The notes under the pieces were generated by a model. That model saw only the letters and a list, made by a program, of their open reading frames with translations, did not search any database and had not been told where the DNA came from. A stretch of 42,119 nucleotides of DNA, taken from the NCBI GenBank assembly GCA_937138415.1, contig CAKZPA010000049.1:1-42119 (forward strand), given 5' to 3'. This DNA comes from an uncultured Nitrospiraceae bacterium (lineage in GTDB: Bacteria > Nitrospirota > Thermodesulfovibrionia > Thermodesulfovibrionales > SM23-35). Positions 1 to 42,119 of the stretch are shown here, piece after piece (position 1 is the first letter of the stretch; every line of letters begins with the position of its first letter). The position numbers were made by a program, and so were the translations under genes.

Positions 1-1195
1 TGTCGTCCCCGCCGGAATACGCACTCACCGGCGAACCCCACGCCGCGTCGCTCACACCCGTCACGTACACGTTCCCGTCCGAATCCACCGCCACCCCGTT
101 GCCATAGTCAAGGCCGCTGCCACCGTAAAAGCCATGCCACTGATAGTCACCGAAATTGTTAAGCTTTACCACGACGATGTCACCGTAACCGCCGCTATGA
201 GGATTCTTCGGCGACGAACCCCACGTCGAATCGCTCATACCCGCCACGTAAATATTCCCGGTTCCGTCGAGGGCTATGCTAAAACCGTCATCATAATAGT
301 CTGCAGAACCGAAGAAAGTATTCCACTGGAGAACACCAAAACCGTTCAGTTTCATTACCGCTATATCCCCGTTTCCGGCATACGCGTTTTTCGGCACACC
401 CCATTTAGCATTGCTCACGCCGGTAACATAAATATTGCCGTTTCCGTCCAACGCAATTCCATAGGCTGCATCGTAATCAGCGGATCCATAAAAGGCGTTC
501 CATTGATATGTGGGATCTATGATGAGGGAATGGTTCCCGTCATATTCGCCGAGTGCAAATCCTATCGTGTTGTCCTGATGCTTTGCGAACGCGACATCGA
601 CGCTGAGCTTCCTGCCTTCTATCTCCTGCCATGCCAAGGGAGCCGTTATGGTGAAGTATCCTCTGTCCGTCGGATGTTTGAATTTCAGCCGCCCGTCTTT
701 CTGTATTTCCGCATCGGCATTGTATCTCATCCTTATCCTGCCGGCGTCCGCCCCGGGCGCAATGCGATAGACGCTCTCCAGCGCGCCGTTATTGTTCCTG
801 TACTCGACTGTTATACCGTCCCATACTTCAGGATACGTCACTTGCGCGAGCGCCGGAGCGCTCTTTTTCGCGCTCTGCCCTGCCCGCTTTTCGCGAGTGT
901 CCGCAACGACCGGCGCAACTTTTCGCGCGCCGACAAACTCCTCCGTCAAGAGGTAACCCATGCCCGCGATATGGATTTTCTCGGGGCCGAACCCCACGAT
1001 GTATTCTCCCGCCCTGAACTGCAAAAGGTCATTCGCGGGGATTGCCTCACTCCGAGCGTCACCACCGGAAAAAACGAGAAACATAAGGGAAAAAAGCAGG
1101 CATAGTAAAAAAGATACCGCCATCCGTCCGCCCGGAGAGAGTCTTCCCCCCCCTCGACCATCAGCCAAGATCCTCGTTATCGTGCCCATTGCCAT
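1..1195 (-). CDS. SBBP-repeat beta-propeller protein, secreted (C-terminus cut by window edge)
   Basis: The minus frame is open from the window edge to an ATG at 1195 preceded by a G-rich ribosome site (ACAGGGGG). A second in-frame ATG at 1123 begins a clean signal peptide (MAVSFLLCLLFSLMFLVFS), so either start is possible. The N-terminal ~170 residues after the signal form the domain usually found ahead of SBBP propellers (Y..VWDGI..EYR, then GRL.F..PTDRGY). After that, blades of about 54 residues repeat the pattern NGNIYVTGVS..WG....A..G..DI.V.KLN..G..QW. Three blades are visible and the third runs off the edge. SBBP proteins are surface or periplasmic propellers of unknown ligand. The fold call is firm; the function is not known. 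Confidence 0.85.
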   Translation of the reverse strand, partial: MAMGTITRILADGRGGGRLSPGGRMAVSFLLCLLFSLMFLVFSGGDARSEAIPANDLLQFRAGEYIVGFGPEKIHIAGMGYLLTEEFVGARKVAPVVADTREKRAGQSAKKSAPALAQVTYPEVWDGITVEYRNNNGALESVYRIAPGADAGRIRMRYNADAEIQKDGRLKFKHPTDRGYFTITAPLAWQEIEGRKLSVDVAFAKHQDNTIGFALGEYDGNHSLIIDPTYQWNAFYGSADYDAAYGIALDGNGNIYVTGVSNAKWGVPKNAYAGNGDIAVMKLNGFGVLQWNTFFGSADYYDDGFSIALDGTGNIYVAGMSDSTWGSSPKNPHSGGYGDIVVVKLNNFGDYQWHGFYGGSGLDYGNGVAVDSDGNVYVTGVSDAAWGSPVSAYSGGDD

Positions 1196-1384
1196 TTCTA
1201 CCCCCTGTCCTTTCTTTTTCGTTTCATTTCGCGCCATATTCGTCCGACTACCACAGGATAACCCCTTGCTTTTACACTGGTTAGGCAATACCGAACCCTT
1301 AAGGCCATCTAATCTTTCACGGGAACAAAACCCCAAAATACGGTCTTTTCCTGTATTAGCGTGGAACGTGAGTCTTCAAGATTA

Positions 1385-1413
1385 ATTGTAGGCGGCGACC
1401 CTGCCGAAGTCAA
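1385..1413 (-). promoter_or_regulatory. sigma-70-type promoter for the SBBP gene
   Basis: Read on the minus strand, a -35 box TTGACT (1413-1408), a 17-nt spacer and a -10 box TACAAT (1390-1385) make a near-consensus promoter. The start point would fall near 1378, which gives the SBBP gene a 5' leader of about 180 nt. I see no recognisable riboswitch in that leader. The rest of the 1196-1502 gap holds nothing else I can identify. Confidence 0.6.
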
Positions 1414-1502
1414 TCAATTTTTTAAAAGCGACATCAAAAAATCCTGATGCTCGGAACCGCGAGAAGATGCTACCCATCGTGAAGTGCACAAGACTATACC
1501 AG

Positions 1503-2570
1503 TTACCCGCTCGGAGTATTCCCCGTGTCTCCGTCGTCCCCGATTTTGCGGAACACCTCCAACATGGATATAAAAAAGGCGAGGATGAGCGGGCCGAGTA
1601 TGATGCCAATGAGCCCGAAAACCTTGATGCCTCCGAGGACGGTAAAGAAAAGAGCGAGGTAGTGCATTCTCGTCCGCGTGCCGACAATCGCCGGTCTGAG
1701 AAAGTTATCGATCAAGCTGATACCGAACGCGCCGATCGCGATCAATGCGATCCCTTTCGCAATCGATCCCTGAAGAAGGAGGAAGAGAGCGGCCGGCATC
1801 CATATGACAAATGGCCCCACGATCGGCAGGAAAGAAGTGACCGCCATCGCGAATCCCCAGAGCACGGGAGAAGAGAGACCGAGGAGCGCGAACGCAATTC
1901 CCCCCGCGCAGCCCTGGGCGATGGCCACCGCGACGCCCCCGAACATTGTAGCCACCACAATATCTTTGAGCTTCGTTACGAGGGCGTTCTTCTGAGCATC
2001 AGAAAACGGCGCATAATGGAGTACTCCCGCCGCAAAGGACGGGCCGTCCTTGAGAAAGAAAAAGAGGGCGATCAGCATGAAGACAAAATCGATGACCCCG
2101 GAAAGGACGCCGGTAACCCCCTTCCCGATACCTCCAAGGGCATCCTGGGCAAGCCGCATGACGTTTTCGTTGACCGCGCGGGTAAACTCTTCCTCGGTGA
2201 TATTGAAGAGCGCCGTTATCTCCTGAAGAACACTCTCGATCAAGGGATGCTGAAGGACATTCGTCACGCCCGCGATCAGTCCCGTGTCGGTCGAAGCGAT
2301 CGTCATCCTCAGTTCCTGGACGAGGAGAAAAGAAAGATACGAGATCGGTCCTAGAATGACGAAGAAAACGACTACAAGGACGATGCCCGCTGCGACCGAC
2401 GGCCATCGAAGGTATCTGAGAATGAAGACGTAGAGCGGATAAAAGAGGATCGTGAATACGATCGCCCACGCGATCGGCACGAAGAATGGCTTGAATATCA
2501 GATAGCCCAGGTAGCCGAAGACGAGCAGCAGGGCACTTATCAGGATGACGGAGAAGGTTTTGTTCATCAC
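1503..2570 (-). CDS. AI-2E/PerM-family membrane transporter
   Basis: This is a 355-residue polytopic membrane protein of the AI-2E transporter (PerM/YdiK, formerly UPF0118) family. It opens with two hydrophobic helices containing FKPFFVPIAWAIV, typical of the family, and carries the usual soluble region around residues 80-160 before the remaining helices. The C-terminal GLIGIILGPLILAFF segment is the most conserved family stretch. Length matches the family norm. The start is a GTG at 2570 directly followed by an ATG; neither has a strong ribosome site. Members move signalling molecules or ions such as Na+/H+; the substrate here cannot be read from sequence. The C-terminal tail is short and acidic. 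Confidence 0.9.
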   Translation of the reverse strand: MMNKTFSVILISALLLVFGYLGYLIFKPFFVPIAWAIVFTILFYPLYVFILRYLRWPSVAAGIVLVVVFFVILGPISYLSFLLVQELRMTIASTDTGLIAGVTNVLQHPLIESVLQEITALFNITEEEFTRAVNENVMRLAQDALGGIGKGVTGVLSGVIDFVFMLIALFFFLKDGPSFAAGVLHYAPFSDAQKNALVTKLKDIVVATMFGGVAVAIAQGCAGGIAFALLGLSSPVLWGFAMAVTSFLPIVGPFVIWMPAALFLLLQGSIAKGIALIAIGAFGISLIDNFLRPAIVGTRTRMHYLALFFTVLGGIKVFGLIGIILGPLILAFFISMLEVFRKIGDDGDTGNTPSG

Positions 2571-2660
2571 AAGAGCACGCCTCGTCTTATTTTATGCACC
2601 GCGACCGCATCCGTCCACCGCTCGGTGAACTCAGAAAGTGCGTACATTGGCGGAATCCCC

Positions 2661-2775
2661 CTGCCTTGTCATTCCGGACTTGATCCGGTCGCCTCTCGGC
2701 CTCGGCCGAGAGGCGGAGGCGTCTCGCCCGGGGCGAGTACCCGAGAAGCCTTTCTGGATCCCCTCGCCTCGTCCG
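2661..2775. repeat. dispersed palindromic intergenic repeat
   Basis: The intergenic stretch between the transporter and the M50 protease opens with TTGTCATTCCGGACTTGATC, a sequence typical of dispersed intergenic repeats in many bacteria, and closes with a TTTCTGGATCCCC complement of that theme. In its centre is a perfect inverted repeat with 12-base arms at 2690-2701 and 2704-2715, followed by a second small palindrome (CTCGCC..GGCGAG). On either strand this would fold into a strong hairpin. It may act as a terminator or mRNA stabiliser, but no T-tract follows it, so I class it as a repeat. Confidence 0.6.
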
Positions 2776-2787
2776 ATACGCCAATTT

Positions 2788-3906
2788 TTACGATGACCTC
2801 TTCCCCATGATCTGGAGGTACCTCGCGATGCCATTCCTCGTGATCATGCCGACTATGGAATCGCCACGGGTGACGACGAGCCGGCCGACGTCTTCCCGTA
2901 TCATTTTTTCGAGCGCGTCGATCACTGAATCGTCCAGTGAAACCTCCCATTTGCGGGTATGCGGTGCGAAGACATCCGAAACCCGAGTCTGACGAAACTG
3001 CTCCCGCGGGACCTTTTTAAGTTCCTTGAGGGTCAACAAACCGAGGTATGTGCCGTGATCGACGACGGGATATCCTCCATACCCGCTGCGGAGGAAATAA
3101 TCGTTGAGCGCGTCCTCGAGCGTCATCGCAGGACTCACAGAGACAGGGTCCCGAACCATGATATCTCCCACGCGAATTCCTGCCAGTGTTTCCTGGAGCG
3201 TTGCCTGCTGATAACTCGCCTGGGCCGCAGAATAGATGAACCATCCGATCAGCATCAGCCAGAGACCGCCCGGCATGCCCGCGATAACCGAAAAAATGCC
3301 GAAGAAGATGAAAAAGAGGGCTATCTTCTGGCCGATTCCCGATGCGCGACGGGTGGCATAGAAAAAATCATTCTTCTTCCCCCAGATCCACGACCGCAGC
3401 ACCCTACCGCCATCCATGGGGAACCCGGGGATAAGATTGAATACCCCGAGAATGAGATTGATCCGCGCGACATACGCAAAGAGCGCGTGCGTGCCTCCCG
3501 TCGTCGTCATCGCGAGTACGAAGAAAATCGCCACGAGCAGGAAACTGGACAATGGACCGACAATCGCGATCCAGAATTCAGCCCGAGGGTGAGGAGGTTC
3601 TCCCCGCATCTGCGCGACGCCCCCGAAGATGAAAAGGGTGATACCTTCTATCGGCAGTCCGTAATGCCTCGCCACAACGGAATGCGAGAGTTCATGGAAT
3701 GCAACCGACGCGAACAACAGAAACGCCGCGAGGATTCCCTTGATCCAATACGACGCAACGGGAAGGTCCGGAGCCGCTTCCGGGAAATAGTACGTCGACA
3801 GCGACCACACGATCAATCCGAAAACGAGCAGCCACGAATAGTGCACCCGTATCGGTATGCCGATGATCGTCCCGATCTTCCATGAGCCCTGAGATAGACC
3901 GTTCAT
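2788..3906 (-). CDS. site-2 protease family zinc metalloprotease (M50) with CBS domains
   Basis: The 372-residue intramembrane protease has the zinc site HELSH at residues 71-75 and the third-ligand motif NLIPGFPMDGG at 157-167, both inside hydrophobic helices. Six or so membrane segments fill residues 1-225. Two CBS domains follow (about 240-365), the first opening with VGDIMVRDPVSVSP and the second with VSDVFAP. This is the S2P subfamily in which CBS domains, which bind adenosyl nucleotides, hang in the cytoplasm and probably gate the protease. The ATG has an AGGAG site seven bases upstream. It lies 45 bp downstream of the ATPase gene on the same strand. Substrate unknown. Confidence 0.92.
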   Translation of the reverse strand: MNGLSQGSWKIGTIIGIPIRVHYSWLLVFGLIVWSLSTYYFPEAAPDLPVASYWIKGILAAFLLFASVAFHELSHSVVARHYGLPIEGITLFIFGGVAQMRGEPPHPRAEFWIAIVGPLSSFLLVAIFFVLAMTTTGGTHALFAYVARINLILGVFNLIPGFPMDGGRVLRSWIWGKKNDFFYATRRASGIGQKIALFFIFFGIFSVIAGMPGGLWLMLIGWFIYSAAQASYQQATLQETLAGIRVGDIMVRDPVSVSPAMTLEDALNDYFLRSGYGGYPVVDHGTYLGLLTLKELKKVPREQFRQTRVSDVFAPHTRKWEVSLDDSVIDALEKMIREDVGRLVVTRGDSIVGMITRNGIARYLQIMGKRSS

Positions 3907-3951
3907 GACGCGCTCCTTTGCCCGAAATCGTTATCCCTCGAATCTCTCCCT

Positions 3952-6624
3952 TCACATCGCGACATTCTTGGCTTTCTTTCTCCGTATCCATTTATCGACC
4001 TCGACGACGACGATGACGCTGCTCGTGATCGCGACTATCCGCACCCAATCGTTCATCGAGATCGGTACCGTCCTGAAGACCCACTGCAGTGCGGGGACAT
4101 AAATGACCGAAAGCTGCGCGAGGAATGCGGCGACCATGCTGTAGAACAAGAAGGGATTGCTCAGAGGGCTGATCCGGAACACGGACTGCAGCTCGGAGCG
4201 ACTGTTCCACGCCTGGAAGAACTGAAAGAGCACCATTGTCGTCACCGCGATTGTCCTCGCCTTTTCGAGAGAGACCCCGGCGTCGAGAGCCGTCACGAAA
4301 TTCAGCACGACTCCGGCCGCGATGAGGAGACCGACGACAATTGTCCTCTCGACGAGGAGACGGTTCATGATGCCTTCACGGGGGTCCCGCGGAGGTCTCT
4401 CCAACACGTTTTTCTCTCCGGGCTCGAACGCGAGTGCGACATCCTGCAGGCCGTTTGTCACGAGGTTGATCCACAGGAGCTGAGCGGGCACATAGGGGAT
4501 TGGCTCGCCGAGAAGAATCGTCGCGATGATAGAGAGGATCGCAGCGATGCCGGTCGGAATAAGGAAAAAAGTGACCTTTCGAATATTGTCGAAGACGATC
4601 CGCCCCTCCCTCACCGCGTGGAATATGCTCGAAAAGTTATCGTCCGCGAGGACCATGTCCGAAGCTTCCCGCGCCACGTCGGTGCCCGTCTTCCCCATCG
4701 CGACGCCGATATGCGCGGACTTCAAGGCGGGCGCATCGTTGACGCCATCGCCGGTCACTGCAACGATCTCCCCGTGCTTCTTCAACTGCTCCGTGATTCT
4801 CAGTTTATGGTGCGGCGACACCCGGGCAAAGACCAAAACATCCTTAACCGCCTCGAACAGTTCTTCTTCGCTCATTTCTTCGATCTCTTTGCCCGTCAGA
4901 ACGCGCGCGTGGGAATCGCCGATGCCGAGTTTCTCGGCGATGGCCTTCGCCGTGACCGCATGGTCGCCCGTAATCATGACCACTCTGATTCCAGCTTTCT
5001 TGCACTCTTTGATCGCTTCGATAGCCTCGGGTCGCGGGGGATCTATCATGCCCTGCAGGCCGGCGAACGTCAGCCCGGATTGTACGTCCCCATGGGTGAT
5101 ATCTTCCGTCTCATCGGGAACTTCCTTGTAGGCGAACGCGAGCACCCGCAGTCCCTCCCGGGCGAACTCCGACGAAATCTTCAGTACCTCTTTCGACCGG
5201 AGCGGTTCGCCGTCAGCACGCTCAATGCACATCTGCACAACCTTCTCAGGAGCGCCCTTCACGAAAATGACCTTCTTCCCTCTGTGCGCATGGAGCGTCG
5301 CCATATATCCATAATCAGATTCAAACGGCACAATGGCAATCTGCGGGTAATTCTTCCTTTCCTCCTCCGGTGAAAGCCCGCCTTTCATCGCCGATACGAT
5401 GAGGGCACCCTCGGTAGGATCACCATCCACCTTGTACTGCCCGTCCTCTTCGTAGATGTCCGACTCATTGCAGAGGAGCCCGATACGGAGGAGAGGCACG
5501 AGATCTTTGACTTCCCTCTTCTCGACGGGCATGCCTTCGCGGAGAATCGCCCCCCGGGGCTCATAGCCGGTTCCCTCCACTTCGTAGGTATGCTTTCCAT
5601 CGAAGATGAGCTTGACGGTCATCTCACTCTTCGTGAGCGTGCCGGTTTTATCCGATCCGATAACGGTCGTGCTCCCGAGCGTCTCGACAGCCGGAAGTCT
5701 TCTGATAATGGCGTTGTGCCTAGCCATCCGCGCAACCCCGACCGCCATTGCGATCGTCACGACGATCGGGAGTCCTTCCGGTATCGTCGCGACCGCGGCC
5801 GCGACCGCCGTCATGAACATATCCTTAACGCTCTCTCCGATCAGCAATCCCACAAAGAACAAGACCGTCGAGGCTGCCACGACAAGCACGCCGATCGCCT
5901 TTGCAAAATGGTGAATCTTTTCCTGGAGCGGGGCTTTCACGATGCCAGCGTCTTTCACCTCATGGGCGATTCTCCCGAGCACCGTCGTCTTTCCCGTCTC
6001 GACGACCACGCCCTTGCCCCGTCCGCTCACGACAATGGTCCCCATAAAGGCCATGTTCTTTTGATCGCCCGGGATGAGATTGGGTTCGCTGATGGGGTGG
6101 ATCTTTTTTTCGACCGGCACGGACTCACCGGTCAACATCGCCTCCTCGATCTTCAGTTCGACAGTCTTGAAAAGCCTGAGATCGGCGGGGACACGCACGC
6201 CGGAGACGAGGAGGACGATGTCGCCGGGCACAAGTTCTTCGCTCGCGATCTCTCTTTCTCTCCCTTCCCTCAAGACCTTCGCCTTCGGCACGACCATGCG
6301 TTTCAGGGCCCGGACACTCTGCTCCGCTTTGTATTCCTGCGTGAAACCGATGACAGCGTTGAGTACGACGACGGCAAAAATCACGCCCGAATCGATGTAT
6401 TCATGGAGAAAAAGCGTGACAATGCCCGCAATGAGGAGAATGTAGATGAGCGGACTGGTGAATTGGTGAAAGAGGATTGTCAGCGCGCTGATTTTTTCCT
6501 CTTCCGCGAGCTTGTTCTGTCCGTAACGAGAGAGCCTCTGCCGCGCCTCGCCCTCGCCGAGGCCGTTCTCGGACACGCCTAACGCGTGAAATGTCTCCCG
6601 TACGCTGAGCTGATACCAGTTCAC
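3952..6624 (-). CDS. P2-type cation-transporting ATPase
   Basis: This 890-residue pump has all the P-type landmarks: an N-terminal cation-ATPase domain, actuator motif TGES at 165-168, PEGLP in M4 at 282-286, phosphorylation site DKTGTLT with Asp325, MITGDHAVTAKAIA, and the hinge motif TGDGVNDAPALK. PEGLP and overall length place it with the P2A Ca2+/cation pumps. In M6 the SERCA-like NLVTDG is NLVTNG, so one classical Ca2+ ligand (Asp) is Asn. Ca2+ specificity is therefore plausible but not assured. It starts at a GTG at 6624 with GGAGG six bases before. ATP-driven export of a divalent cation from the cytoplasm is the likely role. Confidence 0.93.
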   Translation of the reverse strand: MNWYQLSVRETFHALGVSENGLGEGEARQRLSRYGQNKLAEEEKISALTILFHQFTSPLIYILLIAGIVTLFLHEYIDSGVIFAVVVLNAVIGFTQEYKAEQSVRALKRMVVPKAKVLREGREREIASEELVPGDIVLLVSGVRVPADLRLFKTVELKIEEAMLTGESVPVEKKIHPISEPNLIPGDQKNMAFMGTIVVSGRGKGVVVETGKTTVLGRIAHEVKDAGIVKAPLQEKIHHFAKAIGVLVVAASTVLFFVGLLIGESVKDMFMTAVAAAVATIPEGLPIVVTIAMAVGVARMARHNAIIRRLPAVETLGSTTVIGSDKTGTLTKSEMTVKLIFDGKHTYEVEGTGYEPRGAILREGMPVEKREVKDLVPLLRIGLLCNESDIYEEDGQYKVDGDPTEGALIVSAMKGGLSPEEERKNYPQIAIVPFESDYGYMATLHAHRGKKVIFVKGAPEKVVQMCIERADGEPLRSKEVLKISSEFAREGLRVLAFAYKEVPDETEDITHGDVQSGLTFAGLQGMIDPPRPEAIEAIKECKKAGIRVVMITGDHAVTAKAIAEKLGIGDSHARVLTGKEIEEMSEEELFEAVKDVLVFARVSPHHKLRITEQLKKHGEIVAVTGDGVNDAPALKSAHIGVAMGKTGTDVAREASDMVLADDNFSSIFHAVREGRIVFDNIRKVTFFLIPTGIAAILSIIATILLGEPIPYVPAQLLWINLVTNGLQDVALAFEPGEKNVLERPPRDPREGIMNRLLVERTIVVGLLIAAGVVLNFVTALDAGVSLEKARTIAVTTMVLFQFFQAWNSRSELQSVFRISPLSNPFLFYSMVAAFLAQLSVIYVPALQWVFRTVPISMNDWVRIVAITSSVIVVVEVDKWIRRKKAKNVAM

Positions 6625-6685
6625 TGATTGCCTCCGGAAGATGGCCGACGCCCGTCAGGAGAAGTCGCAGAAAAACGGGAATGCC

Positions 6686-7909
6686 CTATCGCGACGCTCT
6701 TATCAGCTTTCCGCCGCGCGGAATGATGGCAATGCCGGACGTGTCGATGTGACAGCGGAACCGGTCCTTCTCGGGATCGAACCCGATCTCGACGCCCGCA
6801 TCGATCACGTTCATCTTGTCGACGATCACCCTTTTCAGTCGGCATCCCTTCTTCAAGAGAACCTGATCCATGATCACGCAGTTCTCCACGCTCACGTCAT
6901 CCTCGATCACGACGCCGCTGCGGATGAAAGAATCGCGTATTTTCGCTCTGTGAATCGTACACCCCTCGGCGATCATGCTGTTCCGGATATCCGCTCTCAG
7001 TATTTTTGTCGCGGGGCCTTCATGCCCCGAGGGATGAATCGGCCAGAGATCGTTGTTCAACTCGAAGAGAGGCCGCTCGCCGAGCATATCCATGTGCGTT
7101 TCGAAAAATGCGGCGATCGTCCCGACGTCGCGCCAGTACCCCTTCTCCTCGTACGGCATCGTCCCCGGGATAGCATTCGTCGCAAAATCATACGCGAAGA
7201 CTTTCCCCGTCTCGACCAGATCGGGGATCACGTGTGCGCCGAAGTCGTGCTGTTTCTTTCTCTGCGCCCGGGCCAGCGCTTCGAGAAGGATATCCTTGTT
7301 GAAAATATAGTTTCCCATGGAGACGTACGCCCGATCGGGATCGCCGGGCATAGGGGTGGGTTTTTTCGGTTTTTCCTGGAACCCGACGATCCGCTGCTCG
7401 CTGTCGCTCACGATGACGCCGAACGACGACGCCTGCCCGATCGGGACCGGGCGCGCGGCAACGGTAACGGAGGCGCCTTTCCGCAGATGGAAGTCGATCA
7501 TCTGGCGGATATCCATCCTGTAAATGTGATCGGCGCCGAAAATGAGGACAAGGCCGGGATTGTGCTGCTGGATGAGGTTCACGTTCTGGAACACGGCGTC
7601 GGCCGTTCCCTGGAACCATTCCGGGCCCATGCGCATCTGCGGCGGCACGACCGTCACGAAATGATCCTTCATCACCGAGGAGAGGTTCCAACTCATCCGC
7701 ACGTGCTCGATGAGGGATTGAGAACGGTACTGCACGAGCAGATAGATCGAAAAGACGCGGGAATTCACGAGGTTGCTCAACACGAAATCGACGATTCGGT
7801 ATCTACCGCCGATAGGGACGGACGGCTTCGAACGGAACGCGGTCAGCGGAAACAGTCTCTCCCCTTTCCCACCGGCGAGGATGAATGCGAGAACTTTCGG
7901 ATGCGTCAT
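6686..7909 (-). CDS. glgC: glucose-1-phosphate adenylyltransferase
   Basis: The enzyme makes ADP-glucose from glucose-1-phosphate and ATP, the committed step of bacterial glycogen synthesis. The 407-residue protein opens with the nucleotide-binding loop FILAGGKGERLFPLT, followed by RSKPSVPIGGRYRIVDFVLSN, both diagnostic of GlgC. The substrate-site aspartate lies in GADHIYRMD. A left-handed beta-helix domain fills the last ~110 residues. The ATG is preceded by GGAGGGG. It ends in TAG, which shows that amber works as a stop in this genome. malQ lies 140 bp upstream on the same strand, making a glycogen pair. Confidence 0.95.
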   Translation of the reverse strand: MTHPKVLAFILAGGKGERLFPLTAFRSKPSVPIGGRYRIVDFVLSNLVNSRVFSIYLLVQYRSQSLIEHVRMSWNLSSVMKDHFVTVVPPQMRMGPEWFQGTADAVFQNVNLIQQHNPGLVLIFGADHIYRMDIRQMIDFHLRKGASVTVAARPVPIGQASSFGVIVSDSEQRIVGFQEKPKKPTPMPGDPDRAYVSMGNYIFNKDILLEALARAQRKKQHDFGAHVIPDLVETGKVFAYDFATNAIPGTMPYEEKGYWRDVGTIAAFFETHMDMLGERPLFELNNDLWPIHPSGHEGPATKILRADIRNSMIAEGCTIHRAKIRDSFIRSGVVIEDDVSVENCVIMDQVLLKKGCRLKRVIVDKMNVIDAGVEIGFDPEKDRFRCHIDTSGIAIIPRGGKLIRASR

Positions 7910-8049
7910 GGCCCCTCCCTCTCTAATGGTATTGAGTTCATTCTATACCATGAGACGCGAAAATGAAATCGTCGGGGCCGCGATGATCCCTCGAAGACCG
8001 ATTCGCCTTTTTTTCACGATGAACAATGTCCCCGCAACGCAAAAAAGAG

Positions 8050-10302
8050 TTACGGCGAGCGAATCGCTCTGTCTTTCAGGGCGCGCGCGAGATCGAGCAC
8101 TCTGCGATCCTCCACGATATCTTCGAGACGGAGAGGCATCTTCTGTATCCAGTTCGGGTGCTCGTCGACCGTGCCGGGCAGATTCTGCTGATCGAGCGTG
8201 CCGATCACGTCGTCGAGGCTCACGGCGAGGAGTTTGCAGGGTGTCATGGAAAGGTACCGATAGATGGCGAGGCAAAGCTCGGGCGACAAATCTGACGCGA
8301 GATAGGAACGCTCATCGGCATCGCGAGGAATGAGTCCATACGCACGCAAGGCTGAAAGAATGAGATGCCGGTCGCGCTCCCTGTCGCGTATCATTTTCCG
8401 CTCGACCTCATCCCGATAGGTACCGAGTCTCCTCCGCACCTCTATGTCTCTCCCCCTCCAGAACCCGCGGAGCGTCGGGAGGTCGTGAGTGGTCACCGCG
8501 CAGAGCGCCATCTCGGGATATTGCTCCGGCGCGAGGAAGGACGGATCAGGATAGCGCCGCTCGAAATAGAAGAGCCGGTACGAGAGCATCCCGAATCGTT
8601 TGAGCGATTCCCGCACATTCTCGCCGATCGTCCCGAGGTCTTCTGCCACGACGAGCGTCTTATGCCGCGCACTTTCGAGCGCAACAATTCTGAGGAGGTC
8701 CTCGTACGGCTGCTCCACGTAAGCGCCGTCCCTCGCCGCCATGCCGCGGGGTATCCAGAACAGTCTGAAAAGACCGAGCGCGTGGTCGATTCTGACCGCA
8801 CCAAAGTATTTCATGTTCTGTCGTACCGTCCGAATGAACAGCTCGTATCCCCTTTCCTTCAAACGCTCGGGGATGACGGGGGGGAATCCCCACCTCTGCC
8901 CGTCGGGACTGAAATCGTCTGGTGGTGCGCCCACGTCGGCACCGCTCGCCATGACTTCTCTCTGCCCCCACGCGTCGCTCCCGCCCCCCACTGAGCCGAC
9001 AGCGATGTCGCCATAAAGCCCTATGCACAGTCCGCGTTCCTGAATCTCACGAGAAAGTTCCTTCAACTGCGTATCGATGAGCCACTGCACGTACTTGTGG
9101 AAGAGGACGTCCCTCTCGTGTGTCTTCCTGAACGCCGCAACCATCGGACTATTCCGGTCGCGATACTCCTCGGGCCAGTCCTCCCAGGAGGATCCGAACC
9201 GTCGACGCTCCATATGGACACGGAGAGCCATGAAGAGAGCGAACGAGTCGAGCGCCTCGCCCTCGTGCTTCACGTATTCTTCAAATGCTCTCCCCCTTTT
9301 CGTCTTCTTCCCGTAATCGCTCTCCATGAAGCGATCGAAGGCTTTTTTCAAAAGATTCGTTTTGAGCGCCGCGACCGCTTCGTAGTCGATAAGCTCTCTC
9401 TCGCGCAGGACATCGACGCGCGAACGAAACTTCTTCGCGAGGAGCTTTTTTCGTATCTCCTCCGATGAAGCGACGTCGGGTATCCGATGGATGTCGAGGT
9501 AGATGAAGTTCCGGTAGAACCTGCTGATCGGCGCGTAGGGGCTCACGCCGAATGGCGACGTGTTGGGAATCGCGTGCAGAGGATTGATGCCGACGAAGCT
9601 GCCGCCAACGCCTGCCAGCCATTCGACGAGCAGTCTCAGATCCGAAAAATCGCCGACCCCCCAATTCTGCTTCGACCGCACCGCGTACAGATTGATCGAG
9701 ACGCCCCACGCGTTCTTCTCTCTCAACTCGTCAGGCATGTAGCAGGCATCGGGAGCGAGGATGAGCCTGGACTTTAGAACGAACCGTCGCGAGTTGCCGG
9801 GGAAGATTTCTTCGGCATGTTCGCACGTAATGCGCACGGTGTAATAACCGATATCCCGCTCCACGGCGTCGACGAGCTCGATACGAACGTACCGAACACC
9901 GTCTATCCATTGTTCTCCGAGAATCGGCGGACTCGAGAGGACGATCGGGGCAGCGGAAACGCCTCGCCGCTGTGCCCGCTCCTCGGGATCGATGCGCCAT
10001 GCGATGGTCAGCGCCGATTCTTTCCCCGGAGCGATAGGAAGACAGATCGGTATCGCGCGGGGCCGAGCATTCACGGACATCACCCTCACCGGCGCGACGC
10101 ACTGTGTCCACGGTTTCGACCGTCTCGAGCGGATTTCCCTGAGAAGGGTATCCGAAGAACCGACGTCGATGCCCATCGCCTCGAGAATTGCCTTCTTCGT
10201 CTCGATCGTCGTCACGTGCTTTCTCCCGGCGATGTCCCAATACTCGGGCGAAATGCCACACAACGCGGCCAGCTCGGCAATCAGTTCCTCACGATCACTC
10301 AT
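8050..10302 (-). CDS. malQ: 4-alpha-glucanotransferase
   Basis: This 750-residue GH77 amylomaltase transfers maltosyl and longer units between alpha-1,4-glucans in glycogen and maltodextrin turnover. Visible family motifs include NWGVGDFSDL, the nucleophile region RIDHALGLFRLFWIP, the acid/base region VVAEDLGTIGENVRE and TTHDLPTLRGFW. An N-terminal ~150-residue extension carries a beta-sandwich like the MalQ N-domain of enteric enzymes. The ATG at 10302 has a modest GAGAG site. It is transcribed toward glgC and divergent from the cobalamin uptake genes. A TATAAT element in the 100-bp divergent gap (10336-10341, plus strand) could serve btuF. Confidence 0.95.
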   Translation of the reverse strand: MSDREELIAELAALCGISPEYWDIAGRKHVTTIETKKAILEAMGIDVGSSDTLLREIRSRRSKPWTQCVAPVRVMSVNARPRAIPICLPIAPGKESALTIAWRIDPEERAQRRGVSAAPIVLSSPPILGEQWIDGVRYVRIELVDAVERDIGYYTVRITCEHAEEIFPGNSRRFVLKSRLILAPDACYMPDELREKNAWGVSINLYAVRSKQNWGVGDFSDLRLLVEWLAGVGGSFVGINPLHAIPNTSPFGVSPYAPISRFYRNFIYLDIHRIPDVASSEEIRKKLLAKKFRSRVDVLRERELIDYEAVAALKTNLLKKAFDRFMESDYGKKTKRGRAFEEYVKHEGEALDSFALFMALRVHMERRRFGSSWEDWPEEYRDRNSPMVAAFRKTHERDVLFHKYVQWLIDTQLKELSREIQERGLCIGLYGDIAVGSVGGGSDAWGQREVMASGADVGAPPDDFSPDGQRWGFPPVIPERLKERGYELFIRTVRQNMKYFGAVRIDHALGLFRLFWIPRGMAARDGAYVEQPYEDLLRIVALESARHKTLVVAEDLGTIGENVRESLKRFGMLSYRLFYFERRYPDPSFLAPEQYPEMALCAVTTHDLPTLRGFWRGRDIEVRRRLGTYRDEVERKMIRDRERDRHLILSALRAYGLIPRDADERSYLASDLSPELCLAIYRYLSMTPCKLLAVSLDDVIGTLDQQNLPGTVDEHPNWIQKMPLRLEDIVEDRRVLDLARALKDRAIRSP

Positions 10303-10404
10303 CTCTCAAGCTCCAGCCATGTCCATATGTTCGTATATAATACCCCATACTCAGATGCCGAAACGGCGTGTACCATTCTTCGATGGAGGAGAAAAACGGC
10401 GAGC

Positions 10405-11229
10405 ATGACGCGAATCGCGGTGTGCATCGTTATCCTCGCCACCTTCGCCTTTCCTCTCGCGTGCGATGCCGAGACGCCGGGGCGCATCGTCTCTCTCGCC
10501 CCGAACGTGACGGAGATTCTCTTCGCTCTGGGTCTCGGGGACAGGATCGCAGGGGTCACGACGTTCTGCGATTATCCCGAGGAAGCCAAGCGGAAGCCGA
10601 ACGTCGGCGGCATATCGAATCCATCCCTCGAACGACTGGTCGCCCTGAAGCCGGATATGGTGATCGTCTCGACAGACGGCAACCCCAAAGTTTTCGCGGA
10701 AAGGGTCCGGTCACATGGGATACCGACCTTCGTCTTCAGAGCACGAACGTTGCGGGAACTCCCGTCTGCGATCCGGGAACTCGGTTCGGCTCTCGGCGTC
10801 CCGGAGAGGGCTGACCACCTCGCTCAGAACATAGGGCTCGCGCTTTCCACTCGATTCGCCCGGCACTCTCCCGCTTCGCAGGGGAAAAAAGTCCTCTTCG
10901 TCATCTGGCCGGAACCGTTGATTGTTGCCGGTCCGGGCACGGCCATCGACGATGCAATGAAACTTCTCGGGTACCGGAATATCGCGGCGGATTCTCGTTC
11001 CCCGTATCCGAAATACGCGGTCGAACAGGTGATTCTCCAATCGCCCGATGCGATCTTCTTCGGCAAGGGACATCGAGACATGGAACCCTTGTCCCGTGGC
11101 CTCCTCAAGAAACTGTCGGGTGTGACGGCAGTGAAAGATCGGCACGTTTTCTTCGTCAGCGACCGTCTCTACCGGCTCGGGCCGCGGGTCGTCGAAGGTA
11201 TCGAGGAATTGGCGGCATGTCTCGAGTGA
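10405..11229 (+). CDS. btuF: cobalamin-type ABC transporter substrate-binding protein
   Basis: This is a periplasmic class III solute-binding protein (274 residues) of the BtuF/FhuD type. A signal peptide (TRIAVCIVILATFAFPLACDA) is followed by RIVSLAPNVTEILFALG and GVTTFCDYPEEAK, which are characteristic of cobalamin-binding BtuF proteins. The start at 10405 is set by GGAGGAG at 10385-10391 and the signal peptide; the frame is open further upstream but that part lacks homology-like character. Its last 13 bases overlap the permease start, so the two are translationally coupled. The ligand could be cobalamin, cobinamide or a siderophore; the YPEE motif favours corrinoid. Confidence 0.85.
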   Translation: MTRIAVCIVILATFAFPLACDAETPGRIVSLAPNVTEILFALGLGDRIAGVTTFCDYPEEAKRKPNVGGISNPSLERLVALKPDMVIVSTDGNPKVFAERVRSHGIPTFVFRARTLRELPSAIRELGSALGVPERADHLAQNIGLALSTRFARHSPASQGKKVLFVIWPEPLIVAGPGTAIDDAMKLLGYRNIAADSRSPYPKYAVEQVILQSPDAIFFGKGHRDMEPLSRGLLKKLSGVTAVKDRHVFFVSDRLYRLGPRVVEGIEELAACLE

Positions 11230-12188
11230 GTAGCATCTTTTTTCTGCTTCTTGCCATCCTCGTTATCGCGCTCTCGCTGCTCCTCGGATCGCACAGCATC
11301 AACCCGCTTCACCTCAGCGCGCCCGAACGGGAAATTCTCGTCGCTGTCCGACTTCCGAGAGTCATCACCGCTTTATTGATGGGAATGGCTTTAGGAACGT
11401 CTGGTGCTGTCCTGCAGGGTCTCGTGCGGAATCCTCTTGCCGACCCTTACATCCTCGGCATTTCGAGCGGAGCCGCCCTCTCGGCGTCCATCGGCCTCCT
11501 TGTGGGCGTGTACGTCTTCGGCACATTCAGCATACCGCTCAGCGCGTTCTTCGGGGCATCGCTCATCAGCGCGATCGTCGGTATTTTAAGTTGGCGGAGG
11601 GGCACGATTCTGCCGGAACGGTTGCTCCTTGCCGGCGTGGGACTCAGCTTTCTGCTCCATGCGGTCATCATGCTCCTGATCAGCGTGTCGTCTCAGGAGG
11701 GCATCAGGAGGACCGTTCTCTGGGTATCGGGCGATCTCTCGCTCGCGGACTGGCCGCTCCTCCCCTACGGTTCCGTTTTCATCCTCGGCGGTTTCTTCCT
11801 CTCCGTCTTTCGCGCCAAGGCGCTCAACGCTCTCTTGCTCGGTGACGAGATCGCGCACAGTCTCGGATTCGCCGTGCACAGGGAACGACTGATCCTCTTC
11901 GTCGCAATTTCCCTCATGACCTCGGCATCCGTCGCCCTCGGCGGGATAATCGGGTTCATCGGGCTCGTCGTACCGCATATGGTGCGATTCTTCGCGGGAG
12001 CCGACAACAGACTGGTCATTCCGCTGTCGGCCCTCTACGGAGGGGTTTTTCTGTGCGGTGCCGATTTGATCGGAAGGTCGGTTCTGCCGCCGATGGAGAT
12101 TCCCTCCGGCATCGTCACGGCTCTCGTCGGTTCCCCTTACTTCCTCTATCTTTTGAGTAAAAGGAATATATTGACGGTCTCGTCCTGA
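11217..12188 (+). CDS. btuC: FecCD/BtuC-family ABC permease
   Basis: The 323-residue inner-membrane permease is predicted to have about nine to ten helices. Family motifs present are VRLPRVITALLMGMALGTSGAV, RNPLADPYILGISSGA, and IGFIGLVVPHMVR near the coupling loop. It starts inside the end of the binding protein, giving a two-gene unit. No ATPase (BtuD) follows: the next gene lies on the opposite strand. The pair must therefore borrow an ATPase encoded elsewhere. The C-terminus (KRNILTVSS) is slightly shorter than in most homologues but all helices seem to be present. Confidence 0.92.
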   Translation: MSRVSSIFFLLLAILVIALSLLLGSHSINPLHLSAPEREILVAVRLPRVITALLMGMALGTSGAVLQGLVRNPLADPYILGISSGAALSASIGLLVGVYVFGTFSIPLSAFFGASLISAIVGILSWRRGTILPERLLLAGVGLSFLLHAVIMLLISVSSQEGIRRTVLWVSGDLSLADWPLLPYGSVFILGGFFLSVFRAKALNALLLGDEIAHSLGFAVHRERLILFVAISLMTSASVALGGIIGFIGLVVPHMVRFFAGADNRLVIPLSALYGGVFLCGADLIGRSVLPPMEIPSGIVTALVGSPYFLYLLSKRNILTVSS

Positions 12189-12189
12189 C

Positions 12190-12204
12190 GGCGGCGATGC
12201 CGCC
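12190..12204. terminator. hairpin between convergent genes
   Basis: GGCGGC-GAT-GCCGCC sits just past the permease stop and between two convergent genes, where a shared terminator would be expected. Neither strand has a T-tract after the stem, so termination activity is only a suggestion. Confidence 0.3.
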
Positions 12205-12217
12205 GAGAACCTCGATC

Positions 12218-12382
12218 TTACGAAATCTTCTTCCTGACCGTCTTGACCGCTTTGGCAACTTTCTTTTCGGCGGACTTCGCCGTCTTCGCGATCTGCTTCT
12301 TCACGGATTTAACCTGCTTCTTGACATTCTTCTTGACCGCTTTCGCCTGCTTCGCCACCTTTTTCCCGATCTTCGTCGCCAT
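12218..12382 (-). CDS. lysine/alanine-rich histone H1-like small protein
   Basis: A 54-residue ORF on the minus strand reads MATKIGKKVAKQAKAVKKNV and continues with the same K/A/V repeat, ending in KKIS. About two fifths of residues are lysine and there is almost no acidic residue, as in the C-terminal tails of bacterial histone H1-like (Hc1/AlgP-type) proteins. GGGAGG lies seven bases before the ATG, which strongly supports expression. It probably binds nucleic acid and compacts or coats DNA. A low-complexity reading frame is possible as an artefact, but the ribosome site and clean stop argue against that. Confidence 0.75.
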   Translation of the reverse strand: MATKIGKKVAKQAKAVKKNVKKQVKSVKKQIAKTAKSAEKKVAKAVKTVRKKIS

Positions 12383-12480
12383 TTCGTCCTCCCGTCCTTT
12401 TTTACAACGCCAAAATCCTAACAGGAAGCAATCGTGAAGTCAATCGCATATGAAGAGCAGGCTGCCGAAAACATGACATA

Positions 12481-12568
12481 CCGTGTCACCCTGAACGAGG
12501 TGAGAGGTCTCAATAGATTGAAAAGGCGAGATTGTTCGTCCGACTCAGGCGGATTCGGAATGACACGG
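12481..12568. repeat. 88-bp intergenic repeat with terminal inverted repeats
   Basis: The segment begins CCGTGTCA and ends TGACACGG, a perfect 8-bp inverted terminus. The similarity continues inward imperfectly (CCCTGAACGAGGTGAG against TTCCGAATCCGCCTGAG on the other strand). This is the style of the short dispersed GTCA-type repeats in environmental bacteria and resembles a MITE or palindromic repeat. No protein is encoded. The rest of the 12383-12687 gap holds nothing I recognise. Confidence 0.5.
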
Positions 12569-12687
12569 AGCAATGCATTCGGAAGAACGTTTGCCGTGTG
12601 TCCTTTTCTTTTTCAACAACCCAATTGGCACCCTTCTGATCTGATCTCCATCCGGGCTGGATGAAACGTACGGAGAACACCAAGCGT

Positions 12688-13290
12688 TCACATTGCAATC
12701 CCGCGGCGTGGTGCGATAAGCGTTTCAAAAATGCTTCGTGATTTTTTCTCGATCTCCTCGTGCAGGTTTTTCCCATGTGCGTCCATGGTCACGATCGCAG
12801 GGAAATCGTTCACCTCGAGAATCCACATCGCCTCCGCCATCCCGAACTCCTCCAGCTTCCAGACGCCCGCCACCTTTGTCACCCTTTCGGCAAGATAGAC
12901 CGCCGCTCCGCCGATCGCCTGCAGATAGACACATCCGTGCTCTTTCAATGCGTCGAGCGTTTTCGCACCCATCCCACCCTTACCCATGACCCCGCGCATC
13001 CCATAGTCGGCGATGACCTGCGCCGTGTACCTCTCGACTCTCATGCTCGTCGTCGGCCCAGCGGCAAAGACCTGATACCCTTCGGGAGTTTTCTTGACAA
13101 TCGGCCCGCAGTGGTAGAGAACGCTCCCCCTCAGATCGAACGGGATATGTGCTGCGGGAGGTCTCTCGTCGAACAGGTACCTGTGCATCCTATCCCTCCC
13201 CGTCGCGATCATCCCTTGAAGAGAGATGACATCTCCTATTCGCAGGGACACCGCATCCTCTTTCGTCATGGGCAGGCGAATCGATTTCAC
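12688..13290 (-). CDS. class I fumarate hydratase, beta subunit
   Basis: This 200-residue subunit corresponds to the C-terminal domain of class I, [4Fe-4S] fumarases and the tartrate dehydratase beta chain. It interconverts fumarate and malate in the TCA cycle together with the alpha subunit just upstream. Motifs include GPTTSMRVERYT, GKGGMG and AIGGAAVYLA. I place the start at a GTG (13290), giving VKSIRLPMTKEDAVSLRIGD, the usual N-terminus of the family. The frame stays open upstream only because it runs through a repeat whose translation (FEIQNSK) is not conserved. The alpha-subunit stop is 11 bp away. Confidence 0.9.
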   Translation of the reverse strand: MKSIRLPMTKEDAVSLRIGDVISLQGMIATGRDRMHRYLFDERPPAAHIPFDLRGSVLYHCGPIVKKTPEGYQVFAAGPTTSMRVERYTAQVIADYGMRGVMGKGGMGAKTLDALKEHGCVYLQAIGGAAVYLAERVTKVAGVWKLEEFGMAEAMWILEVNDFPAIVTMDAHGKNLHEEIEKKSRSIFETLIAPRRGIAM

Positions 13291-13298
13291 ATGATGGC

Positions 13299-13345
13299 TC
13301 GTCAACTTTGAATTCTGTATTTCGAATTTTGAATATCGTAGATCA
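13299..13345. repeat. AT-rich simple repeat at the fumarase gene junction
   Basis: The alpha/beta junction contains an AT-rich run built from GAATTC/GAATTTTGAAT units. In the reverse sense it translates as IQNSK-type peptides in two frames. Such runs are common intergenic filler in environmental genomes. Here the run supplies the last ~13 codons of the alpha subunit and the apparent upstream extension of the beta subunit. Confidence 0.55.
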
Positions 13346-14180
13346 GCCGCGCCCTCCTGTCCGCCCAGCACGCAACAGACACATCGACGAAATAGGTTGC
13401 AGGATGACGGTAATTCACGGCAATTTTGACTGCAAGCGCCGTCGTTCTCCCCCCGAGCCCCACGGGGCCGATGTTGAGCGCATTGACATCGTCCCGGATC
13501 GTCTTTTCAAGCCTCGCGAGGATGGGGTGCCTATTCGCATCGTCGAGCCTCCGCAGGAGCTGCTCCTTCGAAAGGCGTGTGACCTGATCCCTCGTCGCCC
13601 CAACCCCCACGCCGATGATATAAGGCGGACAGCCTCTCCCCTGTGCCTTCTGGACTGCGTCGAGGACGCACTTCCGCACGCCGTCGAGTTCCCTCTCCGC
13701 GAACAACGCCTCATCGGGCAATTTGTACGTCTGCCCGATGTTCTCAGACCCGGAGCCTTTGAGCATGAGATCGATGATCAGTCTATTGCCCCTCGCCTCG
13801 TCGCAGTATATGACGGGGAAGCCGGTCCCGGTATTGTCCTCGGAGTTTTTTTCGGTGAGGGTATCGACCGCGTTGGGACGCAAAGGAACTGCGCGGGTCG
13901 CCAGCTTCGTTCCCTTCACAATGGTGTTTTTGACCTCTCGATAGCTGACACACGCTGGAATCCGCAGGAAAAAAACAGGGATGCCCGTATCCTGGCAGAG
14001 CGGCCGGGCCGATTTCGAAGCCGCGCGGATATTCTCGAGGATCACCGAAAGCGCCAGCGACGCCCTCGATCCTTTCGCCTCATGAGACCGGGCAATCGAG
14101 AGCGCATTGACGACATCGGGGGGGAGTGACGTGGCCGCCTTCCGGTACAGCTCCACGACGGCGTCGTCCAGAGCACTCAT
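13302..14180 (-). CDS. class I fumarate hydratase, alpha subunit
   Basis: This 292-residue subunit carries the iron-sulfur cluster region of class I fumarase: CQDTGIPVFF (first cluster Cys), LKGSGSENIG, and GRGCPPYIIGVGVGATRDQ. With the beta subunit it makes a heteromeric oxygen-sensitive fumarase. The conserved core ends at VACWADRRA. The final YDIQNSKYRIQS is encoded by the AT-rich repeat and is probably an accidental extension. The ATG at 14180 has no convincing Shine-Dalgarno site, but the neighbouring gene stops only 20 bp upstream, so translation may be coupled. Confidence 0.92.
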   Translation of the reverse strand: MSALDDAVVELYRKAATSLPPDVVNALSIARSHEAKGSRASLALSVILENIRAASKSARPLCQDTGIPVFFLRIPACVSYREVKNTIVKGTKLATRAVPLRPNAVDTLTEKNSEDNTGTGFPVIYCDEARGNRLIIDLMLKGSGSENIGQTYKLPDEALFAERELDGVRKCVLDAVQKAQGRGCPPYIIGVGVGATRDQVTRLSKEQLLRRLDDANRHPILARLEKTIRDDVNALNIGPVGLGGRTTALAVKIAVNYRHPATYFVDVSVACWADRRARLIYDIQNSKYRIQS

Positions 14181-14200
14181 GGGAGGTATTATATCGCACG

Positions 14201-14911
14201 TCACGGCGAAAATATCCTGAAGAGGAGAAAGGTGACCGAAGCGCCCATGAGGCTGCCGAGCACTGCCTCCCAGACTGTGTGCGCCTTCGACGATACGCGG
14301 CTGTGAGCGACGATGATCGCTATGACGAGGAAGAGAAGGGATGCGACGAAATTCTCGGTCAGATACGTCGTCGCGACCCATGCCGAAAAAGCGAGTGCGG
14401 CGTGCCCACTCGGCATCCCCCCGCGCAGAGGAAGCCCTTTTCCGAAATACGCCTTTGCGATGATCACGAGGATCAGGACGATAACGAGTGCGATGAGAGC
14501 GATCTCTTCCTTCGTGTGTTTGGCAACCGTGATGCCCGTCTGGAACGCGTTCACGAGGTATGGGAACAGGATAATGTACCCGATGACGGCCACCCCGAAT
14601 ACCGTCACCAAAACGGCGCCCGCAGCGATATCTTTCGCGATGCGGGCCTTCTCGCTCATTTCGGGGGATACCATATCGACGAGCGCTTCGATTGCCGTGT
14701 TGAACATTTCGGCGAGGAGGACCGCGATGACCGAGAGTGCGATGATGAGGAACTCCATGCGCGTGACACCGAGCACATAGCTGAGAAGCAAGACGGCTGC
14801 TGCGCTGAAGTAGTGGTACCGGAGATGCCGTTGCGTACGCGCGGCGTGGAGAATGCCCTCGATCGCACAGTTCGCGCTCTTCCACCACTGGCTGAACGGC
14901 GTAGGGCTCAT
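14201..14911 (-). CDS. diacylglycerol/undecaprenol kinase fused to PAP2 phosphatase
   Basis: The 236-residue membrane protein joins two lipid enzymes. Residues ~1-125 are a DgkA-type kinase with the signature MFNTAIEALVDMVSPE. Residues ~130-236 are a PAP2 phosphatase with KGLPLRGGMPSGHAALAFS and AHSRVSSKAHTVWEAVLG. DgkA-type enzymes phosphorylate diacylglycerol or undecaprenol, and PAP2 domains remove lipid-linked phosphates, so the fusion may balance the undecaprenyl-phosphate pool. The PAP2 half is compact. The start codon overlaps the stop of the upstream aminotransferase-like gene by 4 bp (ATGA), so the genes are coupled. Confidence 0.9.
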   Translation of the reverse strand: MSPTPFSQWWKSANCAIEGILHAARTQRHLRYHYFSAAAVLLLSYVLGVTRMEFLIIALSVIAVLLAEMFNTAIEALVDMVSPEMSEKARIAKDIAAGAVLVTVFGVAVIGYIILFPYLVNAFQTGITVAKHTKEEIALIALVIVLILVIIAKAYFGKGLPLRGGMPSGHAALAFSAWVATTYLTENFVASLLFLVIAIIVAHSRVSSKAHTVWEAVLGSLMGASVTFLLFRIFSP

Positions 14912-16074
14912 CCTCTGACGGAGAGAACTCTCTCCATTTCTTTTAACAAGAGCGCATTCTCACGGTGAGACTTTACGGCGATGCACAAGTAAGACCCATC
15001 GAGCCCCGGCACACCGGTGCACTCGGGCACGAGCATCCCCCGGCGCATGAGCTCTCGGGAAATCTCGGCTGCCCGCTCTGTCCGCAGGAGATAGAAGTGC
15101 GCGTCCGACCTGCAGAAATCAATGCCGAGTCGTCTGAATCCTCTTTCGAGAAACCGTTTTTCCTCCGCGACGAGTGTCATAGTCCTCTTCCTGTAGGCCT
15201 TATCTTTGAGTACTACGGCGGCGGCTTGCTGCGCCAAGCTATTCACCGTCCATGGCACCCTTTGACCTCTCAGGCGCTCGCATATCTCGACAGGGAAGAT
15301 GCCGTATCCGACGCGTAATCCGGCAAGCGAAAAAAAATAGGACATCGATCGCAAAACGATCAGGCGAGGATTGCGCGTTACCATTCCGGCGAGCGAGGGA
15401 GCGCCTTGTACAAAGTCGAGGAATGCTTCGTCCACGACGAGGTAGCAGCCGAGATCCATCGCCGCATCGGCGATCGTGTCCAACGCGGATTTCTCGAGGA
15501 GTCTCCCCGTCGGATAGTTGGGATTGCAGAGGAAAGCGAGACAATTCCGATCTCCGAATAAATCGACGCCTGTCATGACATCGCCATTGTGAACCCCGCC
15601 TTCCGCAGAGGAAAGCGCTGAGCGTTCTCCCTTCGACAGTTCGGCCATCCTGCGAATGAACCCTCCGACGTCGAGCACAAAATCATTCTCTCGCGCCAAA
15701 GGGAAATGGATGACCGCTGTCTGACCGCTTTTTCGGCAGATCAGTTCGTACTCGCCGCGCGTCGGGACAGGGATGAGAACGCGTCTCGGCGCGATCACCG
15801 CGGCGATCAGCGCCAAGAGATCGGTGCTCCCGTTACCGCACAAGATCGTTTCAGGTGCGAGGTTATGGTACTGCGCAAGCCGCTTCCGCAAACGGAGTGC
15901 CTCGGTATCAGGATGGCGGTGGAGAAACTTGAGGTATCGGCGGACTTCCGCCTTTGCTTTGGCAGATACACCGAGAGGATTGACAGGCGAGCTGAAATCG
16001 ATGATTTTCCGCTCCGGAACGTTCAACTCAGTTGCGAGACGATAAATGTCCATGGGAGGAATTGGTCGGTTCAT
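14908..16074 (-). CDS. CobD/HisC-like fold-type I aminotransferase homologue lacking the PLP lysine
   Basis: The 388-residue protein is a clear member of the HisC/CobD group: ILCGNGSTDLLALI, CNPNYPTG, VVDEAFLDF (pyridine-binding Asp) and GLRVGYG (phosphate-binding Arg). CobD makes aminopropanol phosphate for cobalamin, which would fit the btuFC genes 3 kb away; HisC makes histidinol phosphate. The Schiff-base motif normally reads SMTKFxALAGLR, but here it is SMSYFFSLAGLR: tyrosine (TAT) replaces lysine, a change needing at least two base substitutions. The frame is intact across this site. As a classical PLP transaminase or decarboxylase it should be inactive. The start ATG at 16074 has a weak ribosome site. 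Confidence 0.85.
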   Translation of the reverse strand: MNRPIPPMDIYRLATELNVPERKIIDFSSPVNPLGVSAKAKAEVRRYLKFLHRHPDTEALRLRKRLAQYHNLAPETILCGNGSTDLLALIAAVIAPRRVLIPVPTRGEYELICRKSGQTAVIHFPLARENDFVLDVGGFIRRMAELSKGERSALSSAEGGVHNGDVMTGVDLFGDRNCLAFLCNPNYPTGRLLEKSALDTIADAAMDLGCYLVVDEAFLDFVQGAPSLAGMVTRNPRLIVLRSMSYFFSLAGLRVGYGIFPVEICERLRGQRVPWTVNSLAQQAAAVVLKDKAYRKRTMTLVAEEKRFLERGFRRLGIDFCRSDAHFYLLRTERAAEISRELMRRGMLVPECTGVPGLDGSYLCIAVKSHRENALLLKEMERVLSVRG

Positions 16075-16163
16075 TCTCTGATATATTTCCCCACTACCAT
16101 TCGATCCCCATTAAGTATACCCGAACACACCGGCATGTTAAACTACCGCGTAAAAGAGCCTGT

Positions 16164-16841
16164 ATGGCAGATTCGGTCACCCTATCCAAAGAACGAGAAC
16201 GCGCTGTCCGTCTTCTCCGGGCCCTTTACCGTTCGAAGAAAAAGGAAATTAGCCGGCGACTCGGAGAGTTCACCATGGTTCTGCGCGAGAAAAGCAACGA
16301 GGACATTTTCTGCGAATTAGCGTTCTGCCTCCTGACCCCTCAGTCGAAAGCGATCTGTTGCTGGAATGCAATCACCGCGCTGAAACGGCAGAGACTGCTT
16401 CTCGCGGGCGACGAAGGAGAGATAAAAAGAGTCCTTCACTGCGTTCGCTTCCACAACAAAAAAGCCCTGTACGTGGTCGCCGCTCGGGAACTGTTCAGTC
16501 GCGGCGGAAAGCTTTCGATCGCCCGAATCCTGACACAATTTCAGGACAGTGACGCGTGCAGACGGTGGCTGGTAGGCACTGTGAAAGGTCTCGGCTACAA
16601 AGAGGCCAGTCATTTTCTCCGAAATATCGGCCGTGGAGAATCCCTTGCGATCCTCGACCGGCATATCCTGAGAAATCTCGCGCTCTTCGGCGTCATCGAC
16701 GAAGTGCCCCGGTCGCTCAGCCCCGCCAGATACCTCGAGATCGAGCGTAAAATGGAGCTCTTCGCGCAGTCGATACGGATACCCCTCCCGCACCTCGACC
16801 TTCTCCTCTGGTACAAGGAGACCGGAGAGATTTTCAAATGA
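16164..16841 (+). CDS. ogg: N-glycosylase/DNA lyase, 8-oxoguanine type 2 (Ogg2)
   Basis: This 225-residue HhH-GPD protein resembles the archaeal/bacterial Ogg2 group, which excises 8-oxoguanine and cuts the strand by beta-elimination. Visible are AFCLLTPQSKAICCWNA, the helix-hairpin-helix VKGLGYKEASHFLRNIGRG with the catalytic lysine in GYKE, and the catalytic aspartate in AILDRHI. The C-terminal LDLLLWYKETGEIFK is typical. The start is the ATG at 16164. The frame remains open upstream into the aminotransferase leader but without family features. It lies convergent with the ChaN fusion, with 3 bp between the stops. Confidence 0.88.
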   Translation: MADSVTLSKERERAVRLLRALYRSKKKEISRRLGEFTMVLREKSNEDIFCELAFCLLTPQSKAICCWNAITALKRQRLLLAGDEGEIKRVLHCVRFHNKKALYVVAARELFSRGGKLSIARILTQFQDSDACRRWLVGTVKGLGYKEASHFLRNIGRGESLAILDRHILRNLALFGVIDEVPRSLSPARYLEIERKMELFAQSIRIPLPHLDLLLWYKETGEIFK

Positions 16842-16844
16842 GGG

Positions 16845-19160
16845 TTAAATGGTCCCGCTCAGGACGACTTCTCTCGATCCGAAGAGAAATCTCTTCCTCG
16901 AGACTGTTACGCGTATCGGCTCCCCTCGCCGTTTGTCGGACATGAATATGGTCACGTCGTCGATTTCCTCGACGTTCCAGTCATCGAGAGCGAGGATGAC
17001 ATCTCCCGTCTGGATCCCGATACTCTTCGCGATGCTCCCGGGCACGACACGTTTCACCTCGACACGCCCATTGCGTTCCTTCAGGACAACACCGAGCTTC
17101 AATGTCGTCGGAGGCGAAGCCGGCGCGGCAGCCACGAGATAATCCCCGACATTCGCGTCGACGACGTCGGCGCCAGGGAGAACAATCACATAGTCCCTTT
17201 TGTTCAGACGAAAGACCCTCTTCGGGATTCCCGACCCATACATGAGATGTCCCGCTCCGGCGAGAACAACCATCTGATGCTCCGGATTTCTTTTGAGGAA
17301 GTCGTCTATGGCGTGAGCCATCGATTCGTCCCACAGAACCTGCGACTGATAAAAGTATTCGAAATTCCTCGCTTCGTGGTGCTTGTGTTGCCGGAATACC
17401 TCCTCGAGTCGTTCCCGGTACACCCGATCGCTCATGTCCATCGAAGGGGGCAATTCGGCCCGTTCGTCGTCGCTCAGACTATCGAGTCCGCTCGCCGATA
17501 CTTTCCTGATGATCTCGGTTCGAATGTTGAGCGCGATGATGGGTATCTTCTTGGCCTTCGCGAAATCGACGATTTCCCTGTAATGGTTATAGTCGAACGT
17601 CCACCGCTTGAAGTACTGTGTCCTCTTGAGGAATTGTCGTTCATCGAGAACACCTGCGAGGTAGTCGTCTATCTCCTTCTGGAAAGGCTTCTGGAACATC
17701 TCCATCCCGATCGCGAACGGCCGACCGCTTTCGTGAAGCGTCATGATAATCTCGAGCTGTGTTTTATGGTCTTCGTAATTCGCGTGGCGTTCACCGACGT
17801 ACACAATAGACTTCGTCACGATTGCTTCGATGTCTTCTTTGAGCGTCCTCAATTTCCCGGGTTGCACGGTGAGGATGGGTTTCGCGAGGCGAATCCTCTT
17901 GCCCTGCGAAGAATCGTGGATATGGGTCTCGGCAAGCCGGCCGCTGGTGAATCGCGCCAAGGAATAGCCCGCGACCGTCGCCAAAATATTCGTCTGCGGC
18001 ACATCCGCCGCTGACGCTGCCTGGGCGACGAGAATGACTTTCGATTCATTGAGCGGATTCTTCCGAGCCTCGAGCGCGAAACCGTCGATCGCATCGTCGA
18101 GGCGACCAAAAAGCCTTTTTACGATGCGGTTCTCTGTTCCAAAAACGAGGAGCGAGTGCGACCTGATGTCGTCGTCACGCACAGCGCTCTCTTCTTTAAA
18201 CAAGACCCCGCTCATTTTCAGGGCGCCTATGAGCGCTTCATAGTTCTTTTCTGCTGACGGCGGCAGGACCACGAGCTTCTTTTCGTCCCTCAGGAATGTC
18301 CCAATACGTGGCGGAACTTCCTCAGGGAAGAGCGTCCTGAAGAGGTCGTATCCGCCGTCGAACACGATCTCGACCGGATTGCCCTCCACGGGGATTTCGC
18401 AGGTCGTCTTTTCTTTTTCGATGAGGACGGTCCGCAGCACATCTCCTCGGTCTGTCGCGATCCTGATCGGCAGATCGAATCGATACGGCGTGCCTTTCTG
18501 CACGATGTCGAAGGTGACCGTCCTTCTTCCCTCTCTGACAACGACTCGCATCTCGCGAACGTCGAATTCTATCGTTCCCGGGCGCTCGAGCCACTGGCGG
18601 AAAAACCATTCCATATTCTCGCCAAAGGTCGTCCGGAACGACGACGCGACAACATCCCATGACATCATCGGGTACGGGTATTCACCGATCAGCCGGCGTA
18701 CTGCATCGAAGAAAGCGTCGTCGCCGCCGATCCGCCTCAGCATGTGGTAGAGCAGGATTTCCCGCGACCGACAGAACTCTACCGAAAGAGCGTTCGCGCC
18801 ACTGGAACAGTCTCTCAGAGTCGCGCCCTTTTCCGCGCCTCGATCGCCCTGTTGCAGGAGGATCGTTTTTCGGTATTGCCGGCCACGGCCTTCGTCCTCA
18901 GCGCGCGCGTGCTCGTCGAGGTATTCGAGCAAGCCGGACGCAGACGCCTTGTACGCCTGCGCATCTCCCTCTGATTCCCCCGCCCAGGAACGGACCATCG
19001 CTCGGAGATCGGTTGGGACGGGCGACCTCCCTCCACCATCGTCCCACAGGGGCACTTCGCGCGCGCCCGCTACGGTACCATCCTGTGACGCAAGGACGAG
19101 GTGCGCGGACAAGAGAAAGGAGAGAAACAGGAAACCGACCAATGCGGCATGCGGTATCAT
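16845..19160 (-). CDS. secreted M1-peptidase-like / ChaN (DUF399) / PDZ fusion protein
   Basis: This 771-residue exported protein starts at 19160, with GGAGG seven bases upstream and a signal peptide (PHAALVGFLFLSFLLSAHLV). Residues ~30-260 resemble the C-terminal part of M1 aminopeptidases (FGENMEWFFRQWLERPGTIEFD) but no HExxH is present, so it is not a working peptidase. Residues ~420-630 form a ChaN/DUF399 domain (SIVYVGERHANYEDHKTQ, IGMEMFQK, VVLAGAGHLMYGSGIP), a family known to bind haem or haem-like ligands. The last ~90 residues are a PDZ domain (VKRVVPGSIAKSIGIQTGDVI). A periplasmic haem or iron-handling scaffold is my inference. Confidence 0.85.
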   Translation of the reverse strand: MIPHAALVGFLFLSFLLSAHLVLASQDGTVAGAREVPLWDDGGGRSPVPTDLRAMVRSWAGESEGDAQAYKASASGLLEYLDEHARAEDEGRGRQYRKTILLQQGDRGAEKGATLRDCSSGANALSVEFCRSREILLYHMLRRIGGDDAFFDAVRRLIGEYPYPMMSWDVVASSFRTTFGENMEWFFRQWLERPGTIEFDVREMRVVVREGRRTVTFDIVQKGTPYRFDLPIRIATDRGDVLRTVLIEKEKTTCEIPVEGNPVEIVFDGGYDLFRTLFPEEVPPRIGTFLRDEKKLVVLPPSAEKNYEALIGALKMSGVLFKEESAVRDDDIRSHSLLVFGTENRIVKRLFGRLDDAIDGFALEARKNPLNESKVILVAQAASAADVPQTNILATVAGYSLARFTSGRLAETHIHDSSQGKRIRLAKPILTVQPGKLRTLKEDIEAIVTKSIVYVGERHANYEDHKTQLEIIMTLHESGRPFAIGMEMFQKPFQKEIDDYLAGVLDERQFLKRTQYFKRWTFDYNHYREIVDFAKAKKIPIIALNIRTEIIRKVSASGLDSLSDDERAELPPSMDMSDRVYRERLEEVFRQHKHHEARNFEYFYQSQVLWDESMAHAIDDFLKRNPEHQMVVLAGAGHLMYGSGIPKRVFRLNKRDYVIVLPGADVVDANVGDYLVAAAPASPPTTLKLGVVLKERNGRVEVKRVVPGSIAKSIGIQTGDVILALDDWNVEEIDDVTIFMSDKRRGEPIRVTVSRKRFLFGSREVVLSGTI

Positions 19161-19198
19161 ATCTTTCCTCCCTGTATGGTACTTTTTCTTGCTGTCTA

Positions 19199-19226
19199 TT
19201 GACAATCCCGAAAAATGCTTTAGAAT
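19199..19226 (+). promoter_or_regulatory. promoter for slp, placing the start point at the ATG
   Basis: TTGACA (19199-19204), a 16-nt spacer and TAGAAT (19221-19226) form a good sigma-70 promoter. Seven bases after the -10 box is the slp ATG at 19233, so the message would begin at or next to the start codon. No Shine-Dalgarno sequence is present between them. Confidence 0.6.
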
Positions 19227-19232
19227 GAAAAT

Positions 19233-19799
19233 ATGAAAAAGTGTGTTCTTTTGAGCATGCTCATCATCGTCGCTGCCGTTTCATGCGCCCCTGTGCTGAG
19301 GCACGACGTTATGCAGGCCGGCATCAGGGGTTTCTCCCTCTCGGAATTGACGAACAATCCCGACGCGCACAAGGGTTCTCTCTTCGTCTTTGGCGGCATC
19401 ATCGTCGAGACGAAAGGGACACCCGAGGGATCGCTTATCGAAGCCCTCTATGTGCCCGTCGATTCCAGGGGTTACCTGAAAGGCGTCCCGATTCCACAAG
19501 GGAGACTCCTTGCCCTTTATCCCAAAGAGAGCGGGTTCCTCGATCCTGTCGTCTTCAAGCGCAATCGCGAGATCACATGTGCCGGGGTGTTTCGCGGTCT
19601 CCGCGAGGGGAAGATAGGCGATATGGAGTACGTCTATCCGTTTTTCGTCGTGAAAGAACTTTACTTGTGGGCTGAAAAGAAAGATTACTACTGGCCGTAC
19701 TACTACGATCCGTACCCATACTGGTGGGATTATCCGTATGGGTGGTACGGATATCCATACTGGGGATGGCGGTATCGGGTACCGCCGCCGCACTGGTAG
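19233..19799 (+). CDS. slp: Slp-family outer-membrane lipoprotein with aromatic tail
   Basis: The 188-residue lipoprotein opens with KKCVLLSMLIIVAAVSC, a lipobox (AVSC) with the modified Cys at residue 18. The body follows the Slp pattern: LTNNPDAHKGSLFVFGGIIVETK, PVDSRGYL, GRLLALYP, and VYPFFVVKELYLW. Slp proteins are starvation-inducible outer-membrane lipoproteins. The last ~40 residues are unusual, composed mostly of Tyr, Trp, Pro and Asp (PYWWDYPYGWYGYPYW). The gene ends in TAG. The promoter geometry suggests a leaderless message. Confidence 0.88.
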   Translation: MKKCVLLSMLIIVAAVSCAPVLRHDVMQAGIRGFSLSELTNNPDAHKGSLFVFGGIIVETKGTPEGSLIEALYVPVDSRGYLKGVPIPQGRLLALYPKESGFLDPVVFKRNREITCAGVFRGLREGKIGDMEYVYPFFVVKELYLWAEKKDYYWPYYYDPYPYWWDYPYGWYGYPYWGWRYRVPPPHW

Positions 19800-19888
19800 C
19801 AGGCCGTCCCTCACTTTCTGCCGGGACGCACAACGACCCGCGCTCCGTGCGAGAGGCAGAGCGGCATCAATACCGAAGGGGGTATTCT

Positions 19889-20119
19889 ATGGCAAGGGTC
19901 TACATGCTGGCCAATTTGATAGCCGGTAAAGAAACGTTCGTGCGCGATACGCTTCGGGGCACCAAAGGAGTTGTTCAGGCGGATATTATTACCGGTGCCT
20001 ACGACCTCATCGCGATCCTCGAAGCGAAGGACATGAGCGACATTTTCAGCAAGATACTGAAAGATGTTCGCAAGATCAAAGGTCTCACGAGGACAGAAAC
20101 CTTCGTCGCGATCGAATGA
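19889..20119 (+). CDS. stand-alone Lrp/AsnC ligand-binding (RAM) domain protein
   Basis: The 76-residue protein is only the C-terminal effector domain of Lrp/AsnC regulators: YMLANLIAGKE.FVRDTL, GVVQADIITGAYDLIAILEA, and LTRTETFVAIE at the end. It has no helix-turn-helix. Such single-domain proteins (SraA-type) form oligomers that bind amino acids or small ligands and may influence full-length regulators. The ATG at 19889 has a GGGGG ribosome site eight bases upstream. It follows slp by 89 bp on the same strand and may be cotranscribed. Confidence 0.88.
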   Translation: MARVYMLANLIAGKETFVRDTLRGTKGVVQADIITGAYDLIAILEAKDMSDIFSKILKDVRKIKGLTRTETFVAIE

Positions 20120-20142
20120 AGGGGCACGCTATCCGCACCCGC

Positions 20143-20769
20143 TCACATCGTATTGACGAACACAGGAACACGCGTTTTCTGTCCGACATCGCGCGCCGCG
20201 TCTTCCGCTGCTTCCCGCTCCAGAAATTCTCCTAACAAGACGTTGTACTTTTTTTGATTCCCCGATGTCGAGAGCGCAATATATGCATTAAAGCCTCTCG
20301 CGGCGAGAGATTCCCTCATCTCAACCGCCTCGTTCATCGTCGCGTAGCAGCCGGCCTGAACGACGAACTTGCCTTTCGGGGGCTTGGCGGTCACGATGAC
20401 ATCGACGGCGTGCTTCTGCCTGATCTCATCCGCGACATGCATCGCCTCGGATCGGTCCGTATACCTACCGACCAGCACTCGCAGAATGTTGTCTTCTTCG
20501 CGGGCTCCCGAGATCGTGATATAGCTCTTGTACCCTTTTCCCTCGAGTTTTTTCCTCAGTGCCTGTGCGTGGGACATCTTCCTGAAAGCCCCTGCCTGCA
20601 CGACGAAGAGCCCCTCCGAGAGCGGCCCGCAGAGATGCGCCTGCGACGCGCGTTCGCTCCGACCGTCACCGACGAGGGCGCCCGAAGCCCCGCCTTCTGA
20701 CACATGGAGCGAAACGCACGAGCAACACGAGAAGAGGAGCAATGCGACAGCCAAAAAAGTCAGGGGCAC
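20143..20769 (-). CDS. SPOR-domain lipoprotein, two SPOR repeats
   Basis: The protein has a hydrophobic N-terminus ending in cysteines (VALLLFSCCSC), suggesting a lipoprotein, then two SPOR domains: GLFVVQAGAFRKMSHAQALR and GKFVVQAGCYATMNEAVEMR. SPOR domains bind denuded peptidoglycan at the division septum. I choose the GTG at 20769 because it overlaps the upstream gene's stop by 10 bp. A GTG at 20811 is also in frame and would add 14 residues while overlapping that gene by 52 bp. Neither has a strong ribosome site. The gene is convergent with the AsnC-domain gene. Confidence 0.85.
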   Translation of the reverse strand: MPLTFLAVALLLFSCCSCVSLHVSEGGASGALVGDGRSERASQAHLCGPLSEGLFVVQAGAFRKMSHAQALRKKLEGKGYKSYITISGAREEDNILRVLVGRYTDRSEAMHVADEIRQKHAVDVIVTAKPPKGKFVVQAGCYATMNEAVEMRESLAARGFNAYIALSTSGNQKKYNVLLGEFLEREAAEDAARDVGQKTRVPVFVNTM

Positions 20770-21011
20770 GCTAAATGTAAACGTTTGTAAAGACTGATTC
20801 TGACCGGACACGTACAGGCATAACGAGACCTTTTCCCCACCATCTGTTTATACGGGCAGCGCTCGTACTTCGCCTTTTTCAAGAAGAGACCATCGACCTC
20901 TATGTAAATACTGACGCCGCAGGCCTCCCGCGTGCCCTCGAGGCACTGAAAGGCATAGGAACATTTGGTTGTTGTCCTGCGGCTTTCCTCGTCGACGACA
21001 TAGCGTGTCAC
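20760..21011 (-). CDS. small cysteine-rich protein, unknown function
   Basis: The 83-residue protein has an ordered cysteine set: KCSYAFQCLEG, REACGV, ERCPYKQM and YACTCPVR. The arrangement, with CPYK and CxCPVR, looks like a metal-binding or disulfide-bonded fold rather than random sequence. I do not recognise a named family. Translation from the GTG at 21011 is supported by GAGGA six bases upstream and by a promoter-like palindrome further upstream. It is followed immediately by the SPOR lipoprotein, with overlapping ends. Confidence 0.65.
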   Translation of the reverse strand: MTRYVVDEESRRTTTKCSYAFQCLEGTREACGVSIYIEVDGLFLKKAKYERCPYKQMVGKRSRYACTCPVRISLYKRLHLACP

Positions 21012-21035
21012 GATTTCCTCGCGTTGTCGGGAAGT

Positions 21036-21075
21036 TACTTGCGGTATTTAATACCAAGTGGGAACTGTCTGTCAA
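21036..21075 (-). promoter_or_regulatory. promoter with overlapping palindromic operator
   Basis: On the minus strand TTGACA (21075-21070) is followed after 16 nt by TATTAA (21053-21048). The -10 region lies inside an imperfect palindrome ACTTGGTATT-TAAATACCGCAAGT (arms 21036-21047 and 21050-21059, read on the plus strand), which looks like a repressor site. It would control the cysteine-rich protein and the SPOR lipoprotein. Confidence 0.5.
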
Positions 21076-21208
21076 TCGCGCGGTCGAACCGGGAGATGCC
21101 TACACCTGTCGTGAACGTCTGGGACATCCGACCACGTCAAAAATGCAGCGATCACGCTGTCCTGCGGATGCATGGGATAAAACAATCTGTCGTTTTCGGC
21201 TTCGGAGA

Positions 21209-21409
21209 TCAATTTGTGATGGACGGCCGGTCACGCTGTTCGGCGCTGCCCCTGAGATTGGTGTCGCCTTTCCCAACGAGCAGCGGATAATCGTGGAGCA
21301 GCCGCAAGACGAGGCCGTACCGCTCCCTCACCGACAGGGTAAGGTAGAGCGGCGAGTTCAACAGTATCGAAACGATTGTCTTCATGTCTTCTTTTCTCAT
21401 GAGGCTCAT
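21209..21409 (-). CDS. small hypothetical protein
   Basis: The 66-residue ORF starts at an ATG (21409) preceded by GAGGGGAG at a suitable distance; a second in-frame ATG (MKTIVSILLNSPLYLT) is a possible alternative. The central part, LLNSPLYLTLSVRERYGLVL followed by RLLHDYPLL, reads like a compact helical protein. The tail after residue 50 is low in hydrophobic residues. No family is recognised. Gene order and ribosome site support it; the 21012-21208 gap downstream contains only the promoter described. Confidence 0.5.
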   Translation of the reverse strand: MSLMRKEDMKTIVSILLNSPLYLTLSVRERYGLVLRLLHDYPLLVGKGDTNLRGSAEQRDRPSITN

Positions 21410-21447
21410 TCAGGCTCCCCTCGATATTTTCTACCCCTACGTACATA

Positions 21448-21570
21448 TTAAGCATACAGTGTGCCACGACTGAGAACGGCTAAGCTCTTGATTTCATTGA
21501 GCACAAATAAGCCGACGGAAATGATGGAGGACGCCGTGCCATTTTCCGTCCATTTAAACGGGATCTTCAC
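21448..21570 (-). CDS. possible 40-residue hypothetical protein
   Basis: A GTG at 21570 opens a short frame reading KIPFKWTENGTASSIISVGL and then FVLNEIKSLAVLSRGTLYA before TAA. The composition is protein-like and the frame sits in line with its neighbours on the same strand, four bases after the PAP2 stop. The ribosome site is poor (CTTGAGAAG) and the length is marginal, so it is tentative. Confidence 0.3.
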   Translation of the reverse strand: MKIPFKWTENGTASSIISVGLFVLNEIKSLAVLSRGTLYA

Positions 21571-21574
21571 CTTC

Positions 21575-22468
21575 TCAAGGCATGCCCCCTCTGCATTTTC
21601 TCGACCACCTCTCGTAGTACCAATTTCCGGCGATCACAGTGACGAGCGTAAGCGCGAGGCCCGCGATGACATCTACGACATAGTGGTAGCGGCAGTAAAC
21701 GGTGGAGAAAAGGAGGGCTGCCACAATCGGCAGACAGATCCAGAAACACTTTCTCTCGTACCGGTACGCGCAATAGAGAACGAGGACGGCGATCGCCGTG
21801 TGGCCGCTCGGAAACGCGTCCCTCTTTATCCCCTCGAGCCTGTTCAGAAGATCTTGAATAGGCTTTGCGACGATGAATCCCTCGAGTTGCACCGTCTGGA
21901 GGTGGTCGATGGTGAACCTCGGTCCGATCGCGGGGAACAGAATGTAGCCGAGATAAGAGAGGTAAAAGCAGAAGACAATCAGGAAAAGACATCGGTCGAA
22001 TGCAGACCGGTCCCCTTTTTTCAGGAGGAGTATCCCCAACGTGATCGGCAAGAAATAGTACGTGGTATAGGCAATTTGCAGGAGATCCGTCAGTACCGGA
22101 TGTACGATCCTTTCGAGCAGAACGGTCGGGTGATTTCCAAAGATGAGATAGTCAAGCTCAATGAGCACGGGATCGATATCCCGCGGATTCACATAGTGAA
22201 CGACCCACTCGAGGCTGTCAAAAACCGCGAGGACACAGATGACGGGAAAAACGATATCGTGCGTGAGCCGTAATACTCTCCCGTGATCGTTATATCTCGC
22301 AAGCAGGATTTGTACGGTGAATAGGACTGCGTAGAGAACGAGCAGGAACGTACCTTTGGGGAGGCTCGAAAAGTGCCAGGCGCATAACGCCAGCAAAAAT
22401 CCGAGGAAAAGAAGTGTCACTCGATCGGCAGGCCTGAGACGACGGAAAAGACTCTGCTGTCTCGCCAT
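21575..22468 (-). CDS. PAP2-superfamily membrane phosphatase
   Basis: The 297-residue integral membrane protein has the three PAP2 signatures: a basic residue cluster near KRDAFPSGH (motif C2 with the catalytic His region) and CRYHYVVDVIAG (C3, catalytic His). The layout with a long N-terminal set of helices and GYILFPAIGPRF matches the inositol-phosphoceramide-synthase-like (Aur1) branch of PAP2 proteins. It likely dephosphorylates or transfers lipid headgroups at the outer face of the inner membrane. Its start overlaps the stop of the NYN gene by one base. Confidence 0.88.
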   Translation of the reverse strand: MARQQSLFRRLRPADRVTLLFLGFLLALCAWHFSSLPKGTFLLVLYAVLFTVQILLARYNDHGRVLRLTHDIVFPVICVLAVFDSLEWVVHYVNPRDIDPVLIELDYLIFGNHPTVLLERIVHPVLTDLLQIAYTTYYFLPITLGILLLKKGDRSAFDRCLFLIVFCFYLSYLGYILFPAIGPRFTIDHLQTVQLEGFIVAKPIQDLLNRLEGIKRDAFPSGHTAIAVLVLYCAYRYERKCFWICLPIVAALLFSTVYCRYHYVVDVIAGLALTLVTVIAGNWYYERWSRKCRGGMP

Positions 22469-22956
22469 CAGAGTTTACTCAATGCCCTCTCTATCGCTTT
22501 CTCTTTCCTCGACATCTGCCGGGGATTGCCGCGCCTGACTGGTCCCGCATCGTCGTCCTCTTCGGCATCATCGTGGAGCACCCTCCTCCTCTCGAGCGCC
22601 CTGAGGAAATCCTCCGACGTCACGGGGACAGAACCGGATGCCCATACAGAATGTGCGATATCCCTGTCCGAGGTTACCACGATCCATTGCCGCTTTTCCG
22701 AAGCGACAATACGCAGTATGACCGCATCGGCCTTCTCCCCGATACCGGAATAGATCACCCGCACGCCACCGACGATCGACCGCCCTTCACGACCCGCACC
22801 CCCTCTCCAACCGTCGAATACGACGGTGATGTCGTGGCCGCTCCGTTTCCGGTAGTCAATGAGCGCCTGGATCAACGAATCCCGGTGTTTCCTGAGATCC
22901 CCGTGATGGATCCCGATGGCGTTGTAGCCGTCAACGATGATCGAAGAAATAGACAT
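22468..22956 (-). CDS. YacP-like NYN-domain RNase
   Basis: The 162-residue protein has the NYN/PIN-like acidic residues in IIVDGYNAIG, TVVFDGW and VVTSDRDIAHSVWA, matching the YacP (Rae1-like) family of endoribonucleases. YacP-type enzymes cut mRNA, in some cases on the ribosome. The C-terminal tail is charged and ends in RKEKAIERALSKL, also typical. It precedes the PAP2 gene with overlapping stop and start codons (TGATG). Confidence 0.88.
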   Translation of the reverse strand: MSISSIIVDGYNAIGIHHGDLRKHRDSLIQALIDYRKRSGHDITVVFDGWRGGAGREGRSIVGGVRVIYSGIGEKADAVILRIVASEKRQWIVVTSDRDIAHSVWASGSVPVTSEDFLRALERRRVLHDDAEEDDDAGPVRRGNPRQMSRKEKAIERALSKL

Positions 22957-22988
22957 CCTCCCATACCGTGTTGCACGACGATGAAATT

Positions 22989-24272
22989 TTACCCTATTTG
23001 GGTTCCCCCGTCACCTTCCAGTTTTCTTATGTGCTCGATGCGCCTGACGACGGAGGGATGAGAATAGTAAAAAGCTGCGTACAGGGGGTGCGGATGGAGG
23101 TTCGCAAGATTGTCCTTCGAGAGTTTCACGAGAGCACCGATCATCGCATTTTTATCGCCCGTCATGGAAACCGCGACTCGGTCCGCTTCGCGCTCGAACT
23201 TCCTCGAAAGATAATTGCTCAGCGGCACAACCGGAAGGGATACGATACCGCCGATGAACCCGATGAGCACGAGCTTCGCGAAGAACGTTTCGTGCCGCAC
23301 CTCGAACCACTCGCCGAGCACATCGGTCTGGAGAATGCGAAACCCTGCGTAGAACGCGAAGAATGAGACTGCTTGGGCAGCGACGAATATCTTCGCCACG
23401 TGTTTCCTTTTCCAGTGGCCGGCTTCGTGCGCGAGCACGGCGAGGATCTGGTCCCTGTCCATGCTTTCGAGCAGGGTGTCATACAGCACGATCCTCTTGA
23501 CCTTGCCGATACCCGAGAAGTATGCGTTCGTGTGGCGGCTCCTTTTCGATGCGTCCATCTTGAAGACCCTCCGCACGGTGATACCGACTTTGCCGAGGAG
23601 GAGACGGATACGGCAGACGAGCTCCTGATCTTCTATCGGGGTAAACGTATTGAAGAGCGGATCGATCACGTAGGGGGAAATGTACATCATGAAGAGGCTG
23701 AAGATGACGAAAGATACCCATACCCAGAACCACCAGAACGAGGGAGAGACCGTCACGATCCAGAAACCGACCGCTGCCACGAGAGCGATAATGATCGCCG
23801 ACAGGAGCTGCGACTTGACAAAATCCTTCACCCACAGTCGCGGTGTCGCCGTATTGAAGCCGAACGCGTTTTCTATCTTGAACGTCCTGTAGAGATCGAA
23901 GGGTGACGTGAGGATCGCATTCGCAAAGCTGAGAAGCAGGAAAAAAGCAATGCCCGCTGGGATGAAGGGCCAGTCGAGGGATACGATCCACGAATTGTAG
24001 GCGTCGAGCACGCCACCATAAATGAAGAGGATCGCAACGACGTTTCCGAAAAGAGATGCGACGAAACCGAATCGGGTCTTTTCCCTCTCGTAGGCGATCG
24101 CCTTCTCGAGGAGATGCTCGTCTATCTCCCCCTCGAAACCGCTCGGGACCGTCGACCCACACTGCTTCATGTGGCGAAAGTTCGCGTACCGCAAGAGATA
24201 TTCGAACGCTTCCTTGAGGACATAGAGAACGAGGAGAGTTGTCGCAGCGCCCAAACGCTTTCCCCTCACCAC
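22989..24272 (-). CDS. M48-family (Ste24/HtpX-like) zinc metalloprotease
   Basis: The 427-residue membrane protease has HEAGHW at 282-287 and the third zinc ligand in KFEREADRVAV. The N-terminal membrane region contains FDLYRTFKIENAFGFNTATP and the SRHTNAYFSGIGKVKRIVLYDTLL segment precedes the active site, all as in Ste24/CAAX-protease-type bacterial enzymes. It probably takes part in membrane protein quality control. The start is a GTG overlapping the upstream ferredoxin gene by 7 bp. Confidence 0.92.
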   Translation of the reverse strand: MVRGKRLGAATTLLVLYVLKEAFEYLLRYANFRHMKQCGSTVPSGFEGEIDEHLLEKAIAYEREKTRFGFVASLFGNVVAILFIYGGVLDAYNSWIVSLDWPFIPAGIAFFLLLSFANAILTSPFDLYRTFKIENAFGFNTATPRLWVKDFVKSQLLSAIIIALVAAVGFWIVTVSPSFWWFWVWVSFVIFSLFMMYISPYVIDPLFNTFTPIEDQELVCRIRLLLGKVGITVRRVFKMDASKRSRHTNAYFSGIGKVKRIVLYDTLLESMDRDQILAVLAHEAGHWKRKHVAKIFVAAQAVSFFAFYAGFRILQTDVLGEWFEVRHETFFAKLVLIGFIGGIVSLPVVPLSNYLSRKFEREADRVAVSMTGDKNAMIGALVKLSKDNLANLHPHPLYAAFYYSHPSVVRRIEHIRKLEGDGGTQIG

Positions 24273-25081
24273 ACGCGTGACACGCGGGGTATGCTCATCC
24301 TGTCAGTCAAATGGATGGCGTGCTGCGCGCAGACGGCCCTGCAGATTCCGCACCCGTAGCAGCGCTCCGCGAGCACCGTGCATTTCTCGTTTCGCCGGTC
24401 ATAAGAGATCGCGCCGAAATAGCACCTCTTGAGACACTCCCGACAGCCGTTGCAGGCCGGGTAATCGATCGAAGCGACGTATTCGCCCTTCCACATTATC
24501 TTGCCGAGCCGCATCGTGACCTGGAAACGGTACGCCATGCAATCCCTGTCGCAATTGCAGAGCGCCGCGATGAACGGTGTATTGAACGTCCAGACACTGT
24601 GCGTCTGCCCTTCTTCGTCGAGATGACGGATGAACATCTGTGCCTCTTCCGTAGACACGCGGTCGAAGTCCCGGAAATCGGGGAGGTCCCGGAATATGGG
24701 GGTCAAATCCATGCCGATGCCGAAGCAGAACCTCTTCTCCGCTCCGATCGTGGCTTTGCGGCAGATACAGGGCAGCCTCACGAGTGTCGGAAAATGCTCG
24801 AGGAGCCGCCCGACATCCTCTATCGGGAGAATCTGGCCGAAGTGGCTCTTCTTCAGACGTCTCGTGACGATCGGATAGACCAGGAGACGATAGATTCTCG
24901 GCATCCGTTTTCTCCACGCTTCGGCGCGCGGAACGTCGACGGTCAGGGAACGGTAAAAGTGAGAGAGATGCGTCTTGAGACGGTCCTCCGAATTCACCTG
25001 TCGGAAAACCTCCTCGGAATAATTTTTCATATTCTCGTACCACTTTTTCCCTTCCCCGTGCTTCACGCAGAATTCACACAT
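24266..25081 (-). CDS. ferredoxin-domain (2x[4Fe-4S]) protein with extra Cys-rich N-terminus
   Basis: The 271-residue protein ends in two 4Fe-4S motifs, CNGCRECLKRCYFGAI and CYGCGICRAVCAQHAI. The N-terminal part starts MCEFCVKHGEG and contains CICRKATIGAEKRFCFGIG and CNCDRDCMAYR, a second set of cysteines that may hold another cluster. This architecture occurs in soluble electron-carrier proteins of anaerobes. The partner enzyme is not evident. The start has a GGGGG site. The downstream M48 gene overlaps its end by 7 bp. Confidence 0.85.
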   Translation of the reverse strand: MCEFCVKHGEGKKWYENMKNYSEEVFRQVNSEDRLKTHLSHFYRSLTVDVPRAEAWRKRMPRIYRLLVYPIVTRRLKKSHFGQILPIEDVGRLLEHFPTLVRLPCICRKATIGAEKRFCFGIGMDLTPIFRDLPDFRDFDRVSTEEAQMFIRHLDEEGQTHSVWTFNTPFIAALCNCDRDCMAYRFQVTMRLGKIMWKGEYVASIDYPACNGCRECLKRCYFGAISYDRRNEKCTVLAERCYGCGICRAVCAQHAIHLTDRMSIPRVSRVW

Positions 25082-25240
25082 GAGATGCCCCCACCATAAA
25101 AAATACTAGTTATTTTATAAAGAACGGGCCACAAAAAGCAGAACTCTTCACACCGGATAGCGAGCATAGCATCGGCAGAGCCTCATCGAGCGGCAAGGTG
25201 CTCCGCCCGGACGTAATGGATTGTCTTGCGGCTCGGCCTT

Positions 25241-25595
25241 TTACGGGGAGAGCTTTCTCACGAAATCGGCGAGTTCACCGTAGGCGACCGGCCGAAGCAG
25301 ACCCGCGATCTTCCATGCGGTCAGGGGATCGGGGAATTCCTAGAAGGTGAAGTCCTTCGGCTGGTTCACATTACGGCAGACGGCACGTGGTATCGGAAAG
25401 GCATCGAATTTCTTGAAATACTCCCTCATGAACTTCAGTATTTCCATCTTCTCCTTCGAGAGGGGACAGGTCTTGCTCACCCCTTCTCTGTCGGCTATCG
25501 CGCACGCAACCTCTTCGTTCCAATCGTCAAAATGAACGAGAACTCTCCTCCTCATCCAGTTCGATGGTTGACCCCTTATATTCCAAGACCGGCAT
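25241..25595 (-). pseudogene. DsrC/TusE-like sulfur-relay protein, broken by a frameshift and an amber codon
   Basis: An ATG at 25595 with AAGGAGG six bases upstream opens MPVLEYKGSTIELDEE, the usual N-terminus of this family. A one-base insertion within the GAGGAGGAG run (25545-25554) moves the frame. The new frame continues HFDDWNEEVACAIADREGV, LSKEKMEILKFMREYFKKF and FPIPRAVCRNV, then hits TAG at 25342-25340. Beyond it the same frame gives EFPDPLTAWKIAGLLRP and ends at TAA (25241). Restored length is about 117 residues. The C-terminal Cys arm of true DsrC is absent, so it was a DsrC-like, not catalytic, member. The 25082-25240 gap holds nothing else. Confidence 0.85.
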
Positions 25596-25616
25596 GCGCA
25601 CACCTCCTTCGATTTC

Positions 25617-25871
25617 TTACTGTCTGAGCTCAAAATTCTTGATGAATTGCCCTATCTGCACTCCGAGATAGACGCACTTGATTCCATCCATGCAATCATC
25701 CGCGTCCTTTTTTTCGAGATGCGTCGTGAGTTCATGATTGTCTTTCGTGAACTTCACGATGTACGCATTCTTGGTCGCATCGAAGTCGAGGCTTACGGCG
25801 ATCCCCTTCTCCGAAATCTCCGGATACATCTCCCTGATCTTGTCTTGCAGCGCAACGTTCGTGTAACCCAT
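25617..25871 (-). CDS. hypothetical protein upstream of the dsrC-like gene
   Basis: The 84-residue protein starts MGYTNVALQDKIREMYPEIS and ends VQIGQFIKNFELRQ. GGAGG lies seven bases before the ATG. It has an alternating alpha/beta look with a Cys in CMDGIKCVYLG. It lies 21 bp ahead of the broken dsrC-like gene, so the two probably formed an operon. No named family is recognised. A structured repeat (copy A) sits directly upstream of its ribosome site and may influence expression. Confidence 0.75.
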   Translation of the reverse strand: MGYTNVALQDKIREMYPEISEKGIAVSLDFDATKNAYIVKFTKDNHELTTHLEKKDADDCMDGIKCVYLGVQIGQFIKNFELRQ

Positions 25872-25884
25872 AATGATTCCTCCT

Positions 25885-26060
25885 TCATCATTCATCCATT
25901 TTCTCATCGAGCAGAGCAGATGCAGTATCAGCGCGGCTTTACAGAGTGGTCGGCGCCGTAAGGCGAAGAACACTCTGTTTCTCGGAGATCTGCAAAGCAG
26001 ATCGCGAATGAGCGCTGACACTGCATCTGCTCTGATAGCCCATCATCTATGAATAAACTG
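25885..26060. repeat. structured palindromic element, copy A
   Basis: The core 25916-26034 is bounded by a 21-base inverted repeat (GAGCAGATGCAGTATCAGCGC at 25914-25934, with its partner ending at 26032) with one mismatch. Inside are two further stems: ACAGAGTG/CACTCTGT (25941-25978) enclosing a GCC-GTAA-GGC tip, and GATCTGC-AAA-GCAGATC (25987-26003). The whole could fold as a three-way junction. Outer sequences TTCAT..ATTTTCTCAT and ATGAATAAACTGG are also shared with copy B at 33700. It lies directly upstream of the 84-residue gene. The remaining 26061-26307 holds nothing recognised. Confidence 0.75.
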
Positions 26061-26307
26061 GGGTAGAGTGCAATATTCCCCCAGATTGTTCCTATATTTT
26101 AGTTCCTGTATTTTTTCGTCCCACTCACGGGTCGCGGGTTATAGGCCGTAAAGTAGAGCTACCACTTTTTTTCGAACGACAGAGATTCACTCGCTCGCGA
26201 CAGCACACGTGCTTCTCGGAGGCCTGCGCGGACTGGACATAACTCCACGGTACCGGATCCCCGTGACGCGCGCCTTCACTTTCCCGTCATTCGCGTTGTC
26301 CGCGCCA

Positions 26308-26532
26308 CTAAAATGTCCACCTCTTCTGCAACACATCGATAATTTCCCGCTGGAGAAGCATACGACGCTCCTGAATTTTCTTCAGGTCCTCACCGAGACG
26401 TCTCGCCATCGCCTCGATAGTATATTCTTTCGGCTGAAGTAACAGATGGAAAAATCCGATCTCGGCCGGCGACTGACCGTTCGGTGTGTGCGTGGGCTGG
26501 ACCAGCGATTCCCGCTCATTCGGTGGAGTCAT
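26308..26532 (-). CDS. hypothetical protein coupled to a REC protein
   Basis: The 74-residue frame starts at an ATG that overlaps the end of the upstream response regulator by 17 bp (MTPPNE against SYDSTE in the other frame). The body, GFFHLLLQPKEYTIEAMARR then RLGEDLKKIQERRMLLQREI, is strongly helical and could form a coiled coil. It ends in TAG. No family is recognised. The overlap suggests it works with, or is expressed in ratio with, the REC protein. Confidence 0.55.
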   Translation of the reverse strand: MTPPNERESLVQPTHTPNGQSPAEIGFFHLLLQPKEYTIEAMARRLGEDLKKIQERRMLLQREIIDVLQKRWTF

Positions 26533-27022
26533 AACTTCCGCCGCCTTGATTGTTTCCGATGTCAGCTTCCCGATCCCTGTAGTGCCCGCTCCCGTGGATG
26601 ACCGCGCGGAGAGTGGTAATGAGATCTCTCGAAAGATTGACCTTAGACACATACCCCGCGTACCCCGCCCGATAGATGTTTTCCTCACATACCTCATCGG
26701 GGAAGAGGCTCATGACCACGACCGGCACGTCGGACGCAGCGCTCATGATCTTCTTGAGCGCATCTACCCCTTGATCACCCGACAAGTCCAAATCGAGCAA
26801 CACGACATCGAATGCATGACGATGGAGCTCGTCGAAGACCTCTTGCTCATTCACTGCCTCCGATGTCACCACAGCGGCAAAATGGTCACTGATGACCAGT
26901 TTGATCAGTTGCCGAAAGAGACGGTTACTGTCGGCTATGAGAATCCGTACCGGTTCTCTCCCGTCGCAATGACCCTCTCCGACACTTCTGCACCAGAGCG
27001 AACCAGCTCCTCGCTGTGCCAT
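26516..27022 (-). CDS. single-domain response regulator (REC)
   Basis: The 168-residue protein carries one receiver domain: RILIADSNRLFRQL (acidic pocket), VVLLDLDLSGDQG (phospho-acceptor Asp), VVVMSLFPDE and GYVSKVN (conserved Lys). No DNA-binding domain follows; the last ~25 residues are polar. The N-terminal ~25 residues before the domain are not conserved-looking, but the only in-frame start is the ATG at 27022. It is encoded just downstream of a NarL-type regulator and a histidine kinase, so it may be a second target of that kinase. Confidence 0.75.
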   Translation of the reverse strand: MAQRGAGSLWCRSVGEGHCDGREPVRILIADSNRLFRQLIKLVISDHFAAVVTSEAVNEQEVFDELHRHAFDVVLLDLDLSGDQGVDALKKIMSAASDVPVVVMSLFPDEVCEENIYRAGYAGYVSKVNLSRDLITTLRAVIHGSGHYRDREADIGNNQGGGSYDSTE

Positions 27023-27161
27023 GACTTTTATTTATCATACACCGACGATACGCGCAATCCGCAGAATTCTCTTTTTTGTATGAGAAAAATTATCCTGCGT
27101 CTGCCAGTATTTTTCTTACAAGGAGGAGAAATCCCCCGTCAGTGACGGGTGCCGGGAAGCT

Positions 27162-27794
27162 TCAGTCCACCAGTCCATGTTTCGTCGCGTAATGCGTGAG
27201 TTCCATGTTGTTCTTCATGCCCATCTTGTCGAGCACTCGCGCCCTATACGTATAGACCGTTTTCACGCTCAGGGAGAGTTCACTCGCGATCGCGTGCATC
27301 GTTTTCCCTGAAGCGATCATTCTCAGGATCTGCATCTCTCGATCGGAGAGCTCTTCGTGGAGGGGCGTCTTAGCATCCGACACCATTTCGGTGAGGAGTT
27401 TTTCCGAAAATGATGAACTGACGTAGCGACCGCCGTTCAGTACCTTTCGCACAGCATTCACGAGCTCGTTGGGAATGCTGTCCTTCGTCACATACCCCGA
27501 TGCGCCGGACTTCAAAGCCCTCAGTGCATACTGTTCTTCCGGAAACATGCTCAAGATGAGAACGGGCAGTTTCGGTTTGAGGGCCTTTACCTGTCTCAGT
27601 ACATCGAGGCCATCCCTCCCCGGCATTGCAATGTCGAGAATGAGGAGGTCGACATCCTCTTGTCCGATGGCATCGATTACCTCTTGTCCGGTGCCAGCCT
27701 CGCCGGAGATGCGGCTATCGGGAACTTCGGAAAAGATACGCTTGATACCTTCTCTGACCACAGCGTGGTCATCGGCGACAAAGACCTTGATCAC
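27162..27794 (-). CDS. NarL/FixJ-family response regulator
   Basis: The 210-residue regulator has a receiver domain (KVFVADDHAVVREGIKRIFS; phospho-acceptor in LLILDIAMPGRDG; GYVTKDSIP) and a C-terminal LuxR-type helix-turn-helix (LSDREMQILRMIASGKT, LSLSVKTVYTYRARVL). It should bind DNA after phosphorylation. Its ATG overlaps the stop of the upstream histidine kinase by 4 bp (ATGA), the signature of a coupled two-component pair. Confidence 0.93.
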   Translation of the reverse strand: MIKVFVADDHAVVREGIKRIFSEVPDSRISGEAGTGQEVIDAIGQEDVDLLILDIAMPGRDGLDVLRQVKALKPKLPVLILSMFPEEQYALRALKSGASGYVTKDSIPNELVNAVRKVLNGGRYVSSSFSEKLLTEMVSDAKTPLHEELSDREMQILRMIASGKTMHAIASELSLSVKTVYTYRARVLDKMGMKNNMELTHYATKHGLVD

Positions 27795-28876
27795 GTTCCG
27801 ACCCCGCGATGAGACACGGGAATCTTCACGGTCACCCGTGTGCCGACGCCGACGGCTCCTTGAATCTCGAGATTGCCACCGAGAAAGTCAACCCGCTCCT
27901 TCATTCCTAAAATACCGAAAGATGTGAGAGTCGCAAGATCTTCGTCCCGAATCCCCCTCCCGTCATCCGTGATAGTGAGGATGAGCACGTGATCGACCTC
28001 AGCGAGAGAAACGTTGATTTTGGATGCTCCGGCATGCCGGGCGACGTTGTTCAGTGCCTCCTGGAGAATTCGAAAGAGAGCAATCGAATGCTCCATCGGA
28101 AGGTCGAAGTCTCTTACATTGAATGACAATTCCACTGTAATACCCGTCCTCTGCCCGAAATCCTTGACGAGCCACTCTATCGCTGCGGGGAACCCGAGAT
28201 AGTCGAGTACGCCTGGCCTCAGTTCTGCCGATATCCGCTGAATGACCTTGATAGCGGAATTGACGAGTTCGATATCCTTGCGTATCCTCTCCTTCAGGGT
28301 GTCCTGCTCCTCCGACATTTTCTTCTCGAGCCATGCCAGATCGATATTCAGCGCGGTCAAAACAGTGCCGAATTCATCGTGAATCTCACGCGCGATGTTC
28401 TTTTTCTCCGCTTCGACCGCGGACTGGAGATGCGAATAGAGGAGACGCAATTTTTCGCGAGACGCACTCAATTCTTCTTCCGCTTTCTTGCGATCGGTGA
28501 TGTCGATACCGAGCTCCAGGATACGAAAAGATCCATCATAATCCGTGAATGGGTAATTGAAAATGGTGTACGTTTTCCCGTCAGGACCTGTCCACTCCCA
28601 CTGCTGGGACCTGCGTTCCACGAGCACGTCGATGACCCGGCAGTCGTCGCACGGCATCTGACGCCGGTGGAAAAAGTCATGACACGAGCTATCCTTGGGA
28701 TCGCCGAAGCGCAGGAGAAATTCACGGTTTACGTAGGCAAAGCGGTAGTCGGTCGTCAGAAGGCAGACGTACCCGGGGATCTGCTCGAGCACCGAAAATA
28801 GCCGCCTTCGCTCGTTCGATACGATCTCATAAGCCGTCATCAGGTCGTCGGTGCGCTCCCGTACTCTCTCTTCCAA
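27791..28876 (-). CDS. histidine kinase, C-terminal half (PAS-HisKA_3-HATPase)
   Basis: This 361-residue part has a coiled coil, a PAS domain (LEQIPGYVCLLTTDYRFAYV through ILELGIDITDRKKAEEEL), a HisKA_3 dimerisation helix with the phospho-accepting His in AREIHDEFGTVLTALNIDL, and a HATPase (QEALNNVARHAGASKI, DDGRGI, GTRVTVKIPV). It is in the same frame as the PAS/GAF gene upstream, with only a TAG at 28939-28937 between. The best independent start is a TTG at 28876 or the ATG at 28840. It could be translated alone and still phosphorylate NarL, or be part of a pseudogene. Confidence 0.85.
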   Translation of the reverse strand: MEERVRERTDDLMTAYEIVSNERRRLFSVLEQIPGYVCLLTTDYRFAYVNREFLLRFGDPKDSSCHDFFHRRQMPCDDCRVIDVLVERRSQQWEWTGPDGKTYTIFNYPFTDYDGSFRILELGIDITDRKKAEEELSASREKLRLLYSHLQSAVEAEKKNIAREIHDEFGTVLTALNIDLAWLEKKMSEEQDTLKERIRKDIELVNSAIKVIQRISAELRPGVLDYLGFPAAIEWLVKDFGQRTGITVELSFNVRDFDLPMEHSIALFRILQEALNNVARHAGASKINVSLAEVDHVLILTITDDGRGIRDEDLATLTSFGILGMKERVDFLGGNLEIQGAVGVGTRVTVKIPVSHRGVGT

Positions 28877-28936
28877 CTCTTCATTTGCCCTCTGAAGCGC
28901 CTCTTTCGCCTCTCTTAGTTCGTCTTCCGCCCGCTT

Positions 28937-30340
28937 CTACAGGAGTGCGATCGCCGCGATATCGCAGAACGCCGTGGTTATGCGGACGTCATTGTCCGTA
29001 AAGCCGCCAGGCTTATTTCCAAGTCCGAACAAACCCACCACCTTGTTCTCGACTGTCATGGGGGCCATTATCACGTTGTCCAGTCGGACGTGTCCGTCAG
29101 GCATTAAGTGAGCCCACGCGCTCCCGGGGAAATTATTGTGGCGTAGAGCGCGACCGGTGCTGAAAACCTCGCCGCGCATTCCTCTAACGGGCATCGGCAG
29201 TGATGGATCGACGGTGCACTCCATTGCACCGGCATCGAGATACACTATCTCGTTTGCGGATCCATCGTCGCTCACCAGGGCGATATATCCGCATGTCGCA
29301 CCGACGATGCCCTTGCAGGCGCCGAATATCGCCTTTGCCGCTTCGGCATAGGAGCGACGCTGGAGAACTGCGCTCGATGCATCGAGCAAAACGGCTACTT
29401 CTTTCTGCCGTTGCTGCGACTCGCGGAGAGCGACGCGCAGTTCCTCTTCCGCCCGTCTGCGATCCGTTACATCAATCCCCGTCCCGATCACGAATTCGAC
29501 TTTCCCGTTCCCATCCAAGAGAACGGTATCCTTCCAGGCGATGAGACGAGATGTTCCGTCCTTCGCAACCCAGTGATTCTCGTGCGAGGTGGGGAATTTC
29601 CCCGCGAGGAGATGTCGAAACACTCGGCGCACGCGCCGAACTTCCTCGGGCAAGAGGAAAATGTCCCACACTAATTTGCCCTCGACTTCGCCGAATGTGT
29701 ACCCCGTCGTCCGCTCACATTCCTTGTTGAACTTCACAATCCGCCCTTTCCTATCCAGCACGACGACCAAGGCCCCTGCGGTCGAGAGGACGGCCGATAC
29801 AAAATCACGCTCCCTCGTGAGAAACTGTTCCACCTGAAGGATGTCCGATTCCATTTTCTTTCGGGCCGTGATGTCGTGAGCGTAAATCCGTATGGCCCGA
29901 AATTCAGGCGTATAATAGAGCCATTCTTCAAATACAGTACCCCTGACATCGACCTCACGGTACCACATCCTTCCCTTTCCCTTCCGCACATCGGCGAGAA
30001 TCTCTTCGATATCGCTCGGAAGGAAGACTTCTCCCCGGCTCTTTGGACGCACCTTCCCCAATGCTTTTTTCGCGGCATCATTGATGAATATAATTTTACC
30101 GCGCAGATTCACTTCCAGTACCGGATTCGAGTTCAATTGGGGGAAAGACGCCAAGCGACCCAGATCGGCAATCTGACGTCGCAGTGATCCTAAACGATCT
30201 GGCCCTTTCGTCTTTCCATGATCATTTCTGTCCTTTTTCACGCTCGAGATTTTCTGATGAGACGTTTGTGCAGCGGATCGCGGAACGGTTCTCATGAGAC
30301 CTTTGTTCTTTCTGGCCATCGCCGGCTCTTTCCTGCGCAT
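28937..30340 (-). CDS. histidine kinase, N-terminal half (PAS-PAS-GAF), ends at an in-frame amber
   Basis: The 467 residues hold a Lys/Arg-rich N-terminus, two PAS domains (PVLEVNLRGKIIFINDAAKK to YAHDITARKKMES; VLSTAGALVVVLDRKGRIVK to TGIDVTDRRRAEEE) and a GAF domain (YAEAAKAIFGACKGIVGATC to ITTAFCDIAAIALL). After the amber codon the frame runs straight into KRAEDELREAKEALQRANEE and the kinase half, which is how GAF-linked kinases normally continue. I therefore read one ancestral sensor kinase of about 850 residues cut in two. The domains suggest sensing of redox or a small molecule in the cytoplasm. Confidence 0.85.
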   Translation of the reverse strand: MRRKEPAMARKNKGLMRTVPRSAAQTSHQKISSVKKDRNDHGKTKGPDRLGSLRRQIADLGRLASFPQLNSNPVLEVNLRGKIIFINDAAKKALGKVRPKSRGEVFLPSDIEEILADVRKGKGRMWYREVDVRGTVFEEWLYYTPEFRAIRIYAHDITARKKMESDILQVEQFLTRERDFVSAVLSTAGALVVVLDRKGRIVKFNKECERTTGYTFGEVEGKLVWDIFLLPEEVRRVRRVFRHLLAGKFPTSHENHWVAKDGTSRLIAWKDTVLLDGNGKVEFVIGTGIDVTDRRRAEEELRVALRESQQRQKEVAVLLDASSAVLQRRSYAEAAKAIFGACKGIVGATCGYIALVSDDGSANEIVYLDAGAMECTVDPSLPMPVRGMRGEVFSTGRALRHNNFPGSAWAHLMPDGHVRLDNVIMAPMTVENKVVGLFGLGNKPGGFTDNDVRITTAFCDIAAIALL

Positions 30341-30634
30341 TCACTCCGATTATATCGGCTTTCCACGCCTCATTGCAATGAGCCGGAAAAGGCAATCGCG
30401 TCACTCGCTGTAAGAATTCTTTCTACAGATGCAAAAGCGAAATGATTACAGAAAAATCAGAATATTACGGATAGCGAACATCTTTGGAAACTGTCTATTC
30501 TATGAATATATGAATAAATATCAGGTCGATCATGGAGAGGAGGTGTCGCAAGGGACGGGGACGGACGTGGCGTATTCGATGTGTGTGTGATGTAAATGCT
30601 AATGAACACATTTATGGAAGTGAAGGAGGCGAAA

Positions 30635-31099
30635 ATGACACAACCTACGACAGATAAGATCGTACATCATTTCAGGGAATGGCAGAACTTGGAGAACGAG
30701 ACATACAGTCTCGCCGATAATCTGCAGCAGAAAACGAGCAACCCTTTCATACGAATGATCATGGAAGTGATCAAGCGGGACTCTCAGAAACACAAAGTAA
30801 TGCAGCAATTCATCATTGATGCACTGACAAAAGAGGCCGTTCATTTGACCCCTGAGGAGCTGATTCCCCTCGCCGAGATTCTCGATAATCATATAAAAGC
30901 GGAAGCTCGGTCGATGGCGCTTGCCAATGCGTGTGCCCTCGAAGAGAGCAGAAATTTCTTCGTCGATTTTGTCGTTGAAGCTCTCTTGGCAGACGAGGCG
31001 AAACACCACTCGATGTTGAGGACGCTCGACCACGTGAAGGGGGCAGTGTATCAGTACGGGCAGGCAAAGGAGCAACACATAACCGATGCATTTCGGTGA
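30635..31099 (+). CDS. ferritin-like domain protein
   Basis: The 154-residue helical protein starts at an ATG with AAGGAGG six bases upstream; a short in-frame extension further upstream is not needed. Helices carry carboxylate/His pairs typical of ferritin-like diiron folds: NLENETYSLADNL, IKRDSQKHKVMQQF, DNHIKAEARSMALAN and ALLADEAKHHSMLRTL. A role in iron or oxidative-stress handling fits the neighbouring redox proteins, but the metal content is inferred. It is the first gene of a plus-strand run. The 30341-30634 stretch before it holds its presumed promoter but no gene. Confidence 0.65.
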   Translation: MTQPTTDKIVHHFREWQNLENETYSLADNLQQKTSNPFIRMIMEVIKRDSQKHKVMQQFIIDALTKEAVHLTPEELIPLAEILDNHIKAEARSMALANACALEESRNFFVDFVVEALLADEAKHHSMLRTLDHVKGAVYQYGQAKEQHITDAFR

Positions 31100-31153
31100 A
31101 GTGTAATCTCATGACAACCGGACAATTTCATCTGTCGTTCGGCTGGAGGCGAG

Positions 31154-31669
31154 ATGACAGAGGAGGTAAAAGTGAAGAACCAACGTCTCACAATAATGGT
31201 CATGTTGCTCATAGGAGCAACATTTCTGTTCCCCGATTTCTCCATTGGAAATCCGGGGAAAAGAGTGAGTTACCCCGAGGGATACCGCCAATGGACGCAT
31301 GTGAAATCGATGGTCATAGAAAAGGGGCATCCGCTTTACGATTCGTTCGGTGGCATTCATCACGTGTATGCGAATAGACGCGCTCTTGAGGCGCTCACGA
31401 CCGGCACGCCCTTTCCTGATGGGTCTGTTTTGGTATTCGATCTCCTCGAGGCAAAAAGTGCCGACAACTCCATTGTCGAGGGACAGAGGAGATTCATCGG
31501 CGTAATGCAGAAAAACGCGAAGATGTTCCGTGAAACAGCCGGATGGGGTTTCGAGGCTTTCACGGCAGACTCGAGGGAACGAATCGTCAAAGACCCTAAA
31601 AATGAATGCTTCACCTGTCACGAGGCGCAGAAGAAGAGCGATTATGTATTCAGCGCATACAGGAAATAA
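31154..31669 (+). CDS. cytochrome P460-family protein
   Basis: The 171-residue exported protein has a signal peptide (QRLTIMVMLLIGATFLF) and the P460 pattern: YPEGYRQWTHVKSMVI, GGIHHVYAN, FPDGSVLVFDLLEA and a single haem site CFTCHEAQKKSDYVFS near the C-terminus. P460 cytochromes oxidise hydroxylamine or detoxify NO in the periplasm through a lysine-crosslinked haem. An octaheme cytochrome 6 kb away hints at shared nitrogen-oxide chemistry. Two starts are possible: ATG 31154 (GGAGG upstream) and GTG 31172, six codons on, with a stronger AGGAGGT site. Confidence 0.9.
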   Translation: MTEEVKVKNQRLTIMVMLLIGATFLFPDFSIGNPGKRVSYPEGYRQWTHVKSMVIEKGHPLYDSFGGIHHVYANRRALEALTTGTPFPDGSVLVFDLLEAKSADNSIVEGQRRFIGVMQKNAKMFRETAGWGFEAFTADSRERIVKDPKNECFTCHEAQKKSDYVFSAYRK

Positions 31670-31830
31670 CCATCCTCGACAGAACAAAAGAGTGTGGGAC
31701 AAAGGCGACGAGAGGAATATCTGCCAAGCGATAATATGCCTAATAGAAGTGCGGCAATGGCATTGCGAAGCCCGCTGAAGGAAAGACGCGGCAATCTCTT
31801 TATCAATCCCCGTGAGAGAGGAGGAATAAC

Positions 31831-32037
31831 ATGTCGGTAGTGAAAAAGACGACCAGAAAGGTGGCCCCCGAGAAAACACCCCGGGGCGGAAAATCACAAA
31901 AGGCGATGAAAGGAGATACGTACACATGTAATGTGTGCGGATTGGTTGTGTCCGTCGATACGGTCTGTGAATGTATCGATGCGTGCAACATTCTCTGCTG
32001 CGAAAAACCAATGAAATTAAAGAAGAAGAGAGCTTAG
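31831..32037 (+). CDS. small Cys-rich redox/zinc-ribbon protein, copy 1
   Basis: The 68-residue protein has a Lys/Arg-rich N-terminal ~25 residues and a Cys core: YTCNVCGLVVSVDTVCECID then ACNILCCEKPMKLKK. The pattern CxxCG..C.C..C...CC.KP resembles rubredoxin/desulforedoxin-like or zinc-ribbon folds that hold one metal. GGAGGA precedes the ATG. It ends in TAG. A close paralogue lies at 34205. A role in electron transfer or metal buffering is inferred. Confidence 0.8.
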   Translation: MSVVKKTTRKVAPEKTPRGGKSQKAMKGDTYTCNVCGLVVSVDTVCECIDACNILCCEKPMKLKKKRA

Positions 32038-32108
32038 GAGAGCATATCTTCCACTAAGAAACCATAGTTGAGCAACATTCTCTCATGTTCGCAAACGCAA
32101 GGTGTTGG

Positions 32109-32138
32109 GAATCTTTCCGCAAAAAACGGGAAGGATTC
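32109..32138. other. hairpin between zinc-ribbon and cupin genes
   Basis: GAATCTTTCC and GGAAGGATTC flank an A-rich loop, giving about ten paired bases. It could end the upstream transcript, but no T-run follows, so its role is open. Confidence 0.35.
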
Positions 32139-32170
32139 TGTAACGCAATCGATAGACAGTGGAGGAAATC

Positions 32171-32532
32171 ATGGAACGAGCCGAGATAAAGAGTTTCCGT
32201 AATCCTGATGAAGTGAGAACATTCCCCAAGGGCACACTTGAGCTGATCAGATCGGCGGGACCACTATAGGGCGTGCCATATTTGAGCCCGGATGGAAGTG
32301 GTCAGAATCTGTCCAACCGCTTGTTCAGACGAAAAGCTGCGAAGCACCTCACTTCCAGTATCATGTGGCCGGCACGCTTATGGTCATCGTGGACGACGGC
32401 ACGCAATTTCAGTGTGAGGCGGGCGACGTCTCCCTTTTACCGTCGGGGCACGACGCCTGGGTCGTTGGAAATGAGCATGTTGTTGTCGTCGACTTTCAGG
32501 GCACGATCGATTGCGCCAAGAAAGCCACATAG
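32171..32532 (+). pseudogene. cupin-domain protein with a frameshift
   Basis: An ATG at 32171 with GGAGGA upstream opens MERAEIKSFRNPDEVRTFPK and ELIR, then a TAG follows at 32267-32269. The next frame over takes up the expected cupin sequence: GGTTIGRAIFEPGWKWSE, CEAPHFQYHVAGTLMV, CEAGDVSLLPSGHDAWVV and VVVVDFQGTI, ending at TAG 32530-32532. A single-base deletion near 32250-32258 restores a ~120-residue cupin with metal-binding His in HFQYHV and GHDAW. It is therefore a recently broken gene, or one sequencing error. Its enzyme activity, if any, is not predictable. Confidence 0.8.
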
Positions 32533-32710
32533 AGAATATACTGCCATTCTTGCAGACTATCTGTCAGGGGTTGCCTATGGCGGTTAAATTGATTATGATT
32601 GAATGAAAGGTGAAGTCGAGTTCTTATTCTTCAGGTCTACGGTGAGCCACGTGCTGAAAAAGGGTTGCTCTTGTAAGCGCGACGAAATTACATGATTAAG
32701 GGAGGGCGAT

Positions 32711-33619
32711 ATGTTTACGAGGGTTTTGACGGCAACCGACATGATGGAGGCATGCGATGTTGTGGTAATTTCGGCTCTGGAAATAGCGAAAAAAGAGAAT
32801 GCCAAGCTCTATGTCTTGCACGTATTGGAACCGACATACTTTCATGAATGCGGTCCTCTGGAAACGGTGAGACACTTCAAGACCGGGGAAGAAATTGCTG
32901 CGAGCGCTGAATACGGGGAAGCAGTCAAGAACGAACTCGATCAGAAATGCAGTGGAGCCCTTGCACCATATGGCAATTATGAGATACTCATATCCTACGG
33001 ACGGCCAAGTGTGGAGGTGAGAAGGTGGTCACGCAAGTGCGGCGCCGATCTCGTCGTGCTCGGCGCCCATGCGGGAAAGGTCGAAGAGGGTTTCATAGGT
33101 AATCGCATCGGCAATACCGTCGAAGACGTAATCATGCTTTCCACCGTTCCCGTGATGGTCGTCAACCGTCTCGTCCCGAGGGAAAAATTCGACTTTAAGA
33201 AGGTCATGGTGTGCATTGATTTTTCCCAATCCTGTCGCTATGCCGTCGATTTTTCCGTGAAGTTGGCGAAAAAATACGGGTCTCACCTCCACGTTTTTCA
33301 CATGGCGCCGGCGCGTCAAACGGGGGAGACGATGAGTTCGAGCGAAAGGCACGATCTGCAAAAGCGCCTTCTGGACTTTTGCGGTATTTACGACAAGGTC
33401 TCCCATGACTACACCATTGCGGAAGGTACGCATCCTTCCACGGAAATTCTGCGCTATGCGGACGCGAACGGCGTCGACACGATCGTCATGGGGTCTCATA
33501 CGTCGATGTCCGACAAGAGCTGGTATGTGGGAAGCGCCGTCGAGCGCGTCAGCGCTGGGTCGTCGTGTCCCGTGATGATTGTCACTCATCCCGAGATATT
33601 CGCGAAGTCGGAAAAATGA
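32711..33619 (+). CDS. tandem universal stress protein (UspA, two domains)
   Basis: The 302-residue protein contains two UspA domains. The first runs from RVLTATDMMEACDVVVISAL to VVNRLVPRE with the ATP-loop-like GAHAGKVEEGFIGNRIGNTV. The second runs from KVMVCIDFSQSCRYAVDFSV to GSHTSMSDKSWYVGSAVERV and SSCPVMIV. GGGAGGG precedes the ATG. Usp proteins bind ATP and help survival under stress. It ends the plus-strand stress/redox run. Confidence 0.92.
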   Translation: MFTRVLTATDMMEACDVVVISALEIAKKENAKLYVLHVLEPTYFHECGPLETVRHFKTGEEIAASAEYGEAVKNELDQKCSGALAPYGNYEILISYGRPSVEVRRWSRKCGADLVVLGAHAGKVEEGFIGNRIGNTVEDVIMLSTVPVMVVNRLVPREKFDFKKVMVCIDFSQSCRYAVDFSVKLAKKYGSHLHVFHMAPARQTGETMSSSERHDLQKRLLDFCGIYDKVSHDYTIAEGTHPSTEILRYADANGVDTIVMGSHTSMSDKSWYVGSAVERVSAGSSCPVMIVTHPEIFAKSEK

Positions 33620-33699
33620 TTTCTTCGCGCAGAGTGCGTCTATGGGATTCCAACGATAAACCTCGAGACAAAGGCAGCTCAACATGATAGCCACTTAGT

Positions 33700-33872
33700 C
33701 CAGTTTATTCATGCACTATGTCCATCAGAGCAGATGCCCTATCAGCACTCATGCGCGACCCGCTCCGCAGATCTCGGAAAAACAAAGTGTTTGTCGCCTT
33801 ACGGCGGTGAACACTCTGTCAAGCCGCGCTGATCCCGTATCTGCTCCGCTCAATGAGAAAATTTATGAATAA
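33700..33872. repeat. structured palindromic element, copy B (inverted relative to A)
   Basis: Copy B is the reverse complement of copy A: GAGCAGATGCCCTATCAGCAC at 33728-33748 pairs imperfectly with the segment near 33824-33844, and CACTCTGT and CAAAGTGT (inside the element) match A's inner arm. The small stem GATCTGC-GGA-GCGGGTC (plus-strand reverse) keeps pairing through G-T wobbles where A has Watson-Crick pairs. The shared outer edges TTTATTCATG and CAATGAGAAAATTTATGAAT extend the homology. It lies just upstream of a TATAAT and the coaE fragment. Confidence 0.75.
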
Positions 33873-33878
33873 TGTAGG

Positions 33879-33884
33879 TATAAT
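33879..33884 (+). promoter_or_regulatory. TATAAT -10 element before the coaE fragment
   Basis: A perfect TATAAT lies seven bases before the ATG at 33892, so transcription would start at the codon itself. No good -35 box is present at the expected distance; the end of copy B occupies that position. Confidence 0.5.
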
Positions 33885-33891
33885 ACTGGCG

Positions 33892-33975
33892 ATGTTGATC
33901 ATCGGGCTTACGGGTAATTTTGGAAGTGGAAAGAGCAGGGGGAGTCTTATCAATAGGTGTGTAAAAAGCAGTTAG
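33892..33975 (+). pseudogene. coaE: dephospho-CoA kinase N-terminal remnant
   Basis: The frame reads MLIIGLTGNFGSGKS, the P-loop start of dephospho-CoA kinase, then diverges (RGSLINRCVKSS) and stops at TAG. Only the first ~15 residues are coaE-like; the remaining ~190 residues are missing. The site probably records a deletion or recombination at the end of the repeat. The rest of the gap to 34204 has no gene I can support. Confidence 0.65.
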
Positions 33976-34204
33976 GCGGCCATCCTTTCAATCGCCGTTA
34001 TTTCATGCTCCATTATTCCATCCGCTGCTTCATCCTTCACCTCCGTGCAAAGGTTCTCACCGCTCATGCGGAGCGTCTATCCTCTACACCTTCGGCCTGT
34101 CCATCTCTCCAGGGTCGCAGTATACAGCGTAACGCCATCTTCGAAATATGTTATGAGCATCAACGTTGAATTAGATTTTAACAAATATCGTCAGGAGGGA
34201 TCTT

Positions 34205-34435
34205 ATGCCGACAGCGCACAAGGCAAGTAAAAAGACGGTCAGTGAGAGGAAAACGATGGTTAGAAAATCAAAAAAAGCGATGAAGGGCGATAAGTATACC
34301 TGTGATGTTTGTGGGTTGGTCGTTTCAGTCGATGCAGTCTGTGACTGTATTGATGTCTGTAACATTCTCTGCTGCGGCAAACCAATGAGGCTTAAAAAAG
34401 TAACACGGGGGAGAGGGTCCACTCTGAATAGGTAA
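34205..34435 (+). CDS. small Cys-rich redox/zinc-ribbon protein, copy 2
   Basis: The 76-residue protein is a paralogue of the one at 31831: KAMKGDKYTCDVCGLVVSVD, AVCDCIDVCNILCC, GKPMRLKK. The cysteine spacing is identical and the basic N-terminus differs. AGGAGGG precedes the ATG. It ends in TAA and a short basic tail (RGRGSTLNR). It sits convergent with the PDO gene. Confidence 0.8.
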   Translation: MPTAHKASKKTVSERKTMVRKSKKAMKGDKYTCDVCGLVVSVDAVCDCIDVCNILCCGKPMRLKKVTRGRGSTLNR

Positions 34436-34491
34436 ATATTGACGAAAAGCATTGTGCCTTTGGTAAACGGGCCCGTCTCATTCGGGAGCGT

Positions 34492-35136
34492 TTATCTGGC
34501 GATGGCGTTCAGAATCGCTCGGACGAACTCTGTATCCGTCGGCAGCCCCGGGAGTGCATGATTCTCATTGATGACAATTTTGGGAAAACTCTGCACATTG
34601 TATTTGACCACGAGATGGGGAAACTCCGTCACCTCCACCATGTCGGCGGTGATGAAGCTGCTTGCCATCGCAAAACGGTGTGCGTTGCGCACGGCAAACA
34701 TACAGTAAGGACACGTCGGTGATACGAAGACCTGAATGTGCACGGGGCGATCGACTTTCGCGAGTTCAGTGAGTATATCCTGGGAAAGATTCGGCTTGCG
34801 CCGACTCACATCGATGATTCCCTCGATAAGAGAAGTGAACTCGTAACCGGCCGGTACTCCGTAGAAACGAATGCCGTAATCCTTCTCCCCGACGAGAGCC
34901 GTCGCTGGAATCTTGTCGACGGCGTATCGTTTGACAGTCTCCGCATCTCTCACAAAGTCATAGACCTCGACCGTGATCTTTTCGGAAAGATGCCCGAGCT
35001 CCTCCAGCATCTCCCGCGTCATTCTGCAGAATGCACACTCGAATTCCTGGGTAAAATTGACAATTCTCACTTGGTTCTGCAATGCCTCGAAGAGAGTTTT
35101 GATCTGCTCTCTGATCTTGTCCTCCAGTATCGCCAT
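34492..35136 (-). CDS. protein disulfide oxidoreductase (tandem glutaredoxin/thioredoxin folds)
   Basis: The 214-residue protein has two thioredoxin-like units with active sites CAFC (34-37) and CPYC (142-145) and the cis-Pro regions DKIPATAL and QSFPKIVI. This is the PDO type, best known from thermophiles and anaerobes, which reduces or isomerises disulfides in the cytoplasm. The ATG at 35136 has GGAGG six bases upstream. The flavoprotein reductase is directly upstream, 11 bp away, and likely supplies its electrons. Confidence 0.9.
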   Translation of the reverse strand: MAILEDKIREQIKTLFEALQNQVRIVNFTQEFECAFCRMTREMLEELGHLSEKITVEVYDFVRDAETVKRYAVDKIPATALVGEKDYGIRFYGVPAGYEFTSLIEGIIDVSRRKPNLSQDILTELAKVDRPVHIQVFVSPTCPYCMFAVRNAHRFAMASSFITADMVEVTEFPHLVVKYNVQSFPKIVINENHALPGLPTDTEFVRAILNAIAR

Positions 35137-35147
35137 ACACTCCTCCG

Positions 35148-36137
35148 TTACAGTCGAGAGGTCTGCACGAGGTAATCGTGAGCGGAGAGCGCTGCTTTCG
35201 CTCCCTCCCCCGCTGCGACGATGATCTGCTTGTGGGGAATCGTGGTTACGTCCCCCGCCGCGAAAAATCCGGGGATATTCGTGCGGCATAAACAGTCAAC
35301 GACGACTTCACCCCTCTCGTTCAGCTCGACGAGATTCTTCACAGGATCCGAATTCGGAAGAAGACCGATCTCGATGAAAACCCCGTCGACGGCGACGGTC
35401 TTTTCTTCACCTGTCACCCGACCTCTCACCGTAACGCCCTCAACGCGATCTCCCCCTTCGATCCTGACAACCTCGTGTAAATCCAGGAACTCTATTTTCT
35501 TGTAATCCCGAATCTGCCGCTGAAGAATCGCGTCTGCCTGCCAGCCCCGTGCGTTATTGACGAGAATGATCGTTGCGTTCCCCCGCGAAAGATCGAGCGC
35601 CGCAGTGAACGCGGAGTTGCCACCTCCGACGACCATCACCTTTCTGTCCTTATAGAGCGGTGCGTCACAAATCGAACAATAGGTGACACCCCTCCCTATC
35701 AATTCTTTTTCTCCGGGAACGGCGAGTTGTCTATGTCGAGCGCCTGTGGCATAAATGACCGTCTTTGCGGTATAGCGGAGTCCGTCTTCCATGACTGCTG
35801 TAAAAAGCCCGTCATTTCTGAAGACCGCTTCGACTCGCGCGCCCACGCCGATGGGGAGACGAAAACTCTTCACGTGTTGCTGAAACCGTTCAATGAGGTC
35901 GTGCGCGTTGATACTCTGGAAACCCAGATAGTTTTCTACCTCCGAGGTCTCTCTGATCTGACCGCCGAAGTCAACCGTCACGAAAGCGATGTTCAGCATC
36001 TTTCTCGCCGCGTAAATCGCCGCGCTCATCGCCGCAGGGCCTCCCCCGAGTATGAGGATATCGTAGAGCACATTCTGGTCAAGCGGGTAAGAGTGTTCGG
36101 ACGATACTGTGTCGAGAATGAATCCCGGGACGTGCAT
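35148..36137 (-). CDS. thioredoxin-reductase-like FAD/NAD(P)H oxidoreductase
   Basis: The 329-residue flavoprotein has the FAD fold (DILILGGGPAAMSAAIYAAR), GGQIRET, the redox site CSICD (C154/C157), the NAD(P)H fold VMVVGGGNSAFTAALDL and GFFAAGDVTTIPHKQIIVAAG. It is of the TrxB/AhpF type. Its partner is most likely the PDO encoded next. The start ATG at 36137 has GGAG eight bases before and adds ~25 residues to the usual core. A TATAAT on the minus strand (36205-36200) is a possible -10. The remainder of the 36138-36455 gap has no gene. Confidence 0.92.
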   Translation of the reverse strand: MHVPGFILDTVSSEHSYPLDQNVLYDILILGGGPAAMSAAIYAARKMLNIAFVTVDFGGQIRETSEVENYLGFQSINAHDLIERFQQHVKSFRLPIGVGARVEAVFRNDGLFTAVMEDGLRYTAKTVIYATGARHRQLAVPGEKELIGRGVTYCSICDAPLYKDRKVMVVGGGNSAFTAALDLSRGNATIILVNNARGWQADAILQRQIRDYKKIEFLDLHEVVRIEGGDRVEGVTVRGRVTGEEKTVAVDGVFIEIGLLPNSDPVKNLVELNERGEVVVDCLCRTNIPGFFAAGDVTTIPHKQIIVAAGEGAKAALSAHDYLVQTSRL

Positions 36138-36455
36138 TATTGCGCTCCGCGTGATTTTTTGCTTCGTTGCCCTTCCGGTGCGTCACTCGCACCTTTGCAA
36201 TTATATCATTCTTTCGCGGGGTCGTTGCCCATGTGCAACCAACCGCACGCGCGCGGGCGTTATTCGCGCATACTCTCGCTCAGAGAACCTTTACGACGTG
36301 CGGACTAATGCTGCTTACGCATAAAGCGGGGATACGCTGATGCTCTTCGCCGCCTGGGTTTGCTAATATTCTTTATGGACATACCATAGGAGGAACGGTA
36401 GTGAATAATAAAACAAGATGAACAATTCCAGGCGCTGCCTGAGAAGGAGAAAATT

Positions 36456-37379
36456 ATGACGAAGCGTATATCGATTGGTATCATCGGAATGGGCTGGGTC
36501 GGTTCGAGCGTCGCGATGTCGATCCTCCACACAGGCCTCGCACACGAACTGCTCCTCAATGACATCCGGATGGAGCTCGCAGAGGGCGAGGCGATGGACC
36601 TCGCACACGGATCTTCTTTCTATCCGGCTGCGGAGGTGCGGAGCGCGTCGGTCAAAGAATTGCGCGGAACCGATGCAATCGTCGTGGCCGCAGGAAGAGG
36701 GAGTGTGCCCGGACAGACCCGCCTCGACCTGCTCCAGGAGAACGCACGAATCGTGGAAGGGTTGGCGACGAAGTTGCACAATTACAAGGGCCTGGTCATC
36801 ATGGTCACCAATCCGGTCGACGTGCTGACCTATGTGTTCACGAAGGTGTCGGGACTTCCACCGGAAAGGATAATCGGCACAGGCACAATGCTGGATACCG
36901 CTCGACTCCGCCAAGTTCTCGGACGCGAGCTTGATGTCGATGCCCGATCGGTGCATGCGCAGGTGATCGGTGAACACGGCGATTCCGAGGTCGTCCTGTG
37001 GTCCGGTGCGTGGGTCGGCGGGATTCCGCTTCGCCAATGGCCCTCATGGGATCAGGAGCGGGAACGCGCCATCGCGGACGAGGTGCGGAATGCCGCGTAT
37101 GAAATCATCCGTCGGAAAGGTGCAACGAACCATGCCATCGGCCTCGTCACGTCGTCCTTGCTCCGCTGTCTCTTGCGTGACGAGCGTCGGATCGTAACGG
37201 TTTCTCGCGTGCAGGAAGGTGCGCTCGGGATCACGAACGTGGCCCTGTCGTTACCGACCATCGTCGGCGCTGCGGGCGCACGGGAAGTTCTGACGCCGGC
37301 ATTGGATCCATCAGAACAGACCTCTTTGGCCCATTCCGTATCCGTATTGCGACGTGCGGCGGAATCCATTAAGATGTGA
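36456..37379 (+). CDS. L-lactate/malate dehydrogenase-family enzyme
   Basis: The 307-residue NAD-dependent 2-hydroxyacid dehydrogenase has the dinucleotide loop GIIGMGWVGSSVA, the Arg of PGQTRLDLL, NPVDVLTYV, the relay Asp in LDTARLRQ and His in GEHGDSEVVLWS. The residue that separates lactate (Gln) from malate (Arg) enzymes sits in AGRGSVPGQTR and appears to be Ser, so substrate is uncertain. AAGGAG precedes the ATG. A strong terminator follows. It may link pyruvate or oxaloacetate to the NAD pool with the fumarase genes elsewhere in the window. Confidence 0.85.
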   Translation: MTKRISIGIIGMGWVGSSVAMSILHTGLAHELLLNDIRMELAEGEAMDLAHGSSFYPAAEVRSASVKELRGTDAIVVAAGRGSVPGQTRLDLLQENARIVEGLATKLHNYKGLVIMVTNPVDVLTYVFTKVSGLPPERIIGTGTMLDTARLRQVLGRELDVDARSVHAQVIGEHGDSEVVLWSGAWVGGIPLRQWPSWDQERERAIADEVRNAAYEIIRRKGATNHAIGLVTSSLLRCLLRDERRIVTVSRVQEGALGITNVALSLPTIVGAAGAREVLTPALDPSEQTSLAHSVSVLRRAAESIKM

Positions 37380-37515
37380 CGTAAAATGCAGGGAGGCACA
37401 TGCACTCGAAGGAAGGCGGCCTGCGAATGTATCGGGAGGAAGGGAGATAATCGATATTCGAAAAAAAGTGTTACGCGCAACCGTTGCACCTGATCGCCGA
37501 CGCGATCGCAATCTA

Positions 37516-37552
37516 TAAAAAGGGCGGGGCAGAACGCCTCGCCCTTTTTTTT
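37516..37552. terminator. bidirectional Rho-independent terminator
   Basis: A GC-rich stem (AAAGGGCGGGGC and CGCCTCGCCCTTT, with one bulge) is followed by eight T on the plus strand and preceded by A-runs that become a T-tract on the minus strand. It serves both the convergent dehydrogenase and the octaheme cytochrome genes. Confidence 0.85.
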
Positions 37553-37571
37553 CGCCCGTGCGATTTGTCTT

Positions 37572-38858
37572 CTACTTCTGGTGGGTCGCCCGCATCGTCG
37601 CAGCGAGCTCCTTGATTTCTCCGAGGTCCTTCACCATCATCTCCCACCCGTACCAGTACGCATAGTCAGGATTCACGTGGAAGAAGGCCTGATAGGTCCG
37701 CATCCGATGCTTCATGTACATCTGACACAGGACCTGGTCGATGTAGGAGAGCTTGTTGATATCGCCCCCTCCTGTGTGCATGAAATAGAGCAGGTCCGGA
37801 TAGGCAAATGCATAGTGTTCAGGCTTCTTGATGATGCCATCCTTGTAGAGCCCTGCCACAATGTCGATCGCATCTGCGAGGAGACGATCGGCTTTCATCA
37901 TCATGGTATCGCCCATGTTCAGTTGCTCTCTCGCGTAGCGTTCTGAGTGGCACGTGCTGCACACTTTGATCATCTTCTCCCGTTCCGTTCTCCAGGCCTC
38001 TTCGGTCAAACGAACCATGTCAGCAGACTTCACCGCTTCGAGGCGCGCCGTTGGCTCGCCCGTCTCGGGGTTCAACACGCCGAGCGCCTTCAGGATGGTA
38101 ACTCTATCGGCCTTCCACTGCGGATCATCAGGCAATGGAAGACGGACGCCGAGGAACCCCCACGCCGTCCTGTTTTCGTGAGAACCATCGGGCATGTGAC
38201 AGTCCTGACACTTTGGAGCGGACGCTCCTTCCGGCAAATTGCCCGCCTGCCGCGCGAACCATCTGCTCCCATGCTTGTTGCTGCTCCACATTTCCCACTG
38301 AGGGTGATCATACCCCATGTGGCACTGCTGGCACGCTCTGGGATCGGCTGCCTCCTTCTTCGAGAAGGTGTGTCTCGTGTGGCACTCGTCGCATGAATTC
38401 ATTTGGTACCGATACCCTTTATCTCTCTGTTCTTTCTTTTGTGCTTCGGTCTTGATCCCCATGCTATGACAGCCGCCGCACCCTCTGCCGCCTTCGATCA
38501 ACTCGTCCGGCTCGACATGGGTAACCGGCAGGGCATTCATCGCAATCCATCCGAAATTGTGTTTGCCTTTCGCGAACTCATTGAATTGTTTCCGGTGGCA
38601 GTTACCGCAGACGCGTTCGTCCGGCATTTCCGCTCGGGCTGCATCCTTGTCGGTCTTATGCTTGTCGCCGTGACACACCGAGCAGGTGACATTCACCCCG
38701 CTGTGTTTGCTCAGTTTCCAATCATTGACTTTCCCCGGCGTCAATCCCTGATGGCACGACACACACGGATCATCCTGGGCATAGACTGCACTGACCATCA
38801 CCACAACCACCACGACAGACAGTGCGACACTCGAAAATCTGCGCATCCCGTTTCTCAT
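37572..38858 (-). CDS. octaheme c-type cytochrome, hydroxylamine oxidoreductase-like
   Basis: The 428-residue exported protein has a signal peptide (RRFSSVALSVVVVVVMVSAV) and eight CxxCH sites with first Cys at 32, 59, 84, 127, 156, 176, 217 and 300. This count and spacing match HAO-type octaheme cytochromes, which act as periplasmic trimers oxidising hydroxylamine or reducing nitrite or hydroxylamine. The C-terminal segment after heme eight (YMKHRMRTYQAFFHVNPDYA) is rich in Tyr; whether one is the crosslinking Tyr of true HAO cannot be told here. The start at 38858 has GGGAGGG. No membrane quinol dehydrogenase (NapC/NrfH) lies next to it. Confidence 0.9.
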   Translation of the reverse strand: MRNGMRRFSSVALSVVVVVVMVSAVYAQDDPCVSCHQGLTPGKVNDWKLSKHSGVNVTCSVCHGDKHKTDKDAARAEMPDERVCGNCHRKQFNEFAKGKHNFGWIAMNALPVTHVEPDELIEGGRGCGGCHSMGIKTEAQKKEQRDKGYRYQMNSCDECHTRHTFSKKEAADPRACQQCHMGYDHPQWEMWSSNKHGSRWFARQAGNLPEGASAPKCQDCHMPDGSHENRTAWGFLGVRLPLPDDPQWKADRVTILKALGVLNPETGEPTARLEAVKSADMVRLTEEAWRTEREKMIKVCSTCHSERYAREQLNMGDTMMMKADRLLADAIDIVAGLYKDGIIKKPEHYAFAYPDLLYFMHTGGGDINKLSYIDQVLCQMYMKHRMRTYQAFFHVNPDYAYWYGWEMMVKDLGEIKELAATMRATHQK

Positions 38859-39112
38859 AGAACCCTCCCTTTTTCGAATAGATACGGCAAAACCCTCCAA
38901 CCTTGTACAACATAGCACATTATGAACCTGTTCATCCACCGATTGTGGCTTATGCGGAAAACATGGTTCGCTTATTCCGTCATGCCGAGCCGGTCAGAAG
39001 ATTTCGTTCCCCCGAAACGGAACTTCTCTTCGTCTTGTCTGATCCTCCGAAAAAGGCTCAGTGCGCTCCGAAGTTGGTCATTCCTCGTTCTCGTCAACTT
39101 TTTCAAGGTCCG

Positions 39113-39877
39113 TCAGAGACGAACAGTAAGCCCCTTCTGCTTCAGATATTCCTTGACTTCTCCGATACTGAAAATACGGTAATGGAAGACCGAAGCGGCC
39201 AGTAGGATATCCGCTCCGCCGCGCGTGACCGCCTCGTAAAAGTGCTCAAGCTTTCCCGCTCCCCCCGACGCAATGACCGGCACTTCAACTGCATCGGCGA
39301 TAGCCCTCGTGAACTCGAGATCATACCCCGCCTGAGTACCATCGCCATCCATGCTGGTCGGCAGGAGGACACCAGCCCCGAGATCCTGACATTGCTTCGC
39401 CCAGGCAACTGCATCCCGCCCGGTCGGCTTCGTTCCCCCCGACACAACAATCTCGAACCCGGATGGCATGTGCGCGTTCCTTCTCCCATCCATAGCGACG
39501 GTGATTCTCTCCGACCCGAAGACTTTTGCCGCGAGCGAAACCAGTTCCGGATTCTTTACCGCCGCGCTATTCATCGAAACGTTGCGTGCGCCTGCACCGA
39601 ACACAAGTTCGATGTCCTCGAGAGACGAGATGCCGCCACCTACCGTGAGGGGAATGCTGATAACCGACGAGACGCTCTTCACCCATTCAAGCCTCGTCTT
39701 TCGGTTCTCTACGGTCGCTGCGATGTCGAGCATCGCCAATTCATCGGCACCTTCTTTCTCATAAAACGCTGCATTCTCGACAGGATCTCCGGCATCGCGT
39801 ATATTGACGAAATGTACCCCTTTTACCACCCTGCCTTCTTTCATGTCAAGACAGGGCATAATTTTGATCAGACCCAT
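39113..39877 (-). CDS. hisF: imidazole glycerol phosphate synthase cyclase subunit-like protein
   Basis: The 254-residue TIM barrel has HisF landmarks: IMPCLDMKEGRVVKGVHFVN (catalytic Asp), LTVGGGISSLEDIE, ITVAMDGRR (second Asp), LPTSMDGDGTQAGYDLE and VPVIASGGAGKLEHF. HisF forms the imidazole ring in histidine synthesis with HisH supplying ammonia. No his genes lie nearby, so it is solitary here. The ATG at 39877 has GGAGGAG six bases before; another ATG two codons upstream has no room for a ribosome site. The 38859-39112 and 39878-40071 gaps carry no gene. Confidence 0.88.
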   Translation of the reverse strand: MGLIKIMPCLDMKEGRVVKGVHFVNIRDAGDPVENAAFYEKEGADELAMLDIAATVENRKTRLEWVKSVSSVISIPLTVGGGISSLEDIELVFGAGARNVSMNSAAVKNPELVSLAAKVFGSERITVAMDGRRNAHMPSGFEIVVSGGTKPTGRDAVAWAKQCQDLGAGVLLPTSMDGDGTQAGYDLEFTRAIADAVEVPVIASGGAGKLEHFYEAVTRGGADILLAASVFHYRIFSIGEVKEYLKQKGLTVRL

Positions 39878-40071
39878 CGACATCTCCTCCGTGGAAAAAG
39901 TTTCACTGCCGGCGTAACCATTATATCAGTTCCCTTGCATATACGACCCTCCTCCTTCCGCGTGGTACCCTGAAAACGAGCGGGGATATTGAGGAAAAGG
40001 TGGGGGAAGGTCAAATCCGTGCCTTGTCTGTGAACACCCCTGCGTTTTACTATGGTGGAGGAGGTGGTCGC

Positions 40072-40439
40072 ATGCGCATCGCATTCTACGGTACGCGGGG
40101 ATCGATTCCAATTAAGGATCCAAGACCGTCGTCTACTGCACGGACATAGAGCACGGCGACGAGATAGACGCAAACGTCGTGAACCTTTCGCGAGATGCCG
40201 ATCTCGTCATCCACGATGCACAGTACAGTCCGGAGGACTTACAAAAGAAGAGAGGCTGGGGCCATAGCAGCTGGGAGCAAGCGGTGACCGTCGCTCGACG
40301 AGCCGGAGTAAAGAAATTGGCTCTTTTCCATCACAACCCGGATTACGATGACGGTACCCTGCTCGATATGAAAGCGCAGTGTCAGAAAAGTTTTCCTGAT
40401 TCGTTCTTTGCGAGGGAGGGCACAGGGATTGTACTATAA
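40072..40439 (+). pseudogene. MBL-fold metallohydrolase with a large internal deletion
   Basis: GGAGGAGG precedes an ATG opening MRIAFYGTRGSIPI, the start of a metallo-beta-lactamase-fold family. The frame stops at a TAG within 27 codons. From 40122 another frame continues KTVVYCTDIEHGDEIDANVV, ADLVIHDAQYSPEDL, GHSSWEQAVTVARRAGV and LALFHHNPDYDDGTL, the C-terminal third of the same family. The central part with the HxHxDH zinc motif is missing, about 130-150 residues by comparison with typical length. The enzyme cannot be functional. Confidence 0.8.
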
Positions 40440-40552
40440 TGAAGGCGAACGAAGAACCCTTTCCACGCGGTTCGGGGAGCTTCTTCCCCGCAAAGTGATG
40501 CTGCGTGGAGACGAATGCAAGATCCGTTTCGTGAACCGGTAACGGAAAGAAA

Positions 40553-41140
40553 ATGGACATTCTGCTCAGTATCTGCCTCGGCATTGGAATGAGTGCCGCC
40601 TGCGGCTTCAGGGTCTTCATTCCCCTTCTCGTTATGAGCATCGCTTCTCTCTCGGGGCATCTGACCTTATCTCACGGCTTCGAATGGATCGGAACGTACA
40701 CCGCATTCGCCGTCTTTGCGATTGCCGCCGTTTTCGAGGTCGGTGCCTATTATATCCCCTGGCTCGACAATCTTATGGATTCGATCACAGGACCGGTCAC
40801 GGTAGCGGCTGGAATTCTGGTCACTGCTTCCAGCATCGTTCATATGAGCCCGCTCTTGAAATGGAGCCTCGCTATCATAGCCGGCGGCGGTACTGCCGCC
40901 ATCTTTCGCGCCGTGACGACATTCATGAGAGGCGCGTCGACGGCCGCGACGGGAGGAATCGGCAACCCTCTTCTTGCAACAGCGGAAATAGGAATCGCGT
41001 CAGGGCTCGGCATACTGTCCATCGCCGTGCCGATTCTCGGCTTCGCTGTCGTTCTTCTCCTCATCGTCTCTATCCTGTTCAGACGAATTTGGAGGATCGT
41101 CGTCCCAAAACGAACACAAGTCGGACGAAAGAGCATATGA
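40553..41140 (+). CDS. DUF4126-family membrane protein
   Basis: The 195-residue membrane protein opens ILLSICLGIGMSAACGFRVF and has about five helices, with YYIPWLDNLMDSITGP and a Gly-rich GGTAAIFRAVTTFMRGA. This matches the DUF4126 family, of unknown role. The start at 40553 is weakly marked by GGAAAG. Between the MBL remnant and this gene (40440-40552) a short reading frame ends in KIRFVNR but has no start, so I do not call it. Confidence 0.85.
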   Translation: MDILLSICLGIGMSAACGFRVFIPLLVMSIASLSGHLTLSHGFEWIGTYTAFAVFAIAAVFEVGAYYIPWLDNLMDSITGPVTVAAGILVTASSIVHMSPLLKWSLAIIAGGGTAAIFRAVTTFMRGASTAATGGIGNPLLATAEIGIASGLGILSIAVPILGFAVVLLLIVSILFRRIWRIVVPKRTQVGRKSI

Positions 41141-41171
41141 TGGACCGTATTGTTGTCATGGAGAGAACTGA

Positions 41172-41390
41172 CTAAGTCTTCTGTCGAGCCTTCTTTAGCA
41201 TACCTATCGGCTTCTCCAATTTCCTGATGTTCTCGTACATCATCAAGAACAGCGCACCCGGTGTTCCCATCATGAGATGACAAGTGCCAAGACCGGACTT
41301 GATGCGGCACCCCAAGCCGAGAAACGTCACGTTCGCCTCTCCTTTGAGGATTGGGAATGCGGTGATGTCAGCGCACCCTCCGAGCGCTCC
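41172..41390 (-). pseudogene. DUF169-like C-terminal remnant
   Basis: Read on the minus strand, the segment translates as GGCADITAFPILKGEANVTF, LGLGCRIKSGLGTCHLMMG, PGALFLMMYENIRKLEKPIG, MLKKARQKT and stops at TAG (41174-41172). The pattern, with CADITAFP and GCRIKS, looks like the end of DUF169-type proteins. No start or N-terminal part is present: the frame is closed just upstream and further pieces of coding character (FEEFEEVERS) are in another frame. It is a degraded gene end. Family assignment is moderate. Confidence 0.45.
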
Positions 41391-41457
41391 ACTTCTTCAA
41401 ATTCTTCAAAGGGGAACACGCAATGAGTTACGCTGCATGTCAGGATTCGGCCAGGGA

Positions 41458-41799
41458 TCAGGGTGCTACCTGGTTTCTGATCAGAATGAGGTACGCCGTT
41501 ACGAGATAGAGAAACAGCCCTATGACGAGGGACGGAACGAAGCCCAATTTTTCCGTGAGGAAGATGATCGCGAAGATGTAGGCCAGCCAGGGGAATAGCA
41601 TAATAATGAGCCCCTTTGCATAGGAAACAATAGCTTTTTGATCGGACTCGAAGTAAATCGTCAGAAACGTTATCACAGTAACAACGGGTACATTAGCGAT
41701 GAAGGCTGCGTGCAATCCTTTTGCGTGGCTGGCGAGATACGTGACGACGCTGACGATAGCTCCGCCGATGACGAAATAGAGAACGTACTTCATTTCCAT
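41458..41799 (-). CDS. DUF3147/GlpM-like small membrane protein
   Basis: The 113-residue protein has four predicted helices: KYVLYFVIGGAIVSVVTYLA, AAFIANVPVVTVITFLTIYF, LIIMLFPWLAYIFAIIFLT and LVIGLFLYLVTAYLILI. The layout resembles GlpM/DUF3147 proteins, small inner-membrane proteins of unknown mechanism. No good ribosome site precedes either ATG (41799 or 41793). It lies downstream of the rRNA terminator on the same strand. Confidence 0.8.
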   Translation of the reverse strand: MEMKYVLYFVIGGAIVSVVTYLASHAKGLHAAFIANVPVVTVITFLTIYFESDQKAIVSYAKGLIIMLFPWLAYIFAIIFLTEKLGFVPSLVIGLFLYLVTAYLILIRNQVAP

Positions 41800-41831
41800 G
41801 GGACCAAAAGAAACACAGGAAGAATGAAAAG

Positions 41832-41859
41832 AAAAGGCCTGGTTTTCACCAAGCCTTTT
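41832..41859 (-). terminator. rRNA operon terminator
   Basis: On the minus strand AAAAGGCTTGGT-GAAA-ACCAGGCCTTTT forms a stem with a GNRA-type loop followed by TTTTCTTTTC, about 10 bases after the 5S 3' end. Confidence 0.85.
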
Positions 41860-41868
41860 CCCAATTTA

Positions 41869-41987
<119 letters not shown>

Positions 41988-42073
41988 ACCCTGTATTCGC
42001 GTAAAATTCTACCATTACGAGAGGATATTTTTCATCCATCCTTTTTCTTTGACAACGCAAGGGAGGGGGAATA

Positions 42074-42119
42074 AGGGTCAAGTCGCACGGTCTATTAGTA
42101 CTGGTCAGCTGAGTGCATT
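42074..42119 (-). rRNA. rrl: 23S ribosomal RNA, 3' end (cut by window edge)
   Basis: The minus strand ends with GACCAGTACTAATAGACCGT and GCGACTTGACCC, the conserved 3' terminus of bacterial 23S rRNA. The rest lies beyond the right edge. About 87 nt separate it from the 5S gene, as expected for an rRNA operon. Confidence 0.9.

Follow-up and report, generated by a model that had tools for sequence, protein, structure and literature searches.

The window, the whole 42,119-nucleotide stretch of DNA analysed here from an uncultured Nitrospiraceae bacterium, contains two palindromic segments in opposite orientation, for which an earlier note had suggested either a MITE or a mobile regulatory leader. 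What kind of element they represent, and why their folded form is kept, is the question that this locus raises.

Copies A and B in the window

Copy A (25882-26064, plus strand) and copy B (33700-33878, minus strand) are 81% identical (E 1.0e-42) in inverted orientation, and 83% identical over 155 nt in an ungapped alignment, in agreement with the earlier description of two inverted copies of a palindromic element of about 175 bp. The following features were assigned:

25882..26063, plus strand: element copy A; the strand reading GCGG...CTCGGAG...CGAATGAG is the plus strand (R2, 94 bits, E 4e-19)
25912..25933, plus strand: left arm of outer stem P1 of A, from the predicted fold and P1 covariation
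25941..25978, plus strand: hairpin 1 of A, with the loop CGTAAG, lacking GGA
25981..25987, plus strand: junction motif CTCGGAG of A
25988..26002, plus strand: hairpin 2 of A, with a loop lacking GGA
26003..26014, plus strand: junction motif CGCGAATGAGCG of A; the consensus across the family is CGAGAATGAGCG
26012..26034, plus strand: right arm of P1 of A, from the predicted fold
26064..26065, no strand: TA bordering A on its right; the left border of A is CT, without TA
33696..33697, no strand: TA to the left of B, read from the sequence
33698..33878, minus strand: element copy B, in the opposite orientation to A (R2, E 1.6e-10)
33716..33854, minus strand: the part of B matched by the covariance models
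33879..33880, no strand: TA to the right of B, overlapping the TATAAT of the earlier note

The outer edges are common to both copies, as had been claimed, and B and a third copy in the same genome share a TA...TA frame (in B, TAGTCCAGTTTATTCAT.../...ATGAATAATGTAGGTA). Each copy had also been placed directly upstream of a gene start. This holds for A, whose edge is touched by the Shine-Dalgarno sequence of an 84-residue minus-strand gene; it is weak for B, where the presumed coaE start is only a fragment of about 27 codons (MLIIGLTGNFGSGKSRGSLINRCVKSS*), with a weak CoaE match of 15 residues (E 0.02) that falls below the cut-off.

The inverted repeat of about 21 bases and the two internal stems noticed earlier correspond, in the predicted fold of A, to an outer repeat of about 22 bp and a three-way junction. 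The predicted RNA fold of A has an energy of -80.3 kcal/mol (z -6.6), that of the reverse strand -86.3 kcal/mol (z -7.6), and B folded alone is less clean (z -4.6). The inner stem is indeed GATCTGC/GCAGATC in A and GATCTGC/GCGGGTC in B, pairing in B being kept via two G.T wobbles.

Distribution of the element and conservation of its fold

Three good copies (A, B and the third) and two degenerate ones were found in the window's own genome. The element is present in 18 of the 20 genomes of the host's family; at the level of the order, where a covariance model was used, 104 of 176 genomes have it. A motif scan added Desulfobacterota, Latescibacterota and Omnitrophota, and gave zero matches in viral contigs. 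Copies are about 125-215 bp long and can be numerous, with at least 111 in one 2.8-Mb genome (G052), 46 in G081 and 25 in Desulfurivibrio sp. AMeS2. A negative-control search of 89 kb of transposase loci returned one match. Rfam gave no relevant match in the window at the gathering threshold and, even at E 5, nothing relevant at 13 Nitrospirota loci and 5 others. A literature search, with subscription papers and supplements outside its scope, found no paper on the junction motif as a repeat and no mobile decoy for the global regulator CsrA (see below). The element is small and spread over several bacterial phyla and, judged from these searches, previously uncatalogued.

Comparison of the copies showed that 93.6% of stem cells are paired, versus 61.0% in shuffled and 34-46% in slid alignments (0 of 500 shuffles). 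Double changes in the stems number 1300 versus 371 after shuffling, and 42 of 46 pairs carry them; when arms are exchanged between copies only 34% of positions are Watson-Crick paired, versus 86% for a copy's own arms. The junction letters GCGG, CCTCGGAG and CGAGAATGAG are fixed across copies. Far from there being only two copies without compensatory change, a case decisively set aside here, both copies and double changes are abundant. Among 93 cluster representatives, G.T mismatches outnumber A.C mismatches on one strand by 121 to 27, the excess is seen in 58 clusters versus 7 (p 4e-11), and it recurs within the window's family (25 vs 5) and outside it (96 vs 22); this strand is thus the folded one. 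One strand therefore keeps a three-way junction, consisting of a long outer stem, two hairpins and fixed unpaired junction letters, despite massive compensatory change, and the earlier suggestion of selection on the fold, with wobbles on one strand, is borne out. Stem letters change almost freely while the three-armed fold stays, and the conserved strand would, we infer, act as RNA.

Mobility, ends and genomic context

A clean pair of filled and empty sites shows that the element is mobile: it is present in locus L078, while locus L084 reads straight through, the flanks being 93% and 87% identical. A second pair (L116/L061) is weaker. L065 was rejected as an empty counterpart of L083, as a P1 remnant remains in it, indicating a deletion. 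The L078/L084 junction fits either no target duplication or a TA with one base lost, and no general excess of TA was seen beside P1 ends.

In the window's family, the core sits inside terminal inverted repeats, TAACCCrgATTATTCATAAATTT, which were found in 15 of 20 family genomes (zero for the reversed control) as pairs 80-215 bp apart, often ending in TA. Repeats of this TAACCC type were seen only in the family; a different one is found in Thermodesulfovibrio-like copies, and outside the family only P1 serves as a terminal inverted repeat. Internally deleted derivatives of 80-132 bp also occur. The element is thus MITE-like in being short, non-coding and dispersed in many copies, with terminal inverted repeats and filled and empty sites. 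IS630-type DDE_3 genes were rejected as the mobilising partner, being absent from 16 of the 20 family genomes; in the other four no matching end pair surrounds them, so that among IS630-type genes there was no autonomous relative sharing the ends of the element.

The covariance search of the genome and its relatives proposed in the earlier note yielded the many copies and compensatory changes described above, with no preference for start codons: of the gene ends within 300 bp of 211 copies, 149 are stops and 146 are starts, at median distances of 23 and 35.5 bases, respectively. An antisense excess is confined to copies without GGA in the loops (135 opposite vs 58 same); copies with GGA loops lie 66 opposite vs 56 same. 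The 147 neighbouring proteins contain 251 Pfam families and have no common function, and no recurrent gene family was seen among them. The mobile, MITE-like part of the original proposal thus stands; a leader at start codons in one orientation does not, as a general rule. For a replication-strand comparison in the closed chromosome G176, the GC skew was too weak for placing the origin.

Loop sequences and competing explanations

The hairpin loops follow the presence of csrA (PF02599). In a strict count, adopted because a looser one took in false matches within 20-kb loci, GGA loops occur in 41 of 44 copies from genomes with csrA versus 10 of 50 from genomes without it; by genome the figures are 22 of 23 versus 4 of 25 (Fisher p 1e-8, kinship ignored). 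Most hosts of the GGA type have csrA. The loops found with csrA are AGGAU, AUGGAU, AGGGAU, CAUGGAGG and CAGGANG, and GGA loops of the forms CAGGAUG and ANGGAU are by sequence CsrB-type CsrA sites. CsrB loops carry CAGGA(U/A/C)G, the SELEX consensus is RUACARGGAUGU, and CsrA usually prefers shorter stems than those beneath the element's loops (PMC7652899). Neither the window's host (G000) nor any genome of its family has csrA, and the host's three good copies have no GGA loops. Counter-examples are G080, in which no csrA was found and GGA is present in 5 of 5 copies, G186, G194 and G013, and also G029, which has csrA and no GGA in the copies scored. Genomes without csrA are mostly from three families, possibly one clade; the CsrA link is a correlation across few independent lineages.

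We consider it probable that the element is a non-autonomous, MITE-like sequence with a structured RNA that is predicted to bind CsrA where CsrA exists. A and B are members of a family of small, non-autonomous mobile elements. Because hosts with csrA carry GGA in CsrB-like loop sites, the transcript probably binds CsrA there, acting as a decoy or putting nearby mRNA under CsrA. In lineages without csrA, including the window's host, the loops would have drifted and the junction core alone been kept. As the core persists without CsrA, CsrA binding is not the sole reason for it, and another recogniser, either the mobilising protein or another RNA-binding partner, presumably maintains it. More tentatively, the element may be a cross-phylum mobile RNA tied to CsrA, each copy bearing a pair of CsrA hairpins on the junction and serving, as it spreads, as a decoy in the genome or a portable switch for CsrA, with lineages that lose CsrA shedding the sites and not the junction.

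The TA-ended terminal inverted repeats of the window's family, the internally deleted derivatives and the dispersal among housekeeping genes would also suit an ordinary MITE acting as DNA, in which a DDE transposase needs the inverted repeats, while structure and GGA loops simply follow from common ancestry. We regard this as unlikely: it offers no reason for internal hairpins to co-vary, for junction letters to stay fixed or for pairing to be kept in wholly different stems; the G.T asymmetry is unexpected under double-stranded recognition; the loop letters follow csrA; and the terminal repeat was seen in one family only, with another in Thermodesulfovibrio-like copies. Still less likely is an element mobilised as single-stranded DNA, with a Y1/HUH transposase (IS200/IS605 or RAYT-like) recognising the folded strand, as for REP/REPIN and IS608 ends. 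In favour of this, the strand-specific fold tolerates G.T, the L078 insertion lacks an obvious target duplication, and Y1_Tnp genes are commoner in element-bearing genomes (Fisher p 1e-4). However, only 1 of 30 Y1 loci adjoins a copy, which equals background density, three element-rich genomes (G069, G097 and G099, at least 17 copies each) have no Y1_Tnp at E 1e-6, and GGA loops tracking csrA are left unexplained; this transposase was rejected as the partner.

A host-owned, immobile cis-acting regulatory RNA, in a leader or 3' UTR, would agree with the short distances to gene ends and with A as leader of the 84-residue gene, but is quite improbable given filled and empty sites, neighbours that share no function and are largely not conserved across species, either orientation, and copy numbers as high as that of G052. 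Integron attC-like recombination sites resemble the element in their imperfect palindromes, one-strand fold and variable stems; by eye, however, no conserved RYYYAAC/GTTRRRY boxes were seen at stem ends, barring occasional matches in the terminal repeats, and copies are singletons between housekeeping genes rather than cassette arrays, making this explanation hardly credible.

The favoured reading, an element with a structured RNA, can be set against known repeats. Like ERIC/IRU, Correia (NEMIS/CREE), RUP and CIR, it is non-coding, intergenic, about 100-200 bp long and built of inverted repeats, with some TA-ended copies and transcripts that would fold into long stems; CIR also has arms and a linker (PMC2229807). 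Those repeats are restricted to one or a few genera and can be recognised by sequence (PMC2229807), whereas the present element occurs in several phyla, has stems unrecognisable between lineages with the junction as the common part, and bears CsrA-type loop sites in hosts with csrA. REP/REPIN (RAYT) elements are likewise palindromes dispersed between genes, with possible single-strand recognition, but the present element is much larger, forms a three-way junction, and has no tag tetranucleotide that we could see and no adjoining Y1 gene. If this reading is right, a widespread structured repeat has been missed by sequence searches because its stems turn over completely and its junction does not; the RNA of this mobile element would engage a global post-transcriptional regulator. 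The way in which multi-copy repeats titrate or rewire such a protein would then be open to test, and the fate of binding sites after protein loss could be followed as a natural experiment.

With CsrB, CsrC, RsmY and RsmZ the element shares CAGGA(U/A/C)G or ANGGAN hairpin loops and a likely CsrA partner (PMC7652899). Unlike these RNAs, which are the products of one or two dedicated genes, it consists of dispersed mobile copies, each with just two GGA hairpins on a three-way junction, and this fixed junction persists without CsrA. A role for loops that follow csrA had not been foreseen in the earlier note.

Copies in the window and in its host genome

A and B, which the earlier note had described as two inverted copies of one element, are genuine copies (81% identity, E 1.0e-42), with A on the forward strand and B on the reverse strand. 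They belong to a family of structured, strand-specific, dispersed and mobile elements of wide reach that has no Rfam entry. Both fold as a three-way junction with an outer stem, P1, of ~22 bp and two internal stems, hairpins 1 and 2; the two wobbles that the note read in the inner stem of B match the sequence.

Features of the window
25617-25871, - strand: 84-residue gene, Shine-Dalgarno sequence abutting A
25882-26063, + strand: copy A
33698-33878, - strand: copy B
33894-33974, + strand: truncated coaE-like start directly after B, ~27 codons, P-loop GLTGNFGSGKS
41869-41986, - strand: 5S rRNA gene (Rfam, 103 bits)

A forms the leader of the 84-residue gene, which is of unassigned family (no Pfam match at E 0.1); any regulatory effect of A or B on adjoining genes is putative. 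B is flanked by a universal stress protein gene and the truncated coaE-like fragment. A 196-nt direct repeat (31819-32014 and 34193-34388, + strand; 72% identical) brackets the universal stress protein gene together with B, and its second unit overlaps a small desulfoferrodoxin-like gene. TA dinucleotides were found on both sides of B and of a third copy, on contig C42, and only at the right edge of A. In the host's own genome a DNA search located three copies, and a covariance model two further degenerate ones (C9:48439 and C36:48800). G002, from a related genus, has at least seven close copies.

Architecture, fold and distribution

R1, a covariance model built from eight copies, matched 18 of the 20 genomes of the window host's family, some without any stem sequence similarity, because the junction motifs are common to all while the stems are unrelated between copies yet complementary within each. 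Inspection of these matches gave the common architecture GAGCGGATTT - hairpin 1 - ACCTCGGAG - hairpin 2 - CGAGAATGAGCG. A motif scan of ~85,000 named genomes matched at least 119 stretches; among the matches listed, most were in Thermodesulfovibrionales and other Nitrospirota MAGs, and others in Desulfobulbaceae, Desulfurivibrio, Latescibacterota and Omnitrophota. Misbinned contigs or chance may account for lone matches among MAGs of Rhizobiales, Gemmatimonadota and Spechtbacteria, and some exact-motif matches (L145, L164) look like chance occurrences within coding sequence. For statistics, 141 copies were used, each required to show P1. R2, a model from 93 sequences, detected the element in 104 of 176 genomes of the order, with up to 19 candidates scored per genome; under a looser cap, copy counts reached at least 111 in G052, 46 in G081, 25 in Desulfurivibrio AMeS2 and 21 in a closed chromosome. 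The control, 89 kb of unrelated transposase loci, gave one match.

The three-way junction is under selection. Across 93 copies, in an alignment that was model-fitted and so leans towards structure, 93.6% of stem cells were paired, against 61.0% with the 3' letters shuffled and 34-46% when slid; two-sided changes numbered 1300 against 371 shuffled and occurred in 42 of 46 stem pairs. No shuffle reached any of these values. When P1 was anchored solely on the junction motifs, in copies preselected for 12/20 pairs, Watson-Crick pairing was 86% versus 34% with arms swapped among copies, in agreement with the fitted alignment. P1 length is narrow, mostly 20-26. On the GAGCGG strand, P1 of cluster representatives contains 121 G.T against 27 A.C, with 58 clusters favoring G.T and 7 favoring A.C (p 4e-11). 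Thus one strand folds, since a duplex or a symmetric cruciform would give equality. This asymmetry fits RNA and single-stranded DNA alike, and the test cannot separate the two.

Hairpin loops and csrA

Outside the window host's family the loops are strikingly uniform and the stems are not: AGGAU, AUGGAU, AGGGAU, CAUGGAGG and CAGGANG recur. The CsrB repeat CAGGA(U/A/C)G and the CsrA SELEX core are the same as these loops (PMC7652899), so the loops were expected to track the presence of csrA, and this was tested by a PF02599 search. The domain was absent from all 20 genomes of the window host's family, and likewise from f2 and f13 genomes; it was present in most hosts of f7, f12 and other phyla. 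Counted strictly, over 94 copies in 48 genomes, loops resembling CsrA sites (GGA loops) were found in 41/44 copies in genomes with csrA versus 10/50 in those without, and by genome in 22/23 versus 4/25 (Fisher p 1e-8, kinship ignored). The exceptions are G080, G186, G194 and G013, with GGA loops and no csrA found, and G029, which has csrA and whose scored copies lack GGA; some of these exceptions are MAGs of unestablished completeness. The element likely functions as RNA and likely binds CsrA in hosts having csrA. The window's host lacks csrA and its three good copies all lack the GGA loop; they are best seen as older or inherited insertions. Based on simple-ORF gene calls, copies with GGA loops show no strong orientation bias to adjoining genes (66 antisense, 56 sense), versus 135 antisense and 58 sense for copies without.

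Ends and mobility

In the Latescibacterota locus L078 the element sits between AAGAAGTA and CTAGACG; at the same site L084 (93% identical on the left, 87% on the right) is without it and reads AAGAAGTAACTACACG. The insert measures ~139 bp and has left no duplication, or else TA minus one base. L116 and L061 make a second, less clean presence/absence pair. Copies adjoin housekeeping genes, among which no family recurs.

In the window host's family the core lies inside terminal inverted repeats, TAACCCrgATTATTCATAAATTT, which 15 of the 20 genomes carry (zero for the reversed control), mostly spaced 163-219 bp apart, with deletion derivatives of 80-132 bp. One 98-bp derivative in G002 (L016 1471-1569) has its P1 arms joined and both hairpins lost, with the terminal repeats kept. 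Thermodesulfovibrio-like copies carry a different repeat pair around the core, AGTGTCCGGTAAA.../...TTTATCGGACAGT; for Latescibacterota and Omnitrophota copies similarity stops at P1. G011, whose genome has no core matches, has two elements of 252-292 bp (L305 1271-1523, L320 1231-1523) with the same terminal repeat, a different interior and a shared reading frame, FIKFAKKIASNPENFGIIE; they may be what is left of an autonomous relative. In L326 1500-1715 (G008) and L321 1500-1677 (G005), an extra palindrome, CCCCCCTT...AAGGGGGG, enlarges hairpin 1 and looks like another repeat inserted into it.
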